Below are positions 1 to 64,000 of a stretch of 64,000 nt of DNA, in pieces. Numbering within the stretch: position 1 is the first letter of the stretch; each line of letters opens with the position of its first letter. The stretch is from positions 1 to 64,000 of the forward strand of contig CALINO010000010.1 of the NCBI GenBank assembly GCA_938045295.1. The letters are read 5' to 3'. The notes under the pieces are model-generated. The model worked only from the letters and a program-made list of their open reading frames with translations, ran no database searches and was not told the DNA's origin. Position numbers and translations under genes: made by a program. The DNA is from an uncultured Arenicella sp. (GTDB lineage: Bacteria > Pseudomonadota > Gammaproteobacteria > Arenicellales > Arenicellaceae).

Positions 1-176
1 TTACTCGATGGTCATTCCCAACCGAAAACTTTGAGCATGTATTTCAACAAGCCACTAAATTTGGCAGCGATATTATTAAGCCGCCAGCAAAACGTACCCT
101 GCCTCATATAGGTGAATGCCGCACCATGGTATTAAGCGACCCTAGCGGTTTCGCCATTGAAATTTTTGCAGTCTAA
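1..176 (+). CDS. VOC/glyoxalase-like protein, 3' fragment
   Basis: This reading frame enters from the left edge (first full codon at base 3) and stops with TAA at 174-176, giving the last 57 residues of a protein. The C-terminal motif DPSGFAIEIF resembles the closing strand of vicinal-oxygen-chelate proteins (glyoxalase I and related dioxygenase or resistance proteins), where the Glu near the end is usually a metal ligand. The substrate cannot be told from this fragment. It lies on the plus strand, opposite to all the cassette genes that follow, so it probably marks the chromosomal flank of the array rather than a cassette. Confidence 0.6.
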   Translation, partial: TRWSFPTENFEHVFQQATKFGSDIIKPPAKRTLPHIGECRTMVLSDPSGFAIEIFAV

Positions 177-310
177 TTTCAACATCAAATGTGACTAATC
201 TTGCATGCCTCGCTCTTTACGCGCACCATCAATACCAATACCGCCAAGGCCGACCTTAAACGCGGGGTAAACTCTCTTCCTTTAACTTCGGTTATAAATG
301 GGGAATTACA

Positions 311-384
311 GTATCAGATCACGCCACGTCTGAGCGGCGCTCGTGGCAGCAACGCGGCCAATTACGTTTTTGAGCTTGTCATAC
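311..384 (-). repeat. degenerate terminal attC-like site
   Basis: The stretch holds ATCACGCC on its left, a GC-rich interior, and ATTACGTTTTTGAGCTTGTC on its right. The right half closely resembles that of the good attC at 5876-5955 (ATTACGTTTTTATACTTGTT). The outer core bases are decayed. It lies just past the 3' end of the last minus-strand cassette gene, which is where the last attC of an array belongs. Bases 177-310 before it show nothing recognisable. Confidence 0.4.
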
Positions 385-768
385 AAACTCTGGTTGAATA
401 GCGGCATAGCCCCATACCCTGTATTTATTTTCTTCTAAAGAATATTTCACTTTTGCGTTCTTAAGGCTTGTTTCAATAAAGCCACTTATATCTGCTTCTT
501 TATCTGGAATTAATTTTCCTAACCTCTCTTTTTTAAGAGGGTCGATATCCATCCATTCAATACAGCTAGATTCGCCATGCTTAACCCACTCCCAATCTAA
601 GTATGAAAACCCAGGCATTGGATTACAGTCGCCAAGGTATTTAAGCCGAACCTTAGGCTCGAGTTCTTTGTTCGAAGTCAATTCGTTGGCCAACGCACAC
701 CACCGAGTTTGGTTCATATATGATGTAAGGCCTTTTTCGGAGATAAATTTTAAATTTTTCTCATTCAT
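379..768 (-). CDS. DUF6678-like cassette protein
   Basis: A 129-residue soluble protein with no signal peptide or membrane segment. It has an N-terminal motif NQTRWCALANEL and a central acidic/aromatic block LDWEWVKHGESSCIEWMDID. That pattern recalls the DUF6678 family of small uncharacterised proteins; I recognise it by eye only, and no function is known. It is a single-gene integron cassette, flanked by attC-like sites on both sides and read leftward like its neighbours. The start is the ATG at 768, only about 10 bases inside the cassette boundary. Its AT-rich composition differs from the housekeeping genes further right. Confidence 0.6.
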   Translation of the reverse strand: MNEKNLKFISEKGLTSYMNQTRWCALANELTSNKELEPKVRLKYLGDCNPMPGFSYLDWEWVKHGESSCIEWMDIDPLKKERLGKLIPDKEADISGFIETSLKNAKVKYSLEENKYRVWGYAAIQPEFV

Positions 769-776
769 TCTTTATG

Positions 777-824
777 CGTATAACACCCAGCTAAGAGTTG
801 CCCCTCTTGAGCGTATTGTTACGG
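777..824 (-). repeat. short attC-like site (first of a pair)
   Basis: The left core is CGTATAACACCC and the right core GCGTATTGTTACGG, with a small inner hairpin (CTAAGAG paired with CTCTTGAG). The length of about 48 bp is at the short end for attC. The second candidate site lies only 26 bases away, so 777-922 could instead be one long attC of about 145 bp. Confidence 0.4.
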
Positions 825-850
825 TTGAAACTATGCCAACAACCTACCCA

Positions 851-922
851 CTGTAACAAAGGCAACACCATCGACCAAAACACTGATGCTCAACCCAATG
901 ATGTTTGAGCGCCTTGTTAGGC
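851..922 (-). repeat. attC site
   Basis: The left core is CTGTAACAAAGGC and the right core GCGCCTTGTTAGGC. The inner arms AACAA-GGC and GCCTTGTT pair, which is the usual attC arrangement with one extra base on one arm. It overlaps the last codons of the GNAT gene, as is common for cassettes. Confidence 0.65.
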
Positions 923-1351
923 ATTTGAGTTTGAAGAAGCATTGTAAGAGTACATATTAAGATCTTCTCTGAGCTTCCAACCACGATTAGACCAAAAGGT
1001 ATTGGCAAGGTCGTTGTTTTTGAAAACAAATATGTGTGTTTTAGCTATACCAATCTTCTCAAGTGAATTGATGCATTTTTTGAACAAAGAGTGGCCAATA
1101 CCGCTTTTTCTGTATTGCTCATTTACAACCAAGTGCTGTAGATAACCTCTCCGCCCATCATGACCGCACATTACACAACCAATAATTCTTTCACCATCTA
1201 GGGCAACGTAATTTAAACCAGGGTTCCTAAGCAAATAAGATTTGGTGGCCTCTCTAGAATCAGCTTCCCGAACAGTTACCCCTGGAGTATTACTAAAAAG
1301 TTCCAACAAAGATTCATGGTCATTGATTGTCATTTCGCGCATGATCATCAT
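917..1351 (-). CDS. GNAT family N-acetyltransferase (cassette)
   Basis: A 144-residue protein with the GNAT fold. Motif A, the acetyl-CoA pyrophosphate loop, is visible as QYRKSGIGHSLFKKC around residues 90-104, preceded by the strand LQHLVVN. The C-terminal FWSNRGWKLREDLNMY matches the usual GNAT motif B region. The acceptor is unknown; cassette GNATs acetylate small molecules, antibiotics or proteins, and nothing here decides between them. Three Met codons lie close together at the N-terminus (1351, 1348 and 1339), so the start could be up to four residues later. It sits alone between two attC sites and has no promoter of its own that I can see. Confidence 0.85.
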   Translation of the reverse strand: MMIMREMTINDHESLLELFSNTPGVTVREADSREATKSYLLRNPGLNYVALDGERIIGCVMCGHDGRRGYLQHLVVNEQYRKSGIGHSLFKKCINSLEKIGIAKTHIFVFKNNDLANTFWSNRGWKLREDLNMYSYNASSNSNA

Positions 1352-1355
1352 GGTT

Positions 1356-1454
1356 GCCTAACGCCCCACTCAGAGGCTAAAAATTGATGGCTAAAATAAG
1401 CGCGGCACGAGCAATAGCCAGCTGTCTTTAGTCCTTCGCAGTGACTTATTATGC
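1356..1454 (-). repeat. attC site with one altered core
   Basis: The left core GCCTAACGCCCC is canonical. The right core reads ACTTATTATGC, where ACTTGTTATGC would be expected: the G of the GTT triplet has become A. The site is about 99 bp and lies between the GNAT start and the P-loop kinase stop. The changed base may weaken this end as a recombination substrate. Confidence 0.55.
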
Positions 1455-1459
1455 AGATT

Positions 1460-1984
1460 CTATAGATTTTCTAAGTAGTCATCTACTTGTGATTGATTGT
1501 TAAACTCAATTACTTTTATACCTTTAGCTTCTACATGTTTTAATGTTTTCGAATAATTCTTACGTTTTTGATGATATGTTTTTAATACCCATAAGATAAT
1601 TGAATCTCGACTAAAAAATGTTCGCTTGAAAGATTCAACATTACCTGCGAATAATTTCTTTTTAGTTACCGCTCTGTTAATTGAGCGTGTAATAGAACGA
1701 TATAATACTAAACCAAAAGAATGATTAAGCCATATTATTGGGGTTGCTCTTGACCAAACAATATCACGAGCAACTGAATAGTTTCCATCAACAACCCAAG
1801 AATCAGATGATACAGCTTTAGTTACTAAAGCTCTAAAGTCACCGTCTGGTCTTTCTACCCAATTAGGTAACCAATGTAATTGATCTAATTCAATATATTC
1901 CACTTTATGTTTATGAGCTAATCTTTGCGAAAATGTAGACTTACCACTACAACTAGAGCCTATCACTACTATACGATCCATCAC
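1460..1984 (-). CDS. P-loop kinase, adenylate-kinase/FlaR-like (cassette)
   Basis: A 174-residue P-loop NTPase. The Walker A motif GSSCSGKST is at about residues 9-17, and an ELDQLHW motif follows at about 32-38. The spacing and overall length fit the small 'adenylate kinase / topology modulation FlaR-like' group of nucleoside or shikimate-type kinases. The substrate is not established for these proteins and cannot be inferred here. The second half is Lys/Arg rich with several aromatic residues. The gene is one cassette with attC sites on both sides. The start is the ATG at 1984, with a second Met codon directly after it. Confidence 0.75.
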   Translation of the reverse strand: MMDRIVVIGSSCSGKSTFSQRLAHKHKVEYIELDQLHWLPNWVERPDGDFRALVTKAVSSDSWVVDGNYSVARDIVWSRATPIIWLNHSFGLVLYRSITRSINRAVTKKKLFAGNVESFKRTFFSRDSIILWVLKTYHQKRKNYSKTLKHVEAKGIKVIEFNNQSQVDDYLENL

Positions 1985-2009
1985 CTAATCTCTAATTGAA
2001 CACTTATCT

Positions 2010-2071
2010 GCATAACGCCCAGAAAATCATGAGCGTCCCGCCGCAGGGGTACTTTTGCGCCTTGTTAGAGC
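2010..2071 (-). repeat. attC site
   Basis: The left core is GCATAACGCCC and the right core GCGCCTTGTTAGAGC, about 62 bp apart end to end. It is a compact, canonical attC and overlaps the stop region of the GrpB-family gene. Confidence 0.75.
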
Positions 2072-2541
2072 TTGATTTTAGCAACATTGTCATAAAATAC
2101 TTTTTTCTTGATCTGATAAATTTCTTTTGGAAATTGATCAGATAGTTCTTTTTTAAACTCGTTTAATTCTTTTACTAGTTCTGGCCTCTTGCTCATTACA
2201 TTTTTGAAGTGTAGATGGATACCGATTTGTTCATGCCCTTGAGGTAATACATGTAAATGAATTTTAGGTTGTTCAACTTTAGAAAAATAATGTCTTCCAG
2301 CAATGCCATATTCGGCCTTATAGACATAACCTAAACTCTCAAATGGTTCTATTAATCTAGCCCCCAAACTAAAATCACTTATAACACCGAGAATATCAAT
2401 ACATTTTTTTGCAGACAAACCTTGAATAGAAGTGCTTCCAATATGATGCAATTGTATTTCTAACTCTGATACTTCAGTAAGTTTCTCTGATGCTATTTCA
2501 AAATCAACCTTCCAATTTGGGTCATGTGGAAAAATGTACAT
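2065..2541 (-). CDS. GrpB family (UPF0157) protein (cassette)
   Basis: A 158-residue protein of the GrpB/UPF0157 family, a nucleotidyltransferase-like fold. The signature HIGSTSIQGLSAKKCIDI lies at about residues 33-50, and the conserved histidines in HLHVLPQGHEQIGIHLHF at about 95-112. Family members occur alone or fused to dephospho-CoA kinase or acetyltransferase domains; the single-domain form is common in integron cassettes. No activity has been settled for the family. The start ATG at 2541 is followed by YIFPHDPNWK, the usual N-terminus of the family, so the start is well supported. Confidence 0.9.
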   Translation of the reverse strand: MYIFPHDPNWKVDFEIASEKLTEVSELEIQLHHIGSTSIQGLSAKKCIDILGVISDFSLGARLIEPFESLGYVYKAEYGIAGRHYFSKVEQPKIHLHVLPQGHEQIGIHLHFKNVMSKRPELVKELNEFKKELSDQFPKEIYQIKKKVFYDNVAKIKL

Positions 2542-2550
2542 AACTAAGTA

Positions 2551-2636
2551 GCTCTAACGCCGCCATAAAGGGTCGACTGGAGCGCAGCGTAGGAGGTCGA
2601 ACATAGTGTAGCGATTTTTGATGGCCTTGTTAGCGG
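2551..2636 (-). repeat. attC site
   Basis: The cores are GCTCTAACGCC on the left and GGCCTTGTTAGCGG on the right, about 86 bp end to end. The GC-rich interior contains AGCGCAGCG and further imperfect inverted segments. Confidence 0.75.
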
Positions 2637-2648
2637 TGTATTGGCACA

Positions 2649-3110
2649 TTACGGAGTCTCAATAGATTCTGAGGACCAAGTGGTTTTGCTACTTGAAGCA
2701 TATGCCGACCATGTTGAAAATACTGCGTTGTGACTAAACCCAACAGAAACCATAAACTCGACCCAGCTTAACCATTGCTCAAAGGTGAATTCGTTGCCAT
2801 AAGGCCGAGTAGTTCCCTGGATTAGTACATAATTCTTTTCAGATGCTGGGAGCAGCTCTAGTGAATAGTTTTCAGAAAGCTGTTCTATGAGTTCTTTAGC
2901 TTCATCCTCTGAGTTTGAGAAGAATACAAAATCTAGTGCCGCAACTGTTTCCGGAGTAAACCCTTCGGATTCCATCGTATTCCAGAGCGCTCGTGCTTCA
3001 GCAACTCGTCGATTCATTATTTCTTGTTGATATTCACTCATTTCAATTTCTTGTGATGCAGCGGAAAAACTTAACAGCAGGACAGCTATAAGGCCGATTA
3101 TGTGCTTCAT
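2649..3110 (-). CDS. exported RraB-domain-like protein (cassette)
   Basis: The gene encodes 153 residues from the ATG at 3110. I chose this start because it opens a clean signal peptide (MKHIIGLIAVLLLSFSAASQ); an upstream start would run into the attC core. The mature part begins with a charged helix. It then shows LDFVFFSNSEDEAKELIEQL and, near the end, FEQWLSWVEFMVSVGFSHNA, a layout like the RraB (RNase E inhibitor) / DUF695-type domain. Cytoplasmic RraB binds RNase E; with a signal peptide this protein should be periplasmic, so that role is unlikely. The function is unknown. It is a single-gene cassette. Confidence 0.6.
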   Translation of the reverse strand: MKHIIGLIAVLLLSFSAASQEIEMSEYQQEIMNRRVAEARALWNTMESEGFTPETVAALDFVFFSNSEDEAKELIEQLSENYSLELLPASEKNYVLIQGTTRPYGNEFTFEQWLSWVEFMVSVGFSHNAVFSTWSAYASSSKTTWSSESIETP

Positions 3111-3118
3111 ACTCTGTA

Positions 3119-3197
3119 CCGCTAACGCCGCAAACAAGGGCGCAGTTTACTGCGTCCCAACGAACGTAGTGAGTTACGGTGGTTTGCCTTGTTAAAT
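3119..3197 (-). repeat. attC site
   Basis: The left core is CCGCTAACGCCG and the right core TTTGCCTTGTTAAAT, about 79 bp end to end. The interior holds an inverted pair, GGGCGCAG and CTGCGTCC. Confidence 0.75.
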
Positions 3198-3200
3198 TTT

Positions 3201-3593
3201 TTAATCCACACAGATTGTGTAACTATCGACAACCCCAGCTTTAACTTCAGCTGAGCATCCAAAGGGCATATTATCATGCTGGCATGTTCCATAAGCTTTA
3301 GTGTTGATTTCAACATATTTATCTTGAATGAGGCATAACCCTATACACTGACTATGATCAGAACACTCTTTACCTGCATCCTCATTTCGGATTACGCATG
3401 CTGGCATCTGTAAGATGCCAACCGGAAAAACATTACCACCTCTTGCCTTGCATTCCTCCTGATCAATGTTACTGAGAGCCTTCTGATAGCGATGTTTGTA
3501 CTCTCTCTCACTTTTCCAACTCTGGATACTAGAACAGCCACCTAATAATATCAGCGCCAGTAGAAAAGCTACTCGAAATCTGATGATTGCCAT
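3201..3593 (-). CDS. cysteine-rich lipoprotein (cassette)
   Basis: A 130-residue protein starting at the ATG at 3593, with a short signal sequence and the lipobox LLGGC (acylated Cys at about residue 20). I prefer this start over longer in-frame ones because those would pass through the attC core. The mature part has eight further cysteines, including ECSDHSQCIGLC and the closing FGCSAEV...YTICVD, so several disulfides are likely in the periplasm. Similar short Cys-rich lipoproteins occur in cassette arrays, but I cannot assign a function. The attC on its upstream side is the one broken by the transposase element. Confidence 0.7.
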   Translation of the reverse strand: MAIIRFRVAFLLALILLGGCSSIQSWKSEREYKHRYQKALSNIDQEECKARGGNVFPVGILQMPACVIRNEDAGKECSDHSQCIGLCLIQDKYVEINTKAYGTCQHDNMPFGCSAEVKAGVVDSYTICVD

Positions 3594-3604
3594 ATCTATC
3601 AATA

Positions 3605-3618
3605 AACCTAACGCCCTT
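3605..3618 (-). repeat. attC remnant cut by a transposase element
   Basis: Only the left core ACCTAACGCCC survives. Within a few bases the sequence changes to the element end TTAATAAGGATATCTGG. The matching GTTRRRY half, expected next to the 3' end of the gene at 5616-5852, is absent, so the site is disrupted and partly deleted. Confidence 0.6.
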
Positions 3619-3720
3619 AATAAGGATATCTGGACACCCATTACTAAAACTTGCATTCTAAACCAGTTAATGAGATTTTAATCATGTAAATGGATTTTTA
3701 CTTTAACTTTAGAGGCAAGG

Positions 3721-4080
3721 ATGGCTCTTCCACGTAAATCTCTGATTTCGTTACCAGAAACCCCTTACTATCATTGCGTATCTCGCTGTGTTCGTCGTGC
3801 TTATCTGTGTGGCCTTGATCACTATACTGGTAAATCATACGAGCATCGCCGTGCTTGGCTTGAAAACAAGTTAATTGATACCGCTTCCATCTTCGCCATT
3901 AAGCTGTGTGCGTATGCCGTTATGAGCAACCACTACCATGTGGTGTTACATGTTCGTCAAGATATTGCGCTTGATTGGTCTGAGTTAGAGGTAGTTGAAC
4001 GCTGGCATCAGTTATTTAATAAGGATATCTGGACACCCATTACTAAAACTTGCATTCTAAACCAGTTAATGAGATTTTAA
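3721..4080 (+). pseudogene. truncated Y1 transposase (outer copy A)
   Basis: The first 99 codons match the intact transposase downstream almost exactly (start LPRKSLISL, HUH motif SNHYHVVLHV). After RWHQLFN the frame runs into the left end of the inserted copy B and ends 20 codons later with a tail read from non-coding element sequence. The C-terminal part of the same gene survives at 5309-5398, beyond copy B, beginning at SEHIVKQ and ending at a stop. The catalytic tyrosine region is lost, so the product should be inactive. Confidence 0.85.
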
Positions 4081-4119
4081 TCATGTAAATGGATTTTTAC
4101 TTTAAATTTAGAGGCAAGG

Positions 4120-5094
4120 ATGACTCTTCCACGTAAATCTCTGATTTCGTTATCAGAAACCCCTTATTATCACTGCGTATCTCGCTGTGTTCGTCGTGCT
4201 TATCTGTGTGGTCTTGATCACTATACTGGTAAATCATACGAGCATCGCCGTGCTTGGCTTGAAAACAAGTTAATTGATACCGCTTCCATCTTCGCCATCA
4301 AGCTGTGTGCGTACGCCGTTATGAGCAACCACTACCATGTGGTTTTACATGTTCGTCAAGATATCGCGCTTGATTGGTCTGAGTTGGAGGTAGTAAAGCG
4401 CTGGCATCAGTTATTTAATGGCACTCTCTTCTCTCAGCGATTTGTTGACGGTGACACACTATCAACAGCCGAATGGAATGTTCTTAAAAAAGACATTGAA
4501 CATTGGCGTGAGCGTTTGACTGATATTTCTTGGTTTATGCGAATCGTCAATGAGGCCATTGCGCGACAAGCGAATGCGGAAGATCAATGCACCGGTTCTT
4601 TTTGGGAGAGCCGCTTTAAAAGCCAAGCGCTGCTTGATGATAAAGCACTCCTTTCGTGTATGGCGTATGTTGACCTTAATCCGATTAGAGCGAAGATGGC
4701 TAAATCACCTGAAAGCTCAACCCACACTTGTGTGCACAAACGCATTGAATTGCTGAGAAAAAAACAAACAACACCGCCTTCAATAGAACTGTTTACCGGC
4801 ATCACGAGTGACAGCACAGGCCTGCCTTTTAAACTCGATGACTACCTTGAGCTCATTGATTGGACAGGCCGAGTTATACGCCCAGATAAGCGCGGCAGTA
4901 TTGATGCAGAACTCCCGCCTATTTTGCAACGACTTAACCTTAGCCACGACAGCTGGAAGATTTTAACCACCGAATTTGAACAGCAGTTTCAAAACTGGGT
5001 TGGTTCGGAGCATATCGTCAAGCAAGCCTGTGAACGCCAAGGCTATCAACGCGTGTCGAAAAGCCAGAGTTTCAAACGGTTATTTCCGACGTGA
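4120..5094 (+). CDS. REP-associated/IS200-like Y1 transposase (intact copy B)
   Basis: A 324-residue transposase of the HUH (Y1, Transposase_17/RAYT-like) type, which nicks and rejoins single-stranded DNA through a catalytic tyrosine. The N-terminal YYHCVSRCVRRAYLCG and the HUH pair in SNHYHVVLHV (about residues 69-78) are clear. The conserved block AYVDLNPIRAKM, with the likely nucleophile tyrosine, lies at about 182-193. The C-terminal extension of about 130 residues is typical of this larger subgroup. The frame is uninterrupted, so the protein may still be active. A purine-rich AGAGGCAAGG precedes the ATG and acts as the ribosome binding site. Confidence 0.9.
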   Translation: MTLPRKSLISLSETPYYHCVSRCVRRAYLCGLDHYTGKSYEHRRAWLENKLIDTASIFAIKLCAYAVMSNHYHVVLHVRQDIALDWSELEVVKRWHQLFNGTLFSQRFVDGDTLSTAEWNVLKKDIEHWRERLTDISWFMRIVNEAIARQANAEDQCTGSFWESRFKSQALLDDKALLSCMAYVDLNPIRAKMAKSPESSTHTCVHKRIELLRKKQTTPPSIELFTGITSDSTGLPFKLDDYLELIDWTGRVIRPDKRGSIDAELPPILQRLNLSHDSWKILTTEFEQQFQNWVGSEHIVKQACERQGYQRVSKSQSFKRLFPT

Positions 5095-5308
5095 AGTAAG
5101 TAAAAAGAGCATGACCTGAGCCGATCGCTTTATCAGCGAGGTCGGCCTTCGCCTAGAAAAAGACCCAAAGCATAAATGAGGACTAAAAAGCCGAAACTCG
5201 AGCACTCACCACCTCTCATTCAGGCAAATATCAACTGATTTTAAAACCCGACCTTTTGAACAACTAACTGATGAAACAGTTTTCTAACCATGCCTGTCCT
5301 CTATTACT

Positions 5309-5398
5309 TCGGAGCACATCGTCAAGCAAGCCTGTGAACGCCAAGGTTATCAACGGGTGTCGAAGAGCCAGAGTTTTAAGCGACTATTTCCAACGTAA
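5309..5398 (+). pseudogene. 3' remnant of transposase copy A
   Basis: The fragment corresponds to the final 29 codons of the intact transposase (SEHIVKQACERQGYQ... to a TAA at 5396-5398). Several synonymous differences from copy B show that it is a distinct, diverged copy. About 210 bases of element tail follow, closely matching the tail of copy B. The stretch 5095-5615 holds no other gene. Confidence 0.8.
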
Positions 5399-5615
5399 AA
5401 TAAGTAAAAAGAGCATGACCTGAGCCGATCGTTTATCAGCGAGGTCAGCCTTCGCCTAGAAAAAGACCCAAAGCATAAATGAGGATTAAAAAGCCGAAAC
5501 TCGAGCACTCACCACCTCTCATTCAGGCAAATATCAACTGATTTTAAAACTCGACCTTTTGAAAACCAGCTGATGAAACAGTTTTCTAACCATGCCTGTC
5601 CTTTATTATTAAAAT

Positions 5616-5852
5616 TCAACTGAATATTGAAAATATTTTATCAGTAAGCCAATACCAATCACCATAAATTAGCCCTGGTAATGCTCCTAATAGCATCACA
5701 GTGCCCGTAAACCCCATTATTAACATTGCTATATAGAATTCTTTACTTTTCTCTTTTGGAACAATGTTGTTGAAAAAATTATTAGCACATAGATAGATTG
5801 CAATAAATGTTGTAAAAAAGCCAATTATTGTAAATAGCCAAATAATAATCAT
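5616..5852 (-). CDS. small membrane protein (cassette)
   Basis: A 78-residue hydrophobic protein. Two membrane segments can be seen: an N-terminal one (about residues 2-24, IIIWLFTIIGFFTTFIAIYL) and a second at about 42-62 (AMLIMGFTGTVMLLGALPGL). A short basic loop NNIVPKEKSKEF separates them. I do not recognise the family. It is read leftward like the other cassettes, with a good attC on its upstream side. Its own downstream attC has been destroyed by the transposase element, whose right end lies only 7 bases past the stop codon. Confidence 0.6.
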   Translation of the reverse strand: MIIIWLFTIIGFFTTFIAIYLCANNFFNNIVPKEKSKEFYIAMLIMGFTGTVMLLGALPGLIYGDWYWLTDKIFSIFS

Positions 5853-5875
5853 TTTAGTAACTCAAAGCACTAATA

Positions 5876-5955
5876 CTTATAACGCCCATAAAACGGGCGC
5901 GCGAATAGCGCGTCCGGGCTGCGCAGCAGCATTACGTTTTTATACTTGTTATAAG
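5876..5955 (-). repeat. attC site (best conserved)
   Basis: The outer cores CTTATAAC (5876-5883) and GTTATAAG (5948-5955) are perfectly complementary. The interior AACGCCC and GCGCGCGAATAGCGCGTCC forms a strong hairpin, with a GCTGCGCAGCAGC block beside it. At about 80 bp this is the clearest recombination site in the array. Confidence 0.85.
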
Positions 5956-5958
5956 CTT

Positions 5959-6393
5959 TTAATCCGGAGCACAAACTATATTTATTTTTGATACAGATTC
6001 ACCTACAACATCAAATTGATACGAACAATAACTATTTGGTTTTGCATAGATATACTTAGTGCTCTTATGAGTTCTATTTATATTGCTTGGTTTGCCAAAT
6101 TTATTAATTAATTTGCCAAATTTGTCGCCAATACAAACCATATTATGAGTACATGCCTTTTCATTTAAAGCCTTTACACCGACCACCTCGTTCCCGTTAG
6201 TATAAATACTAAAATCATTAAAGATATGCTCTTGATTAAACCAATCAAGAACAGTTAATGATTCTTTCGGTTCACCATAAATAGAAATAACATCATCTAA
6301 ATTCATGGTGATATTTATTCTAGCAATAGATGGTTTTTCCTCTGCGGATAAATTTAAAGCAAATAATAGAAACAATAGAACGATATATCTCAT
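5959..6393 (-). CDS. exported protein of unknown function (cassette)
   Basis: A 144-residue protein with a signal peptide (MRYIVLLFLLFALNLSAEE, cleavage probably after LSA). The mature part contains two similar short motifs, ISIYGEPKES and INKFGKPSN, about 70 residues apart. They resemble the 'xxxGxPxxx' turns of BamE/SmpA-like folds, but the similarity is too thin to assign a family. Four cysteines lie in the second half. It is the last cassette on the right side of the array; the start ATG at 6393 is only a few bases from the cassette boundary TCATAAC. Confidence 0.6.
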   Translation of the reverse strand: MRYIVLLFLLFALNLSAEEKPSIARINITMNLDDVISIYGEPKESLTVLDWFNQEHIFNDFSIYTNGNEVVGVKALNEKACTHNMVCIGDKFGKLINKFGKPSNINRTHKSTKYIYAKPNSYCSYQFDVVGESVSKINIVCAPD

Positions 6394-6396
6394 GAC

Positions 6397-6416
6397 TCAT
6401 AACAGCCTTGTTAACC
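6397..6416 (-). repeat. attC/attI-like core remnant at the array edge
   Basis: TCATAAC is followed directly by AGCCTTGTTAACC, so a left core and a right core are joined without the usual interior. This could be an attC deleted in its middle or what is left of an integration (attI) site. No integrase gene follows on either strand. Confidence 0.4.
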
Positions 6417-6559
6417 GTCATTATGTCGGTATAACAAATGTCGGATTAATATATTATACCGACATGGGAAATCGGCTTTCTTTTCTTTTTTAAAACAACA
6501 ACTTGAACTCATTTCTAAAACTTTTTCTTCCATAAAAACCGACATAATGTCGGTATAAC
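6414..6559. repeat. three copies of an ATGTCGGTATAA palindromic element
   Basis: ATGTCGGTATAA occurs forward at 6423-6434 and at 6546-6557, and inverted (TTATACCGACAT) at 6456-6467. The first and inverted copies form a 12-bp stem. The third copy lies within the palindrome ACCGACATAATGTCGGT (8+1+8). The gap 6417-6758 has no gene; a further palindrome CCCGACCGTCGGTT lies near 6640. The copies could be a regulator's operator, the ends of a small non-autonomous element, or remnants of the integron platform. Confidence 0.55.
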
Positions 6560-6758
6560 TGTTTGTCGCTTTTGCTGGAGCATAAATTTATTTTTGTTTT
6601 TATTCAATGATTTATGCCGTTTTGGCTAATATATTAACCCGACCGTCGGTTGTTTTTTATGAGCAAGACTTATTAGACTCAATAAAGCCGGTTTATACAC
6701 GACATGCTCCTTTCTCACTGAGCCTAGATTCACGTTAAACCCACGCTAGTTTGCTGCT

Positions 6759-7724
6759 TTAACGTTGCGCTTTATTCAATGAATGCAGGTGTTCGACAAT
6801 TTGTTCGCGCAAGTTGGTGAGCGCTAACAAGTCTCTAGGGTAACTGAGTTCAATGAAGTGCACTCTTTTAGCCACGTATTCGGCAAACCGGTTGTGGTGT
6901 TCTAGCATGGTTTGATCGAACAGTTTTGAGGCAACGGTGTGACGCACAAACTGCAGCATGGCTTCGGCTCGGGTGAGTGTTTTGAACTGAATCTCTTTGG
7001 CTGGCACCGGGTTTAAGCGCAGCACAAAATTCACTTTGGCCTTACCAATGCCCAGCCCGGGTGCGGCTGAGCCTTCTAGCTTTAGTTGAGGAAATTCGGT
7101 TGATAGCTGTACTATTCGGTTCTCTTTATCATATGAAATGGGCAGTATGTCGTCTGACAATTGCTGCCAACCGTCGCCGGCATGCCAACCTAAAGTTGAT
7201 TTGCCCGCACCGGATTCGCCAATGATCACGGCGGTGCCGGCTTGTGTTAGTACGGCACTGGCGTGTAGGCAGTATTTTTTAATGCTGGCCAACACAATCA
7301 ATATGGCTGGGCCGGTGACTAATTCCACATTGACTAAATTAGAGAAGCCGCCTTCGCGTATTAGGTGAATGTGGGAGTGTTTGAAGTCAATTTCACACAC
7401 GAGGTCGTCTTCAAATTCAATGCTTGCGTAATCACCGTCGCGGCGATACGACACTTGCCGCTGCCTTTCGCCAAAGGGCGCAGGGCCTTTGTACACCAAC
7501 GGTGGCTTTTCATCGGCGGGAATCCGATCTAAATGTTCTTGAGCGGCCATTGAAGCCCCCACCACCATTTCCACTGGCGCTTCTTCTACGTGAAAGCTTT
7601 TAAGCGCGGCACACGCGGTCTGAAACAAGACCGGTTCGCCTGAAAGTCGGTAAACCTGTGCTTGCGACCAATCAGAGGTATTTTGGGTACTAACAATAAT
7701 CATAACGTTTAACCAGCGCGGCAC
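6759..7724 (-). CDS. HPr-kinase-like (HprK-fold) P-loop protein
   Basis: A 321-residue protein whose centre matches the HPr serine kinase/phosphorylase C-terminal fold: LHASAV at about 153-158, Walker A GESGAGKST at 169-177, and an acidic LSDDILPI at 189-196. No HPr or PTS gene is in the window, and the N-terminal 130 residues do not look like the HprK N-domain. It belongs with the 'HprK-related' proteins found in many proteobacteria, of mostly unknown target. I keep the GTG at 7724, which has a GCGGGGTG ribosome site 5 bases upstream; an ATG at 7703 is the alternative. It is transcribed leftward and alone. Confidence 0.7.
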   Translation of the reverse strand: MPRWLNVMIIVSTQNTSDWSQAQVYRLSGEPVLFQTACAALKSFHVEEAPVEMVVGASMAAQEHLDRIPADEKPPLVYKGPAPFGERQRQVSYRRDGDYASIEFEDDLVCEIDFKHSHIHLIREGGFSNLVNVELVTGPAILIVLASIKKYCLHASAVLTQAGTAVIIGESGAGKSTLGWHAGDGWQQLSDDILPISYDKENRIVQLSTEFPQLKLEGSAAPGLGIGKAKVNFVLRLNPVPAKEIQFKTLTRAEAMLQFVRHTVASKLFDQTMLEHHNRFAEYVAKRVHFIELSYPRDLLALTNLREQIVEHLHSLNKAQR

Positions 7725-7958
7725 AAAAACACCCCGCTCGTTTCAATAACCCTAAAAAAGCAATAAAAACAAAACCTTAACGCCAACCCAAAACTTAAAA
7801 CCAAGGGCGATAAGAGTAAAGCTAAAATATAAACCAAACTGGCTTAACAAAACATTAACTTTAAATAAAAAAATTGAATAAAAACTTTATATATCAATAA
7901 ATTATAACTGCCTTTTTATACGTTACTTACTGTTATGGTAAATAAATAATTATGTGCC

Positions 7959-8702
7959 CTACTTTTTCTTAAAACTGCGTTTCATTGGCTGCACACAGAT
8001 TTCTTCGTTCACCACATTTCTGGGTTGGCTTAAGGCGTACAACACCGCCTGAGCTATGTCTTGGGGTTGCAGCGAAAACTCTTCGCCCGATTGAGGAGCA
8101 AAGTTTAATGTGGAGAAAAAGTCACTGTTAACGGGGCCCGGGTTAATCATGTGAACGCGCACATTGGCTGTGGAGCAATCGGCTCTTAAGCTTTGCGCAA
8201 AACCGCGAAGTGCGAATTTGCTGGCGCAATAAACCGAACCGGCTTTGCCCCCTTGCAACGCAGACTCACTGCCAATAATAACAATGTCGCCGCCGCCGGC
8301 CTGCTTCATTAGTGGCAAATAGTGTTTAGTGAGAATTAAATTGCTGACTAAATTTGTGTCTATTAGTTGGCGAATTTGCGGCACCGAAAATTGCTCTAAG
8401 CCGCCAAACTGCCCATAGCCTGCATTCAACACCAAGGTGCCAATATTGGCTGGCAGTGTGCTTAATTTTTCCGCTAGCGCGTCTATGTCAGACAAGTCGG
8501 CAGGCCATTGAGAGAATAAGCGGCTGTCTATGGCGCTGTTTACATCACTGTCTAGCTTATTATGCTTGGTGAAGGTGCGTGCAACGCCGGTTACCGCAAT
8601 GCCATTGCGCATGAGCTCTTGGCTAATGGCCCACCCAATGCCTTTTGACGCACCGGTTACTAAAGCGGCGCTATTAATTAAAGTGTGAGCTAAAGAAGAC
8701 AT
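7959..8702 (-). CDS. short-chain dehydrogenase/reductase
   Basis: A 247-residue classical SDR, an NAD(P)H-dependent oxidoreductase. The Rossmann dinucleotide motif TGASKGIG is at residues 16-23, NAG at 93-95, the catalytic Ser near 145, and Tyr158 with Lys162 in YCASK. The basic residue in VARTF after the second strand would fit NADP(H). The substrate is unknown. The C-terminus is very basic (MKRSFKKK). The gap to the next gene on the left (7725-7958) is AT-rich with nothing recognisable. Confidence 0.85.
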   Translation of the reverse strand: MSSLAHTLINSAALVTGASKGIGWAISQELMRNGIAVTGVARTFTKHNKLDSDVNSAIDSRLFSQWPADLSDIDALAEKLSTLPANIGTLVLNAGYGQFGGLEQFSVPQIRQLIDTNLVSNLILTKHYLPLMKQAGGGDIVIIGSESALQGGKAGSVYCASKFALRGFAQSLRADCSTANVRVHMINPGPVNSDFFSTLNFAPQSGEEFSLQPQDIAQAVLYALSQPRNVVNEEICVQPMKRSFKKK

Positions 8703-8755
8703 TGCAGTTAAGGTGTTGTATTAAGAATATTGTGGTTACGGTTTGTGATGAACAC

Positions 8756-9760
8756 TCATTCAAAAGAGCGATAAGCATACACCTTGTTGCCGTCAACGTA
8801 TTGTTCGCACAGTTGCCCCACAAAGTTGAGCGCTTGGTCTTCTATTTCTTTGCGGTACACGGTCATGCCGTCGTGCTCACTTAAACCGGCATTAAACAAC
8901 CAGTGTTCGGGGTACAGGCGGTGCATGGTTTTGTAAAACCCTTTTGGCAAACGAAAGCCGCCTAATGTAACGCTGTCTATTTGCGCGGCATCAAGCTCAT
9001 TAAAGACGTGTGACACAGCTTCTTGATAATCGGCTTGATAGTCGGCGTGCCAAACAATGGGGTCAAACCGTAAACCAACGCGCCAACCGTGATCTTGCAA
9101 ACGCTTGAGCGCGTCAACGCACTTACTTAACGAGGGTGCGCCGTGCTCTACTTCACTGGCAATGCGTTCTGGGCTAAGGCTGTACGCCACCACCACATTG
9201 GGCTGTGGTTTTATATTGAGCAGCGAGCGAATTTGCGTGCTTTTGGTGCGCAGCTCAAGCACGGCATTTTCAATGGAGCTGAATGCGGGCACAAAATATT
9301 CGGCAAATTTGGTAACCGGCTCGTAGGCCAAACTGTCGCAATCATAGCCAGAAAAAAACCACACCGGCTTTTCATCATTTCGGTGTTTGGCCGCAATGCT
9401 TTTAATGTCTGCCAAAAAGTCTTCGTAGTTAACAAATAATAAGTAATTTGCACTGCGCAACATGCCTTGCAGAAAACAATAACGGCAGTCATACACGCAA
9501 TTGAGCATGTGCGAGAAATAGTAATGCGCGCCGCCGCCGGTTTCATATTGCGCTGGCGTGGGCATCACCCTTTTGCCCTGCTTTTCAGCCAAAATGAGCG
9601 ACGGATTCAATTTTTGCAGGCGAAAGTTTTGCTTGGCCGAATTAAACACTTCACCGTAATGCTCAAGTGAAATGTGTTCGGCTTTGCTGTGCCTTGCCAC
9701 AATTGATTGCACTCGCTCGTGCTGTTTCACCGAATTTTCAATGTAGACGGTGTCGATCAT
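8756..9760 (-). CDS. SPL-family radical SAM protein
   Basis: A 334-residue radical SAM protein of the spore-photoproduct-lyase-like family. The iron-sulfur motif CVYDCRYC (Cys88, Cys92, Cys95) is preceded by a GGGAHYYFSHMLN segment typical of SPL proteins. In Bacillus, SPL repairs the UV lesion of spore DNA; family members in non-spore-formers such as this one have no proven substrate. The start overlaps the stop of the upstream nucleosidase-like gene by 4 bases, so the two are translationally coupled. It is the last gene of a three-gene minus-strand operon. Confidence 0.85.
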   Translation of the reverse strand: MIDTVYIENSVKQHERVQSIVARHSKAEHISLEHYGEVFNSAKQNFRLQKLNPSLILAEKQGKRVMPTPAQYETGGGAHYYFSHMLNCVYDCRYCFLQGMLRSANYLLFVNYEDFLADIKSIAAKHRNDEKPVWFFSGYDCDSLAYEPVTKFAEYFVPAFSSIENAVLELRTKSTQIRSLLNIKPQPNVVVAYSLSPERIASEVEHGAPSLSKCVDALKRLQDHGWRVGLRFDPIVWHADYQADYQEAVSHVFNELDAAQIDSVTLGGFRLPKGFYKTMHRLYPEHWLFNAGLSEHDGMTVYRKEIEDQALNFVGQLCEQYVDGNKVYAYRSFE

Positions 9761-10659
9761 GGTAAATCACCTTTTGGTTCAGTCTCGGCCTCAGGCGCAA
9801 GCGCACTTGAAGTACGGCCAAGTTGTGGCGAAACACTGGCCAATTCGGTTTGCAAAAAACTGAGCATTGGTTTGATTTCACTGTACTCGTTAAGCTTTTG
9901 GGCTAGCACTGCCAATTCATTTTCAGGCAATAAGGCCGCTAATTTTTCCGTGAACGAAAAAAACAAATTCCGCTGGCTGTGAGTGGCTCTTACTTCTGGA
10001 AAATCAATTGCTTGTGAGGCAAACTTAATTTCTTTTGCAACCCTTAACAAGCCATCACAAAAGCTTAAAACGTTCTCTGTGTGGGGTTGCAAAAGCTCTT
10101 GAATGAACTTGGCGCTTAAATGTTCTATGCCTTGGTCGGGCGTGTCTGACACCACCTTAAAAGCCTGCACACACTCGGCCGCACTGAAGCGCGTGGCGGC
10201 GTCAAAAAAGGCCGCTGCTTCCATATCAATGCCGCCTTCTTCAGGGTAATCACGGCTGGGCGCATTCAAGCTCATGCACGCACTGCTGATTACCGGCCGA
10301 GCCGCTACTTGCGGTGGAAAGTAAGCCTTGGTGCTAAATATGTCTTGCACCGACGACACAACAAACCCGTCACCAACGCTTAACTGCCCATGCCCTGCAC
10401 TGCCAATATTCAGCCACACAGCGCGTTTACACGGCACGCTAGACGCCAACCAGCCGATGGCACACGCCATGCTAAATGCACCAATACCACTGATAGCCAC
10501 GTTGACGCTTACCGGAGTTTCACCAAAGTGGTGTTCGCCACAAAACAATGCAAACGGCGCATCACACTGTTTTTTTAAGCGAAAGTGATCAATCAAGCCT
10601 TTCGCTTCACAGTTAAGCGCGGCTAATACATTCAAGACTAATGGCGGGTTCAGGCTCAT
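9757..10659 (-). CDS. nucleoside phosphorylase/nucleosidase-like protein
   Basis: A 300-residue protein of the PNP/UDP phosphorylase superfamily. The diagnostic IDMEAAAFF (about 144-152, carrying the ribose-binding Met-Glu) and VVSDTPDQ (about 169-176, with the catalytic Asp position) are present, together with an early ISGIG glycine turn. That makes an MTA/SAH nucleosidase- or futalosine hydrolase-like activity possible; the base is not determined. About 80 extra residues at the C-terminus are predicted helical and not part of the catalytic fold. It overlaps both neighbours by 4 bases, which suggests its product works with them. Confidence 0.7.
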   Translation of the reverse strand: MSLNPPLVLNVLAALNCEAKGLIDHFRLKKQCDAPFALFCGEHHFGETPVSVNVAISGIGAFSMACAIGWLASSVPCKRAVWLNIGSAGHGQLSVGDGFVVSSVQDIFSTKAYFPPQVAARPVISSACMSLNAPSRDYPEEGGIDMEAAAFFDAATRFSAAECVQAFKVVSDTPDQGIEHLSAKFIQELLQPHTENVLSFCDGLLRVAKEIKFASQAIDFPEVRATHSQRNLFFSFTEKLAALLPENELAVLAQKLNEYSEIKPMLSFLQTELASVSPQLGRTSSALAPEAETEPKGDLP

Positions 10660-11549
10660 AGGCCAAACTGTGTGGCTCGTTGCTCACACTCGGCCACTAA
10701 ATCATGGTTTTGGTGCTTGCGTGCGCCTGCCAATAATATGGTGTTTTTTCGTTTTAACATGGCTAATGCTTGCTGGCGTTGCTCACTCGACAGCTGCAAA
10801 TCAACATTGGGTTGTTGTAATAATTTGCACAATGCTATCACGCGAAACCGATCCATACCCCAGAACTGGCGCGACAGCTGATCTTCATGACCGCCGTATT
10901 TATTAATGCACGGAGTTTCAACGTAGGCAACCTGATAATGCGGGGTAATTCGTGCCCACAGGTCGTAGTCTTCGCAGGCCGGTAAGGCCTCATCAAACGG
11001 CCCTATTTTATTAAAAACCTCACGATGAATCACAATGGATGACGGCGACATTGCGCACAACGGCAAACAGTGCTCAAAAATATCACCGCCGTACTTTTGG
11101 TGTTTATTCATCTGGTTTACCCGCACTCCGTTGCGTATCCATATTTCTTGCGTATGGCACACTTTTAACTGCGTTTGCTCAATGGCGTTTATTTGAGTGT
11201 GCAGTTTGCAGGGTAACCATTCATCATCGGAATCAAGCAATGCCACCCATTCATGATTCGCGTGCTCAAGCCCGAGGTTACGAGCCGCACTGACGCCTTT
11301 ATTTTCTTGCCGCACATAGTTAATGCACGAATATTGAGGTAGGTAGTGTTGCTCAATAACGCTTTTTGTATCGTCGGTAGAGCCGTCATCAACCACAATA
11401 ATTTCAAGGTTGCTTAGCTCAAATTGCGTTTGTTTAAGCACCGATTGAATCGCACGAGGCAACACATTGGCTCGATTGTAGGTGGGAATGATGACGGAAA
11501 ATTTCAAATCAACGGCTATTGTGTGCAGATTATGTTTACAAAAACGCAA
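10656..11549 (-). CDS. family 2 glycosyltransferase
   Basis: A GT-A glycosyltransferase of about 297 residues. FSVIIPTYNRA starts the nucleotide-sugar domain at about 17-27, VDDGSTDD at 53-60 binds the nucleotide, and DSDDEW at 106-111 is the metal-binding DxD. The acceptor is unknown. The start is uncertain: the frame opens with TTG at 11549 and no clear ribosome site, and the domain begins about 15 residues later, where another TTG lies. It is the first gene of a coupled trio with the nucleosidase-like and SPL-like genes; no other polysaccharide genes are nearby. Confidence 0.8.
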   Translation of the reverse strand: MRFCKHNLHTIAVDLKFSVIIPTYNRANVLPRAIQSVLKQTQFELSNLEIIVVDDGSTDDTKSVIEQHYLPQYSCINYVRQENKGVSAARNLGLEHANHEWVALLDSDDEWLPCKLHTQINAIEQTQLKVCHTQEIWIRNGVRVNQMNKHQKYGGDIFEHCLPLCAMSPSSIVIHREVFNKIGPFDEALPACEDYDLWARITPHYQVAYVETPCINKYGGHEDQLSRQFWGMDRFRVIALCKLLQQPNVDLQLSSEQRQQALAMLKRKNTILLAGARKHQNHDLVAECEQRATQFGL

Positions 11550-11853
11550 CTAATGTTGCACTAAAACAACAAGCAAGCCAAAAACATAACTCAAAGTTAA
11601 CTTTCATTTAAATGTGGCGGTTAATTGTCAGATGTTTCATAAGATAGACGCATGAAATAAATGAGTATTTTTTTCATAACTCTCTCTTCTTTTTGTTGTT
11701 CGCCGCTGCGTAAAACCCAGCGGCTTTTTCTTGCCCACAACATTTGTGCTTGTTTGCTTGTACGCTCAAATCCCTTATACGTTTGCCCTTTTACGTTTGT
11801 CATGGTTATAGACACTTCTACAACCATGACATTAACTAACCAGCGGTAACGAG
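11550..11853. other. gene-free gap with two hairpins downstream of purL
   Basis: Two inverted repeats stand out. GTCATGGTT (11799-11807) pairs with AACCATGAC (11822-11830). GCCGCTG (11702-11708) pairs with CAGCGGC (11718-11724) and is followed by TTTTT on the plus strand only. Neither has a T-tail in the direction of purL transcription. An 18-codon frame at 11621-11677 (minus) has a purine-rich AAGAGAGAG ahead of its ATG, but nothing else supports it as a gene. Confidence 0.4.
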
Positions 11854-14800
11854 TTAGCCCACCCAAACACGTGCGTTACGAAACATACGCATCCATGGCG
11901 CGTATTCGCCCCAAGATTCATCGCGCCATGAGTTTGTTCGACTACGGAAAATACGCTCAGGGTGAGGCATCATGATAGTAATACGCCCATCGTCGTTGGT
12001 TAAACCGGCAATGCCTTGTGGCGAACCATTCGGGTTGGCTGGGTAAGCTTCAGTTGGCTTACCTTGGTAATCAACGTAGCTTAGCGCCAAATTGGTTGCT
12101 TGAACATCAGAGGCATATTCAGCGCGCCCTTCACCGTGCGCCACCACCACCGGCATTTCAGACCCTTGCATGCCTGACAGCAAGATGGAATTGGTGTCTT
12201 CAGACACTTTAGACTGCACCAGCCTGGCTTCAAACTGCTCAGACGCATTTCTGACAAAATGCGGCCACTGCGTTGCGCCCGGAATGATCTCTTTAAGGTT
12301 AGACATCATCTGACAGCCGTTACAAATGCCCAGTGCAAAAGCGTCTTCACGTGCAAAATACGCTGAAAACTGGTCTCGAACCGCTGAATTAAACAAGATT
12401 GATTTTGCCCAACCTTCGCCAGCACCCAATACGTCGCCGTATGAGAAGCCGCCGCAAGCCACCAAACCTTTAAACTCGTCTAAGCTGACCCGACCTTCAA
12501 TGATGTCGGTCATGGTAACGTCAATGGCTGAAAAGCCTGACTGACTAAAGGCCGCCGCCATTTCAATGTGCCCATTAACGCCCTGCTCGCGCAGAACGGC
12601 TAATTTAGGCTTGGCACCGCCAATAAACGGCGCACTTACGTCGTTGTTCGAGTCAAAGCTTAATTTTGCATACAAGCCAGTGTCGGCGGTGTCTAGCAAA
12701 CGGTCATACTCTTGCTGTGCGCAACTTGGGTTGTCGCGCAGAGATTGCATGTGGTAGGTAGTCTCAGACCAAATTCGGTGTAAATCAACGCGTGAGCGTT
12801 CTAACACCGTTTCGCCATTAAATTGAACACGAATGGCGTTTCCTGTAACCGGCTTGCCCACCACACGTATGTGTTCAGCAAGGCCAAATTCGTTGATCAC
12901 CTGCTCAAAACGGGCTTTATTGGCACTTGAAACTTGAACCAAAGCGCCTAGTTCTTCGTTAAACAGTGCTGCTAAAGCGTCTTCACCGTTCACGTTCAAA
13001 TCAAGCCCCATGCGCCCAGCAAAGGCCATTTCTAATGCGGCTGTGAGTAAGCCACCGTCTGAGCGATCGTGGTAAGCGCTTAATAAAGAATCATCAAGCA
13101 GCTTTTGAATGGCTAAGAAACCGTTTTTCAATAAGGCCGAATCATCAACGTCTGGCGTTTGCGTGCCGACTTGATTGTACACTTGAGCCAGTATTGAACA
13201 CGCCAAGCGTTGCTTGCCACCCGACAAATCTATAAGCACCAGCTCAGAATCTTGCTCTTTTAACACCGGCGTTACGGTTTTGTCTGTGTCTAGCACTGGA
13301 GCAAAAGCGCTGATTACGCACGACACAGGAGCCGTTACGCTGCGCGTTTCACCGGCCGGATCTTGCCACACTGTTTTCATTGACATTGAGTCTTTGCCAA
13401 CCGGAATGGCAATGCCTAGCTCTGGGCATAATTCCATGCCAACGGCTTTGACTGTTTCGTACAGCGCCGCGTCGTCACCGGTATGACCGGCTGCGGCCAT
13501 CCAGTTGGCTGACAGTTTAATCTCAGCCATGTCACGAACATTGGCTGCGGCCAAGTTGGTGAGCGCTTCACCAATCGCCATACGGCCACTGGCTGGTGCA
13601 TTCACTGAGGCTAATGGCGTGCGCTCGCCCATTGACATGGCTTCGCCCACCGCGCCGGTGTAAGCCGAGGTGGTCACCGCAACGTCGGCCACCGGCACTT
13701 GCCATGGGCCTACCATTTGATCACGTGCGATCATGCCGGTAACACTGCGGTCGCCAATGGTGATTAAAAACGTTTTGTCTGCCACCGCGGGGCAACTTAA
13801 AACCCGCTCTAGGGCTTGGTCAACGCTCACACCAGCAAAGTTAAGCTCTGGCGCGTTTCGGCTGACGCTACTAACGTCTCGCAGCATTTTAGGTGGTTTA
13901 CCGAACAGCGTTTCCATGGGTAAATCAATAGGAGTCTGCTGGCGTTCTGTGCCGTCTTCAAAGTGGCTGTCTTGCAGCACCAACACTTCGTCATTAGTCG
14001 CTTGACCCACCACGCAATACAGACAACGTTCACGTTCGCAAATGGCTTCGAATTCTTTTAAGCGCTCTGGCGCAACGGCCAAGGTGTATCGCTCTTGGGC
14101 TTCGTTACACCAAATTTGCATGGGTGACATGCCCAGCTCGTCATTCAGCACATCGCGCAGATTGAACTTGCCGCCACGGCCCGCATCGCCCACCAATTCT
14201 GGCAAGGCATTACACAAACCACCGGCACCAATGTCATGAATGGAAATGATGGGGTTGTCATCGCCGTTTGCCCAGCATGAATCGATCACTTCTTGGCAAC
14301 GACGTTGCATTTCAGGGTTGCCACGCTGCACAGAGGCAAAATCGAGAGCTTCAGAGCTTTGACCAGATGCCACGCTCGATGCGGCACCGCCGCCCAAGCC
14401 AATTAACATGGCCGGGCCGCCTAACACCACAATGTAAGCGCCATCTGGAATAATATTTTTAGTTACGTGTTGATCACGAATGTTACCCAAACCACCGGCC
14501 AGCATAATGGGTTTATGGTAACCACGAACGTCATCGCTCGTGCTGATGGCTTGTTCGTAGGTACGAAAATAACCGGCAATATTCGGCCGGCCAAATTCGT
14601 TGTTAAACGACGCGCCGCCAATGGGGCCATCTAACATGATTTGCAACGGTGATGAAATTCTGGCTGGCTTGGCTTCAGCACCTTCCCATGCTCTTGGGGC
14701 ATTGGGAATTCTCAAGTTCGATACCGAGTAACCACTTAAGCCGGCTTTTGGCTTTGAACCTCTGCCGGTGGCACCTTCATCGCGTATTTCACCACCCGAG

Positions 14801-15741
14801 CCAGTTGCGGCACCGGGAAACGGTGAAATGGCGGTTGGGTGGTTGTGCGTTTCAACTTTGCACAGAATATGAATGTCTTCGTCTACCGACTGATACTCTT
14901 TGGTCTCGTGGTTGGGGAAGAAACGGCTTTCTTTTGAACCCGCAAGCACTGATGAGTTATCAGAATATGCAACAATCGTACCCTTGTCGTTTTGCATGTG
15001 CGTTTCACGAATCATGCGGAACAAAGAGTGCTCTTTAGATTCGCCGTCAACAATCCAATCAGCGTTAAATATTTTATGCCGACAGTGCTCTGAATTGACT
15101 TGAGCAAACATCATTAGCTCAACGTCTGTTGGGTTCTTATCAAGTTGTTGATACTGCTCAACCAGATAATCAATTTCGTCGTCTGACAGCGCCAGCCCTA
15201 ACGATTGGTTGGCCTGTTCAAGCGCCCCTTTACCTTCGCTGAGCAACTGAACTTCAAACAACGGTTTGGGCAACTCGTCTGTAAACAGCTGTTCAGCTTG
15301 TTCTAACTCAGTGACCACCGATTCGGTCATTGGGTCATGCAAGTGCATGGCCAATTGGTGTAATTGTTCTTGGGTTAACGTTGCGTCGCCGGTAATGTAA
15401 AACGCAATGCCGCGCTCAACCCGTGCCACCTTAGTCAGGCCGCAATGGCTTACAATGTCACTGGCTTTGGTTGACCACGGCGAAATAGTGCCAAAGCGAG
15501 GCAGCACATACAGTCGTTGCCCAGTGTGCTCAACCTCTTGCATGGTTGGCCCATAACGCAATAGACGCTGTAGGTTTTCCAACTCTGACGATGAGAGTTC
15601 TTCGGCATCATTCACTAACCGAACCAAGTGTTGGTATTCGGTGTTAATTGACGTTATTTGAGGAAATTCAGCGTGAACCGCAGTCAACAGCTTTTGAATA
15701 CGGAAGTCAGAATAGGCTTGGCTGCCACGTAGTCGCAACAT
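11854..15741 (-). CDS. purL: phosphoribosylformylglycinamidine synthase
   Basis: This is the large single-chain PurL (1295 residues, as in Escherichia coli), which converts FGAR to FGAM with ATP and glutamine in purine synthesis. An N-terminal PurS-like part is followed by two AIRS-type halves; [21 protein letters not shown] at about 300 residues in marks the ATP/metal site. The C-terminal class I amidotransferase domain has the nucleophile Cys in GICNGCQM and the His-Pro-Glu triad end MPHPERIF. The start ATG at 15741 ([14 protein letters not shown]) matches the family N-terminus. It is separated from purC by 95 bases and has no frameshift. Confidence 0.97.
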
Positions 15742-15779
15742 GTAAGTTACCCAGATAGATTGTAGTGTGCAAAATGCGC

Positions 15780-15812
15780 TGCGCCAGATTGTCTATCGAT
15801 CAATCTGGCGCA
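15780..15812. repeat. 12-bp perfect hairpin between purC and purL
   Basis: TGCGCCAGATTG pairs perfectly with CAATCTGGCGCA around a short TCTATCGAT loop. A run of six A follows on the plus strand, so in the direction of purC to purL transcription the T-run comes before the stem, not after. It is therefore not a standard terminator for these genes; an RNA-processing or mRNA-stabilising element is possible. Confidence 0.5.
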
Positions 15813-15836
15813 AAAAACGATGCATATGGTTAAGGT

Positions 15837-16547
15837 CTAAATATCTAAACCAAGACGTTGAGCCACTTGTTCATAAGCCTCAACAACGCCGCCTAAACCT
15901 TTACGAAAACGGTCTTTATCTAGCTTTTCACGCGTTTCGGCATCCCAAATACGGCAGCCGTCTGGAGTGAATTCATCGCCCAAATAAATAGACGCGCCTT
16001 GACGACCGTATTCAAGTTTGAAATCAACCAAGATCATGCCTGCGTCAGCAAACAATTTAGTCAAAATATCATTTACTTTGAACGTTTGATCTTTCATTAC
16101 TTGAATCGCTTCAGCGTCAGCCCAACCAAAAGACTCAATATGATATTCATTAATCATAGGGTCGTGCAGCGGGTCATTTTTCAAGAAAAATTCAAACGTT
16201 GGTGGCGTCAGATCAATACCGTCTTCAACGCCTAAGCGCTTACAAATTGAACCGGTAGCAACATTACGCACTACGCACTCAATTGGGAACATGTCTAACT
16301 CTCTGACCAAGGCTTCGTCGTCAGACAATGTTTCTAAAAAGTGTGTTGGCACGCCCTCTTTTTCAAGGTGCTGCATAATAAACGCATTAAACTTGTTGTT
16401 TACCATGCCTTTACGGTCGAGCTTTTCCATTTTCTCGCCATCAAACGCAGACGTATCGTTGCGAAAATGAAGGATTAGTGCGTCATCTTGATCACACTGG
16501 TATACAGATTTAGCTTTACCGCTATAGAGTTCTTCACCCCTTTGCAT
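15837..16547 (-). CDS. purC: SAICAR synthase
   Basis: A 236-residue phosphoribosylaminoimidazole-succinocarboxamide synthase, which ligates aspartate to CAIR with ATP in purine synthesis. The family N-terminus [11 protein letters not shown] and the motif [12 protein letters not shown] near residue 95 are clear, as is [10 protein letters not shown] further on. Length equals that of the usual short bacterial PurC (about 237). A GAGG ribosome site lies about 8 bases ahead of the ATG. Its place next to a BamC-like gene and dapA is the standard gammaproteobacterial order. Confidence 0.97.
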
Positions 16548-16607
16548 TTCAGGACCTCATAAATAAATGATTGGTTTGTTTGCTAGCCCGGCTATTAAAT
16601 AGCAGGA

Positions 16608-17237
16608 TTAATTTTCTAAAATTCGATTTAATACCACGCGGCCTTTGTCCGCTGGCACTTCTTTACCTTCACGATCAAGCACACTGACTACCGTACGGCC
16701 TTTTCGGTCAGCCACTTTTAGCGCGCAGTACTCAGCCACTTTTTGTTTTTTCCGATTAAGAATGGACCATCGCCCACTTTTAATTCTCTGCGCAGAATCG
16801 GCCTCAATGTCGGTACAGCCAATAGACACTTTACCGGCCGCTTTATTACGGCTAAAAACGGTGATATCCGATTCTATTAAGCGCGCCATTAGTGGTGACC
16901 ATGCGTCATCAATTGACGACAGGATCACTAACCGAGACTTACCACTCACGCCGGTTATTTGTGCACCATTGAATACTGGCTGACTGCCCTCGTTCTGATT
17001 GGCGGCGGCAACCGGCTGCGATTGAGCGGCTGTGCTACCCAGCTCGTCCGTGCTTGATTGCACACTGGCCGATGCGGTGCTGGCTTTTTTCAACGGCGGC
17101 AACAAGCGCTCTGATTTGTAGTCAGCGCTTCCATCTTCCGTTTGAATTACCCTGCCTGACTGACAAGCGGCCAACGTTAATAAACCCAAACCTAGCACTG
17201 AGATTGTTGTTGTTTTTTTAAAGTTAGCCATTTTCAA
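16608..17237 (-). CDS. bamC: BamC-like outer-membrane lipoprotein (short)
   Basis: A 209-residue lipoprotein with signal sequence and lipobox LAAC (Cys near residue 25). The unstructured segment after it, with DYKSERLLPPLKK, resembles the part of BamC that binds BamD. The gene lies between dapA and purC exactly as bamC does in enterics. E. coli BamC has about 344 residues and two helix-grip domains; this one has room for a single domain (about residues 100-209). BamC is an accessory part of the outer-membrane protein insertion complex. The assignment rests on position, the N-terminal segment and lipoprotein type. An alternative ATG lies two codons later. Confidence 0.7.
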   Translation of the reverse strand: MKMANFKKTTTISVLGLGLLTLAACQSGRVIQTEDGSADYKSERLLPPLKKASTASASVQSSTDELGSTAAQSQPVAAANQNEGSQPVFNGAQITGVSGKSRLVILSSIDDAWSPLMARLIESDITVFSRNKAAGKVSIGCTDIEADSAQRIKSGRWSILNRKKQKVAEYCALKVADRKGRTVVSVLDREGKEVPADKGRVVLNRILEN

Positions 17238-17352
17238 AGTGTATTAAGTGTTCGGCATGGCAAAATATGCCGGCCTGTTAAAATTTTCGTTCAACGCAAT
17301 TACAAAATTACTTATTCATTGAAGCCTATAATTGGCCTTGTCGTTCGCATTA

Positions 17353-18231
17353 TTACAAAACATCGGCCGCTTTTATCGCGGCATCAATACTTTCGTGATA
17401 TTGCTCACTGACTTCAGTTAACGGTAAACGTAAGGTATTTGCACCGTAACCAATTTTGTGAACAGCGTATTTTACAGGAATTGGGTTAGACTCAACAAAT
17501 AGCTCAGCGTGTAATAATCGTAATTTTTGATCTATTTCTTCAGCCAGAGCAAAATTTCCAGCCAACGCGGCCTCGCACATCTTAGCCATCAGCTCTGGAG
17601 CCACATTAGCCGTAACCGAAATGTCGCCTTTGGCACCCAATTTCATGTATTCGAGCGCCGTAGGGTCATCACCAGATAAAATCGCAATTTTATCGCCAAC
17701 CATGTCAATCAGCTCTTTACCGCGCACTAAATCACCGGTGGCGTCTTTGCAACCAACGATGTTATCAATGTCGGCCAATCGCGCAATGGTTTCATTGCTC
17801 ATGTCTGCCACGGTTCTGCCCGGCACATTATAGAGTACTTGAGGTAAATCAACCGCCTCGGCTACCGCCTTATAATGACGGTACAAACCCTCTTGCGTAG
17901 GCTTATTGTAATAAGGCACTACCAATAACGCCGCATCAGCACCGAGGTTAGCGGCCTGTTGGGTTAGATAAATGGCTTCATGAGTGGAATTTGCGCCGGT
18001 GCCGGCAATGACCGGGATGCGCCCATTAACGGTTTTTATTGTCGCCCTAATAACCGCCAAGTGCTCTTCAGGAGTCAGCGTTGACGATTCGCCGGTGGTG
18101 CCCACAGACACAATGCCATAAGTGCCACACTTGATGTGATGCTCTAACAGAGCGTCCAGTGCGACATAATCAACGGCCCCAGACTCATCCATCGGGGTAA
18201 TAATTGCGACAATACTGCCTTCTAGTTTCAT
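17353..18231 (-). CDS. dapA: 4-hydroxy-tetrahydrodipicolinate synthase
   Basis: A 292-residue TIM-barrel lyase that condenses pyruvate with aspartate semialdehyde, the first committed step of lysine and diaminopimelate synthesis. The pyruvate-binding GTTGESSTL (about 43-51), the catalytic Tyr in LYNVPGRT (near 133) and the Schiff-base Lys in GCKDATGD (near 161) are all present. Length and N-terminus (MKLEGSIVAIITPM) are standard. It precedes the bamC-like gene in the same direction with a gap of about 115 bases. Confidence 0.97.
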   Translation of the reverse strand: MKLEGSIVAIITPMDESGAVDYVALDALLEHHIKCGTYGIVSVGTTGESSTLTPEEHLAVIRATIKTVNGRIPVIAGTGANSTHEAIYLTQQAANLGADAALLVVPYYNKPTQEGLYRHYKAVAEAVDLPQVLYNVPGRTVADMSNETIARLADIDNIVGCKDATGDLVRGKELIDMVGDKIAILSGDDPTALEYMKLGAKGDISVTANVAPELMAKMCEAALAGNFALAEEIDQKLRLLHAELFVESNPIPVKYAVHKIGYGANTLRLPLTEVSEQYHESIDAAIKAADVL

Positions 18232-18299
18232 AAAAAAGAGACTCTAAATACGATACAAATTATTGGTACGGATTATTATTGGCCGGTTTGTTGATAGCG

Positions 18300-19058
18300 T
18301 TATTTATGCTTGCTCACTTCTTCAATCAGTTTGGAAACCGGTTTACGACGCAGCAAACGAATAAAGTAAGTAATGGCCCCACTCACAAAGTACACGGTAC
18401 CAATGAGCAAAAATGCCAGCGGGGGGTCAAGATAAATAATGGCAATGGTCAGTATGATAATGATTATGCCCAAAAACGGCATTTTATCTTTAAACTCGAA
18501 GTCTTTAAACGACCTATATTTAATATTGCTAACCATGGCCAACGCCAATAACACCATCAGCACCGCAAACAACACATTAATATGTTTAACGTTAATGTGT
18601 TCCGCGTAATCCGTGCACACCCAAACCACTGAAGCGATCATGGCCGCCGCACCCGGGCTGGGTATGCCGATAAAAAACTTTTTGTCACTCACACTGCTTA
18701 CATTAAAGCGTGCCAAACGCAGTGCCGCACACGCAATGTATAAAAACGCCACTAATGAGCCAAAACGCTTTAAGTCAACCAAAGCAAATTCATACATCAC
18801 CATGGCTGGTGCAACGCCAAACGACACCATGTCGGCCAAACTGTCATACTCAGAACCAAAATCGCTCATGGTGTTGGTAAGCCTGGCTAGACGGCCGTCA
18901 ATGATGTCCATCACCATGGCCATATAAATGGCCAAACAGGCGGCTTCAAAGTGGCCTAACCGAGCTTGCATAATGGCGTAGAAGCCCGCAAAAAGGCCGG
19001 CCGAAGTAAATAAATTCGGCAGTATGTAAAACCCTTTGGCTGGCTTCTTAAGACTCAT
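18300..19058 (-). CDS. pssA: CDP-diacylglycerol-serine O-phosphatidyltransferase
   Basis: A 252-residue integral membrane enzyme that makes phosphatidylserine, the precursor of phosphatidylethanolamine. The CDP-alcohol phosphotransferase signature is visible as DGRLAR...GSEYDSLAD at about residues 53-74, with the metal-binding aspartates intact. About six to eight hydrophobic segments follow. It is the Gram-positive/alphaproteobacterial type II PssA with the CDP-OH-P fold, not the phospholipase D-like PssA of E. coli. The C-terminal tail is basic and cytoplasmic. Confidence 0.9.
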   Translation of the reverse strand: MSLKKPAKGFYILPNLFTSAGLFAGFYAIMQARLGHFEAACLAIYMAMVMDIIDGRLARLTNTMSDFGSEYDSLADMVSFGVAPAMVMYEFALVDLKRFGSLVAFLYIACAALRLARFNVSSVSDKKFFIGIPSPGAAAMIASVVWVCTDYAEHINVKHINVLFAVLMVLLALAMVSNIKYRSFKDFEFKDKMPFLGIIIIILTIAIIYLDPPLAFLLIGTVYFVSGAITYFIRLLRRKPVSKLIEEVSKHK

Positions 19059-19154
19059 TGGCTGTATGAATAAACGCGTTTGAATAATTCAGAGTCGAAT
19101 TATACTCGCTGTGGGCGCACTTTGCTGAAATTATTCGCGCCCTAGAGCGGCTTT

Positions 19155-19754
19155 CTAGTCCGCCGAACGACGGTCTTTAAACGCTGCAGCCAGAGTACGT
19201 TGATCCATATACTCAAGCTCACCACCCACCGGCACTCCGCGCGCCAAGCGAGAAATAGTAATATCGTATGGCGCCAGCAATTGCTGAGTGTAATCGGCGG
19301 TTGCGTCTCCTTCTGCGGTGATATTAGTGGCAATCACCACCTCGGTTATTTCATTTTCGGCCACCGTTTTATTGAGCTTAACGAAACCTAACTTTTCTGG
19401 CCCAACGCCTTCTAATGGCGACAGCCGCCCCATTAATACAAAATACAAACCGCGGTAAGCACCAATTTGCTCAATGGCTTCAAGATCAGCGGGGGTTTCC
19501 ACCACACACAATAATGACTGATTGCGCTTGGCCGACGAACATATGTCACACAGTAATGATTCGCAAAACGTATTGCAGCGCTCGCAACTGCGAACCGTTT
19601 CTAACGCATAATTCAACGCATTGGCTATGTCGCGCGCGCCCTCACGATTACGTTCCATCAAGTGAAACGCCATGCGTTGGGCATTTTTTGGCCCCACACC
19701 AGGCAGCACTTTAAGAGCTTGCTTAAGGGCTTCGATAGCGGCTGAAGTAGACAC
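19155..19754 (-). CDS. recR: recombination mediator RecR
   Basis: A 199-residue RecR protein, which loads RecA at gaps together with RecF/RecO (recO is also in this window). Visible in order are the helix-hairpin-helix LPGVGPKNAQRMAFHL near the start, the zinc finger CERCNTFCESLLCDIC at about 57-72, and a Toprim domain (LLCVVETPADLEAIE) reaching the conserved C-terminal ARGVPVGGELEYMD. Length is standard. It lies 12 bases downstream of ybaB and follows the dnaX-ybaB-recR order. Confidence 0.97.
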   Translation of the reverse strand: MSTSAAIEALKQALKVLPGVGPKNAQRMAFHLMERNREGARDIANALNYALETVRSCERCNTFCESLLCDICSSAKRNQSLLCVVETPADLEAIEQIGAYRGLYFVLMGRLSPLEGVGPEKLGFVKLNKTVAENEITEVVIATNITAEGDATADYTQQLLAPYDITISRLARGVPVGGELEYMDQRTLAAAFKDRRSAD

Positions 19755-19766
19755 GAGTAACGAGAA

Positions 19767-20096
19767 TTAAAACGGCACTTTCATGCCAGGAATGTCTAAC
19801 CCACCGGTTAAACCTGACATTTTTTCTTTCGTGGTTTTTTCAACTTTGCGCACCGCGTCATTCATGGCGGCAGCAACCAAGTCTTCGAGCATCTCTTTGT
19901 CTTCAGGGTCACCCATCAACTGAGGGTCAATGCTGACGCTTTTCACATCATGCCGGCAAGTCATAACAAGTTTCACCATGCCGCCGCCAGCTTCACCGGC
20001 CACTTCAATATTGGCCAATTCTTCTTGTGCTTTTTGCATGTTGTCTTGCATGGCCTGAGCCTGCTTCATTAAATTACCTAAACCGCCCTTCATCAT
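19767..20096 (-). CDS. ybaB: YbaB/EbfC family nucleoid-associated protein
   Basis: A 109-residue homologue of YbaB/EbfC, a small dimeric DNA-binding protein. The N-terminal [20 protein letters not shown] helix, the central [18 protein letters not shown] sheet and the C-terminal Met/Pro-rich PGMKVPF are family hallmarks. In many bacteria the gene sits between dnaX and recR, as here, and the three are usually co-transcribed. The precise role of the protein is still open. Confidence 0.95.
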
Positions 20097-20176
20097 AGTA
20101 TTACCTTCTAAATTTCTACCAAAAAATAACTAATTTGTTCTTCAATCACCCAATCACGACTCACTAAATCATACCG

Positions 20177-22285
20177 TTAGTGAGAAATAGGCTTAATTGA
20201 ATTTTCTTTAATTGTGGCACTGAACTCGTGCATTATAGATTGCACAGCCGGGTCATTGCGCATTGAATCGCGCACCTGCTCTTCATGCTCATAGCCTAAA
20301 CGAGACAAACACTCGGCTGGGGTTTCACGGTCACTGTCGTCAACCTCTAAAGTCATGCCCAACTCAGCATTAGTAATGGCACGCACTGCGTTTTGTATTG
20401 CATCAAAACGGCCTTGATCAAATAAGTGCTCTAACTTAGGCGACAACGACAGATTAATTCGCTCGTCATTAATGCGTTCAGCGGCGCAATTCATGGCCAA
20501 CTCTTTAGCCATGCCAACTAACGAGGTTTGCTCAACCAACTCACCCCATTCATTATTGCCCGCCAAGGTGACGGCAACCAAACTTAGCGCCTGCGAATTA
20601 GGCTGGGCTGTATTCGGTTGCACTGCGCTGGGCTGAGCTGCATTAGGTTGAGTGTCATGAGGTTGAGCCTCATTAGACTGAATTTCATTAGTTTGAATTG
20701 TAGCCGCTTGCTGAGCATACTGCTCTGGCACGTCAGGCTTAAGCGATGACACAGGCTGCGCACGGCTTGGTACGTTTTGCTCAATCACTTGGGTTGTTTC
20801 AGCCTTTATTGGCGCCTCTTGAGCGGCCTCAGACGTAAACTCAGGCATAAACTCAGATGGAGCTTCTTGCCAAGGCGGAACATCGGCATGCGGTGCAGCG
20901 GCTTCTGCCGGCATGTTGGCTTCTGGCAACTCGCTCTGGCTTTCAGTAACACCCTTAGTGGCGATAGCCGATTCCATTGGGCTTGGAACGGTTGTTTGTG
21001 GAGCTACTTGGGAATCTGGGTGAGAACCTGCTTGCACATCTGGAAACGGCTGCGCTACCGGTGCGCTGGGCGCTTGATCGGTATTTTCACCGTCTAAAGA
21101 AGTGTCGAGGCCGGCGTTTTCAATCGTTTTTTTTTCAGCCGTTTTTTTTTCAGTCAGTTGCGAAACAGCGCCCGATGGCGGTACCGCGCTTGGCTCTAAA
21201 TCGCCCGGCTCAAAGGCGAACATTCTTAACAACGCCATTTCAAACCCAACTCTAAGGCTCGGCGCTAAACTGATATCGCGCTTAGAGATAAGCCCGATTT
21301 GGTAAAACAATTGCAGCGCTTCGGGCGATGCTTTCTTTGCCCAATCATTGACTTTAGCCGCGTCAACGTCCGCCACCTCCACAGAACTGGGTGACACTTG
21401 AGCCAATGACACATAATAAAGCTGCATTAACACTTCATCTATGGCCACAGTAAAATCCACGGCCTCATCGGCCATGTCTGCCACCACCGAAAGTGCTTGG
21501 TCTACATCATGAGACAGCAAGGCTGAAACAATACTTTCTGTGTGCTTGGTTTTAATGGTGCCCAACATGCTTTGCACGTCGGCAATACGAACTTCACCGC
21601 CGCCTTGAGCAATGGCTTGGTCTAATAAACTTAAACCGTCGCGCATGCTGCCATCAGCCGCTTTAGAAATGGCGTGCAAGGCTGGCGAATCGTATTCAAT
21701 TTTTTCTTGGCCAAGAATTTTGACCAACTGATTTTCAACTTGCTCTGGTCGCATTGCCCGCAAGTTAAACTGCAAACAGCGAGAAAGTACGGTGACGGGT
21801 AATTTTTGCGGATCGGTGGTGGCGAACAAAAATTTAACGTGCTCAGGCGGCTCTTCCAAGGTCTTAAGCAATGCATTAAAGCTGTGCCCTGACAGCATGT
21901 GCACTTCGTCAATCAGATATACTTTGAATTTGCCGGAGGTGGGCGCGTATTGCACGTTTTCTAGCAACTCGCGAGTGTCATCCACTTTAGTTCGCGACGC
22001 CGCATCCACTTCAATAAGGTCTACAAAACGGCCTTCATCAATGGATTGACAGGTAACGCATTGCTGGCAAGGTTCGGCACTGGTGCCCTGCTCGCAGTTC
22101 AATGATTTGGCAAAAATTCGCGCTAAGGTTGTTTTACCCACACCTCGGGTGCCGGTAAATAAGAACGCGTGGTGCACACGGCCTGAATCGAGCGCATTAG
22201 AGAGTGCTTGCACCACATGTTGTTGACCGACAACTTCGGAAAACGCTTTGGGTCGCCACTTACGGGCAAGTGCAAGGTAGGCCAT
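20177..22285 (-). CDS. dnaX: DNA polymerase III subunit tau (and probable gamma)
   Basis: A 702-residue clamp-loader subunit. The N-terminus has Walker A GTRGVGKTT (45-53), zinc cysteines 64/73/76/79, Walker B LIDEVHML and the SRC motif in TVLSRCLQF. Domains I-III end near residue 370. After a Pro/Ala/Gln-rich linker (about 385-590, with QPN/QPS repeats) comes the tau-specific polymerase-binding part. At codons 379-382 and 384-387 are two A9 tracts whose -1 frame stops at once (TGA), which predicts a gamma product of about 383-388 residues, as in E. coli. The SRP RNA gene lies just upstream. Confidence 0.96.
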   Translation of the reverse strand: MAYLALARKWRPKAFSEVVGQQHVVQALSNALDSGRVHHAFLFTGTRGVGKTTLARIFAKSLNCEQGTSAEPCQQCVTCQSIDEGRFVDLIEVDAASRTKVDDTRELLENVQYAPTSGKFKVYLIDEVHMLSGHSFNALLKTLEEPPEHVKFLFATTDPQKLPVTVLSRCLQFNLRAMRPEQVENQLVKILGQEKIEYDSPALHAISKAADGSMRDGLSLLDQAIAQGGGEVRIADVQSMLGTIKTKHTESIVSALLSHDVDQALSVVADMADEAVDFTVAIDEVLMQLYYVSLAQVSPSSVEVADVDAAKVNDWAKKASPEALQLFYQIGLISKRDISLAPSLRVGFEMALLRMFAFEPGDLEPSAVPPSGAVSQLTEKKTAEKKTIENAGLDTSLDGENTDQAPSAPVAQPFPDVQAGSHPDSQVAPQTTVPSPMESAIATKGVTESQSELPEANMPAEAAAPHADVPPWQEAPSEFMPEFTSEAAQEAPIKAETTQVIEQNVPSRAQPVSSLKPDVPEQYAQQAATIQTNEIQSNEAQPHDTQPNAAQPSAVQPNTAQPNSQALSLVAVTLAGNNEWGELVEQTSLVGMAKELAMNCAAERINDERINLSLSPKLEHLFDQGRFDAIQNAVRAITNAELGMTLEVDDSDRETPAECLSRLGYEHEEQVRDSMRNDPAVQSIMHEFSATIKENSIKPISH
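21121..21156 (-). promoter_or_regulatory. tandem A9 slippery tracts in dnaX
   Basis: On the coding strand there are two copies of CTGAAAAAAAAACG in direct succession (A9 runs at 21150-21142 and 21135-21127). In frame they read ACT GAA AAA AAA ACG, then GCT GAA AAA AAA ACG. Slipping by -1 (or adding one A) gives AAC GGC TGA after the first run and AAC GAT TGA after the second. Nine-A runs drive transcriptional slippage in Thermus dnaX; E. coli uses A AAA AAG ribosomal frameshifting at the equivalent place. Confidence 0.7.
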
Positions 22286-22415
22286 TCAGATCCGTAACAT
22301 TAAATATAATCTTGGAGTCAGCATGCGCTAAAACTACCTTATTGGCAAGCCTTGGCAATATTTATAAGCGCGTGACGCTAACCAAGATCTAACTCACGAT
22401 TGTTAACTAAGAAGT

Positions 22416-22522
22416 GATGACGGCTAACCTGATCACAGCACCCGAATCAGTTGCTACGGCTGCTCCCTTCCGGGCCTGACCGAGTTCACAACTTATCGCC
22501 ACTGTGGAGACTAGCCGCCACC
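22416..22522 (-). ncRNA. ffs: signal recognition particle RNA (4.5S, bacterial small type)
   Basis: Read on the minus strand, the region contains the SRP RNA core GGTCAGGCCCGGAAGGGAGC followed by AGCC, which includes the GGAA tetraloop hairpin and the asymmetric loop bound by Ffh. The outer ends GGTGGCGGCTA and TAGCCGTCATC pair to close the long hairpin, giving about 107 nt. Ends are estimated from this pairing. It is located upstream of dnaX, in the same direction. It is followed by a stretch of about 130 bases before the dnaX start. Confidence 0.95.
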
Positions 22523-22657
22523 GCGGGCGATTATAACGAACCTTTATCGATACGCCTACACACGATTGCCGCTTTCGTGAAAAAAAGAAGTTTTTTTAAT
22601 TCATTGTTCCAGTTGCGATAGAATAATGGCGTAATAAAACACTGTTGAAATTCCCTA

Positions 22658-23995
22658 ATGAAAAAAAGCCAAACCATATATCAAGTCAGCGACATAAGTA
22701 ATGAAATGCGGCGCTTAATGGAGGCTTCCTACCCACAAATATGGATTGAAGGAGAGCTGTCTTCGTTAAGCACTCCGGCATCAGGCCATTTGTATTTCAA
22801 CCTTAAAGATCAATCGTCGCAATTACGTTGCGCCATGTTCAAAGGCCGAGCCTCGATCTGCCGCTATAAGCCGAAGGCGGGCGACTTGGTTCGAGTGCGT
22901 GCAAAAATTTCGGTATACACCGCGCGCGGTGATCTGCAGTGCATTGTTCAGCATATGGAAGAAGCCGGCGAAGGCTTGTTGCAAAAACGTTTCGAAGAAT
23001 TAAAACAAGAACTGAATGAGCAAGGCTTGTTTGATCAAAAATACAAACGCGCTCTGCCTAAATTTCCAAGCCACATTGGGGTAATCACATCACCCTCTGG
23101 GGCGGCAATTAGAGACGTTTTGAGCACACTGGCCAGACGCTGCCCCGGCATTCCGGTCACTGTTTACCCAGCGGTGGTTCAAGGTGACAGCGCCGCCAAG
23201 TCATTAATGCAAGCCTTGCGCGATGCGGTTAGCCACAAACGTGCCGACTTGCTTATTCTCACCCGTGGTGGCGGCTCTTTAGAAGACTTATGGTGCTTTA
23301 ATCACGATGAGTTAGCCAAACTTATTTTTGACTGCCCTATTCCCGTGGTGAGCGGCGTTGGCCATGAAGTGGACGTGACCATTGCCGACTTGGTGGCCGA
23401 TGTTCGCGCGCCCACGCCCACCGCAGCAGCGGAAATGGTCAGCCCGGACACCGATCAATTGTTCGCACAATTAAAAAGCCTACAACACCGCCTACCTAAC
23501 GCCAAACGCCGCAGTATTGAACGGCTTGGGCAAAACGTTGACATGCTGGCCAAACAACTCAAACACCCTAGGCAATCTCTGCAATTGCAGCAAAGAAACG
23601 TACGCAATACGGCTCAGCGGTTGCAGCGCGCAATGAATCACAACCTAAAGTGGCAACATTCATCGCTCGCCAACTCAAGCCGAACACTTGCATCACAGCC
23701 TCTACAACGTTTAATAAACCGCAAACACGATTCACTAAAACAAACCAGCGAACGTTTGCACAGAGAAAACCAGCTTGCACTGCGCTCAGCGAAAGAGAAG
23801 ATAAACACCATTGGTGGCCAACTGAACTTGGTCAGCCCATTGGCTACCTTAGAGCGCGGTTTTTCGATCACACGAGATCAAGACAAGAACATTGTACGAA
23901 CCAATACTGACACAAACGTCGGTTCGCACGTTTCAATTCAATTGGGCTCTGGGTCTCTTGAATGCGAAGTTATAAAGACTGAGAACCAATCATGA
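22658..23995 (+). CDS. xseA: exodeoxyribonuclease VII large subunit
   Basis: A 445-residue XseA, which with XseB degrades single-stranded DNA from both ends. The N-terminal OB fold (YPQIWIEGELSSLSTPASGHLYFNLKD) is followed by the catalytic domain with GVITSPSGAAIRDVL and RGGGSLEDLWCFN. The conserved GVGHEVDVTIADLVADVRAPTP lies around residues 230-251. The C-terminal half is a coiled-coil region rich in Gln, Arg and Leu. It starts a plus-strand run divergent from dnaX and overlaps the next gene by 4 bases (ATGA). Confidence 0.97.
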   Translation: MKKSQTIYQVSDISNEMRRLMEASYPQIWIEGELSSLSTPASGHLYFNLKDQSSQLRCAMFKGRASICRYKPKAGDLVRVRAKISVYTARGDLQCIVQHMEEAGEGLLQKRFEELKQELNEQGLFDQKYKRALPKFPSHIGVITSPSGAAIRDVLSTLARRCPGIPVTVYPAVVQGDSAAKSLMQALRDAVSHKRADLLILTRGGGSLEDLWCFNHDELAKLIFDCPIPVVSGVGHEVDVTIADLVADVRAPTPTAAAEMVSPDTDQLFAQLKSLQHRLPNAKRRSIERLGQNVDMLAKQLKHPRQSLQLQQRNVRNTAQRLQRAMNHNLKWQHSSLANSSRTLASQPLQRLINRKHDSLKQTSERLHRENQLALRSAKEKINTIGGQLNLVSPLATLERGFSITRDQDKNIVRTNTDTNVGSHVSIQLGSGSLECEVIKTENQS

Positions 23996-24825
23996 TCAAA
24001 CCGTTGATGGTGGCAGCCGCTGCCTGTGTGGCGTTGCATTCAGCTAACGTTGTTAGCAAAGAGACATCACCGAATCAACTCAACCACCCCGGTGGCATTG
24101 TTGAGCTCACGTTAAAGAAAAAATCCGGCAACCCGCCGGTTGTCAGATACGGTTTACAAGAGCCGGCCCTACTTGAACAAGATAACGATTGGCGAGTATT
24201 GATTGGCATTAGCTTAGAGCAGCTGCCCGGCAACTATTTGGTGTACGTTCGTGAAGACAACGAAGAAGAAACCGCTACTTACGAGTCCATCAACGTAAAT
24301 CATAAATCGTACCCTTTATTAAAAAACAGCGCAGGCTCGGTTAAAAAGCTGCAAACGTTTAAAACGCTGTCTGAGCTTGATTTCAAAAACTCTCAACCGC
24401 CCAGCATGCCAATGCAAACGCCCTTTGAAGCGTCTTGGGATTTGGGCTTTGGTACTATTTTCAGCAACGATTCAAACCAAGCCTACACACAGAACCATAC
24501 GTTCGCTCAGGCAAACGCGCGCACGTTGATCAAAGCGCCCCAAGTGGGCATTGTGTGCAAGGTTAAAAAAAATAAAAATGGCTTATTTACCGTGGTGCTT
24601 GATCACGGGCGAGGTATTTACAGCCTATTGCATAATTTAGACGATATTACCGTAGAACTCGGTAATGGTGTGGTGGCTGGCGCGGTCTTAGGGAAAGTGT
24701 CTGAAGTGAAAAAACCATCCACAGAGCAAGACAATACTCAGACTACAGAAATCGGCAAACCTGTTTATTGGCAAGTGCAACTAAACGGTGTTTTTGTTAA
24801 CCCTTTATACCTGATCAATTTATAA
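23992..24825 (+). CDS. degenerate LytM/M23-like exported protein
   Basis: A 277-residue protein with an N-terminal signal sequence (MIKPLMVAAAACVALHSANV). The C-terminal 100 residues follow the M23 layout: VVLDHGRGIYSLLHNLDDI, a turn GNGVVAGAVLGKV, and the closing YWQVQLNGVFVNPLYLI. The zinc ligands of M23 enzymes (HxxxD and HxH) are not preserved: where HLHFE is expected, the sequence reads YWQVQ. It should therefore lack peptidase activity and may act as a regulator or scaffold, as the EnvC/NlpD-type proteins do. The 4-base overlap with xseA implies co-expression; a link in function is not obvious. Confidence 0.7.
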   Translation: MIKPLMVAAAACVALHSANVVSKETSPNQLNHPGGIVELTLKKKSGNPPVVRYGLQEPALLEQDNDWRVLIGISLEQLPGNYLVYVREDNEEETATYESINVNHKSYPLLKNSAGSVKKLQTFKTLSELDFKNSQPPSMPMQTPFEASWDLGFGTIFSNDSNQAYTQNHTFAQANARTLIKAPQVGIVCKVKKNKNGLFTVVLDHGRGIYSLLHNLDDITVELGNGVVAGAVLGKVSEVKKPSTEQDNTQTTEIGKPVYWQVQLNGVFVNPLYLINL

Positions 24826-24830
24826 CGTTT

Positions 24831-25697
24831 ATGTGGCAGTGCACCCATTCATTATTAAGGCGGTTTTTTAATAAACACGGCTTATTTTTTTATATGTCTG
24901 CTTCACTGATTAGTGCCAATTCAATGGCTCAAAGCACGCCACTTGAGTTTAGCCGCGTGCAAGTTAATGATGAGCAGTCGTTGTTTTATGCCCACTCCGG
25001 GAATGAAAGTAAACTTGGCGTATTGTTTATTCACGGCACTCCGGGCAGCTGGACGGCGTTTGAGCGCTACTTACAAAACCCGGCATTGCAGCGTGATTTT
25101 TTTCTGGTGTCAGTAGACCGGCTGGGTTGGGGGAAATCCGCACTTAGCGATGACAAAGCCAAGGTCAATGGCGACTTTGCCTCTCAGTCGGCGGCCATTG
25201 GTGCTATTTTCAATAACTACCCTGATAAGAAATGGGTGTTAGTCGGCCACTCATTAGGCGCTTCAATTGCGCCACAGGTAGCTCTAGATCATCAACAATC
25301 GGTGTCTGGTGCGCTATTGTTGGCTGGTTCACTCAAGCCATCTCTCGGTAAACCAAGGTGGTACAACCACAGTGCGAACACTTTGTTTGTTTCAAGCTTT
25401 TTGAGCCGGGGCATGAAAAATTCAAACCGAGAAATCATGGCATTGAAAAAACAGCTCAGCATCATGGATGAAAAGCTAAAACAGCAACAGCTCAACACCG
25501 ACCTAATTATAATGCAAGGCACCCGGGACAAGCTGGTATCGCCGAAAAACCCAGCCTATGCACACAAAGAATGGAAAGGCAGCTTTCGCAGTATTGAAGT
25601 GGTGGAGCTCGATAAAGCTGGCCACTTTTTACCTTGGAAGCAAACCGCATTAGTAAACCAACTGATTTATAAGCTGGCCGACCTGGCCGACCAATAG
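24831..25697 (+). CDS. exported alpha/beta hydrolase
   Basis: A 288-residue alpha/beta hydrolase. FIHGTPGSWTAFERY (about 64-78) carries the oxyanion hole HG, and VGHSLGASIAP (about 137-147) has the nucleophile Ser in GHSLG. QGTRDKLV supplies the catalytic Asp and AGHFLPW the His. A hydrophobic N-terminal segment (LFFYMSASLISANSMAQS) looks like a signal peptide, although its n-region is long; an internal ATG at 24894 would shorten it to a normal length. The substrate is unknown. It follows the M23-like gene after 5 bases. Confidence 0.8.
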   Translation: MWQCTHSLLRRFFNKHGLFFYMSASLISANSMAQSTPLEFSRVQVNDEQSLFYAHSGNESKLGVLFIHGTPGSWTAFERYLQNPALQRDFFLVSVDRLGWGKSALSDDKAKVNGDFASQSAAIGAIFNNYPDKKWVLVGHSLGASIAPQVALDHQQSVSGALLLAGSLKPSLGKPRWYNHSANTLFVSSFLSRGMKNSNREIMALKKQLSIMDEKLKQQQLNTDLIIMQGTRDKLVSPKNPAYAHKEWKGSFRSIEVVELDKAGHFLPWKQTALVNQLIYKLADLADQ

Positions 25698-25724
25698 CCT
25701 TAGTGATCAATTAATCAATGGTGC

Positions 25725-27278
25725 TTAGCGCTCACTTTTTTTGCGGCTGCCGCGAAACTTAACCTTGTCTTTACTTTTGCGCGATGGCTTTTCTGTGACC
25801 TGATGGTACGGGTTGTCTGACGTTTTAAAGCTCAGTTTAACCTTGGTTCCAAGCATGTCGAATGCTTTTTCAAACGTGTTTGATAGATAGCGCTGATACG
25901 TTTGCGGTAACTTCTCTAATTGATTGCCATGAATAATCACGTGAGGAGGATTCATGCCGCCTTGGTGACCGAATTTTAGTTTGATTCGGTAATTACCAAT
26001 CATGGGAGGGTTTCGGCGCTCTTCAGCGTCTTTTAGAATTTGATTAATACGACCCGTGCCCATGTCGGTCATCGCACTTTCGTACAATTTATCAACCAGC
26101 GGCATAATCACATTAATGCCTTTGCCGTACTTAGCCGAGATAAACTCAATGGGTATGTTGCCCATGTGGCTGAATTTACGATCGATCTGCGCTCTAATGC
26201 GCTCACGGTCGTACTTACTCATGCCGTCCCACTTGTTCACCAAAATCATTAACGAACGGCCGCTGTTAAACACCAAATTGATCAATCGGTTGTCTTGATC
26301 AACAATGCCATCACGGGCATCCAGTACCACGGCGACAACTTGCGCTAACTCAACGGCGCGAAGTGTTTTCATTACCGAAAAACGTTCCACACGGTCATCA
26401 ATGCGTGACTTTTTACGCATGCCCGCGGTATCGATCAGCACATACTCTTTGTCATTAAACTCAAACGGCACGTGAATACTATCGCGCGTGGTGCCCGGCA
26501 TGTCGTACACCACCACACGCTCTTCACCCACCAAGCTATTGAGCAATGTGGACTTGCCTACATTGGGGCGCCCAACAATGGCCAACCTAGCCACACCCGT
26601 GGGAATCTCATAAGAGTTTTCTTCGCGCTGTCGGCCTTCGGTTTCTTGTAATACTCGATTTAATAGCTTATGAACGCCGTCGCCATTCTTTCCTGAAATG
26701 ACCGTGGGCTCATCCAAGCCGAGTTGATAAAAGTCGGAACTGATCAAGCCTTTGTTCAAACCTTCGGCTTTATTAACCGCCAAATACACTTGAATTCGTT
26801 GGTTTGTGCGAAGTTGCTTGGCAATTTCAAAATCAACCGGAGTGGCGCCATCACGGCCATCAACAATAAAGATAACCGCGTCGCTGTCGGCCAAGGCTTG
26901 ATCCACCTGATCTTTCATCAGAATGTGAATGCCTTCATCATCAGACTCAATGCCGCCGGTATCAACCACCCAATACGGTTGTTTACCAACACGCCCTACA
27001 CCAACCATACGGTCACGGGTTACCCCGGGGCGGTCATCAACAATCGCATCACGACTGCGGGTTAAACGGTTATACAGCGTGGATTTCCCAACATTGGGCC
27101 GCCCAACAATAGAGATGATTGGTTTTGGCAACTCCTCTTTGGGCGTTGAGTTTAAGGCCGAACGTTCTTCATCACTTAAACCGTCGAGTTCAACACCATC
27201 AAACTCAACTCCACCATCGAGCTGACTTTTTTGATCGTCTTCAGACATTGCTTTGTTTTGTTCCTTAGAGTCTTGCAC
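25725..27278 (-). CDS. der: ribosome-associated GTPase Der (EngA)
   Basis: A 517-residue GTPase with two tandem G domains and a C-terminal KH-like domain, needed for maturation of the large ribosomal subunit. GRPNVGKSTLYNRL begins near residue 58 and GRPNVGKSTLLNSL near 237; both are followed by DTPG/DTAGM-type switches and NKxE/NKWD motifs. The N-terminus is about 50 acidic residues longer than in E. coli. The frame begins at a GTG at 27278 with AGGT 8 bases ahead; an ATG ten codons on is the alternative. The tail is very basic. Confidence 0.96.
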   Translation of the reverse strand: MQDSKEQNKAMSEDDQKSQLDGGVEFDGVELDGLSDEERSALNSTPKEELPKPIISIVGRPNVGKSTLYNRLTRSRDAIVDDRPGVTRDRMVGVGRVGKQPYWVVDTGGIESDDEGIHILMKDQVDQALADSDAVIFIVDGRDGATPVDFEIAKQLRTNQRIQVYLAVNKAEGLNKGLISSDFYQLGLDEPTVISGKNGDGVHKLLNRVLQETEGRQREENSYEIPTGVARLAIVGRPNVGKSTLLNSLVGEERVVVYDMPGTTRDSIHVPFEFNDKEYVLIDTAGMRKKSRIDDRVERFSVMKTLRAVELAQVVAVVLDARDGIVDQDNRLINLVFNSGRSLMILVNKWDGMSKYDRERIRAQIDRKFSHMGNIPIEFISAKYGKGINVIMPLVDKLYESAMTDMGTGRINQILKDAEERRNPPMIGNYRIKLKFGHQGGMNPPHVIIHGNQLEKLPQTYQRYLSNTFEKAFDMLGTKVKLSFKTSDNPYHQVTEKPSRKSKDKVKFRGSRKKSER

Positions 27279-27498
27279 AAGGATTACCTGTTAATCACTT
27301 ACTTTTGAAATCAATACTGAAACGCACCATCAGTCGCATCAAAGCGCAACGGTGGTCGAGCGTGAGAAATAAATTAAATCAGCCAATGGCAAGAATCAAC
27401 TCGCCGCTGAGTTATTTTAAGATTTGTAGGCCACGTAAAGCCGCACAATGCGCTCCGCGAGCCGCTTAGGCTTATAACCAGCCTTTATTAAATTCGTA

Positions 27499-28668
27499 TT
27501 AGCCTTTTTCTGCAACGGAAATAGACTGCAAAGAACCACTGGCATCAATAAAATACATGCGGTCTTCATCCACTACGGGTTGGCCAATAATGGCTTTTGC
27601 ACCCAACCCGTGCTTACCAATAAGCGCACCATCGGACTTTCGAATAACATACAAACCGCCGTCACCGTCACTCACTAAAACATTTGGGCCTACCGACGCT
27701 GGCGCACCAGTAGTGAAATTTTTCAGCTGCGATTGCGACCAAGTTTTTTCGCCGGTTTTACGGTTTAATTGGTGAATCACCCCATAGCGATCACTGATGT
27801 ATAAATTAGCCGCATCGTAAGCCATAGAATTGAATGACGATATTTCAGCACTCCAATCAATTTTTTGCTGCTTGATGTTCAACGCATGAGTCACTTCTTG
27901 GTAAGAAGTAATGTAAAGATGTTCGCCCACTAACAATGGGTCGGTATCTACGTCAGACAAACGATCGATTTCATTGGTGCCACGCGCAAAAGAAATGGGG
28001 AAATCCCATAATGCTCGGCCATTACTCGCTTGCACTGCCGCCATATTGCCATCGGAAAAACCGGCAAAGACAACCCCTTGGGTAATCACAGGTCGTGAGT
28101 CTCCACGTAGGGTTAAACGGGGTAATTGGCGACTGATGGTCCATAAAATTTCACCATCGAAGGTGTTCAAACCGTAGACTTTACCGTCACCAGAGCGCGC
28201 CACTATGACATTTTTATCCACCACAGGGCTGGCCAAAATCTCACTGTCTAGTTGAACTTCCCAAGCCGTGCTGCCGTCGTCTTGATTTAATGCGTGCACG
28301 ATACCATCGTCGGTGCCCACTAGTACTAAACCACTACCAACGCCAACGCCGGCGGTGATTTTTTGCTTACTTAATTTAGCTCGCCACACTCGCTTACCAG
28401 TACTGGCGACTATTTTTTCAACCCGACCTTTGATTGACGCCGCATAAATATGATTGCCTAACAAAGCGGGCGACAAAATGGCATCACCGGGGCGAATTTT
28501 ATCCCCCAAGCTAAGGCGCCAATGACGCTTAACTTTTGTGATTGTATTAACCTTAGGCTTGATGGCCTTTTCTTCGGCACCGAAAAAGTCAGTTTTGGTT
28601 GTTTTACTACCACAGGCAGCTAAAGACAAAGCTAAAAATCCGGCTACGATTAAACGCGTCATATTCAT
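27499..28668 (-). CDS. bamB: outer-membrane assembly lipoprotein BamB
   Basis: A lipoprotein of about 389 residues with the beta-propeller fold built of PQQ-type repeats. It is part of the BAM complex that inserts outer-membrane proteins. The lipobox LAAC follows a short signal sequence. Repeats such as VLVGTDDGIVHALNQDDGSTAWEVQLD and VIVARSGDGKVYGLNTFDGEILW (each partial view about 20 residues) recur every 40 or so residues. I start at the ATG at 28668, which gives a signal peptide of normal length; an ATG at 28704 would add 12 residues. It lies between der and yfgM, the standard order. Confidence 0.93.
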   Translation of the reverse strand: MNMTRLIVAGFLALSLAACGSKTTKTDFFGAEEKAIKPKVNTITKVKRHWRLSLGDKIRPGDAILSPALLGNHIYAASIKGRVEKIVASTGKRVWRAKLSKQKITAGVGVGSGLVLVGTDDGIVHALNQDDGSTAWEVQLDSEILASPVVDKNVIVARSGDGKVYGLNTFDGEILWTISRQLPRLTLRGDSRPVITQGVVFAGFSDGNMAAVQASNGRALWDFPISFARGTNEIDRLSDVDTDPLLVGEHLYITSYQEVTHALNIKQQKIDWSAEISSFNSMAYDAANLYISDRYGVIHQLNRKTGEKTWSQSQLKNFTTGAPASVGPNVLVSDGDGGLYVIRKSDGALIGKHGLGAKAIIGQPVVDEDRMYFIDASGSLQSISVAEKG

Positions 28669-28791
28669 GGTTTTATGTGTTTTTGCTGGTTGTGGAATAT
28701 TCATGGCTGACTCTTTCGCTTCTTGGCTTTTACGACTCTTATTAGTACGGCTAATATTAATACTGCTAAGATTTAACCCTTAAGACTAACG

Positions 28792-29535
28792 CTACTGTGA
28801 AACCGCAGGCTCTTCAGCTTCTTCTACCTTTACTTCAGGCTCTGCGCTAACTTCAGCGCTTGGTTGTACCGTCACAGCATCCGCAGGCACTTCTGTGCTG
28901 GCTTCTGGCAAACGGTCTAACTTAATATTCAGCACCTGAATGTAGTTATCCTGTAAGCCGTCTAAGGCATCAGCGGCCGCTTGATAATGCGCTCTGGCCG
29001 CGCTTTTGTCACCTTCGGCAAGGGCAATATCGCCCAACACTTCTTGATAATGTGACTCGAAAGCGTCGGTTGGGCTATGACTGGCTAGTTTTTTAGCCGA
29101 GCTTAAATCATTTTGTTCAATTTTAATTTTCGCTTGGCGCAACCTTGCTGTGTGCTGCAAACCACTGTCTGATGAATTATCAAGCACCCATTGCAACTCA
29201 GTGAATGCGGCGTCCATATCATTCACCGCGGTTTGCTTGGCTTTCACTAATACCGCTTTAGCGGCATAAGGCGTTTTAGCGTGCTCTGATTTAAGCGTGG
29301 TTATTTGCTCGTTAATATCAGCCAACTCAGAATCTTGAATTTCACTGATTGTTTGTTGGTACAAATTAGAAGCAACTTCAGCCTGTTGCTGAGCATTGTC
29401 TTTATATTTGTTGTAACCGGTAATGGCCGCGAGGCCTAAGGCGATGCCTATCACTAATGCAGGGGCGTTGCTTTTAAACCACTGTCGTGCACGTTCATCT
29501 TGCTCTTCAGGGGAAAGGAAAATATCGTCGGCCAT
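28792..29535 (-). CDS. yfgM: YfgM family ancillary protein with TPR domain
   Basis: A 247-residue inner-membrane protein. The N-terminus is cytoplasmic (FLSPEEQDERARQWFK), a single membrane helix lies at about 26-42 (ALVIGIALGLAAITGY), and the rest is periplasmic with TPR-like helices. YfgM associates with the Sec translocon and periplasmic chaperones in E. coli. The C-terminal 35 residues are acidic and Pro/Val/Glu-rich. The gene lies between bamB and hisS as in most gammaproteobacteria. Confidence 0.9.
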   Translation of the reverse strand: MADDIFLSPEEQDERARQWFKSNAPALVIGIALGLAAITGYNKYKDNAQQQAEVASNLYQQTISEIQDSELADINEQITTLKSEHAKTPYAAKAVLVKAKQTAVNDMDAAFTELQWVLDNSSDSGLQHTARLRQAKIKIEQNDLSSAKKLASHSPTDAFESHYQEVLGDIALAEGDKSAARAHYQAAADALDGLQDNYIQVLNIKLDRLPEASTEVPADAVTVQPSAEVSAEPEVKVEEAEEPAVSQ

Positions 29536-29696
29536 TTTATGCTCTTGTAGCTTTGCTGGTAAATTTGTTCTGTACTGTTTGTTCTGTACTTGCTCTGTTG
29601 TGAGTTTTCACTAATTGAGATAAAACTCACACAAACACTGCCTAATGCCCTTTTCGAGCCGTTACACAGTTCTTATTGTTTCTTTTAGAATGGGGA

Positions 29697-31001
29697 TTAT
29701 AGCGAATCCAACAGATTAGTCACCACATTGACAACATCCAATTGAGCGATTGTTTGCTGCTCGCTCTGTGCCAAAGCGTGCGCATGATCACGACTTAAGA
29801 TTTTGATGCTAGCCTGATGCTCTTTGGCTTCGTCTTCACCAATAATAAGGCCAACAATTGCGCCGCTTTTATCCGCACGTTTAAATTGGTTTTTCATGCT
29901 ACCAGCCCCCATATGGCATTGCACAACAACGCCTGAGTCGGTTAGCGCTTGCTGCAAGGTCAAAGCCTGAAGCCGCGCCTCATCGCCCACCGAAACCACA
30001 AAAACCTGCGCTTGTTGCTCTGCCTGCATGCTCTGTGCGTCTTGCTCTTGTAGCATTTCAATCAAACGCTCCATGCCCATACCAAAACCAAATGCGGGTG
30101 TGGCTTGGCCACCTAACTGTTCCACCATGCCGTCGTAACGGCCGCCGCCGCAGACGGTGGATTGAGCGCCGTAATCATGATTAATCCACTCAAACACCGT
30201 GTCGTTGTAATAATCCAAACCGCGCACCAGTTTTGGGTTAATACTAAACTCCACGCCTAAGGCAGTAAGGTAGCGCTGCAAATCGGTAAAGTGCTGTTTT
30301 GACTCCTCAGACAGAAAATCCAAGATATTCGGTGCATTTTCGAGCAATGCTTGAACATCGGCGTTCTTCGAGTCTAATATTCTAAGAGGGTTGGTGTCTA
30401 AGCGCCGAACACTGTCGTCATCGAGTTGGCTCTTATGCTGGCTTAAGTACTCAACTAAGGCCGTTCGATATTGCGCACGCGACGCACTGTCACCTAAGCT
30501 ATTGATATACAACATGGTGTTTTCCAAGCCTAACACGCTAAACAGTTGCTTACACATTCCCAGCACTTCAGCTTCAATGTCTGGAGTGCTCCAACCGTAG
30601 CATTCAACACCCACTTGGTGGAATTGGCGATAGCGCCCTTTTTGTGGCCGTTCATAACGAAACATCGGGCCGGTATACCACAGGCGTTGCTGTTGATTGT
30701 AAAACAAGCCATTTTCAATGCCAGCACGTACGCAACTGGCGGTGCCTTCTGGGCGCAGCGTGACGCTGTCTCCATTACGGTCATCGAATGTGTACATTTC
30801 TTTAGACACGATGTCGGTTTCAGCACCAATAGATCGAGAGAACAGAGACGTGCTTTCTAATATCGGCATGCGAATTTGACGATACCCTCGGCGAGAGAAA
30901 ATCTCCTGACACAAAGCTTCAACCTTTAACCACAAGTGGCTTTCAGTTGGCAGAATATCTTTCATGCCTTTAACGGCGCGAGTGTGACCTTGTTTGCTCA
31001 T
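29697..31001 (-). CDS. hisS: histidine-tRNA ligase
   Basis: A 434-residue class II aminoacyl-tRNA synthetase charging tRNA-His. Visible are motif 2 (WYTGPMFRYERPQKGRYRQF, about 108-127), the histidine-specific LVRGLDYYND, GGGRYDGM, and the motif 3 GFGMGMERL. An anticodon-binding domain follows. Length is close to the E. coli enzyme (424). It has yfgM directly downstream. Upstream, 151 bases separate it from rodZ, where ispG would usually lie. Confidence 0.97.
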   Translation of the reverse strand: MSKQGHTRAVKGMKDILPTESHLWLKVEALCQEIFSRRGYRQIRMPILESTSLFSRSIGAETDIVSKEMYTFDDRNGDSVTLRPEGTASCVRAGIENGLFYNQQQRLWYTGPMFRYERPQKGRYRQFHQVGVECYGWSTPDIEAEVLGMCKQLFSVLGLENTMLYINSLGDSASRAQYRTALVEYLSQHKSQLDDDSVRRLDTNPLRILDSKNADVQALLENAPNILDFLSEESKQHFTDLQRYLTALGVEFSINPKLVRGLDYYNDTVFEWINHDYGAQSTVCGGGRYDGMVEQLGGQATPAFGFGMGMERLIEMLQEQDAQSMQAEQQAQVFVVSVGDEARLQALTLQQALTDSGVVVQCHMGAGSMKNQFKRADKSGAIVGLIIGEDEAKEHQASIKILSRDHAHALAQSEQQTIAQLDVVNVVTNLLDSL

Positions 31002-31023
31002 AAATACGGAATGCGTGACCCAA

Positions 31024-31109
31024 CCGCCCTACTAGCAAGCCTACAGGGCGGCTGATTATGTTAGAAAATTTAAATCGAACGTCTGCAGTCAATATTATCT
31101 GCAGACGTT
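31024..31109. repeat. two hairpins in the rodZ-hisS gap
   Basis: CCGCCCT (31024-31030) pairs with AGGGCGG (31045-31051). AACGTCTGCAG (31078-31088) pairs perfectly with CTGCAGACGTT (31099-31109). Neither has a clean T-tail on the minus strand, so I cannot call either a standard terminator. They occupy the place where ispG is found in many relatives. Confidence 0.45.
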
Positions 31110-31119
31110 ATTGTACTAC

Positions 31120-31149
31120 CTGTAATTTGACTGGCTGTAATTTGACTGG
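31120..31149. repeat. 15-bp tandem duplication after rodZ
   Basis: CTGTAATTTGACTGG is present twice in direct succession (31120-31134 and 31135-31149), ending 3 bases before the rodZ stop codon. It appears to be a recent slippage duplication in non-coding DNA. Confidence 0.8.
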
Positions 31150-31152
31150 CGT

Positions 31153-32133
31153 TTACTCTGATGGCTCGCCAACGGTAAATTTGGCATACACACCTTCGGT
31201 ATGCTGCCCTAGATTATAAGGCTTGCCATTGAGTGACATCTGAACACCTTTGGCATTACCAATTAACACACTCAACGCACCCTCGGCCGACACATCAAGC
31301 GTCTTTCCTCGAGGGTAACTTTGATAAGCCAATCGGTTTTGCTGTTCATCGCGAATATCCACCCAAGAAGTTTCAGTGAAGGTAAGAACCACTCTTGTTT
31401 GACCTGAATTGGCTACATCAGAAGGTAACGCCGCCGGTGCGCTCGTGTCACCACTAACGCTGCTGCTTAAATCAGTGTCGGCCGTAACCAATGAAACAGT
31501 TTGTTCTGTATCATCGTCGCTCAACACCGTTTCTTGCCCCTGATTTGCCGTGCCCTGCTCAGACAGCGGGTTGCCGAGTATTTGAATGTCAGACTCGGCA
31601 ACATCACCATCAACAGGCGCTTCTATGTCGTTTGAAATGTCGCTTAAAACATCACTTGAGACCTGTGTTGTGACCGCCGTATCTGCATTATTACCGCCCA
31701 ATATGCCGTCAATGCCGCCTTTAAGCCAGAGAAACAACACCAAACCGGCAATGAGTAAAAACACGATCACTCGAGCTGGACTAAACAAACTGCTTTCCAC
31801 GCTCTCAGCGTCGCCAATGCCACGGGGCATGTCATCTAAATTGGCGGACTTTTGCCAATTTTTATTGTGGTAATGCTGCAATACTTTCTCTGGGTCTAAA
31901 CCCAGCAAGCTTGCGTAAGATCGAATATAACCTCGTACGTACGTTGGCTCAGGCAAGCCTTCACTTTGATCTAATTCAATCGTGCGTATTTGAGTCAACG
32001 ATAAGTTCAGCTCTTCGGCGATTTCTTCAATGCTCTTATCTTGCTTTTTGCGTGCCGCAGCCAACATTGCTCCACTACCAAGAGTAGCGGCTTTATCTAA
32101 TTTTTCTACTTTTTTACTTTTCTCTTCCATCAC
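31153..32133 (-). CDS. rodZ: cytoskeletal protein RodZ
   Basis: A 326-residue membrane protein linking MreB to the cell wall machinery and controlling rod shape. The N-terminal HTH domain (LAAARKKQDKSIEEIAEELN, about 23-42) is followed by YVRGYIRSYASLLGLDPEKV. A single membrane helix lies at about 125-142 (VIVFLLIAGLVLFLW), then a Ser/Thr/Asp-rich periplasmic linker and a C-terminal DUF4115 beta domain (VVLTFTETSWVDIRDEQQ). All parts of RodZ are present. It lies downstream of pilF, the usual order. Confidence 0.95.
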   Translation of the reverse strand: MMEEKSKKVEKLDKAATLGSGAMLAAARKKQDKSIEEIAEELNLSLTQIRTIELDQSEGLPEPTYVRGYIRSYASLLGLDPEKVLQHYHNKNWQKSANLDDMPRGIGDAESVESSLFSPARVIVFLLIAGLVLFLWLKGGIDGILGGNNADTAVTTQVSSDVLSDISNDIEAPVDGDVAESDIQILGNPLSEQGTANQGQETVLSDDDTEQTVSLVTADTDLSSSVSGDTSAPAALPSDVANSGQTRVVLTFTETSWVDIRDEQQNRLAYQSYPRGKTLDVSAEGALSVLIGNAKGVQMSLNGKPYNLGQHTEGVYAKFTVGEPSE

Positions 32134-32264
32134 GAGAACTCTTTATCAGTCGCTTAGCGTTTGAATGTTATTTTTACTTATTAGGCACCCTATTCGGGCG
32201 CTTAAACTTCATGCCACTGCTTCAAACAGACACAGACCGAACCGTCGGTGTGTGGGGGCACAAA

Positions 32265-33050
32265 CTAATCTGAAGGTTGTACCTTGCGTAACAAATCGGC
32301 CTCTTTAGAACCCGGAAAGTTCTCCATAATGCGCTTTCTATAGCTTTTCGCAACGTCAGTAGCCTTTAGGCTAGATTCTATTTGATAGGCCAAGTACAGG
32401 GCGTTAGGTTGCGGTTTAGTAATGGCCAAATAGCGTTCAATATACGCTCTGGCGTTCAAACTCTGGCCACTGTTCTTTTTAATTAATGCCAATTGATATA
32501 AGGCCGGCCTTAATCTTGGGTTGATTGACAGGGCTTTACGCAGAAAAGCTTCTGCGCGATCATCGTTAATTTGAGCCAAACATTCGCCTGCACGCATGTA
32601 ACTCAATACTGATCGATCAAACAAAGGGTTGGATGCGGCAATTTCAAAATAATCAACCGAACGTAATTCCCTGCCGGTTTGACAAAGCAACATACCAAAA
32701 TCATGCGCCGCCGATGAGTTTTCTTTATTACTGCGTACCGCTCTTTCCAAATAGTACTCGGCGTCTTTGATGTTATCTAACTTCACCATTAACAGACCCA
32801 TTACGTAATTGGCGTCTGAATGGTTGGCCTCTAAGCGCAATGCCTTTTCCAGCTCAACTTTGGCCGTGGCGTATTGCTCTTTTTGCATGTAACCGCGCGC
32901 TAAGCGCGTATGCAACATGGCCCGTTCCGACGACGGTTTGACTTTATCAGAAGCAATTCTAGGTGCTGACGAGTTACTTACACAGGCGTTTAAAAGCGTG
33001 CTTAAAAGCGCAATAAGTACAGTTGTTTTTATATTTTTTAACACAATCAA
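32265..33050 (-). CDS. pilF: type IV pilus biogenesis lipoprotein PilF/PilW
   Basis: A 261-residue lipoprotein with lipobox LLNAC (Cys near residue 23) and about six TPR repeats (RLARGYMQKEQYATAKVELE, NYVMGLLMVKLDNIKDAEYY and so on). PilF pilots the PilQ secretin into the outer membrane. The gene's place between rlmN and rodZ is standard. No other type IV pilus genes lie in the window, so pilus production is an inference only. Confidence 0.92.
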   Translation of the reverse strand: MIVLKNIKTTVLIALLSTLLNACVSNSSAPRIASDKVKPSSERAMLHTRLARGYMQKEQYATAKVELEKALRLEANHSDANYVMGLLMVKLDNIKDAEYYLERAVRSNKENSSAAHDFGMLLCQTGRELRSVDYFEIAASNPLFDRSVLSYMRAGECLAQINDDRAEAFLRKALSINPRLRPALYQLALIKKNSGQSLNARAYIERYLAITKPQPNALYLAYQIESSLKATDVAKSYRKRIMENFPGSKEADLLRKVQPSD

Positions 33051-33077
33051 TGGCTTCGATTATTTATTCTGTGCCGA

Positions 33078-34229
33078 TCATTGTATTTTTTCAGAGAGAC
33101 TTTGTCTAAATTTTTCGGCGCGCCGGGTTTTATCCATCACATCCCCAGCTAATTGGCCGCAGGCAGCCTCGATATCATCGCCTCGAGTCTTGCGCACGGT
33201 AACAATAATGCCATTGTTGTGCAAAATATCTCGAAAGCGGTTAATTCTTGAATTTGATGAGCGCTTGTATTCAATGCCTTCAAACGGGTTAAACGGAATT
33301 AAATTGACCTTGCCGGGCACGGTTTTCATTAATGCCGCCAACTGGTGCGCATGTTCCAACTCATCATTAATGCCCTCTAACATCACGTACTCAAAGGTGA
33401 TTCGAGCGCGTTGCGAGTCGGCCACGTAACGATTACAAGCCTCTAATAAGGCTTTGATATTGTATTTTCGGTTAATCGGCACTAAGACATTGCGCAGCTC
33501 GTCGTTTGGCGCATGCAGACTGACCGCCAAGCTCACCGGGCAAGCTTCTTTTAACTCATCTATTTTAGGCACCACACCGGCGGTGCTGAGCGTGATACGC
33601 CGCTTTGATAAGCCAAAACAAAAATCATCTTGCATGATGTTCATGGCCGCAACTACGTTATCGAAGTTCATAAGCGGTTCGCCCATGCCCATCATAACCA
33701 CATTACTAACAATGCGCTTATCCGTTTGATACTGTTCAGCCAGCATGTGTTTGGCCAACCAAACTTGACCAATGATTTCAGCCGTTGTCAAATCGCGATT
33801 GTAACCTTGCTTACCCGTGGCACAAAAAGAACAGTTAAGCGTACACCCCACTTGTGACGATACGCACAACGTACCGCGCGTGTCTTCGGGTATAAACACC
33901 ATTTCAATAGCACTTTTACCGGGTACTTTTAACAGCCATTTGCGAGTGCCGTCTTCAGATAAGTTATCTGAAATGATTTCAGGCGCGCTAATAATCGCTT
34001 GTTCAGCTAAATTGGTACGCAGCACTTTGCTGAGATTAGTCATCTCAGCAAAGTCACTAACACCAACTTGATGAATCCATTTCATGACTTGTGACGCGCG
34101 AAACGACTTTTCCCCGATTGAGGCAAAGTAGCTTTCCATCGCGTCACGATCTAAGCCCATCAGGTTGACTTTAGGCGCAGCGCTAGCGGCTTGGCCTACT
34201 TCAACTGAAATATTATTAAGTTCACTCAT
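33078..34229 (-). CDS. rlmN: 23S rRNA (A2503-C2)/tRNA (A37-C2) methyltransferase
   Basis: A 383-residue radical SAM methyltransferase. The cluster motif CTLNCSFC sits near residue 130, followed by [12 protein letters not shown]. The [15 protein letters not shown]-binding segment and the second catalytic Cys in AACGQLAG near the C-terminus are intact. It adds a methyl group to A2503 of 23S rRNA and to A37 of some tRNAs. The N-terminus has about 20 residues before the conserved [14 protein letters not shown]. It lies 46 bases from ndk. Confidence 0.96.
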
Positions 34230-34275
34230 GGGCTTATTAAAATAGCATCTTATTGGCTTACAGACCTAATAACGA

Positions 34276-34707
34276 TTAACGCGTGCGTGGGCAAACGCCA
34301 TCAGCACCAAAGAAAAATTCAATTTCTTGAGCGGCTGTTTCTGCTGCGTCTGAACCGTGGCATGCGTTTTCATCAATGCTGCTAGCAAAATCAGCACGAA
34401 TGGTACCCGCGGCGGCTTCTGCAGGGTTAGTTGCACCCATTACGTCACGGTGAGCGGCAATCGCATTTTCACCTTCCAATACTTGCACAATTACTGGGCC
34501 AGAAGTCATAAAAGACACTAGATCACCGTAAAATGGGCGCTCTTTGTGCACGGCGTAAAACTCACCAGCTTGCTCTTCGCTTAAGTGCATCATACGTGCA
34601 GCCACAATGTTTAAGCCCGCTTTTTCAAAACGAGTGTAAATTTCACCAATCACATTTTTTGCTACGGCATCAGGTTTGATGATTGAAAGAGTACGCTCTA
34701 CAGCCAT
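34276..34707 (-). CDS. ndk: nucleoside diphosphate kinase
   Basis: A 143-residue Ndk that balances nucleoside triphosphates by phosphotransfer through an active-site histidine, here in ENACHGSD near residue 117. The start ATG at 34707 ([17 protein letters not shown]) matches the family N-terminus and has GGAG 6 bases ahead, so the longer upstream frame is not used. It heads the ndk-rlmN-pilF-rodZ run. The 290 bases upstream, 34708-35001, hold no gene and no signal I recognise. Confidence 0.97.
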
Positions 34708-35001
34708 TTTAGACTCCAAAATAATATAAGTTAATTGTCGATAAATCAGATTCAGCCAGGGGTTATGACGCCCTAGCATTGAGGGCGCATATTCTAACGG
34801 CCTTAGGGTGCAAATACTAATAACTAAATCGAAAAAGTAAGCTCAATGGACAATAACTTAATTCAGCGCCTCGATATCAATGACTCGATGTTAAAAAAAC
34901 GAGGGTTTTGATTGATTCACTTGGCTTTAGCCCGGCTAATTAAGCGAAAAAGTAATCCATTGATTAGCAATAATTCGTTCTGCAGTTTGCCTTAAACAAT
35001 A

Positions 35002-36483
35002 CTAATTTTGCTCTGAAAGCTTGCCTAACAGGTATTCTCCGTCAACGTCAGTGTAGTCAACGCTCAGCCATTGCCCCTGCGTCACGCCCTGTTCTGGCAC
35101 TAAGCAAGGCAAGTAATCTTCAGATCGGCACATAAAAAAACCGTCTTTCTTGGCCTTTTTTTCAGGTAGCACCCACGCTGTTTGCCCTACTCTTCGAGCT
35201 CGTAAAGCCGCTTGCAATGGTTTTGCTGATTGGCGCAATCGTGCATTTCGGTCTTTACGCTCGGCAACCGGTACTTGTTTGGCCATGGGTATGTTCGCCG
35301 CAGGCGTGCCATCGCGCTCGGAATACGAGAAGACATGCGGGAATGCCACTTCAATGTCTTGAACCATTTGCAGTGTTTCTTGAAATTGCGCTTGCGTTTC
35401 GGTCGGAAAACCCACCATGACATCGGCACTGATGACCAGCTCAGGCATGACCGCACGCAATTTGGCAATGCGTTCTCGTACATGCTCAGCATCGTAGCGA
35501 CGCTTCATTCGCTTAAGAATGAGTGTGCTACCGCTTTGTAACGACAAGTGCATGTGCGGGCAAATTCGCGGCTCTTTCGCCCATAGCTCAATCAACCTAT
35601 CGCTAATATGATGCGGGTCAATGGAACTTAAACGAATTCTAAACGGGTTATTAGCATCGCACTCAAGCTGCAACAGTTCTTGCAATAAGTCCACTAAATC
35701 AAAGGACTCACCGGGCAAATTTAAGTCGTCACCGTACGAACCTAAATCAACACCGCAAATCACAATTTCTGGGTAACCGTTTAGCACTAAACGCTGAACT
35801 TGACGTTTAATTAAGCTCGGGGCTAATGACCGACTTGGGCCTCGCGCCACATGAATAATGCAAAACGTGCACCCTTGGTCACACCCTTGCTGAATTTGCA
35901 CAAAGGCACGGGTGTAGGCTTCATAACCGGCCAGCAATTGATCTGGCAGACTGACGTGCTGATCTAAGTCACCCACCATCACAGCGGGCAATTTACCCTG
36001 CTCTAACTCAGGCAAAAGCTTGTGCATATCAAGCTTTCGATCATTACCTAACACCAAGTCAACACCCGGTATGTCAGCGCAAGCCTGAGGATCCATTTGC
36101 GCATAACAACCAGTAACCACCACTAGAGCTTCTGGGTTGCGCTTAACCACTTTTCGCACTTCTTGACGAGCCTGGCGATCGGCTTCACGCGTTACCGTGC
36201 AAGTGTTAATCAGATATAAATCGGCTTTATCGGTATTGGGTACGATGGCCCAATCGTCGGTTTTCAGTGTTTCGCCTATTAATTCCGACTCATAGGCGTT
36301 CACTTTACACCCAAGAGTTGTAATACCCACCGTTTTGGCTGCGTGCGATGGCGCACGAGAATGAATGGATTCATTCAAAGAGTCATCTGACGACTCTAAT
36401 GCACGGTCAGGCGTAATTGGCTGACCAATTTGCTCAACACGAATTTCAATGGCGTTTGATAAGTCTTTAGGCACGAGAAACAC
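35002..36483 (-). CDS. mtaB: tRNA (t6A37) methylthiotransferase MtaB
   Basis: A 493-residue methylthiotransferase that converts t6A to ms2t6A at position 37 of tRNAs. The N-terminal UPF0004 domain has TLGCKVNAYESE and TCTVT (about 55-95) with its three cluster cysteines. The radical SAM motif CDQGCTFC is near residue 201. The protein ends in a TRAM-like beta domain. GCKVN (rather than GCQMN) separates MtaB from MiaB. The frame has about 48 extra N-terminal residues and starts at a GTG, so a later start is possible. Confidence 0.88.
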   Translation of the reverse strand: MFLVPKDLSNAIEIRVEQIGQPITPDRALESSDDSLNESIHSRAPSHAAKTVGITTLGCKVNAYESELIGETLKTDDWAIVPNTDKADLYLINTCTVTREADRQARQEVRKVVKRNPEALVVVTGCYAQMDPQACADIPGVDLVLGNDRKLDMHKLLPELEQGKLPAVMVGDLDQHVSLPDQLLAGYEAYTRAFVQIQQGCDQGCTFCIIHVARGPSRSLAPSLIKRQVQRLVLNGYPEIVICGVDLGSYGDDLNLPGESFDLVDLLQELLQLECDANNPFRIRLSSIDPHHISDRLIELWAKEPRICPHMHLSLQSGSTLILKRMKRRYDAEHVRERIAKLRAVMPELVISADVMVGFPTETQAQFQETLQMVQDIEVAFPHVFSYSERDGTPAANIPMAKQVPVAERKDRNARLRQSAKPLQAALRARRVGQTAWVLPEKKAKKDGFFMCRSEDYLPCLVPEQGVTQGQWLSVDYTDVDGEYLLGKLSEQN

Positions 36484-36562
36484 TCAAAATAATAACGACA
36501 CAGTGCGCATAATTGCATGCCTGTGCCTAGCGGGCGCAGTTTGCCATAAATTGCACCCAAAG

Positions 36563-36587
36563 AAAAAGCGGCACAAGGCCGCTTTTT
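36563..36587 (-). terminator. rho-independent terminator
   Basis: AAAAAGCGGC and GCCGCTTTTT form a 10-bp perfect stem around ACAAG. The T-run suits termination of the minus-strand gene ending at 36616, and the symmetry makes it work in both directions. Confidence 0.9.
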
Positions 36588-36615
36588 CAAATTTAAGCAA
36601 TTCTTACTGCTGCAA

Positions 36616-37701
36616 TTATTTTATTAAATAACGCAAACCAGCACTGAACATTTTATTGTCAGAGATAGAATCTAGAGTTTCTGAATCGCTATCAAAAACT
36701 CGACCTTCTAAGAACCACTGAAGGTTGCTCTTACCAATATCACCACCCACTAAGCCGTAAAGTGATGTGTCACGGAAATCGCTGTCATCCACATTCCACG
36801 CGCCGATACCGCCGCCAATGAATGCACGCTCACTTAATTTACGCTCAATGCCCAAATCAATAGCGAAGTTATCTTCAGGGTAAATGTTGCCATCGTTAAT
36901 GCCGCTTCGATCGTAGTAAGACACGATACCAGCCAATGATGTCTTCTCACTTAATGGCTTTAGAATACCGGCTTTCAAACCAGCAATGCCTGAAGTATCA
37001 CGCATGTCCATATTCCAAGAAGGCTCAAAACGTGCGCGTGTTTCAGAACCCGCAAACGCACCGATAAACGGAATCAATGCCAATGGGCTTACTGTTTCAG
37101 CCGGCTCTTCCACCACTGGAGCGGCAGGTTCAACGACAGCCACTGGTTTTGGTGCACAGGCTTCAGACGTGTCTTCACTAACTGACACCAAACTGATATT
37201 ACAGCACGCTTTAGGTATGGCCATGTTATAGACCTTACAACCGCTGTTTACGTTTAGTTCAAAACCGGAAAAAGACTGCTTACCAGCCCACTCACGGTAT
37301 GGCAATGCTACGTACTGGCCATTTTTCTTACCACCCATCCATGCTAAACGAGTACCCGTTGGGTAAGCACGCTCAGTCAATTCGCCGTTGGCAACGGCCG
37401 TCATCACGGTATCGGCATCGCCAGACCAACCGGAGTCAGCCAAAATAGCTCTGACTTTATCTGGGTTATTGGCAAAGAATGCTTGCAGCTGTTCGGCTGT
37501 TTCAATACCACCGTCACACACGGACTGCGATGTGCCTAAACGAGTAATCTTTTTGTATTCTTGAGCACTTACAGCACCACTCAGCGAAATAGATACAAGC
37601 GACGCAAGCCCTACAACTGCTGCAGGAAGCATTTTGGCCACTTTTCTCTTTGATGCATCTTCCGATACTGATGTCTCAATTGACGATTTATTAAAAATCA
37701 C
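36616..37701 (-). CDS. exported protein with C-terminal beta-barrel-like domain
   Basis: About 361 residues from a GTG at 37701, chosen because AGAGGG lies 7 bases upstream. An upstream in-frame start would add 25 residues without a ribosome site. The signal sequence has a long charged n-region before the hydrophobic core, ending GAVSAQE. A helical Cys-containing domain (NSGCKVYNM...KACCNIS) is followed by a Pro/Val/Glu linker (PAAPVVEEPAE). The C-terminal 140 residues alternate like outer-membrane strands and end with GLRYLIK, close to a barrel C-terminal signal. I do not recognise the family. A strong terminator follows. Confidence 0.65.
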   Translation of the reverse strand: MIFNKSSIETSVSEDASKRKVAKMLPAAVVGLASLVSISLSGAVSAQEYKKITRLGTSQSVCDGGIETAEQLQAFFANNPDKVRAILADSGWSGDADTVMTAVANGELTERAYPTGTRLAWMGGKKNGQYVALPYREWAGKQSFSGFELNVNSGCKVYNMAIPKACCNISLVSVSEDTSEACAPKPVAVVEPAAPVVEEPAETVSPLALIPFIGAFAGSETRARFEPSWNMDMRDTSGIAGLKAGILKPLSEKTSLAGIVSYYDRSGINDGNIYPEDNFAIDLGIERKLSERAFIGGGIGAWNVDDSDFRDTSLYGLVGGDIGKSNLQWFLEGRVFDSDSETLDSISDNKMFSAGLRYLIK

Positions 37702-37881
37702 GACAAAACCCTCTGTTTTTAATTTTGTTAAGTTGTCTGTACACAAGTTGAAAACCTCAACCTTCAGACACTGCATAGTGTATGCGTTTTAGTCCTTAAT
37801 AACACAAACTAATTCGATAAAAATTGTTAATGTTACAGAAACATTCAAGCACACACATTGTCTAAAAGAAGCGCCAGTTTC

Positions 37882-38205
37882 TTATCCTTCTACTGCAAAA
37901 CTCTCACCGCAACCACATTCATCTGTGGCTTTCGGGTTAGAGAATTTAAAGGTCTGATTTAACCCTTCAGACACGTAGTCTATTTGCGTACCATCCAAAA
38001 TAACCAAGCTTTTGGCATCAACAAACACACTTACTCCGTGCTGTTCAAACACTTGATCATCTTCTCTTTTTTTATCGGCGAAATCAAGCACATATGAATA
38101 ACCCGAACAACCCGACTCTTTCGCTGAAAAGCGCAACGCTATTGCTTCGTTCTTGCTGATCTGGTCTTGAATACGGTCAGCGGCTGATTTAGTTAATGTA
38201 ATCAT
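37882..38205 (-). CDS. iscA: A-type iron-sulfur carrier (IscA-like)
   Basis: A 107-residue A-type carrier protein that passes Fe-S clusters to target enzymes. The three ligand cysteines are visible: ESGCSGYSY (about 33) and the closing ECGCGESF. This C-terminus fits IscA or SufA rather than ErpA. It follows cysE and trmJ, where the isc operon starts in many gammaproteobacteria. Here iscR, iscS, iscU, hscBA and fdx are absent, so the protein must serve another assembly system or clusters made elsewhere in the genome. Confidence 0.85.
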   Translation of the reverse strand: MITLTKSAADRIQDQISKNEAIALRFSAKESGCSGYSYVLDFADKKREDDQVFEQHGVSVFVDAKSLVILDGTQIDYVSEGLNQTFKFSNPKATDECGCGESFAVEG

Positions 38206-38237
38206 AATGATACTCCTAGGGGCAATATTGCCAAAAA

Positions 38238-38993
38238 CTATATATTTTCCAGCTTAGATGCTTCTACTGGCTCTAATTCAATGCACTCTGTCTTAACTTC
38301 CGGTAACGTTAAGCCCGCCAAATCAATGCCAGCTTCATCAAGTTGAGCCTTTAAACGCTTATTATAACTGCCTAACTCTTGCAATTGTTCACACAAACCG
38401 TGAATCGCAACCGCAATCGGGTCATCAGCCGAAGGCTGGTGGCCATACGCATCAAACCCACCATTCGCTCTTTTGTACTCCACAGAGCCAACCGCGTGTG
38501 CAGGAATGCCCACCACTGTGGCACCGTCGTTAACTTCTTTTACCACCACAGAATTAGAACCCACTCGAGCGTTATCGCCCACCGTAATAGGGCCTAAGAT
38601 TTTTGCCCCGGCCCCCACTACCACACCGTCACCTAAGGTTGGGTGTCGTTTACCGCCATCCCAACTGGTTCCGCCAAGCGTAACACCATGATACAAGGTG
38701 CAGTCGTCGCCTATTTCCGCTGTTTCACCAATCACCACACCCATGCCATGGTCAATAAAAAAACGGCGGCCAATTTTCGCCCCCGGGTGAATTTCAATAC
38801 CGGTAAACCAACGAGAAAAAGCCGACACTAGCCTGGCCAACCACTTAAAGCCGATATTCCAACAAGCGTGCGCCAAACGGTGAAATAGAATGGCGTGCAC
38901 ACCCGGGTACGTGGTAATCACCTCTAGCGTGTGCCTGGCCGCCGGATCGCGCGCAAACACGGTTTTAATATCTTCAATAAATCGTTTAAACAT
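38238..38993 (-). CDS. cysE: serine O-acetyltransferase
   Basis: A 251-residue left-handed beta-helix acetyltransferase that makes O-acetylserine for cysteine synthesis. The catalytic [20 protein letters not shown] region is clear, as are the hexapeptide turns and [20 protein letters not shown] that follow. The N-terminal part is shorter than in E. coli CysE (273 residues), as in the EpsC/NifP-like form common in marine gammaproteobacteria. The gene lies 32 bases upstream of the A-type carrier gene, in line with joint control of sulfur supply. Confidence 0.95.
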
Positions 38994-39145
38994 AACGTCT
39001 CTAATTATTCAGGGTGGCACACTTTAATGATTAGTGCGGCTGATTAATTTAAATGACCCAACTTACCGGGCAACAATTTCTCTTATTTTTTACTTTTATT
39101 GCTTTACAAAGCACCGCGTCAAAACGGCATAAATTCGCGCAATCA

Positions 39146-39964
39146 TCATTCATCAATGGATTGCTGCACCGCCGACAATATACCACGCAATATTTGAATT
39201 TCTTCCACTGTTAGCTCTGCTTTATTGTACAGCCGAGTTAACTTTCGCATTAATATTGTAGGTGGTTTCGCTTTTGTAAAATTCAAGGCTTCGAGAGTTA
39301 ATTGCAAATGCTGTAAGTGGCCATCAAGCTGCTCTTTATTGGCCGCCTGTTGGCGCTTTTCAAGCCCAGTGGCGCTTTCACCATCGTTGGTAGCACTATT
39401 AACCTGCTCCTTATTCGATTCAGAACCTGATAATTGACACGACTCAAGGGCGCGCATTCTAAGCTCATAAGCAATAATTTGCACCGCACTGGCCAAATTA
39501 AGAGAGCTGTATTGCGGGTTGGCGTCAATGCGAATTTGAGTTTGGCACAGCGCCAACTCATCGTTGGTTAAGCCACTGCTTTCACGGCCGAATAAAATGG
39601 CCGTTTGGGCACCGTCAAACCGCTGACTGTGTTCAAAAACAAATTCGGCCGTTTGCCGAGGGTTTTTAGTTGGCCAACTGACCTCTCGGTCTCTGACTGA
39701 AGTGCCAAGCACTAATGTGCAGTCGGCCACCGCTTGCTCCACATTCTCAACCACAACGGCGTCATCTAAAACGCTTTCAGCACCCGCAGCCAGCTTACTG
39801 GCTTCATAGTGCGGGAATTTTTTGGGGTTAACCAACACAAGGTTAGACAAGCCCATGGTTTTCATGGCTCTGGCTACAGAGCCAATATTGCCTGGATGGG
39901 TTGGCTCAACCAACACTATTTTCAACTGATTCAGTAAGGCGTGATTTTGCTCAATGCTGTGCAC
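39146..39964 (-). CDS. trmJ: tRNA (Cm32/Um32) methyltransferase TrmJ
   Basis: A 272-residue SPOUT methyltransferase that 2'-O-methylates position 32 of tRNAs. The motif VEPTHPGNIGSVARAMKTMG (about 19-38) and the knot residues FGRESSGLTNDEL (about 124-136) with SSLNLASAVQI are family signatures. The C-terminal third has an acidic/Ser-rich stretch before the last helices. It stands in front of cysE, as in other gammaproteobacteria. Confidence 0.93.
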   Translation of the reverse strand: MHSIEQNHALLNQLKIVLVEPTHPGNIGSVARAMKTMGLSNLVLVNPKKFPHYEASKLAAGAESVLDDAVVVENVEQAVADCTLVLGTSVRDREVSWPTKNPRQTAEFVFEHSQRFDGAQTAILFGRESSGLTNDELALCQTQIRIDANPQYSSLNLASAVQIIAYELRMRALESCQLSGSESNKEQVNSATNDGESATGLEKRQQAANKEQLDGHLQHLQLTLEALNFTKAKPPTILMRKLTRLYNKAELTVEEIQILRGILSAVQQSIDE

Positions 39965-40219
39965 GGAAGGTTCTCTTAAATTCTCTTGGCTTTTTAACTT
40001 CGTTTATTTGCAATAACTAATGCGGCTTGCATTTATCTGTAACGCACATAAAAAAATCATGACCAACAACAAAGGTGTAATTCTACCTTAATCGACTCAT
40101 TGATGATGAGCGTTAAATCAAAAATTTAGCACTTACCCACCGACTATAACTTTAAATCTAATGGTCACCCCGTTACACTACGCGCTGGCTTTTTTACAAC
40201 TTGTTTCTGGGACATCTCA

Positions 40220-41026
40220 ATGGATTCCAATTTTCTCGTTGGCGCGGTAAACGTTGCCACCACGGCTGCTCGTGAAGCAGGCAAACTCATTTCACAAAAC
40301 ATCGTTCAGCTCGACCGCGTAAAGGTAAGCGTTAAATCGCAAACCCAAAATCGCAGCGAGCTCGTCTCAGAAATTGACCTACTTGCAGAGCAAGAGGTTA
40401 TTGAAACTCTAAAATCAACCTACCCTGACCACAACATTATTGGCGAAGAATCTGGTGACCAAGGCACAGACAGCGAATACTGTTGGCTGATTGACCCGAT
40501 TGACGGCACTCACAACTTCATTCATGCCCACCCTCATTGCTGTGTTTCCATCGCCCTTCGCTTTCAAGGCGAGGTTGTGGTTGCTGTGGTTTATGATCCC
40601 ATCAGAAATGAGCTTTTTTCAGCCCATAAAGGCGGTGGCGCTCAACTTGAAGGCCGCCGTATTCGTGTGTCACAAAACAGCCGCCTGAAAGACAGCTTAT
40701 TGTGCACCGGCTTTCCGTACCGCAGTGGTGCTAATTTAAAACGCTGGATGAAAACATTCGCCGGCTTGATGCCAAGAGCCCAGAGCATTCATCGCACTGG
40801 CTCCTCGGTTCTTGATTTTGCCTATGTGGCCTGTGGCCGCTATGACGGTTTCTGGGAATTTGGCCTAAGTGAGTGGGATATTGCAGCAGGCTCTTTATTA
40901 GTCAAAGAAGCCGGCGGTTTAGTAACCGATGAGGCTGGCGGTGTTGATATTTTAACCTCGGCCAACATTGTGGCTGGCACACCTAAAGTGCATGAAAAAA
41001 TCCTGCACATTATTAAAAACGTATAA
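40220..41026 (+). CDS. suhB: inositol monophosphatase family protein SuhB
   Basis: A 268-residue magnesium-dependent phosphatase. The metal-binding EESGD (about 73-77) and DPIDGTHNFIH (about 92-102) are present, and the C-terminal SEWDIAAGSLLVKEAGG completes the site. E. coli SuhB also acts with Nus factors in ribosomal RNA antitermination. The usual DPLDGTTNF has become DPIDGTHNF, a mild change also seen in SuhB proteins. It is divergent from trmJ; the gap 39965-40219 must hold both promoters, but I see no clear consensus. Confidence 0.93.
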   Translation: MDSNFLVGAVNVATTAAREAGKLISQNIVQLDRVKVSVKSQTQNRSELVSEIDLLAEQEVIETLKSTYPDHNIIGEESGDQGTDSEYCWLIDPIDGTHNFIHAHPHCCVSIALRFQGEVVVAVVYDPIRNELFSAHKGGGAQLEGRRIRVSQNSRLKDSLLCTGFPYRSGANLKRWMKTFAGLMPRAQSIHRTGSSVLDFAYVACGRYDGFWEFGLSEWDIAAGSLLVKEAGGLVTDEAGGVDILTSANIVAGTPKVHEKILHIIKNV

Positions 41027-41102
41027 CCGTCATTAAATACGTTTAACACACACCCATTTAAAGCAATTTAAAACATAAATACCAACACACTGTAATTAAG
41101 AC

Positions 41103-43679
41103 GTGACCAAAAGCACTGCCCCAACTCAGCACACCCCGATGATGCAACAGTATCTGCGAATCAAAGCAGATTACCCCGACACATTGGTGTTGTACCGTAT
41201 GGGAGACTTCTATGAAGTCTTTTATAAAGACGCTGAGTTGGCCGCGCAATTATTAGACATTACGCTTACTCAACGGGGCAAATCCGGTGGCGAGCCCATT
41301 CCAATGGCCGGCGTGCCGTTTCACAGTGTTGATCAGTATTTAGCCAAACTGGTGAAGTTAGGCCGTTCAGTTGCCATTGCCGAGCAAATTGGCGACCCGG
41401 CCACCAGCAAGGGCCCGGTGGAACGCAAAGTGGTTCGTGTTGTAACCCCGGGCACCTTAGTTGAAGACAGTTTGCTGGATGAGCGCCGCGACAATATTTT
41501 AGCCGCGGTTTATGAAAACAATGGCGCTTTCTCGATTGCCACCTTGGAGCTTTCATTAGGCCATTTTCAAGCCCAGCAGCTTGATGATATTGAACAAGTT
41601 CAGTCTGAGCTTCAACGTTTACAACCAGCCGAACTTTTAATTGCTGAGTCCGCCAGTGACACCATAAAACGGCTGTCTGATGCCAGCAAAGATGTGCCAA
41701 GCTGGTATTTTGATTTTGATGTTGCCACCGAGCTGCTGTGCAAACAGTTTGATACTAAAGACTTAGTTGCCTTCGGCTGCCAAGACTTTCCGGTTGCCGT
41801 CAGTGCCGCCGGAGCATTGATGCAATACGCCAAAGACATGCAGTATGACGCCATGCCGCACATCAATGACTTTGGCATTACACAGAAAAGCGATTTCTTA
41901 ATCATTGATGCCGCCAGCCGACAGAACCTTGAAATAGAAACAAACCTCTCTGGTGGCAAAGAATTCACGCTTATTTCCTTAATGGATAAGTGCTCTAACC
42001 CGATGGGAGCTCGGCTTTTACGGCGTTGGTTACACGGCCCCATTACGGATCAAAACAGCATTGGCCATCGTCAGTTAGCGGTTGAAAATTGCATTGAGCA
42101 GGTTGATACGCACGAGCTGCATAAACGTTTACGCCAATGCGGCGACGTGGAACGAATTCTTACTCGCATTGCACTGCAAACCGCTCGCCCACGAGATTTA
42201 GTAAAACTCAGGCAAGCCCTGCATTCACTGCCAGCCATTGCCAACTTGTTGAATGCCACCTCAGCCGACCTACTGCAATCAGCCAGTCAACGCTTAGGGC
42301 CGTTTTTAGATGCCCAAAACTTGCTGGACGCCGCCATTTTAGACGAGCCTGCCGCGGTTATTCGCGAGGGCGGTGTTATTAGGCCAGATTTCGATGATGA
42401 ATTTCTGGAGCTGCACACCTTAAGCAAAAACACCGGTGATTTTCTACTGCAACTGGAACAACGCGAGCGTGAAAATACCAACATCGGCACGTTAAAGGTT
42501 AAATACAACCGAGTGCATGGCTTTTACATTGAAGTATCAAAAGCGCAAGGCGACGCTGTTCCAGAGCACTATATTCGCCGGCAAACGTTGAAAAATGCCG
42601 AACGCTACATCACCGAAGAGTTAAAAGAATACGAAGATAAGGTGCTCAGCGCGCGCGAAAAAGCCTTAGCACGTGAAAAGTATTTATATCAGCGGGTCAT
42701 TGATGAACTGCAACCGCAATTAAATGCCATGCAAGCGATGGCGCAATCTCTGGCATTAATCGATGTTATTGCCAATTTTGCAGAGCGCGCAGTTACACTG
42801 AACTTTACTCGCCCGGTAATGAGTGCCACTTCCGGCATTCGGATTATTAAAGGCCGCCACCCAGTGGTTGAAGCAAACCAATCAGCGCCATTCATTGCCA
42901 ATGACTTTGTGGTGGATGACGCCACCCGCATGCACGTTATTACTGGGCCCAATATGGGCGGTAAAAGTACGTACATGCGGCAAAATGCGTTAATCACCCT
43001 GCTAGCGCACACGGGCAGCTTTGTGCCAGCCAGTGAAGCCACTATTGGCCCGATTGATCGCATATTCACCCGCATTGGTGCCGCGGATGACTTGGCCGGG
43101 GGGCGTTCTACCTTTATGGTGGAAATGACCGAAATGGCAAATATTTTGCGCAACGCATCACCCCAAAGCCTGGTACTAGTGGATGAAATTGGCCGTGGCA
43201 CCAGCACCTACGACGGCCTGTCTTTGGCCTGGGCTTGTGCTTTGGATTTAGCTCAAAGGCTGAAAGCGTTTAGCTTATTCGCCACCCATTATTTTGAAAT
43301 CACTGAGCTGGCGGAAAACATAAACAGCGTGAACAATGTCCATTTGGAGGCCGTGGAACACGGCACCAATATCGTATTTATGTACCACGTTAAAGATGGC
43401 CCAGCCAGTCAGAGCTACGGTATTCAAGTGGCTCGTCTAGCCGGCCTGCCCGATGCGGTATTGTCCACCGCCAAAGCCAAGCTTACTGACTTAGAGCACC
43501 AACAGAGCCAGTCGTTAACGCAACAAGTTCAACAAAACTTACTTTTTGAGCCTAGAGAAACATCGGCACCTGAAGTCAGTGAGATTGAAAAGCGCTTCAA
43601 TGACATTGACCCAGACGACCTCTCAGCCAGGGATGCGTTAAACTTTTTATATGAACTCAAACGCTTAAGTAATAAGTAA
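41103..43679 (+). CDS. mutS: DNA mismatch repair protein MutS
   Basis: An 858-residue MutS, which recognises mismatches and recruits MutL. The mismatch-reading Phe-X-Glu is in MGDFYEVFY (near residues 36-44). The ATPase has Walker [10 protein letters not shown], Walker [11 protein letters not shown] and the FATHYFEIT switch. Start is a GTG at 41103; an in-frame ATG 12 codons on would cut into the conserved [11 protein letters not shown] start, so the GTG is preferred. Length matches E. coli MutS (853). Confidence 0.97.
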
Positions 43680-43852
43680 ATAAATAATCGATATGAGTTT
43701 TTGAGCACACCGATTGATTTGGTTGTTTTAACCCCTTAGAATACGCGACTTTCTGAGACTTATTTACACCCGAAATAACACACAAGTAGTGTGTTGTTTG
43801 CCTAAGTCATCAACCCATTGTAATAAAATTTAAACGAGAGTCGGAGAGCCGA

Positions 43853-44176
43853 ATGACATTCGTAGTTAAAGAAGAATGCATTAAGTGTAAATACACTGAT
43901 TGTGTTGAAGTATGCCCCGTAGACTGCTTTCACGAAGGGCCGAACTTTCTTGTTATTGACCCTGAAGAGTGCATTGATTGCAGCCTGTGTGAACCAGAGT
44001 GCCCAGTCGGCGCAATTGTGGCGGACGATGATTTAGAAACCAAAGATGAACATTATCTGGAATTGAATGCCGAACTGTCTGAAATTTGGCCGGTGATTAC
44101 AGAAAAAAAACCAGCACTTGAAGACGCTGACGAATGGGCGGAAAAAGAAGGTAAGTTCGAGCTTTTAGAGCGCTAA
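43853..44176 (+). CDS. fdxA: 7Fe-type ferredoxin FdxA
   Basis: A 107-residue ferredoxin carrying one [3Fe-4S] and one [4Fe-4S] cluster. Ligands are visible in [17 protein letters not shown] (N-terminal) and [16 protein letters not shown]. The acidic C-terminal extension is standard for FdxA. It is found directly after mutS in many pseudomonad-like gammaproteobacteria, as here. A GGAG ribosome site precedes the ATG, and a strong terminator lies 66 bases past the stop. Confidence 0.96.
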
Positions 44177-44242
44177 AGTACGCTGAAAATCAGTTTAGTC
44201 TGTCGATGTTGTAAGCCGCTAACTTGTTAACGCAACCATTAA

Positions 44243-44284
44243 CAGCAATAAAAAAGGAGCCATTAGGCTCCTTTTTTATTGCTG
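44243..44284. terminator. bidirectional terminator between fdxA and dsbC
   Basis: A 19-bp perfect stem (AAAAAAGGAGCC against GGCTCCTTTTTT, extended by CAGCAAT and ATTGCTG) encloses the tetraloop ATTA. The T-runs suit both of the convergent genes. Confidence 0.95.
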
Positions 44285-44331
44285 TCGTTTAGGGTTTTTA
44301 TTCGCCTATTGCTCAGCGCATCAGTTAGATA

Positions 44332-45075
44332 TTAGTTAGCGTCTGGAACACTGATACCCATGCGAGCCAACAACTGATCGCTTGGCAAGTAACCCGGCGC
44401 TTTTCTACCATCATCAAAGATAATGGTTGGCGTTCCGTTAACACCGGTCTGGCGCCCTAAGTTATACGTGTCTGTAATTGGGTTTTCACACGTTGCTGAG
44501 GCCACAGATTTGCCCGCCTTAGCATCGGTAAGTGCTTGTTGAGGGTCATCATTACACCAAACCGACACGTACTTTTTATAACTTTCTGAACCCACACCGG
44601 CTCTTGGGAACGCCAAATAGCGAACTTGTACACCGGCCTTGGTTAATTCTGGCACTTCTTGGTGAAGCTTACGGCAATAGCCACAGTCAATATCGGTAAA
44701 TACAGTGATGTGGCGTTTGGCATCTTTTGGCCCATAGACAATCATTTTATCTTCATAGTCGACCATAGCACCTTTCAAGTATTCCGCTTGCGCCAGATCG
44801 CCTAAGTTTTCTTTGGTTGATGTGTTGTACAAATCGCCGATCAACACAAAATCACCTTCAACATACGCAAACGCATAACTGCCTTGCATACCTAGACGAT
44901 ACACGCCTTGAGCGTCTGTGCTAATAATTTCAGCCGAGTCAGCCGCCGGAATCATTTTGCTTAGTTCAGCACGAACCTTGGCGATATTGGGGTCTTTTTT
45001 GTCGCCCTCAGCGCCATGAGATGCGCCGGCAAATAGTAAAGCACCTGTCAGCGCCAATGAGACTAAAATTTTCAT
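44332..45075 (-). CDS. dsbC: thiol:disulfide isomerase DsbC
   Basis: A 247-residue periplasmic disulfide isomerase with a signal peptide (MKILVSLALTGALLFAGASHG). An N-terminal dimerisation domain is followed by a thioredoxin fold. The active site is CGYC at 131-134 (FTDIDCGYCRKLH). A second cysteine pair lies further on (VWCND, SATCEN), as in the E. coli protein, and the cis-Pro loop is NGTPTIIF. It reshuffles wrong disulfides in exported proteins. Confidence 0.95.
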   Translation of the reverse strand: MKILVSLALTGALLFAGASHGAEGDKKDPNIAKVRAELSKMIPAADSAEIISTDAQGVYRLGMQGSYAFAYVEGDFVLIGDLYNTSTKENLGDLAQAEYLKGAMVDYEDKMIVYGPKDAKRHITVFTDIDCGYCRKLHQEVPELTKAGVQVRYLAFPRAGVGSESYKKYVSVWCNDDPQQALTDAKAGKSVASATCENPITDTYNLGRQTGVNGTPTIIFDDGRKAPGYLPSDQLLARMGISVPDAN

Positions 45076-45173
45076 TTGGTTTTCCTACGTATTAATGTTT
45101 ATCGTCTAGTGTTTATCGAGTGTCGGAATTAGTGTTAACGTGTTGATGAGAGCGTATTATAAATGCACCCTGA

Positions 45174-45659
45174 CTAATCTCTGAAATTATTAAATTGCAA
45201 AGGAATGCCCACCTCGGCATTGCGCAAATACGCAATTACCGCTTGCAGATCATCTCGTTTTTTACCTGTTACGCGCAATTGCTCACCTTGAATGGCCGTT
45301 TGCACTTTAAATTTTTGATCTTTAATTTGTTTTACTAGCTTACGCCCAAGCTCGGTATTAATACCCTCTTTCAGTTCAATCACTTGCTTGGCTTTACCCA
45401 TGCCTATTTCTTGGACTTCGTTGTAATGCAAACACGCTAGGTCAATCTTACGACCCGCCATTTTATTGCACAGCACATCAACCGCTTGCTTAACCTGAAA
45501 CTCGTTATCAGCAAATACCGTCACAACGTTATTGGCCAATTCAGCTCGGGCGTCTGTGCCTTTAAAGTCAAAACGCGTGCTCAATTCTTTATTAGCTTGA
45601 TGCAAAGCATTATTTAACTCAGGCTTATCAATTTCTGATACTACGTCAAAAGAAGGCAT
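45174..45659 (-). CDS. yajQ: YajQ family nucleotide-binding protein
   Basis: A 161-residue protein of the YajQ/UPF0234 family, two alternating alpha-beta half domains. Some members bind cyclic di-GMP and influence transcription; that has not been shown for this one. The start ATG at 45659 gives MPSFDVVSEIDKPELNNA, the family N-terminus; a start seven codons upstream is less likely. TRFDFKGTDA and the C-terminal YLRNAEVGIPLQFNNFRD are signatures. Confidence 0.93.
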   Translation of the reverse strand: MPSFDVVSEIDKPELNNALHQANKELSTRFDFKGTDARAELANNVVTVFADNEFQVKQAVDVLCNKMAGRKIDLACLHYNEVQEIGMGKAKQVIELKEGINTELGRKLVKQIKDQKFKVQTAIQGEQLRVTGKKRDDLQAVIAYLRNAEVGIPLQFNNFRD

Positions 45660-45910
45660 AATTTTGTTTAAATGTGTCATGTTTTAATACAACAATAATA
45701 ATAACAAGTTTCAACCTGCCATTAACAACCTTATGCGCAATTACTCGGCGATTTAAAATACAACGCGCTCTTTGCACACGAGCTGTATCAACGCTTAGAG
45801 CTTACAAAACAATGACAGACAAAATACAAATTGCATTTTTTAACTCTAATAAAGACCTGAAAAGCATATAAATTATTACTTATTACAATAATTTAGCCTA
45901 AAATAAACCA

Positions 45911-46570
45911 ATGCAATTATTGCCTTATAAAATACAACCGGAGCCCACAAAGAGCTCGCTCACGATAACGGTGTTATTGTCGGCCATACTGGCTGTATGC
46001 TTGTGCCTGCCCTCTCAGGTAAATGCGGGCGTGTATGTGTACATAACACCCGACGGCTCAACGCTTATTACGGATAAGCCGTCGCGCAAAAAAGGCTATA
46101 AGCTCAAGCGTAAATACAAAACCAAACCTTACCGAAACAGCGGCGGAAATGCCCCTTACTTTGCCAAGCCGATTCGCTCTCAATACGATGCGCTGATTGT
46201 AAACACCGCTCTTAAATATGGCCTTGAGCCGTCTTTTATTAAAGCCATTATTCACGTTGAATCGGCCTTTGATCATTTAGCGATTTCAAAAGCGGGCGCA
46301 ATGGGCTTAATGCAACTAATGCCGGCAACCGCGGCCAGCTATCAGCTTACAACCAACACCTTTAGGCCTGAGCGTAATGTGGAAGCCGGCGTGCGGCACA
46401 TGAGAGACTTAATGGATCGTTATAACAGCGATAAACGGCTCTCATTAGCCGCCTACAATGCCGGCGCAGGCGCGGTAAGCAAATACAATGGCATACCGCC
46501 TTATCGAGAAACTCAGAACTACGTTGTTAAAGTAATGCGTTTGTACAAGCAATACAAAAAGCAAATTTAG
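45911..46570 (+). CDS. lytic transglycosylase (SLT domain)
   Basis: A 219-residue exported peptidoglycan lyase. A hydrophobic signal segment (about 18-38) is followed by a DUF4124-like strand pair (VYVYITPDGSTLITDKP). A basic stretch precedes the SLT domain from about residue 95. The catalytic Glu is E117 in IIHVESAFD, followed by KAGAMGLMQLMPATA and the AAYNAGAGAV motif. It should cleave glycan strands to anhydromuramyl products. The stop codon abuts the pdxJ stop codon on the other strand with no gap. Confidence 0.92.
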   Translation: MQLLPYKIQPEPTKSSLTITVLLSAILAVCLCLPSQVNAGVYVYITPDGSTLITDKPSRKKGYKLKRKYKTKPYRNSGGNAPYFAKPIRSQYDALIVNTALKYGLEPSFIKAIIHVESAFDHLAISKAGAMGLMQLMPATAASYQLTTNTFRPERNVEAGVRHMRDLMDRYNSDKRLSLAAYNAGAGAVSKYNGIPPYRETQNYVVKVMRLYKQYKKQI

Positions 46571-47329
46571 TTAAAGCCCATTACCTTCTGAGTCCAACCT
46601 GGCCCCGTTCATTAACTGCTTAATGGCAAACACCGCTTCGTAAAAGCCGGTCATGACGGCTCGCGCAACAATCGAATGACCTATATTTAAGCACGTGAGC
46701 TCAGGAATGGCGGCAATAGACACTGTATTTTGATAATGCAAACCGTGCCCAGCATTCACTTGTAAGCCCAGATCATGAGCCACTGTTGCCGCGCGCTGTA
46801 TACGCAATAACTCGGCATGCTGAGCTTCTTCTGCAGTTTCAGCATAGGTGCCGGTATGCAATTCAACAATGTCTGCGCCCACTTGATGGCTGGCGTTAAT
46901 TTGCTCTTCATCAGGATCAACAAACAACGATACCTTAATACCTTGAGCTTTAAGCTCACCCACATAATCGGTTAAATAAGACTGTTGAGTTATGACACTA
47001 AGCCCGCCTTCGGTGGTTAACTCCTCACGCTTTTCTGGCACTAAGCAACACTCATAAGGAGCCACTTTTTTTGCAATTTCAAGCATTTCAGCCGTTGCCG
47101 CCATTTCAAAATTCATAGGCAGATCAACCTGTTCACGAATAGCAAACACGTCACTGTCTTGAATGTGGCGGCGGTCTTCGCGTAAATGAACCGTCACACC
47201 ATCAGCTCCGGCTTTACGAGCGATGTCTGCGGCTTGCAGCGGATCGGGGTATGAAACACCCCTAGCCTGCCTTAGTGTGGCTATGTGATCAACGTTAACA
47301 CCAAGCTCTATTTGATGATGTGTGGGCAT
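46571..47329 (-). CDS. pdxJ: pyridoxine 5'-phosphate synthase
   Basis: A 252-residue TIM-barrel enzyme that makes pyridoxine phosphate (vitamin B6) from deoxyxylulose phosphate and aminoacetone phosphate. The N-terminal [27 protein letters not shown] and the conserved glycine turns [10 protein letters not shown] and [11 protein letters not shown] are all present. It follows recO as usual, but acpS, normally the next gene, is absent; a transglycosylase gene converges from the other side with no spacing. Confidence 0.96.
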
Positions 47330-47408
47330 AATTTTATTCGTAAAGTAAGTATCGCTAAAAAGTGATGTATGAAAGGTGTTTCTTTAAATGGTCTGTTAAC
47401 CCAGCAGA

Positions 47409-48149
47409 TTAAACCGTGGGGAAAAATAAATCTCGACTGATGACTTTCTTATTGCCTAGGGTTTGGTTCAGCACATCGCGCATTAGCCTCTTTGCTTGAG
47501 CACTGTCTGCACTATCAATACCAAGCACATCCACCCCATGCAATGACTTGATTACACGACCGCTGACTGAGCTGGAACTGGGCTTAGCCATACGAACAAA
47601 CCCTTGACCAGCCTGAAAGTAATAATGCGCGTCATTGTCAATCAAGGTTTTACCATCGGCTTCATTGAGAAAACTCACTTCATAACCGGACTCTTTAATG
47701 AGGGCTTGTTCAAAGCCTCTGAGTGTCTCTGCCATTGACGGCTTCTGGTTAGGCTCAACGCCAATAGTGTAAAGCGCTAAAATGGTTTTATGATACACAT
47801 CAAACAGTGCTTGGTGTGGATCGTGCCGGTGAAGCAAATTGACTAATAGTTCATTACAATAAAACCCACACACCAACGCATCGCCACGCAAATCGCGCTG
47901 AAACAAATTGAATTTACTTTGGTCTATTTCAGCCGAAGTTAAGGTGGGCACCTCACCTTTGCCAGACCAACTGATCAGAATTGGTTGAAACGGCAACAAG
48001 CACCCTTTTAGCTTTGACTTAAGCCGCCGTGCGCCTTTGGCCATTAAACCAAGACGCCCATAATCCCGGGTAAACACTTCGACAATGTACGAGGTTTCGC
48101 TGTATGGGCGATTTAATAAGGCGTAGGCTGGTTGCTCAAAAACTCTCAC
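47409..48149 (-). CDS. recO: DNA repair protein RecO
   Basis: A 246-residue RecO with an N-terminal OB fold (AYALLNRPYSETSYIVEVFTRDYGRLGLMAKGARR in outline, about residues 8-42) and a helical C-terminal part. RecO works with RecR (also in this window) to load RecA on gapped DNA. The zinc cysteines known from some RecO proteins are not evident, as in other gammaproteobacteria. It lies directly downstream of era, as expected. Confidence 0.92.
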   Translation of the reverse strand: MRVFEQPAYALLNRPYSETSYIVEVFTRDYGRLGLMAKGARRLKSKLKGCLLPFQPILISWSGKGEVPTLTSAEIDQSKFNLFQRDLRGDALVCGFYCNELLVNLLHRHDPHQALFDVYHKTILALYTIGVEPNQKPSMAETLRGFEQALIKESGYEVSFLNEADGKTLIDNDAHYYFQAGQGFVRMAKPSSSSVSGRVIKSLHGVDVLGIDSADSAQAKRLMRDVLNQTLGNKKVISRDLFFPTV

Positions 48150-48173
48150 TGAACTGGTTATGTCTGGTTGTGT

Positions 48174-49088
48174 CTAAATGCCTTCGTCATAACCAAGGCT
48201 AAATAGGTCTCTTGCATTATCAGACCACCCCGATCTTACTTTTACAAACAGCTCTAGAAATACTTTTCTCTCTAACAACGTTTCGCAATTTAACCGCGCA
48301 GAAGTACCAATGGCCTTTAAGGCTTCGCCTCGCTTACCAATCACCATGGCCTTGTGTGAATCTCTTTCCACCCAAATATCAGCACTGATTTGCGCTTTAT
48401 CGTCGAGCATTTCAAATTGCGTAACTTCTACCGCGGTTGCGTAAGGCAACTCGTCGCCCAAACGTCGAAACAGCTGTTCACGCACCAGTTCGGACACCAG
48501 AAATCGATAACTGCGATCAGTGATCTGATCTTCATCAAAGCCGGCCTCGGCCTCCGGCAAATACGCACTGATTACCTCCATTAAACGATCAATATTCCCG
48601 CCTTTCATCCGCCCCATGGCGCACACGGGAACAATGTCGGCAAAATTAGCCATTTGGCTCGATTCAGAGATCAGTGGCAACACATCATTAATCGACTTCA
48701 GCATGTCTACTTTGTTGATGACTAACACAATCGGAGCACTCACTTCTTTCAAAGCATTAAGCACATGCTTATCGGCTTCGGTCCAACCAGTGGCGGTGAT
48801 CATAAAACACACAACGTCCACGCCATCTATACTGGCAATGGCTGTCTTATTAATGACTCGATTTATGGTTTTTCGGTTCGACTTTTTTGTCACTGAATGT
48901 ATGCCCGGCGTATCAACAAAAACCACTTGTTGATGCTCATCCGTGTGAATGCCTAGAATGCGATGTCGCGTGGTTTGTGGGCGATGAGAGGTAATACTAA
49001 TCTTCTGCCCTATAATTTGATTCATTAAAGTGGATTTGCCGGCATTGGGCTTGCCGACAATGGTTACGAAACCGAATTTATAAGCCAT
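48174..49088 (-). CDS. era: GTPase Era
   Basis: A 304-residue GTPase needed for 30S ribosome assembly. The G1 motif GKPNAGKST is at about 12-20, DTPGIH is the G3 region and NKVDML the G4. The C-terminal KH domain shows VIGKRGEALKAIG, which binds the 3' end of 16S rRNA. The gene order rnc-era-recO is kept. Confidence 0.97.
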   Translation of the reverse strand: MAYKFGFVTIVGKPNAGKSTLMNQIIGQKISITSHRPQTTRHRILGIHTDEHQQVVFVDTPGIHSVTKKSNRKTINRVINKTAIASIDGVDVVCFMITATGWTEADKHVLNALKEVSAPIVLVINKVDMLKSINDVLPLISESSQMANFADIVPVCAMGRMKGGNIDRLMEVISAYLPEAEAGFDEDQITDRSYRFLVSELVREQLFRRLGDELPYATAVEVTQFEMLDDKAQISADIWVERDSHKAMVIGKRGEALKAIGTSARLNCETLLERKVFLELFVKVRSGWSDNARDLFSLGYDEGI

Positions 49089-49145
49089 AAAATTGTGTCA
49101 TTTGATTGGTGTCTGAAGTTAAGCTGTGGAGGCTTGAATACGCTT

Positions 49146-49847
49146 TTAACGCGCTAACTTTCGAGCTTGGTTAATGTGGTCGACAAACAGGTCAAGAACT
49201 TCAGCCGCCGCCGCCTGTTCGGCTGCTCGGCGAGAGCGAGCCACTGACTGACTCGCTATGGGTAAATTTGTTAAACGGCACTCAACGGTAAATTCTTGGT
49301 CGTGTTGAGCTCCACTGACGTCTATTATTTCATACACCGGCAACTCCATACCACGCTTTTGCATGGTCTCTTGAAGTTTGCTTTTAGGGTCTTTGTGCGT
49401 TGATTCAGCCGAAATTTTTGCTAAATGCTGTTCAAATTTTTGATGAATAAAACCATGCGCTTGCTCAAACCCTGAGTCTAAATACAATGCACCAATAATA
49501 CTTTCAACCGTATCCGCAAGAATTGAATCACGGTTAAAGCCACCGCTTTTTAGTTCGCCCTCACCAAGTATCAAGTGCTCTGATAGCGTCAAATCTCGGG
49601 CCACTTGAGCCAAGGTTTCTTTACGAACCAAACTGGAGCGCATACGACTCAGCTTACCTTCAGCCAACTCGGAATAGTTATGATACAACCAGTCGGCTAT
49701 CACGAAACCTAATATACTGTCTCCCAGAAACTCAAGCCGTTCATAATTCTTCGCCCCACGGCTACGATGCGTTAATGCCAAAGCCAGCAAACTCTTATCT
49801 ACAAAAGCATACCCCAGCTTTGATTCCAGTTTATCTAAATTACTCAC
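49146..49847 (-). CDS. rnc: ribonuclease III
   Basis: A 233-residue double-strand-specific RNase. The signature ERLEFLGDSILGFV (about 37-50) carries the catalytic acidic residues, with the second cluster at DTVESIIGALYLD. The C-terminal double-stranded-RNA binding domain runs from about 155 (DPKSKLQETMQKRG). It processes ribosomal RNA precursors and structured mRNAs. Confidence 0.97.
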   Translation of the reverse strand: MSNLDKLESKLGYAFVDKSLLALALTHRSRGAKNYERLEFLGDSILGFVIADWLYHNYSELAEGKLSRMRSSLVRKETLAQVARDLTLSEHLILGEGELKSGGFNRDSILADTVESIIGALYLDSGFEQAHGFIHQKFEQHLAKISAESTHKDPKSKLQETMQKRGMELPVYEIIDVSGAQHDQEFTVECRLTNLPIASQSVARSRRAAEQAAAAEVLDLFVDHINQARKLAR

Positions 49848-49888
49848 GGCCGATTAAATACATCCAATAAACGCAGAAATCACTAACA

Positions 49889-50290
49889 CTATTGACACTG
49901 CCCCACTAAATCGCATTCAACTTTTGGATTAAAACGAGCAATCAGCACCAAGTTATAGGCTAACGGTATTTCACGTTCATAATTGGCCTCCACTAAAAAT
50001 TGCTGACCCGTTCTTTTAACGATTAATTCGTTTTTATAATCTAACAACTCGTGATTACTGTCTAAATACAATTGTCGATTCATATTAGCAACTACTTCAC
50101 GACGAGTGATTTTTCTTAAATCTTTATCTTCAACACTCTGCATCATTGCCTTTTTGACACTTTCATTAGCTGAATACATAGGCACCAACTGCATTCCAAT
50201 GTACGCCAACACAAAGATGACACTCATTACAAACAACATGCTCCACAAAGTCCAACCTTGCTGAGGCGCTATTTTTTTCATTTTTGTCAT
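49889..50290 (-). CDS. DUF4845 single-pass membrane protein
   Basis: A 133-residue protein with one N-terminal membrane helix (about 15-34, TLWSMLFVMSVIFVLAYIGM) and a small periplasmic domain. The gene sits between lepB and rnc, where many pseudomonads and relatives carry a DUF4845 protein of this size. Function is not known. The QQGWTLWSML start and MQLVPMYSANESVKKAM motif support the family call. Confidence 0.8.
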   Translation of the reverse strand: MTKMKKIAPQQGWTLWSMLFVMSVIFVLAYIGMQLVPMYSANESVKKAMMQSVEDKDLRKITRREVVANMNRQLYLDSNHELLDYKNELIVKRTGQQFLVEANYEREIPLAYNLVLIARFNPKVECDLVGQCQ

Positions 50291-50411
50291 TTTATTTACT
50301 CCATTTTCATGTCTGAGTTCAATCGTGCTTAAAAACGAGCATGCACGTTCAACAGCTTATATCAGTCGAGCCTTATCAGCCAAGTTTAAACTTAAGATTA
50401 TGATCGCACCG

Positions 50412-51218
50412 TTAATTGTCTACTTCGACCGCTTCGATATTGGTGCCAATGCGTGAAAGCTTAAACCCATCACCTGCAAAGTTGATGTGCATCCAAACAA
50501 AAAAGGCTTTACCAACCACATTTTCATCAGGAACAAAGGTAAAATTTCGGCTTCGACTATCAGCACTGTTATCTCGATTATCCCCCATGACAAAATAATG
50601 CCCTTCAGGCACAACCCAGCTGTCGCTAGATGACAATGGATGGCCTCGCCCGATATTCAAAATTGGAAATTCCACCAAAGAACCGTCACGACGCGCAATA
50701 GTCTGAGTGAACTCATCGTGCTGATGCTTCGCTCCATACGCTTGATATTTACCTTGTTTTTCTTTTTTAACTAATTGACCATTAATGTAAAGTTGCTTAG
50801 TTGCATCGTTATATTTGACCACGTCACCAGGCAAGCCAATAAGGCGTTTAATGTAGTTTTGCTTAGGGTTTGGCGGGTATCGAAACACCACCACATCACC
50901 GCGGTCCGGTTGACCGGTGTCTATAATTTTATTCTGAAAAATCGGCAGCCTAATACCGTAACTGAACTTGTTAACCAGAATGAAGTCACCCACTTCAAGG
51001 TTCGAAAGCATTGAGCCTGATGGAATTCTAAACGGCTCAACGACAAAACCCCTGAGTAAAAACACAATCAACAACACAGGAAAAAATGAACGCGCGTAGT
51101 CTAGCGCGGCTGGCTCAGGTTCTCTTTTAGCAAGCTCTGGTTTTAATAAGCGGTAATACAAAATTACCGCCAAACATACACAAATAATAGAGAAAAGTAC
51201 TATTTCGAATAATTGCAT
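50412..51218 (-). CDS. lepB: signal peptidase I
   Basis: A 268-residue membrane-bound leader peptidase. Two N-terminal hydrophobic segments (about 3-20 and 45-60) anchor it. The nucleophile Ser69 is in PSGSML, and the general base Lys124 is in YIKRLIGLPGD. MGDNRDNSADSR and the final motif are present. It cleaves signal peptides of exported proteins. It overlaps lepA by one base (TAATG), so the two are translationally coupled. Confidence 0.96.
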   Translation of the reverse strand: MQLFEIVLFSIICVCLAVILYYRLLKPELAKREPEPAALDYARSFFPVLLIVFLLRGFVVEPFRIPSGSMLSNLEVGDFILVNKFSYGIRLPIFQNKIIDTGQPDRGDVVVFRYPPNPKQNYIKRLIGLPGDVVKYNDATKQLYINGQLVKKEKQGKYQAYGAKHQHDEFTQTIARRDGSLVEFPILNIGRGHPLSSSDSWVVPEGHYFVMGDNRDNSADSRSRNFTFVPDENVVGKAFFVWMHINFAGDGFKLSRIGTNIEAVEVDN

Positions 51219-53029
51219 TAGTCGTCCGTCGTTTTAAGCACAGCCAAAAACGCCTCTTGTGGTATTTCCACAGAGCCAATTTGCTTCATGCGCTTTTTAC
51301 CTTCTTTTTGTTTTTCTAACAGCTTACGTTTACGCGATGCATCGCCGCCATAACATTTAGCGGTTACGTTTTTACGCAACGCTTTTACCGTTTCACGTGC
51401 GATAACCTTAGAACCAATGGCGGCCTGAATAGCCACATCAAACATTTGGCGAGGTATCAGCTCACGCATACGTTTCACCAACTCTCGGCCACGATAAATA
51501 GACTGCTCACGATGCACCAGTATCGCCAATGGGTCAACAGGGTCACCATTGATCAACACATCCACTTTTACCATATCCGAAGCGCGATACTCTTTAATTT
51601 CATAATCCAGTGAAGCATAGCCACGGCTGACCGATTTAAGTCGGTCAAAAAAGTCCATTACCACCTCGTTTAACGGCAATTCAAAATTCAACATCACTTG
51701 TCGACCAAGGTATTGTATGTTTTTTTGAATGCCTCGCTTTTCAATACAAAGCGTCATAACGGCACCAATATACTCTTCTGGCATCAGCATATTGGCTTCA
51801 ATAATGGGCTCTCGAACTTCTTCAATTTTCGATAAATCAGGCAAAGCGGAAGGGTTATCCACTTGAATGACGTCACCGCTTTTCAACAACACGTCGTATA
51901 CCACCGTTGGCGCGGTGGTAATCAAATCCATGTCGTACTCTCGCTCTAAACGCTCCTGAATAATTTCCATGTGCAGCATGCCAAGGAAACCACAACGAAA
52001 GCCTAAGCCTAAAGCATCAGACACTTCCGGATCATAAATCAGTGACGCATCATTCAAACTCAGCTTGCCAAGCGCATCTCTGAAGGAATCGTAATCGGCT
52101 GAATTAATCGGGTAAAGCCCGGCAAATACGCGCGGTTGCACTTCTTTAAAACCTGGTAACGGCTCAGCAATACCGTGTTTAGCGTGTGTAATAGTGTCGC
52201 CAACCTTTGCACCTGATATGTCTTTCACACCAGAAATCAGGTAACCAACCTCACCGACCAACAATTGGTTTTTAGGCTCTCTCTTGGGAGTGAAGACACC
52301 TAAATCTTCCACTTGATACTCAATGCCCGACGACATCATTTTAATACGTTCGCGCTTCTTTAATGAGCCCGACACAATGCGTATTAAGGCCACCGTGCCT
52401 AAATAGTTATCAAACCACGAATCCATGATTAGCGCGGATAACGGCGCCTCAGGATCACTTTCTTGCGGTGATGGCAGCTCAGCCACAATTTGTTCTAGTA
52501 AATCTTCAATACCGATGCCATTTTTAGCACTCACGTGCAACGCACCAGTGCAATCAATCCCCACCACGTCTTCGATTTCTTCACTAACGCGTTCAACATC
52601 GGCGGCGGGTAAATCAATTTTATTGAGTACCGGCAATACTTCCAAACCCAAATCAACCGCTGTATAACAATTGGCCACCGTTTGAGCTTCTACGCCTTGT
52701 GAAGCATCCACAACAAGCAAAGCGCCTTCGCACGCAGTTAACGACCGCGACACTTCATACGAGAAGTCAACGTGGCCGGGCGTATCAATCATATTTAAGT
52801 AGTAAGTTTCACCGTCTTTTCTTGAGGTGTACTCCAAGGCCACACTCTGAGCTTTAATGGTAATACCACGCTCACGCTCGATGTCCATTGAATCCAACAC
52901 CTGCTCTTCCATCTCGCGGTCACTTAAGCCACCACAATGAGAGATGAAACGGTCGGCAATCGTCGACTTACCATGGTCGATATGAGCAATGATAGAGAAA
53001 TTGCGAATTTTACTAATGTCGTGCGACAT
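51218..53029 (-). CDS. lepA: elongation factor 4
   Basis: A 603-residue translational GTPase that acts on stalled or backtracked ribosomes. I use the ATG at 53029 ([20 protein letters not shown]), which matches the E. coli start; the longer open frame to 53158 adds 43 residues that do not look like LepA. G domain motifs [14 protein letters not shown] and NKID are visible, and the LepA-specific C-terminal domain ends in the basic [17 protein letters not shown]. The upstream rpoE-rseABC genes usual in gammaproteobacteria are absent; nadB follows on the other strand. Confidence 0.96.
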
Positions 53030-53222
53030 GCAACTAAAAACCTTAAAAGCGATAAAACAAAAAATAAAGCGCCTGCCCTTAAACAAGGCGGAACTAGCGA
53101 CGTGGTAGTTTAGCAAACCACGCCAATGAACACACTTACTTTGCACCCAGCGACTCAATTTATTGAGTCAAACTACTGACTCATCGGCTATACTGCGCCA
53201 AGAAAAGCAACTGATCGTTTAA

Positions 53223-54893
53223 ATGTCTGATTCTAAAATGAATAAAAACCACAGCGACATTCTTATCATCGGCGGTGGCGCCGCAGGTTTAAGCCTAGCT
53301 TTGAGGCTGGCTGATGAAGATTTATCCATCACAGTACTATCCAAATGCGAGTTGACTGAAGGCTCAAGCTTGTATGCTCAAGGCGGTATTGCGGCAGTAT
53401 TAGACAGTGAAGATAATTTTGAGTCTCACATTAGCGACACTCACATTGCTGGAGCTGGCCTGTGCAAAGACGATGCCGTTCGCAAAGTGGTTGAAGGCGC
53501 GCCGCAAGCAATCAATTGGCTGATAGACAAAGGCGTGAAGTTCACCGTTGACGACGGGCCAGAATACGACGGTGTCGATGGTAACTACCATTTAACTCGC
53601 GAAGGCGGCCACTCGCACCGACGCGTCATTCACGCCAAAGACGCCACCGGTCGTGAAGTAGAGACCACACTTGAAAACCACGTGCGCAAGCAAAAAAACG
53701 TCTCAATTTTAGAAAACCACATTGCCATTGATCTAATCACATCGCAGAAGCTGCAGCAAAAGCACGCGTCTCGGTGTTATGGCGCGTACGCATTAGATAT
53801 CGACAGTAACACGGTAGAAACGTTTTCCGCTCGTGCGGTTATTTTATCCACTGGCGGCGCCTCAAAAGCCTATCTTTATACCACCAACCCAGACACATCA
53901 ACCGGCGATGGCATTGCCATGGCTTGGCGTGCAGGTTGCCGAATCGCCAACATGGAGTTCGTACAGTTTCATCCAACCTGTTTGTACCACCCTTATGCGA
54001 AAGGCTCTTTAATTTCAGAAGCTGTGCGCGGTGAAGGCGGCTTACTAAGACTGCCCAATGGTGATCGTTTTATGCCTAACCACCACCAACAAGAAGAGTT
54101 AGCGCCGCGTGACATTGTGGCGCGCGCCATCGATTATGAAATGAAAAAAGGCGGCTTTGACTCAGTCTATCTGGACATTAGCCACAAAGACAAAGACTTC
54201 ATTCTTGACCATTTTCCTAACATTGCCGAAAGCTGTGAAAGCTATGGCTACGACATGACGGCACAACCAATACCCGTAGTGCCAGCAGCGCATTACACGT
54301 GTGGTGGCATTCTAACCGACCTAAATGGCCGCACTGACTTAAAACGCTTATACGCCGTTGGTGAAAGCAGTTGCACCGGCCTGCATGGCGCAAACCGTCT
54401 AGCCAGCAATTCATTGCTCGAATGTTTAGTAATTGCTGAATCCGCCTCTAAAGACATTGCCACGCGCATGAAAAGAGAAGAAAAAGAACCCTTCCCTGAC
54501 CTGCCCGAATGGGATGAAAGCAAAGTTTCTGACCCCGATGAGCAAATTGTCGTGTCGCACAACTGGGATGAAACACGCCGCTTCATGTGGGACTATGTAG
54601 GCATTGTTCGCACTAAAAAACGACTCGAACGTGCGCAACACCGCATCAAACTACTGCAAGAAGAAATTGTTGAGTATTACGGTAATTTCCGCGTTAACAG
54701 CGACCTTATTGAACTACGTAACCTAGCAACCATTGCCGAGCTAACCATTGAATGCGCCATGACGCGCAAAGAAAGCCGCGGCCTTCATTACACTCTCGAC
54801 TACCCCGATATTAGTAATTACGCCGCCGACACTATTCTCACACCCAACAATTTTGTCAGCCATGCGCCAATCAGAGAGTGGAACACTTCTTAA
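53223..54893 (+). CDS. nadB: L-aspartate oxidase
   Basis: A 556-residue FAD enzyme that oxidises aspartate to iminoaspartate, the first step of NAD synthesis. The FAD-binding GGGAAGLSLAL is at about 17-27, SLYAQGGIAAV follows, and REGGHSHRRVIHAKDATG and EFVQFHPTCL belong to the active site. A helical C-terminal domain includes MTRKESRGLHYTLDYP. It is somewhat longer than E. coli NadB (540). It is divergent from lepA; no nadA or nadC lies nearby. Confidence 0.96.
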   Translation: MSDSKMNKNHSDILIIGGGAAGLSLALRLADEDLSITVLSKCELTEGSSLYAQGGIAAVLDSEDNFESHISDTHIAGAGLCKDDAVRKVVEGAPQAINWLIDKGVKFTVDDGPEYDGVDGNYHLTREGGHSHRRVIHAKDATGREVETTLENHVRKQKNVSILENHIAIDLITSQKLQQKHASRCYGAYALDIDSNTVETFSARAVILSTGGASKAYLYTTNPDTSTGDGIAMAWRAGCRIANMEFVQFHPTCLYHPYAKGSLISEAVRGEGGLLRLPNGDRFMPNHHQQEELAPRDIVARAIDYEMKKGGFDSVYLDISHKDKDFILDHFPNIAESCESYGYDMTAQPIPVVPAAHYTCGGILTDLNGRTDLKRLYAVGESSCTGLHGANRLASNSLLECLVIAESASKDIATRMKREEKEPFPDLPEWDESKVSDPDEQIVVSHNWDETRRFMWDYVGIVRTKKRLERAQHRIKLLQEEIVEYYGNFRVNSDLIELRNLATIAELTIECAMTRKESRGLHYTLDYPDISNYAADTILTPNNFVSHAPIREWNTS

Positions 54894-54995
54894 AAGCTCA
54901 TACTGCACCAGCATTATAACAAAAATTTCATTTATCTTAATTGCGCTATAACTTACAATTATAAACGACAACAACCTTAACTATACAAAGGAATT

Positions 54996-55928
54996 ATGCA
55001 GGATCCATTATCGCGCGTAGACCTGAACTTGTTGGTCGCATACCAAGTTCTAATGCAAGAAAAAAATGTAACGCGCGCGGCTGAGCGATTATTTGTAACT
55101 CAACCCGCAATGAGTAAAACACTTAACCGCCTGCGCAACTTATTAGACGATGAGCTGTTCGTGCGCTCATCGCATGGTTTAACCCCTACGCCAAAAACGC
55201 TAGAGCTGGAAGCGCCGGTTAACCACATTTTGGGGCAGTTGACCGAGCTGATGGTAACAAACCAAGAGTTTGACCCAGCTAATACTGCCGCGACTATTTC
55301 ATTAGCCACTTTGGGTACTTCCGCCAGTATTGGCATGCCGGTATTTATCGATAAATTACGCCAGCAAGCCCCCAAAGTGATGTTGATTAGCCAAAATATT
55401 GACGATAAATGGGAAGAGCGCCTGAGAAATGGCAGCCTAGATTTTGCCATTGTGGCTAAGAGCAAATTTGGCCCTGACTTTGTGACCCATAAGTTGATGA
55501 GCATTACCCCGATGCTCTATATGCGCAAAGGTCACCCGCTGGAAAACAAAGAAAACATCACCCTCGAAGAACGCCGTGAATATCAGCACATGGCGGTGTA
55601 TTTTCCTAATTTTGAAACCACTCGAGAAGAAGTTCAGAAACTGTTTGCCTCTTTTGGTATTTTGTCGAACGTACCGTTTCTAACCACTAACTTAATGGTG
55701 TGCTTAGAAACCTTAAGGAAAACGGACATGCTAATGATTGCCTCTGACCGCTTGATAGACTCAAGCATCGTGTCAGAGCATTTCGTAAGCAAACCACTTA
55801 AAGACCTTATCAATCTTAGAATCGATGCCCTTTCTTTGGTGCAACACGTGCGAACTAAGAATTCACCGCTGCATCAATATCTAACTGGGCTTATTGTTGA
55901 AAGTTTTACCGAAAACATTGATGCCTAA
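54996..55928 (+). CDS. LysR-family transcriptional regulator
   Basis: A 310-residue regulator. The N-terminal winged helix (VDLNLLVAYQVLMQEKNVTRAAERLFVTQPAMSKTL in outline, residues about 8-43) is of the LeuO/NodD/PcpR-like subgroup. A periplasmic-binding-protein-like effector domain runs from about 92. The inducer and targets are unknown. A clear ribosome site AAGGA precedes the ATG. It stands 102 bases after nadB and ends in a strong terminator, so it is probably its own unit. Confidence 0.92.
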   Translation: MQDPLSRVDLNLLVAYQVLMQEKNVTRAAERLFVTQPAMSKTLNRLRNLLDDELFVRSSHGLTPTPKTLELEAPVNHILGQLTELMVTNQEFDPANTAATISLATLGTSASIGMPVFIDKLRQQAPKVMLISQNIDDKWEERLRNGSLDFAIVAKSKFGPDFVTHKLMSITPMLYMRKGHPLENKENITLEERREYQHMAVYFPNFETTREEVQKLFASFGILSNVPFLTTNLMVCLETLRKTDMLMIASDRLIDSSIVSEHFVSKPLKDLINLRIDALSLVQHVRTKNSPLHQYLTGLIVESFTENIDA

Positions 55929-55948
55929 GTTAAGCACCAACAAAACCC

Positions 55949-55990
55949 AAACACTAAAAAGCCCGCAGTTATGCGGGCTTTTTAGTGTTT
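55949..55990. terminator. bidirectional terminator between LysR gene and dnaJ
   Basis: AAACACTAAAAAGCCCGCA pairs over 19 bp with its complement at 55972-55990 around GTTA. The T-run suits termination of the plus-strand LysR gene, and the symmetric A-run serves the opposite strand for dnaJ. Confidence 0.93.
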
Positions 55991-56029
55991 GATTAATAAC
56001 GCCACAACAAGCGTTCGGTATTTAAAACA

Positions 56030-57184
56030 TCAGGTAACCAAATCATCTAAAAACGATTTTATTTTATCTGACCACGAACTGTTTTGCGGATTGTGCTTAC
56101 GACCACCTTCACGAATAGTGTCGTCCAACTCTTGTAACAACTCTTTTTGACGCTTGGTTAAATTAACCGGTGTTTCCACATCCACTGCGCAATAAAGATC
56201 GCCAATAAAGCTAGCATCACGCACATTTTTTACGCCTTTGCCGCGCAAGCGAAACACATTGCCCGACTGAGTGCCAGCCGGCACCTTCAACTTTGCACGA
56301 CCTTCAAGGGTCGGAACTTCTAATTCACCACCTAAAGCCAGAACCGAGTAAGCAATGGGCACATTACAGTGCAAATCCACCCCTTCACGGGTAAAAATTG
56401 GGTGTTCTTTAAGGCTCACCGATACATACAAGTCTCCACTCACACCGCCGCCGCCAGCGCTTTCGCCTTCACCAGACAAGCGAATTTGATCGCCTTCATC
56501 GACGCCAGCAGGTACTTTCACAGAAAGTTTGCGATTGTCCTTTATTCGGCCCTGACCATGACAGTCATTACAAGGGTCAGTCACTACTGAACCGCTACCA
56601 TGACACTGCGGGCAAGCTTGTTGAACCGAAAAGAAACCTTGCTGAATACGCACTTGGCCTTGGCCATTACACGTACCACACTGAGACGGTGAGCTGCCTG
56701 GCTTAGCACCAGAACCAGAACACGTGCCACAATCAGACATACGCGGAACAGTAATATTAACTTCGGTGCCTTTCACTGCCTCTTCTAAGCTAAGAGACAA
56801 GTTATAACGAAGGTCGGCACCACGTCGCTGTCGTTGACGCCCACCACCAGCGCCACCGCCGAAGATATCGCCAAACATATCACCAAAAATGTCACCAAAA
56901 CCACCAGCGCCAGCACCGCCGCCAAAGCCACCCGCACCACCGCGCCCAGCACTGCCACCTTCAAAGGCAGCGTGGCCAAACTGATCATACGTGGCTCGCT
57001 TTTCGGCGTCAGAAAGCACTTCGTAGGCTTCTTTGGCTTCTTTAAATTTTATTTCAGCTTCTTCGCTATCAGGGTTACGATCAGGGTGATGCTTCATCGC
57101 CAAACGACGATACGCTTTTTTCAAATCACCTTCGGTGACCGATTTGCTCACACCTAAAACTTCGTAATAGTCACGTTTTGCCAT
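56030..57184 (-). CDS. dnaJ: chaperone protein DnaJ
   Basis: A 384-residue type I J-protein, co-chaperone of DnaK. The J domain has the HPD triad in KHHPDRNP (about 31-38), followed by a Gly-rich region with [14 protein letters not shown]. Four CxxCxGxG zinc repeats follow ([32 protein letters not shown], about residues 146-206). A client-binding C-terminal domain completes it. It is the third gene after grpE and dnaK. Confidence 0.97.
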
Positions 57185-57204
57185 AATAAACTCTCTTTGC
57201 TAAA

Positions 57205-57232
57205 AAGCCCGCACTCCTTCAAGCACGGGCTT
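57205..57232 (-). terminator. attenuator-like hairpin between dnaK and dnaJ
   Basis: On the minus strand AAGCCCG and CGGGCTT form a stem around a 14-base loop, followed by a short T-run. Such a partial terminator would lower dnaJ output relative to dnaK. Confidence 0.7.
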
Positions 57233-57276
57233 CTTATCGGGTTACGCCTTAAGGTTCAATCGCTCGGCCAAATCAA

Positions 57277-59214
57277 TTAAGATTTAGCGTCGTCATCACC
57301 TTTCACTTCTTCAAACTCGGCATCAACCACGTTGTCGTCTTGAGCCCCTTGTTGGCCTTCAAAACCACTGGCGTCAGCCGCGCCTTCAGCACCAGCCGAT
57401 TGAGCGTACATCTTCTCAGCTAACTTATGGCTAGCTTGCATCAATGTTTCCACTTTGGCATTAATGGCCTCAGCATCGTCCGCTTTCACCGCTTCTTCAA
57501 CGTCTGCAATGGCCGCTTCAATGGATGTTTTTTCAGCAGCGTCTAGATCGTCGCCCGCGTCTTCCATGGTTTTCTTAACACCAATCACCATGGCTTCAGC
57601 TTGGTTTCGCGCCTCAACAAGTGCCTTGGCTTTTGCGTCTTCCTCAGCGTGAGCTTCAGCGTCGGCCACCATGGCTTCAATTTCATCATCACTCAAGCCA
57701 GAGCTCGACTGAATAACAATCTTGTTTTCTTTACCCGTTGCTTTGTCTTTCGCTGACACATTCATAATGCCGTTAGCATCAATGTCAAACGTCACTTCAA
57801 TTTGTGGCACGCCACGACCCGCCGGTGGAATGTCAGTCAAGTCAAAACGACCTAATGACTTATTACCTGCGGCCATTTCACGCTCACCTTGTAATACGTG
57901 AATCGTCACGGCGTTTTGATTGTCTTCGGCTGTTGAAAATACTTGGCTCGCTTTCGTCGGGATGGTTGTATTTTTATCAATCAATGGGGTACGTACGCCA
58001 CCCATGGTTTCGATACCTAATGTCAACGGCGTTACATCCAACAACAATACGTCTTTAACATCACCACCAAGCACACCGCCTTGAATCGCAGCCCCCATGG
58101 CAACGGCTTCATCTGGGTTCACATCACGACGCGCTTCTTTACCGAAGAAGTCTTGTACGGCTTCTTGTACTTTCGGCATACGGGTTTGACCGCCCACCAA
58201 AATAACGTCGTCAATTTCACTGCCTGATAAGCCAGCGTCTTTTAATGCAACACGGCATGGCTCAATAGTGCGCTTCACCAAATCTTCAACCAATGACTCT
58301 AATTTGGCACGAGATAATTTCAATACCAAGTGCTTAGGGCCAGTGGCGTCAGCGGTGATGTATGGCAAGTTAATTTCGGTTTGAGCGCTTGAAGACAACT
58401 CAATTTTAGCTTTTTCAGCGGCTTCTTTAAGACGCTGCATCGCCAATGGGTCACCTTTAAGATCAATGTTTTGATCTTTCTTAAACTCTTCCGCCAAGTA
58501 ATCAATAATACGGTTATCAAAGTCTTCACCACCTAAGAAGGTATCGCCGTTAGTCGATAACACTTCAAATTGATGTTCGCCATCAATTTCAGCGATTTCA
58601 ATAATCGATACGTCAAACGTACCACCACCCAAATCGTACACCGCAATCTTACGATCGCCAGTTTTTTGATCCATGCCGTAAGCCAACGCAGCGGCTGTTG
58701 GCTCATTGATGATACGCTTAACTTCAAGACCGGCAATTTTGCCCGCATCTTTAGTTGCTTGACGCTGAGAGTCGTTAAAGTAAGCCGGAACTGTTACTAC
58801 CGCTTCGGTCACTTCTTCGCCCAAGAACTCTTCGGCGGTTTTTTTCATTTTTTGCAAAATGCGTGCCGACACTTCAGGCGCCGCCATTTGCTTATCATTA
58901 ACTTCAACCCAAGCATCGCCATTTTTCGCTTTGACGATTTTATAGGGCATTAAGTCAACATCACGTTGCACTACTTCTTCATCAAACTTACGGCCAATCA
59001 AACGCTTGACGGCATACAATGTGTTTGCAGGGTTAGTGACTGACTGACGTTTAGCCGGTTGGCCTACCAATACTTCGCCGTCATCAATGAACGCTACGTA
59101 AGATGGCGTCGTACGATCGCCTTCGCTGTTTTCAATGACACGGGGTTTGTCACCGTCCATAACGGCAACACATGAATTAGTAGTACCTAAGTCAATTCCA
59201 ATTATTTTACCCAT
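57277..59214 (-). CDS. dnaK: chaperone protein DnaK (Hsp70)
   Basis: A 645-residue Hsp70. The ATPase opens with [16 protein letters not shown], and the hinge region includes [11 protein letters not shown] and the [15 protein letters not shown] linker. The substrate domain ends in the flexible acidic tail [14 protein letters not shown], typical of the E. coli type. Length matches E. coli DnaK (638) closely. A GAGGT ribosome site precedes the ATG. Heat-shock control comes from the promoter ahead of grpE. Confidence 0.98.
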
Positions 59215-59297
59215 TGCTGTTTTACCTCAAATAAAAAACTTAACTGCCCTTTAACTAGGGTCATATCTTTATATTTCAATGCTTAATTACTTCGTGC

Positions 59298-59897
59298 TTA
59301 CTTAGCCACAACCACCATGGCTGGGCGCAATAGCCGGTCGGACAACTCAAAACCGGCTTGTATCACGGTGATAATGCACCCTGACTCAACCTCTTCGGAC
59401 TCCACCATACTCATTGCTTGGTGCAAATTAGGGTCTAATTTATCCCCTACTTCTGGCGCTATTTTGTTTAACGAAAATTTTGTAAACGCAGAATTAAGTT
59501 GGCTTAATGTGATCTTGGAGCCTTCATAAATACTTTTTACTGTTTCATCAGCGTCTTCAGCCGGCTCATTATTCGTTGCCAAGGTTAGACTGTCATAAAC
59601 ATTCAGCATTTCTTTAGCAAAGCCTTCAATGGCAAACTTACGCGCATTAGCCACTTCTTTTTCAGCTCGGCGGCGCACATTATCTTCTTCAGCCTTAGCA
59701 CGTAAAAACGCGTCTTTAAGCTTGGCTATTTCGTGCTGTGCTGCTTCTAACTCGCTTAATGTGTCTTGTGAACCCTCTACGGCCTCAACGGACTCATCAA
59801 TCTCTTGGTCTGACTCAACAACGTCAGCGCTATCATTAACATCAGCGCTTTGTGAAATCTCATCAGGGTTTAAATCTTTATTTTTTGCTTCACTCAT
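59298..59897 (-). CDS. grpE: nucleotide exchange factor GrpE
   Basis: A 199-residue GrpE that releases ADP from DnaK. An acidic, disordered N-terminus of about 50 residues (rich in Asp, Glu and Ser) is followed by a long coiled coil (LSELEAAQHEIAKLKDAFLR region). The C-terminal beta domain has GDKLDPNLHQAMSMVES and the ending ELSDRLLRPAMVVVAK. It is the first gene of the grpE-dnaK-dnaJ run. Confidence 0.96.
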   Translation of the reverse strand: MSEAKNKDLNPDEISQSADVNDSADVVESDQEIDESVEAVEGSQDTLSELEAAQHEIAKLKDAFLRAKAEEDNVRRRAEKEVANARKFAIEGFAKEMLNVYDSLTLATNNEPAEDADETVKSIYEGSKITLSQLNSAFTKFSLNKIAPEVGDKLDPNLHQAMSMVESEEVESGCIITVIQAGFELSDRLLRPAMVVVAK

Positions 59898-59970
59898 TAC
59901 GATTCGCTTTCGATGGTAGTTTTAGCCGTATTTGGCCGTTTAAACGTAGCAAACTAGGAATGCGTGGATT

Positions 59971-59996
59971 ATGGGGATAGATTCAGCCAATTCAAG
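59971..59996 (-). promoter_or_regulatory. sigma-32 (heat shock) promoter of grpE-dnaK-dnaJ
   Basis: On the minus strand CTTGAA (59996-59991) and CCCCAT (59976-59971) stand 14 bases apart. This matches the heat-shock sigma consensus CTTGAA-N(13-15)-CCCCAT. It lies about 75 bases ahead of the grpE start. Confidence 0.92.
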
Positions 59997-60149
59997 CAAT
60001 TAGAGAAAATTTTGTGCTTTTTTTCTCTTTAGCAAACATTATTTTCAACAAGCCCCAATGTTTTGACTTTCAGTAATAGAAAAAATTGTTTTTTAGATAA
60101 AAGTAGGCCTGAGTAATGCCTACTCACAGGCGCACCACCAAAGTAAGCG

Positions 60150-60866
60150 CTAATCTGTTATTTGTGGAACAACCGATTGAATATGATCCATGGTAAATCC
60201 CCTACTTTGCAAAAAGCGCGCACGCTTCGACCACGCACTGTAATCCTTAACAGGCTCATCACCGAATTTTTTATCATGCTGCACTAGAGCATTATCAAAC
60301 CACAGGGCGGCACCCACATCCAAATACTCATCAACCACCTGAATACCGACTCCTTTTGCACGCAATTCAGCTTTGATTTTAATCGGGCCCTGCCCTTTAT
60401 TCGATCGAAATCGAACAAACGCTTCAGCAAACCTTAAGTCCGACACATAGTCGTTTTGTGTTAGATAGTCCATCACAGCAAATACCGTATCAGGGTTATC
60501 TGCTTTTAAAGACAATTTATTTTTTAGTTCTTGAACGCTGTGCTCACGCATCGACAACAAATAAACGGCCTTATGCATCAACCGATCGTATTCAGTTTTT
60601 GGCGACGTGCGAGGTTGGGCAGCGGGTTTCTTTTCAAAGTCCTCTGAAAAGTCATCTAGGTCACTGCTGTGCTTTTTCTTTGCTTTGCGAGTAAACTTTT
60701 TAGACTGTGTACCGAATTCGTTATTGCGTTCTTTGTTAGCCTGATTATCTTGAGAGCTAAACGTCTGTTTGGCTGAAACATGCTCCATACTGAGTCCAGT
60801 TTCAGTATGAGCGTCATCCACGTTCTCTTTTGATTTACGTTTATCGGGTGATTTTATAAGTTTCAT
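60150..60866 (-). CDS. recX: RecX regulatory protein with long N-terminal extension
   Basis: The C-terminal 140 residues form the three-helix RecX repeats (KAVYLLSMREHSVQELKNKL, VMDYLTQNDYVSDLRFAEAF, KGQGPIKIKAELRAKGV), which bind and restrain RecA filaments. Ahead of them is an extension of about 95 polar residues rich in Lys, Ser and Asp with no fold I recognise. The ATG at 60866 is preferred; a start at 60914 would add 16 hydrophobic residues. It lies downstream of recA, on the same strand, after 292 bases. Confidence 0.85.
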   Translation of the reverse strand: MKLIKSPDKRKSKENVDDAHTETGLSMEHVSAKQTFSSQDNQANKERNNEFGTQSKKFTRKAKKKHSSDLDDFSEDFEKKPAAQPRTSPKTEYDRLMHKAVYLLSMREHSVQELKNKLSLKADNPDTVFAVMDYLTQNDYVSDLRFAEAFVRFRSNKGQGPIKIKAELRAKGVGIQVVDEYLDVGAALWFDNALVQHDKKFGDEPVKDYSAWSKRARFLQSRGFTMDHIQSVVPQITD

Positions 60867-61052
60867 AATGACACCGTGCTGGACCAAAGCCAAAAACCAA
60901 ATAAATGAACGCAATAAAGGTCAAACATTTGGCTTTTAAAATAGGCTGACTGAGCTAAATAGGTGATTGCAGCTTAACGTTATACACTTCTCACACTATC
61001 ATTAAGGCTTGCACTACCCAGTTTAACCTGGGGCCTGCAAAACTAATATCTA

Positions 61053-61117
61053 TAAAACTCAGCTCTGTTTTTATAAACACTGAGAGTGGTTACTACCCTA
61101 TTGAAAATGGTAACCAC
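61053..61117 (-). terminator. hairpins in the recA-recX gap
   Basis: On the minus strand, first comes GTGGTTAC pairing with GTAACCAC (8 bp). Then CTCAG and CTGAG frame an inner TGTTT/AAACA pairing, followed by TTTTAT. The second has the look of a weak terminator. This would let recA be expressed far above recX, as in other bacteria. Confidence 0.45.
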
Positions 61118-61158
61118 AGAACAAAATTTCTTATTTAGTTTTCTCAGTTTTGCTTAAC

Positions 61159-62214
61159 TCAGTCTTTCGTAGTTGTATCTGCTTTTTCATCAGCGCCTGC
61201 TTCAGCTTGGTCGGCCACCTCGCCCCCAACGCCAAGAGCAGCACGTACTTTGGCTTCAATCTCTTCAGCCATGGCAACATTTTCTTTTAGAAAATCGCGC
61301 ACATTATCTTTACCTTGACCGATTCGAGTACCGTCATAGCTGTACCACGCACCAGACTTTTCAACAATATTATGCTCAACACCAATGCTGATGAGTTCGC
61401 TCTCTTTTGAAATACCTTGGTTATACAAAATATCAAATTCGGTTTGTTTGAACGGTGGCGCCACTTTATTTTTCACCACTTTCACACGCGTTTGATTACC
61501 AAAAATTTCATCGCCTTTTTTAATGGCACCAATACGACGAATGTCTAAGCGAACAGACGAGTAAAACTTGAGTGCATTACCGCCAGTAGTGGTTTCGGGG
61601 TTTCCAAACATGACGCCAATTTTCATTCTTAACTGATTGATAAATACAACCAACGTATTCGACTTTTGAATATTCGCAGTAAGTTTTCTTAATGCCTGAG
61701 AAAGTAATCTAGCCTGTAGCCCCATGTGCGAATCGCCCATGTCACCTTCAATTTCAGCCTTAGGAGTGAGTGCCGCTACTGAGTCGACAACAATCATGCC
61801 CACCGCCGCTGAACGTACAAGCATGTCAACGATTTCAAGCGCTTGTTCACCGGTATCGGGCTGCGAAACCAGCAGTTCATCAATATTAACGCCCAGCTTT
61901 TCAGCGTAACTTGGGTCTAATGCGTGCTCAGCGTCAATAAAAGCACAGGTCAGACCTTTCTTTTGTGCCTGAGCAATTGTTTCAAGTGTCAGCGTGGTTT
62001 TACCTGAAGATTCAGGCCCGTAGATTTCAACAATACGACCTTGTGGCAAACCACCCACACCTAGCGCAGTATCTAAGCCAATACTGCCAGTAGAGACAAC
62101 ATCAATGGCACCACGAGCGCCTTCATCGCCCAAACGCATTACTGAGCCCTTACCAAATTGACGCTCAATTTGAGTTAATGCGGCTTGTAAGGCTTTTTGT
62201 TTGTTGTCGTCCAT
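61159..62214 (-). CDS. recA: recombinase RecA
   Basis: A 351-residue Rec[31 protein letters not shown] opens in the usual way (only its outline is given here). Walker [10 protein letters not shown] is at about 66-74, [17 protein letters not shown] follows, and loop L2 [28 protein letters not shown] is intact. It forms filaments on single-stranded DNA for recombination and for LexA cleavage. GGAG precedes the ATG, and the promoter carries a LexA site. Confidence 0.98.
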
Positions 62215-62280
62215 TTCTGTCTCCGGAAAATAGGTGGAATTAGTAAAATTGTTTTATTGATTATGCTGCATTTAGCATAA

Positions 62281-62314
62281 CTGTTAATTTATACAGTAAT
62301 TTTATTTATGTCAA
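62281..62314 (-). promoter_or_regulatory. LexA-controlled recA promoter
   Basis: On the minus strand -35 TTGACA (62314-62309) and -10 TAAATT (62291-62286) are 17 bases apart. The SOS box CTGTATAAATTAACAG (62296-62281, CTGT-N8-ACAG) covers the -10. LexA bound there would block polymerase directly. Confidence 0.93.
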
Positions 62315-62395
62315 CCAGTGTTTGAAAAAACACCCTTAAAAGCTGATTGCTGTACGGTCGATAATTCTGGCTAATGACAATTCGAGCCAATCGAT

Positions 62396-62626
62396 CTAAT
62401 AATGTGGCGGCCTTTCGTCGACCACCACATCAGTACCGGATGGATCACCCTCTTGAGTCGTGGCTAATTTTTCAACCAGCGCTTCAACCAATAACGATAA
62501 TTTTTGCAGCTCTTTTTGTTGAGAGAAATATTCGTCACTCAGTTTGCTCATCGCGTCTTCTAAAAACGCGACTTTAATTTGCAGTTCTTGCACTGTCGAG
62601 GGCTGCTGCCCACTGTCATCACTCAT
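62396..62626 (-). CDS. slyX: SlyX family protein
   Basis: A 76-residue coiled-coil protein. The start ATG at 62626 gives MSDDSGQQPSTVQELQIKVA; the longer open frame extends into glpK and is not needed. The helix VAFLEDAMSKLSDEYFSQQK and the C-terminal PPHY are family marks. The function of SlyX is unknown. It overlaps the end of glpK by 8 bases, so it is translated in tandem with it. Confidence 0.9.
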   Translation of the reverse strand: MSDDSGQQPSTVQELQIKVAFLEDAMSKLSDEYFSQQKELQKLSLLVEALVEKLATTQEGDPSGTDVVVDERPPHY

Positions 62627-64000
62627 CAAGGTCAATCCACTGTTTAGATCTGTCGACCGCTTTATGCCAACGTTTGAGCAAAGTTTCAACCGTTTTCACT
62701 GGTAATTTAGGTTTAAACTCCTGTTCCACCTCACGAACCTTGAGTAAGTCACTGTATTGCCAATAACCGGTTTGCAAACCGGCCAAATAGGCGGCACCAA
62801 GCGCGGTTGATTCAAGCACTTTGGGGCGGTTAATGGGTTTTTGCAATACATCGGCCTGAAACTGGGCAAGAAAGTCATTGGCAATAGCACCACCGTCCAC
62901 GTTAAGTTGGCTCAGTTCAATGCCGCTGTCTTTTTCCATGGCGTTTAGCACATCGTAAATTTGATACGCCAAGGATTGCAAGGTTGCCTTGGCTATTTCG
63001 GGCCTGCCGGAGTCTCGTGTTAAACCAAAGATTGCACCACGCGCATACATATCCCAATGCGGGGCACCAAGGCCGGCAAACGCTGGCACGACAACCACGT
63101 CACTTTCTGGGCTGGCTTGCAACGCTAACGATTCTGACTCACCAGCGGACTCAATAAACTGCAATTCGTCGCGCAACCACTGAATTGCAGCGCCAGCAAT
63201 AAACACACTGCCTTCCAAGGCATACGTGGTTTTGCCATTAATCGACCACGCAATGGTGCTTAACAAACCCGATTTACTGTCTATTCTTTCTGAACCGGTG
63301 TTCATCAATAAAAAACAACCGGTGCCGTAAGTGTTCTTTGCCATGCCCTCTTCAAAACACACTTGACCAAATAAAGCCGCTTGTTGATCGCCCGCCACAC
63401 CGGCAATAGGAACACTTTTACCTTGAAAAGTGAGCTCGCCAAAATCACCGGAACTATCGCGCACCTGCGGCAACATGCTTTGAGGTATTGAGAACAAATC
63501 TAACAGCTCTTGGTCCCACTCGCCGTTATTGATATTGAATAGCATCGTTCGCGCTGCGTTACTTGGGTCTGTGGCATGCACTGCGCCTTCGGTTAAATTC
63601 CAAATGAGCCACGTATCAATGGTGCCAAAAAGCAACTCATCATTGTTCGCTAACGCGCGCGCGCCTTCTACATTATCAAGAATCCATTGCACTTTGCTGG
63701 CTGAAAAATAAGCATCAAGCACTAAGCCTGTTTTTTCTTGAATTTTTTGTTTCCACCCTTGAGCGGCAATTTCATCGCACCGGGCAGCCGTTCTGCGGTC
63801 TTGCCAAACAATAGCATTGCATATTGGCTTGCCTGTTTTCTTATTCCAAACCACCGTTGTTTCACGCTGATTGGTAATGCCTATGGCCGCAATATCATCG
63901 GGCGTTAACTGGTTGTTAGCCACCAACTGCTGTAATACGCGAAATTGGGAATCCCAAATTTCGTTGGCATCGTGCTCCACCCAACCCGGCTTAGGGAAGT
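62619..64000 (-). CDS. glpK: glycerol kinase, 5' end beyond the window
   Basis: The frame covers about 460 residues of glycerol kinase and runs off the right edge with its N-terminus missing (roughly the first 40 residues; the visible part starts at FPKPGWVEHDA). GITNQRETTVVW, WQDRRTA, GVAGDQQAALFGQ and YALEGSVFIAGAAIQWLRD are family signatures. The enzyme phosphorylates glycerol to glycerol 3-phosphate for catabolism and lipid synthesis. Neighbouring glp genes are not in the window. It ends overlapping slyX. Confidence 0.96.
   Translation of the reverse strand, partial: FPKPGWVEHDANEIWDSQFRVLQQLVANNQLTPDDIAAIGITNQRETTVVWNKKTGKPICNAIVWQDRRTAARCDEIAAQGWKQKIQEKTGLVLDAYFSASKVQWILDNVEGARALANNDELLFGTIDTWLIWNLTEGAVHATDPSNAARTMLFNINNGEWDQELLDLFSIPQSMLPQVRDSSGDFGELTFQGKSVPIAGVAGDQQAALFGQVCFEEGMAKNTYGTGCFLLMNTGSERIDSKSGLLSTIAWSINGKTTYALEGSVFIAGAAIQWLRDELQFIESAGESESLALQASPESDVVVVPAFAGLGAPHWDMYARGAIFGLTRDSGRPEIAKATLQSLAYQIYDVLNAMEKDSGIELSQLNVDGGAIANDFLAQFQADVLQKPINRPKVLESTALGAAYLAGLQTGYWQYSDLLKVREVEQEFKPKLPVKTVETLLKRWHKAVDRSKQWIDLDE

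Follow-up and report, generated by a model that had tools for sequence, protein, structure and literature searches.

Does the dnaX gene of an uncultured Arenicella species specify one clamp-loader protein or two? How widely bacteria need both the long DnaX protein (tau) and the short one (gamma), and what sets the ratio of the two, are questions of long-standing debate. For E. coli itself, the matter is described as one of considerable controversy (PMC5009743). The DNA analyzed here, a stretch of 64,000 nucleotides from one contig that we call the window, carries a dnaX gene with two runs of nine A's (A9) in close succession. Judging from its sequence and from those of its relatives, this doubled A9 probably lets the single dnaX gene make both a long and a short protein.

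The layout of the locus is summarized in the table. Tau is encoded in the zero frame by a single ORF, and the Pfam matches comprise DNA_pol3_delta2, DNAX_ATPase_lid, DNA_pol3_gamma3 (residues 233–357, the end of the domain III match) and DNA_pol3_tau_5 (residues 576–697, tau domain V). A YbaB gene comes after dnaX and is followed by an ORF that we take to be recR-like, and a small SRP RNA lies directly upstream of dnaX.

Table. Features of the dnaX locus, in positions of the window
Feature	Position	Strand	Basis
dnaX, full-length tau, 702 aa	20177..22285	-	ORF and Pfam matches
A9 tract 1, codons 379-382 (GAA AAA AAA ACG)	21142..21150	-	sequence
A9 tract 2, codons 384-387 (GAA AAA AAA ACG)	21127..21135	-	sequence
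-1 frame TGA after tract 1 (AAC GGC TGA), 383-aa product	21135..21137	-	sequence and computed product
-1 frame TGA after tract 2 (AAC GAT TGA), 388-aa product	21120..21122	-	sequence and computed product
15-nt in-frame tandem repeat, 2.5 copies, holding both tracts	21117..21153	-	TRF
YbaB gene	19767..20096		
ORF after the YbaB gene	19155..19754		
Small SRP RNA	22420..22515	-	

The starting point was a sequence-only reading of the window, which had reported the unit CTGAAAAAAAAACG twice in dnaX. Re-reading of the minus strand confirmed that the two copies are present, 15 nt apart and in frame; the strand reads CTG ACT GAA AAA AAA ACG GCT GAA AAA AAA ACG ATT GAA AAC, in which codons 379–389 run from the first GAA to the GAA that follows ATT. 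Both tracts lie past the clamp-loader core, as had been claimed, approximately 21 codons beyond its end, and the half copy of the 15-nt repeat lacks a long A run. The predicted stops are in place as well, since a -1 shift at either tract brings in TGA as the third codon, the second TGA ending one base outside the interval that had been marked. It is also true that the two tracts share the same stop arrangement, but this is partly automatic: a duplicated unit brings its stop along, and the TGA that closes the -1 frame after tract 1 runs into tract 2. In the +1 frame, stops are located at codon 16 for tract 1 and at codon 11 for tract 2.

Translations were computed for slipped messages. One extra A in tract 1 gives a protein of 383 residues ending in EKKNG, and one extra A in tract 2 gives 388 residues ending in EKKND, so that the sizes first proposed for a gamma-like product (383–388 residues) were correct. 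One A fewer or two more, in either tract, leads to 396–397 residues ending in RLKTPASTLL. Every single-tract slip computed (8, 10 or 11 A's) results in a protein of 383–397 residues that keeps domains I–III.

A9 occurs twice in the window, both times in dnaX, and dinucleotide shuffles of the window hold 7.67 on average, with at least two in 97 of 100 shuffles; two A9 runs are thus no excess in number. In the genome as a whole (3.0 Mb), the 15 A9 positions correspond to just 12 distinct runs of at least nine A's (A≥9), one of them an A12, indicating that long A runs are rare in this genome, and two of the 12 fall within one 24-nt stretch of dnaX. What is notable is therefore the scarcity of A9 in the genome together with the placement of both copies 15 nt apart in dnaX, and not their number. 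The other sense-strand A≥9 runs of the genome lie in the open frames L067, L053, L059 (the A12), L058 and L065, the first four of which, from their translations, are presumably truB and dgkA-like, sulfotransferase-like and acyltransferase-like genes, respectively. In L067 and L053 the run is found within the first codons, where a slip would cut the protein short almost at its start.

Within the genus, a linker A9 is present in three of 18 genomes, namely that of the window, with two, and those of G002 and G012, with one each. All four runs are in one phase (xAA AAA AAA ACn) and in all four the third -1 codon is a stop; these stops (TGA, TGA, TGA and TAA) arise from GCT GAA, ATT GAA, CTT GAG and GCT AAA. 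Apart from this, the linkers of the three species align poorly, and their N-terminal 340 residues are 79–86% identical. In a tree of the N-terminal part of dnaX, which excludes the linker trait, the three form a clade with support of 99/99 for DNA and 83/94 for protein, the protein bootstrap being unsettled, and one change on this tree explains the distribution of A9 in the genus.

The sequence-only reading had held that absence of the tracts from close relatives would count against a switch. Such absence is the case for most congeners, though not for all: two of the 17 do have one A9, but in the other 15 the linker has no run of even six A's (the L004 and L010 genes among them are truncated at the ends of contigs), indicating that the trait is either dispensable or was gained late. 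The linkers surveyed hold 26 X_XXY_YYZ heptamers with a -1 stop within three codons, none of them in these 15 congeners, and no replacement site was found. Repeat linkers of the PAPQAA type occur in dnaX of four congeners that lack A9 (L004, L006, L010 and L012). The simplest history would be a single gain of A9 in the clade and a later duplication in the lineage of the window; the alternative is that A9 was retained from an older ancestor, with many losses.

In order to place the site in a broader context, we surveyed 221 distinct dnaX genes: the window's own, 17 from the genus, three from the family, 74 from elsewhere in the order and 126 from elsewhere in the class. Matches were obtained in 105 of 109 genomes of the order and in 344 of 369 of the class; 95 of the 105 were used for the order, and 126 of 340 for the class beyond the genus, all taken from the best-scoring among the matches listed, with some skipped. 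One locus was left out as a repeat (L031, of L013), four gave no N-terminal match (L034, L035, L051 and L052), and some of the surveyed genes are cut by contig ends (for instance L004, L010 and L180–L184). Linker limits were set by rule, starting at codon 362 and stopping 135 codons short of the end. The same scan recovered the E. coli site, an A6 at codon 428 with a -1 stop as the second codon.

The linkers hold 15 A≥9 runs, in 14 of the 221 genes, and only the gene of the window has two. Permutation of codons within each linker predicts 1.55 such runs (the largest of 400 permutations giving 7), and permutation of synonymous codons only predicts 6.27 (largest 11), against which the excess is modest. 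The -1 frame closes by the third codon at 11 of the 15 A≥9 runs versus 11 of 55 runs of six to eight A's (A6–8; Fisher p = 2e-4), and the difference is sharper for runs in the phase of the window (10/14 versus 1/14). The background for such a stop is 2133 of 15736 linker positions, or 269 of 1499 in the genes with A≥9. These sites cannot be counted as independent: on the tree, the 10 genes that have a -1 stop nearby require six changes and all 14 require nine. Counted per gene, the -1 stop appears in 10/14 versus 10/38, and per family in 6/9 versus 5/22 (p = 0.03). Four A≥9 runs have no -1 stop within three codons (L101, L184, L196 and L202), and at L184 the +1 stop is the second codon.

Distances to the stops are short in both shifted frames. 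At A≥9 runs, the -1 stop has a median distance of 3 codons, compared to 11 at random positions of the same linkers (p = 0.003), and the +1 stop a median of 6 codons compared to 17 (p = 0.006; for the mean, 4e-4); the +1 stops of the window belong to the more distant ones in this set of 15 runs. A further 28 dnaX loci of one family (f156), five of which look cut or broken (L317, L327, L330, L335 and L338), yielded three new A≥9 runs of A9 to A10 (L312, L314 and L315). Their -1 stops are at codons 3, 4 and 2 and their +1 stops at codons 2, 2 and 12, in phases unlike that of the window, so that two of the three lie within the three-codon -1 limit. We note that GCTGAAAAAAAAACACTTGAAAACGCC, found in L276/L310 of this family, bears a striking resemblance to the second tract of the window. 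In five members of the order (L131, L132, L135, L137 and L139), the dnaX linker carries C_CCC_CCG with a -1 TGA one codon on, a candidate for another, C-based kind of shift site.

On these grounds, we read the site of the window as a likely case, with a probability of roughly 0.7, of a selected slippage site of the Thermus type. RNA polymerase would slip on the A9 runs, so that dnaX transcripts gain or lose A's. Where the change is a multiple of three, the transcript would still give tau. In all others a stop would follow shortly, after two sense codons in the -1 frame or after 10 or 15 in the +1 frame; the resulting gamma-like proteins would lose the polymerase-binding tau region. The in-frame duplication, which probably took place on the species' own branch, would offer two chances to slip in a row. 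Of the switch between tau and gamma first proposed, by slippage or by the E. coli mechanism, the slippage half is well supported, on comparative grounds, by the retention of A9 with re-made stops in the clade, the enrichment of A≥9 and the near stops in both frames, and the E. coli mechanism is the less favoured.

If ribosomal -1 frameshifting of the E. coli type made the gamma-like product on A_AAA_AAA, polymerase slippage would be minor. This is an unlikely account, although several features fit it: the heptamer is in phase at both tracts, the nearest stop is that of the -1 frame, and a tRNA-Lys with anticodon TTT is present, the sole tRNA-Lys among the 30 matches listed, from which several expected tRNAs are absent, so that one with anticodon CTT may exist as well. 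A_AAA_AAG, the shiftier heptamer, also occurs at L223 and L242, two of the 11 A≥9 runs that have a -1 stop nearby, but not at the tracts of the window, which are both A_AAA_AAA, and in E. coli A_AAA_AAA is reported to be much less shifty (PMC5009743). Downstream folding is weak, at -7.9 kcal/mol (z 0.02) and -8.2 kcal/mol (z 0.70) for the two tracts, the stem of the E. coli control being visible at -19.7 kcal/mol (z -0.10), and no Shine-Dalgarno-like element is seen upstream, the best match to AGGAGG being 3/6 and that of the E. coli control just 4/6. The hairpin z-score was dropped as a test because it was near zero for the E. coli positive control too, and with a Shine-Dalgarno score of 4/6 in that control both stimulator tests are weak. 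Polymerase slippage yields longer and shorter messages and therefore gains if each of the shifted frames has a stop; for ribosomal -1 shifting the -1 stop would suffice, and the near +1 stops would not be needed. It is, moreover, at A≥9 rather than at A6–8 that -1 stops are in excess. Thus, near stops in both frames favour transcriptional slippage, with a possible ribosomal contribution by -1 shifting on A_AAA_AAA.

Slightly less probable again is a neutral origin, in which a lysine-rich disordered linker gained an A9 that replication slippage then duplicated, the truncated protein being noise. Indeed, linkers of the congeners evolve fast and are prone to repeats, most congeners lack the tract, and given E-K-K-T and local codon use the probability of A9 is approximately 0.32. 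Chance of this kind does not readily account for an A9 kept with re-made stops in three diverged species, nor for the excess of A≥9 runs and the short stop distances in the two shifted frames. An assembly or sequencing error, to which homopolymer runs are prone, is very improbable: the lengths of both tracts keep the 702-codon frame through the conserved tau domain, and exactly nine A's are also found in the separate assemblies of the two sister species, the duplication itself coming from one assembly.

Thermus-type slippage, the preferred reading, has a close precedent. Thermus thermophilus dnaX is described with an A9, stops in both other frames and a tau:gamma ratio of approximately 1:1 (PMC5009743, PMC1088944), and slippage there reaches about 50% with the one A9 (PMC5009743). 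The dnaX gene of the window is alike in having nine A's in the sense strand, here after domain III, a tau encoded in the zero frame by one ORF and near stops in both shifted frames; it differs in having two tracts in tandem, in belonging to a gammaproteobacterium and in that slippage is here a prediction from sequence. With E. coli dnaX it shares the gene and a gamma-like protein that would end at a -1 stop just past the shift site, but in place of A_AAA_AAG it has A_AAA_AAA followed by A and C within A9, and neither a Shine-Dalgarno-like element nor a strong stem is seen.

Other precedents are more distant. In dnaX genes split into two ORFs joined at a poly-A (Chlorobium and others), the poly-A is present in 12 of 17 and transcriptional slippage has been proposed (PMC3711429); the A run is common to these genes and to the window, but there tau needs the shift, whereas here it is the unshifted product. 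Transcriptional slippage of 15–55% on homopolymers in Citrobacter rodentium tssM1 and Shigella mxi/spa (PMC4256274) concerns other genes, and in tssM1 it restores the full-length frame, whereas a slip in the window would truncate. Blochmannia dnaX has a poly-A frameshift, but downstream of the gamma site (PMC3017870), and the 'tandem slippery' sequences of PMC7618844 are engineered virus mutants, unrelated to this case. Since A9 slippage, A_AAA_AAG shifting and the reversed two-ORF form are all described, the kind of site is already known. In searches of the open-licence PMC literature, to which the Larsen 2000 paper on Thermus, a possible source of more dnaX genes with A runs, does not belong, neither a dnaX gene with A9 in tandem nor A9 slippage making gamma in a gammaproteobacterial dnaX was found. 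As far as searched, the new elements are Thermus-type sites in six of the gammaproteobacterial families sampled and the tandem duplication, found in one of 221 dnaX genes.

What the second tract adds can be judged less firmly. The sequence-only reading had seen in the pair a redundant or strengthened switch; the anatomy fits, but the second tract is seen in this genome only, and a role of its own is slightly short of an even chance. A simple model, for which the slip spectra were assumed, gives 70% tau for one tract that leaves 70% of messages in frame and 51% for two such tracts, so that, with these assumed numbers, duplication could carry a weak site to the known ratio of approximately 1:1; the second copy would thus raise the share of gamma. 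It is about as conceivable, and compatible with slippage, that one tract works while the second, duplicated recently, has no function of its own, given that the doubled form is seen in only this one of 221 dnaX genes and that the duplication by itself supplies the stop of tract 1. If one A9 slips, however, a second should add to it, and the duplication would not be silent. Tandem A9 is rare, furthermore: a strict pattern (A9 after C or G with no A following, twice, 4–30 nt between the runs), which leaves out runs that are longer or preceded by T, was found at 13 places in 11 genomes among the 369 of the class, and in a tblastn against these 13 the N-terminal part of DnaX matched only at the locus of the window. 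An A8..A8 pattern was set aside as too loose.

At slippage-type dnaX sites, the near stops in both frames, sampled in six gammaproteobacterial families, suggest repeated selection for a short DnaX. A 2005 survey found slippage sites of the truncation type difficult to judge from comparative sequence analysis (PMC1088944), and the comparison of stop distances is one way past that difficulty. Tentatively, the duplication of an A9 unit with its own stop may be a dosage step that lifted gamma from the share which one weak site gives to a ratio near 1:1, and Thermus-type dnaX sites may, more broadly, be gained and lost time and again in Gammaproteobacteria, as a cheap and evolvable means of setting tau:gamma. 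With zero, one or two tracts among its members, this single genus would offer a natural dose experiment.
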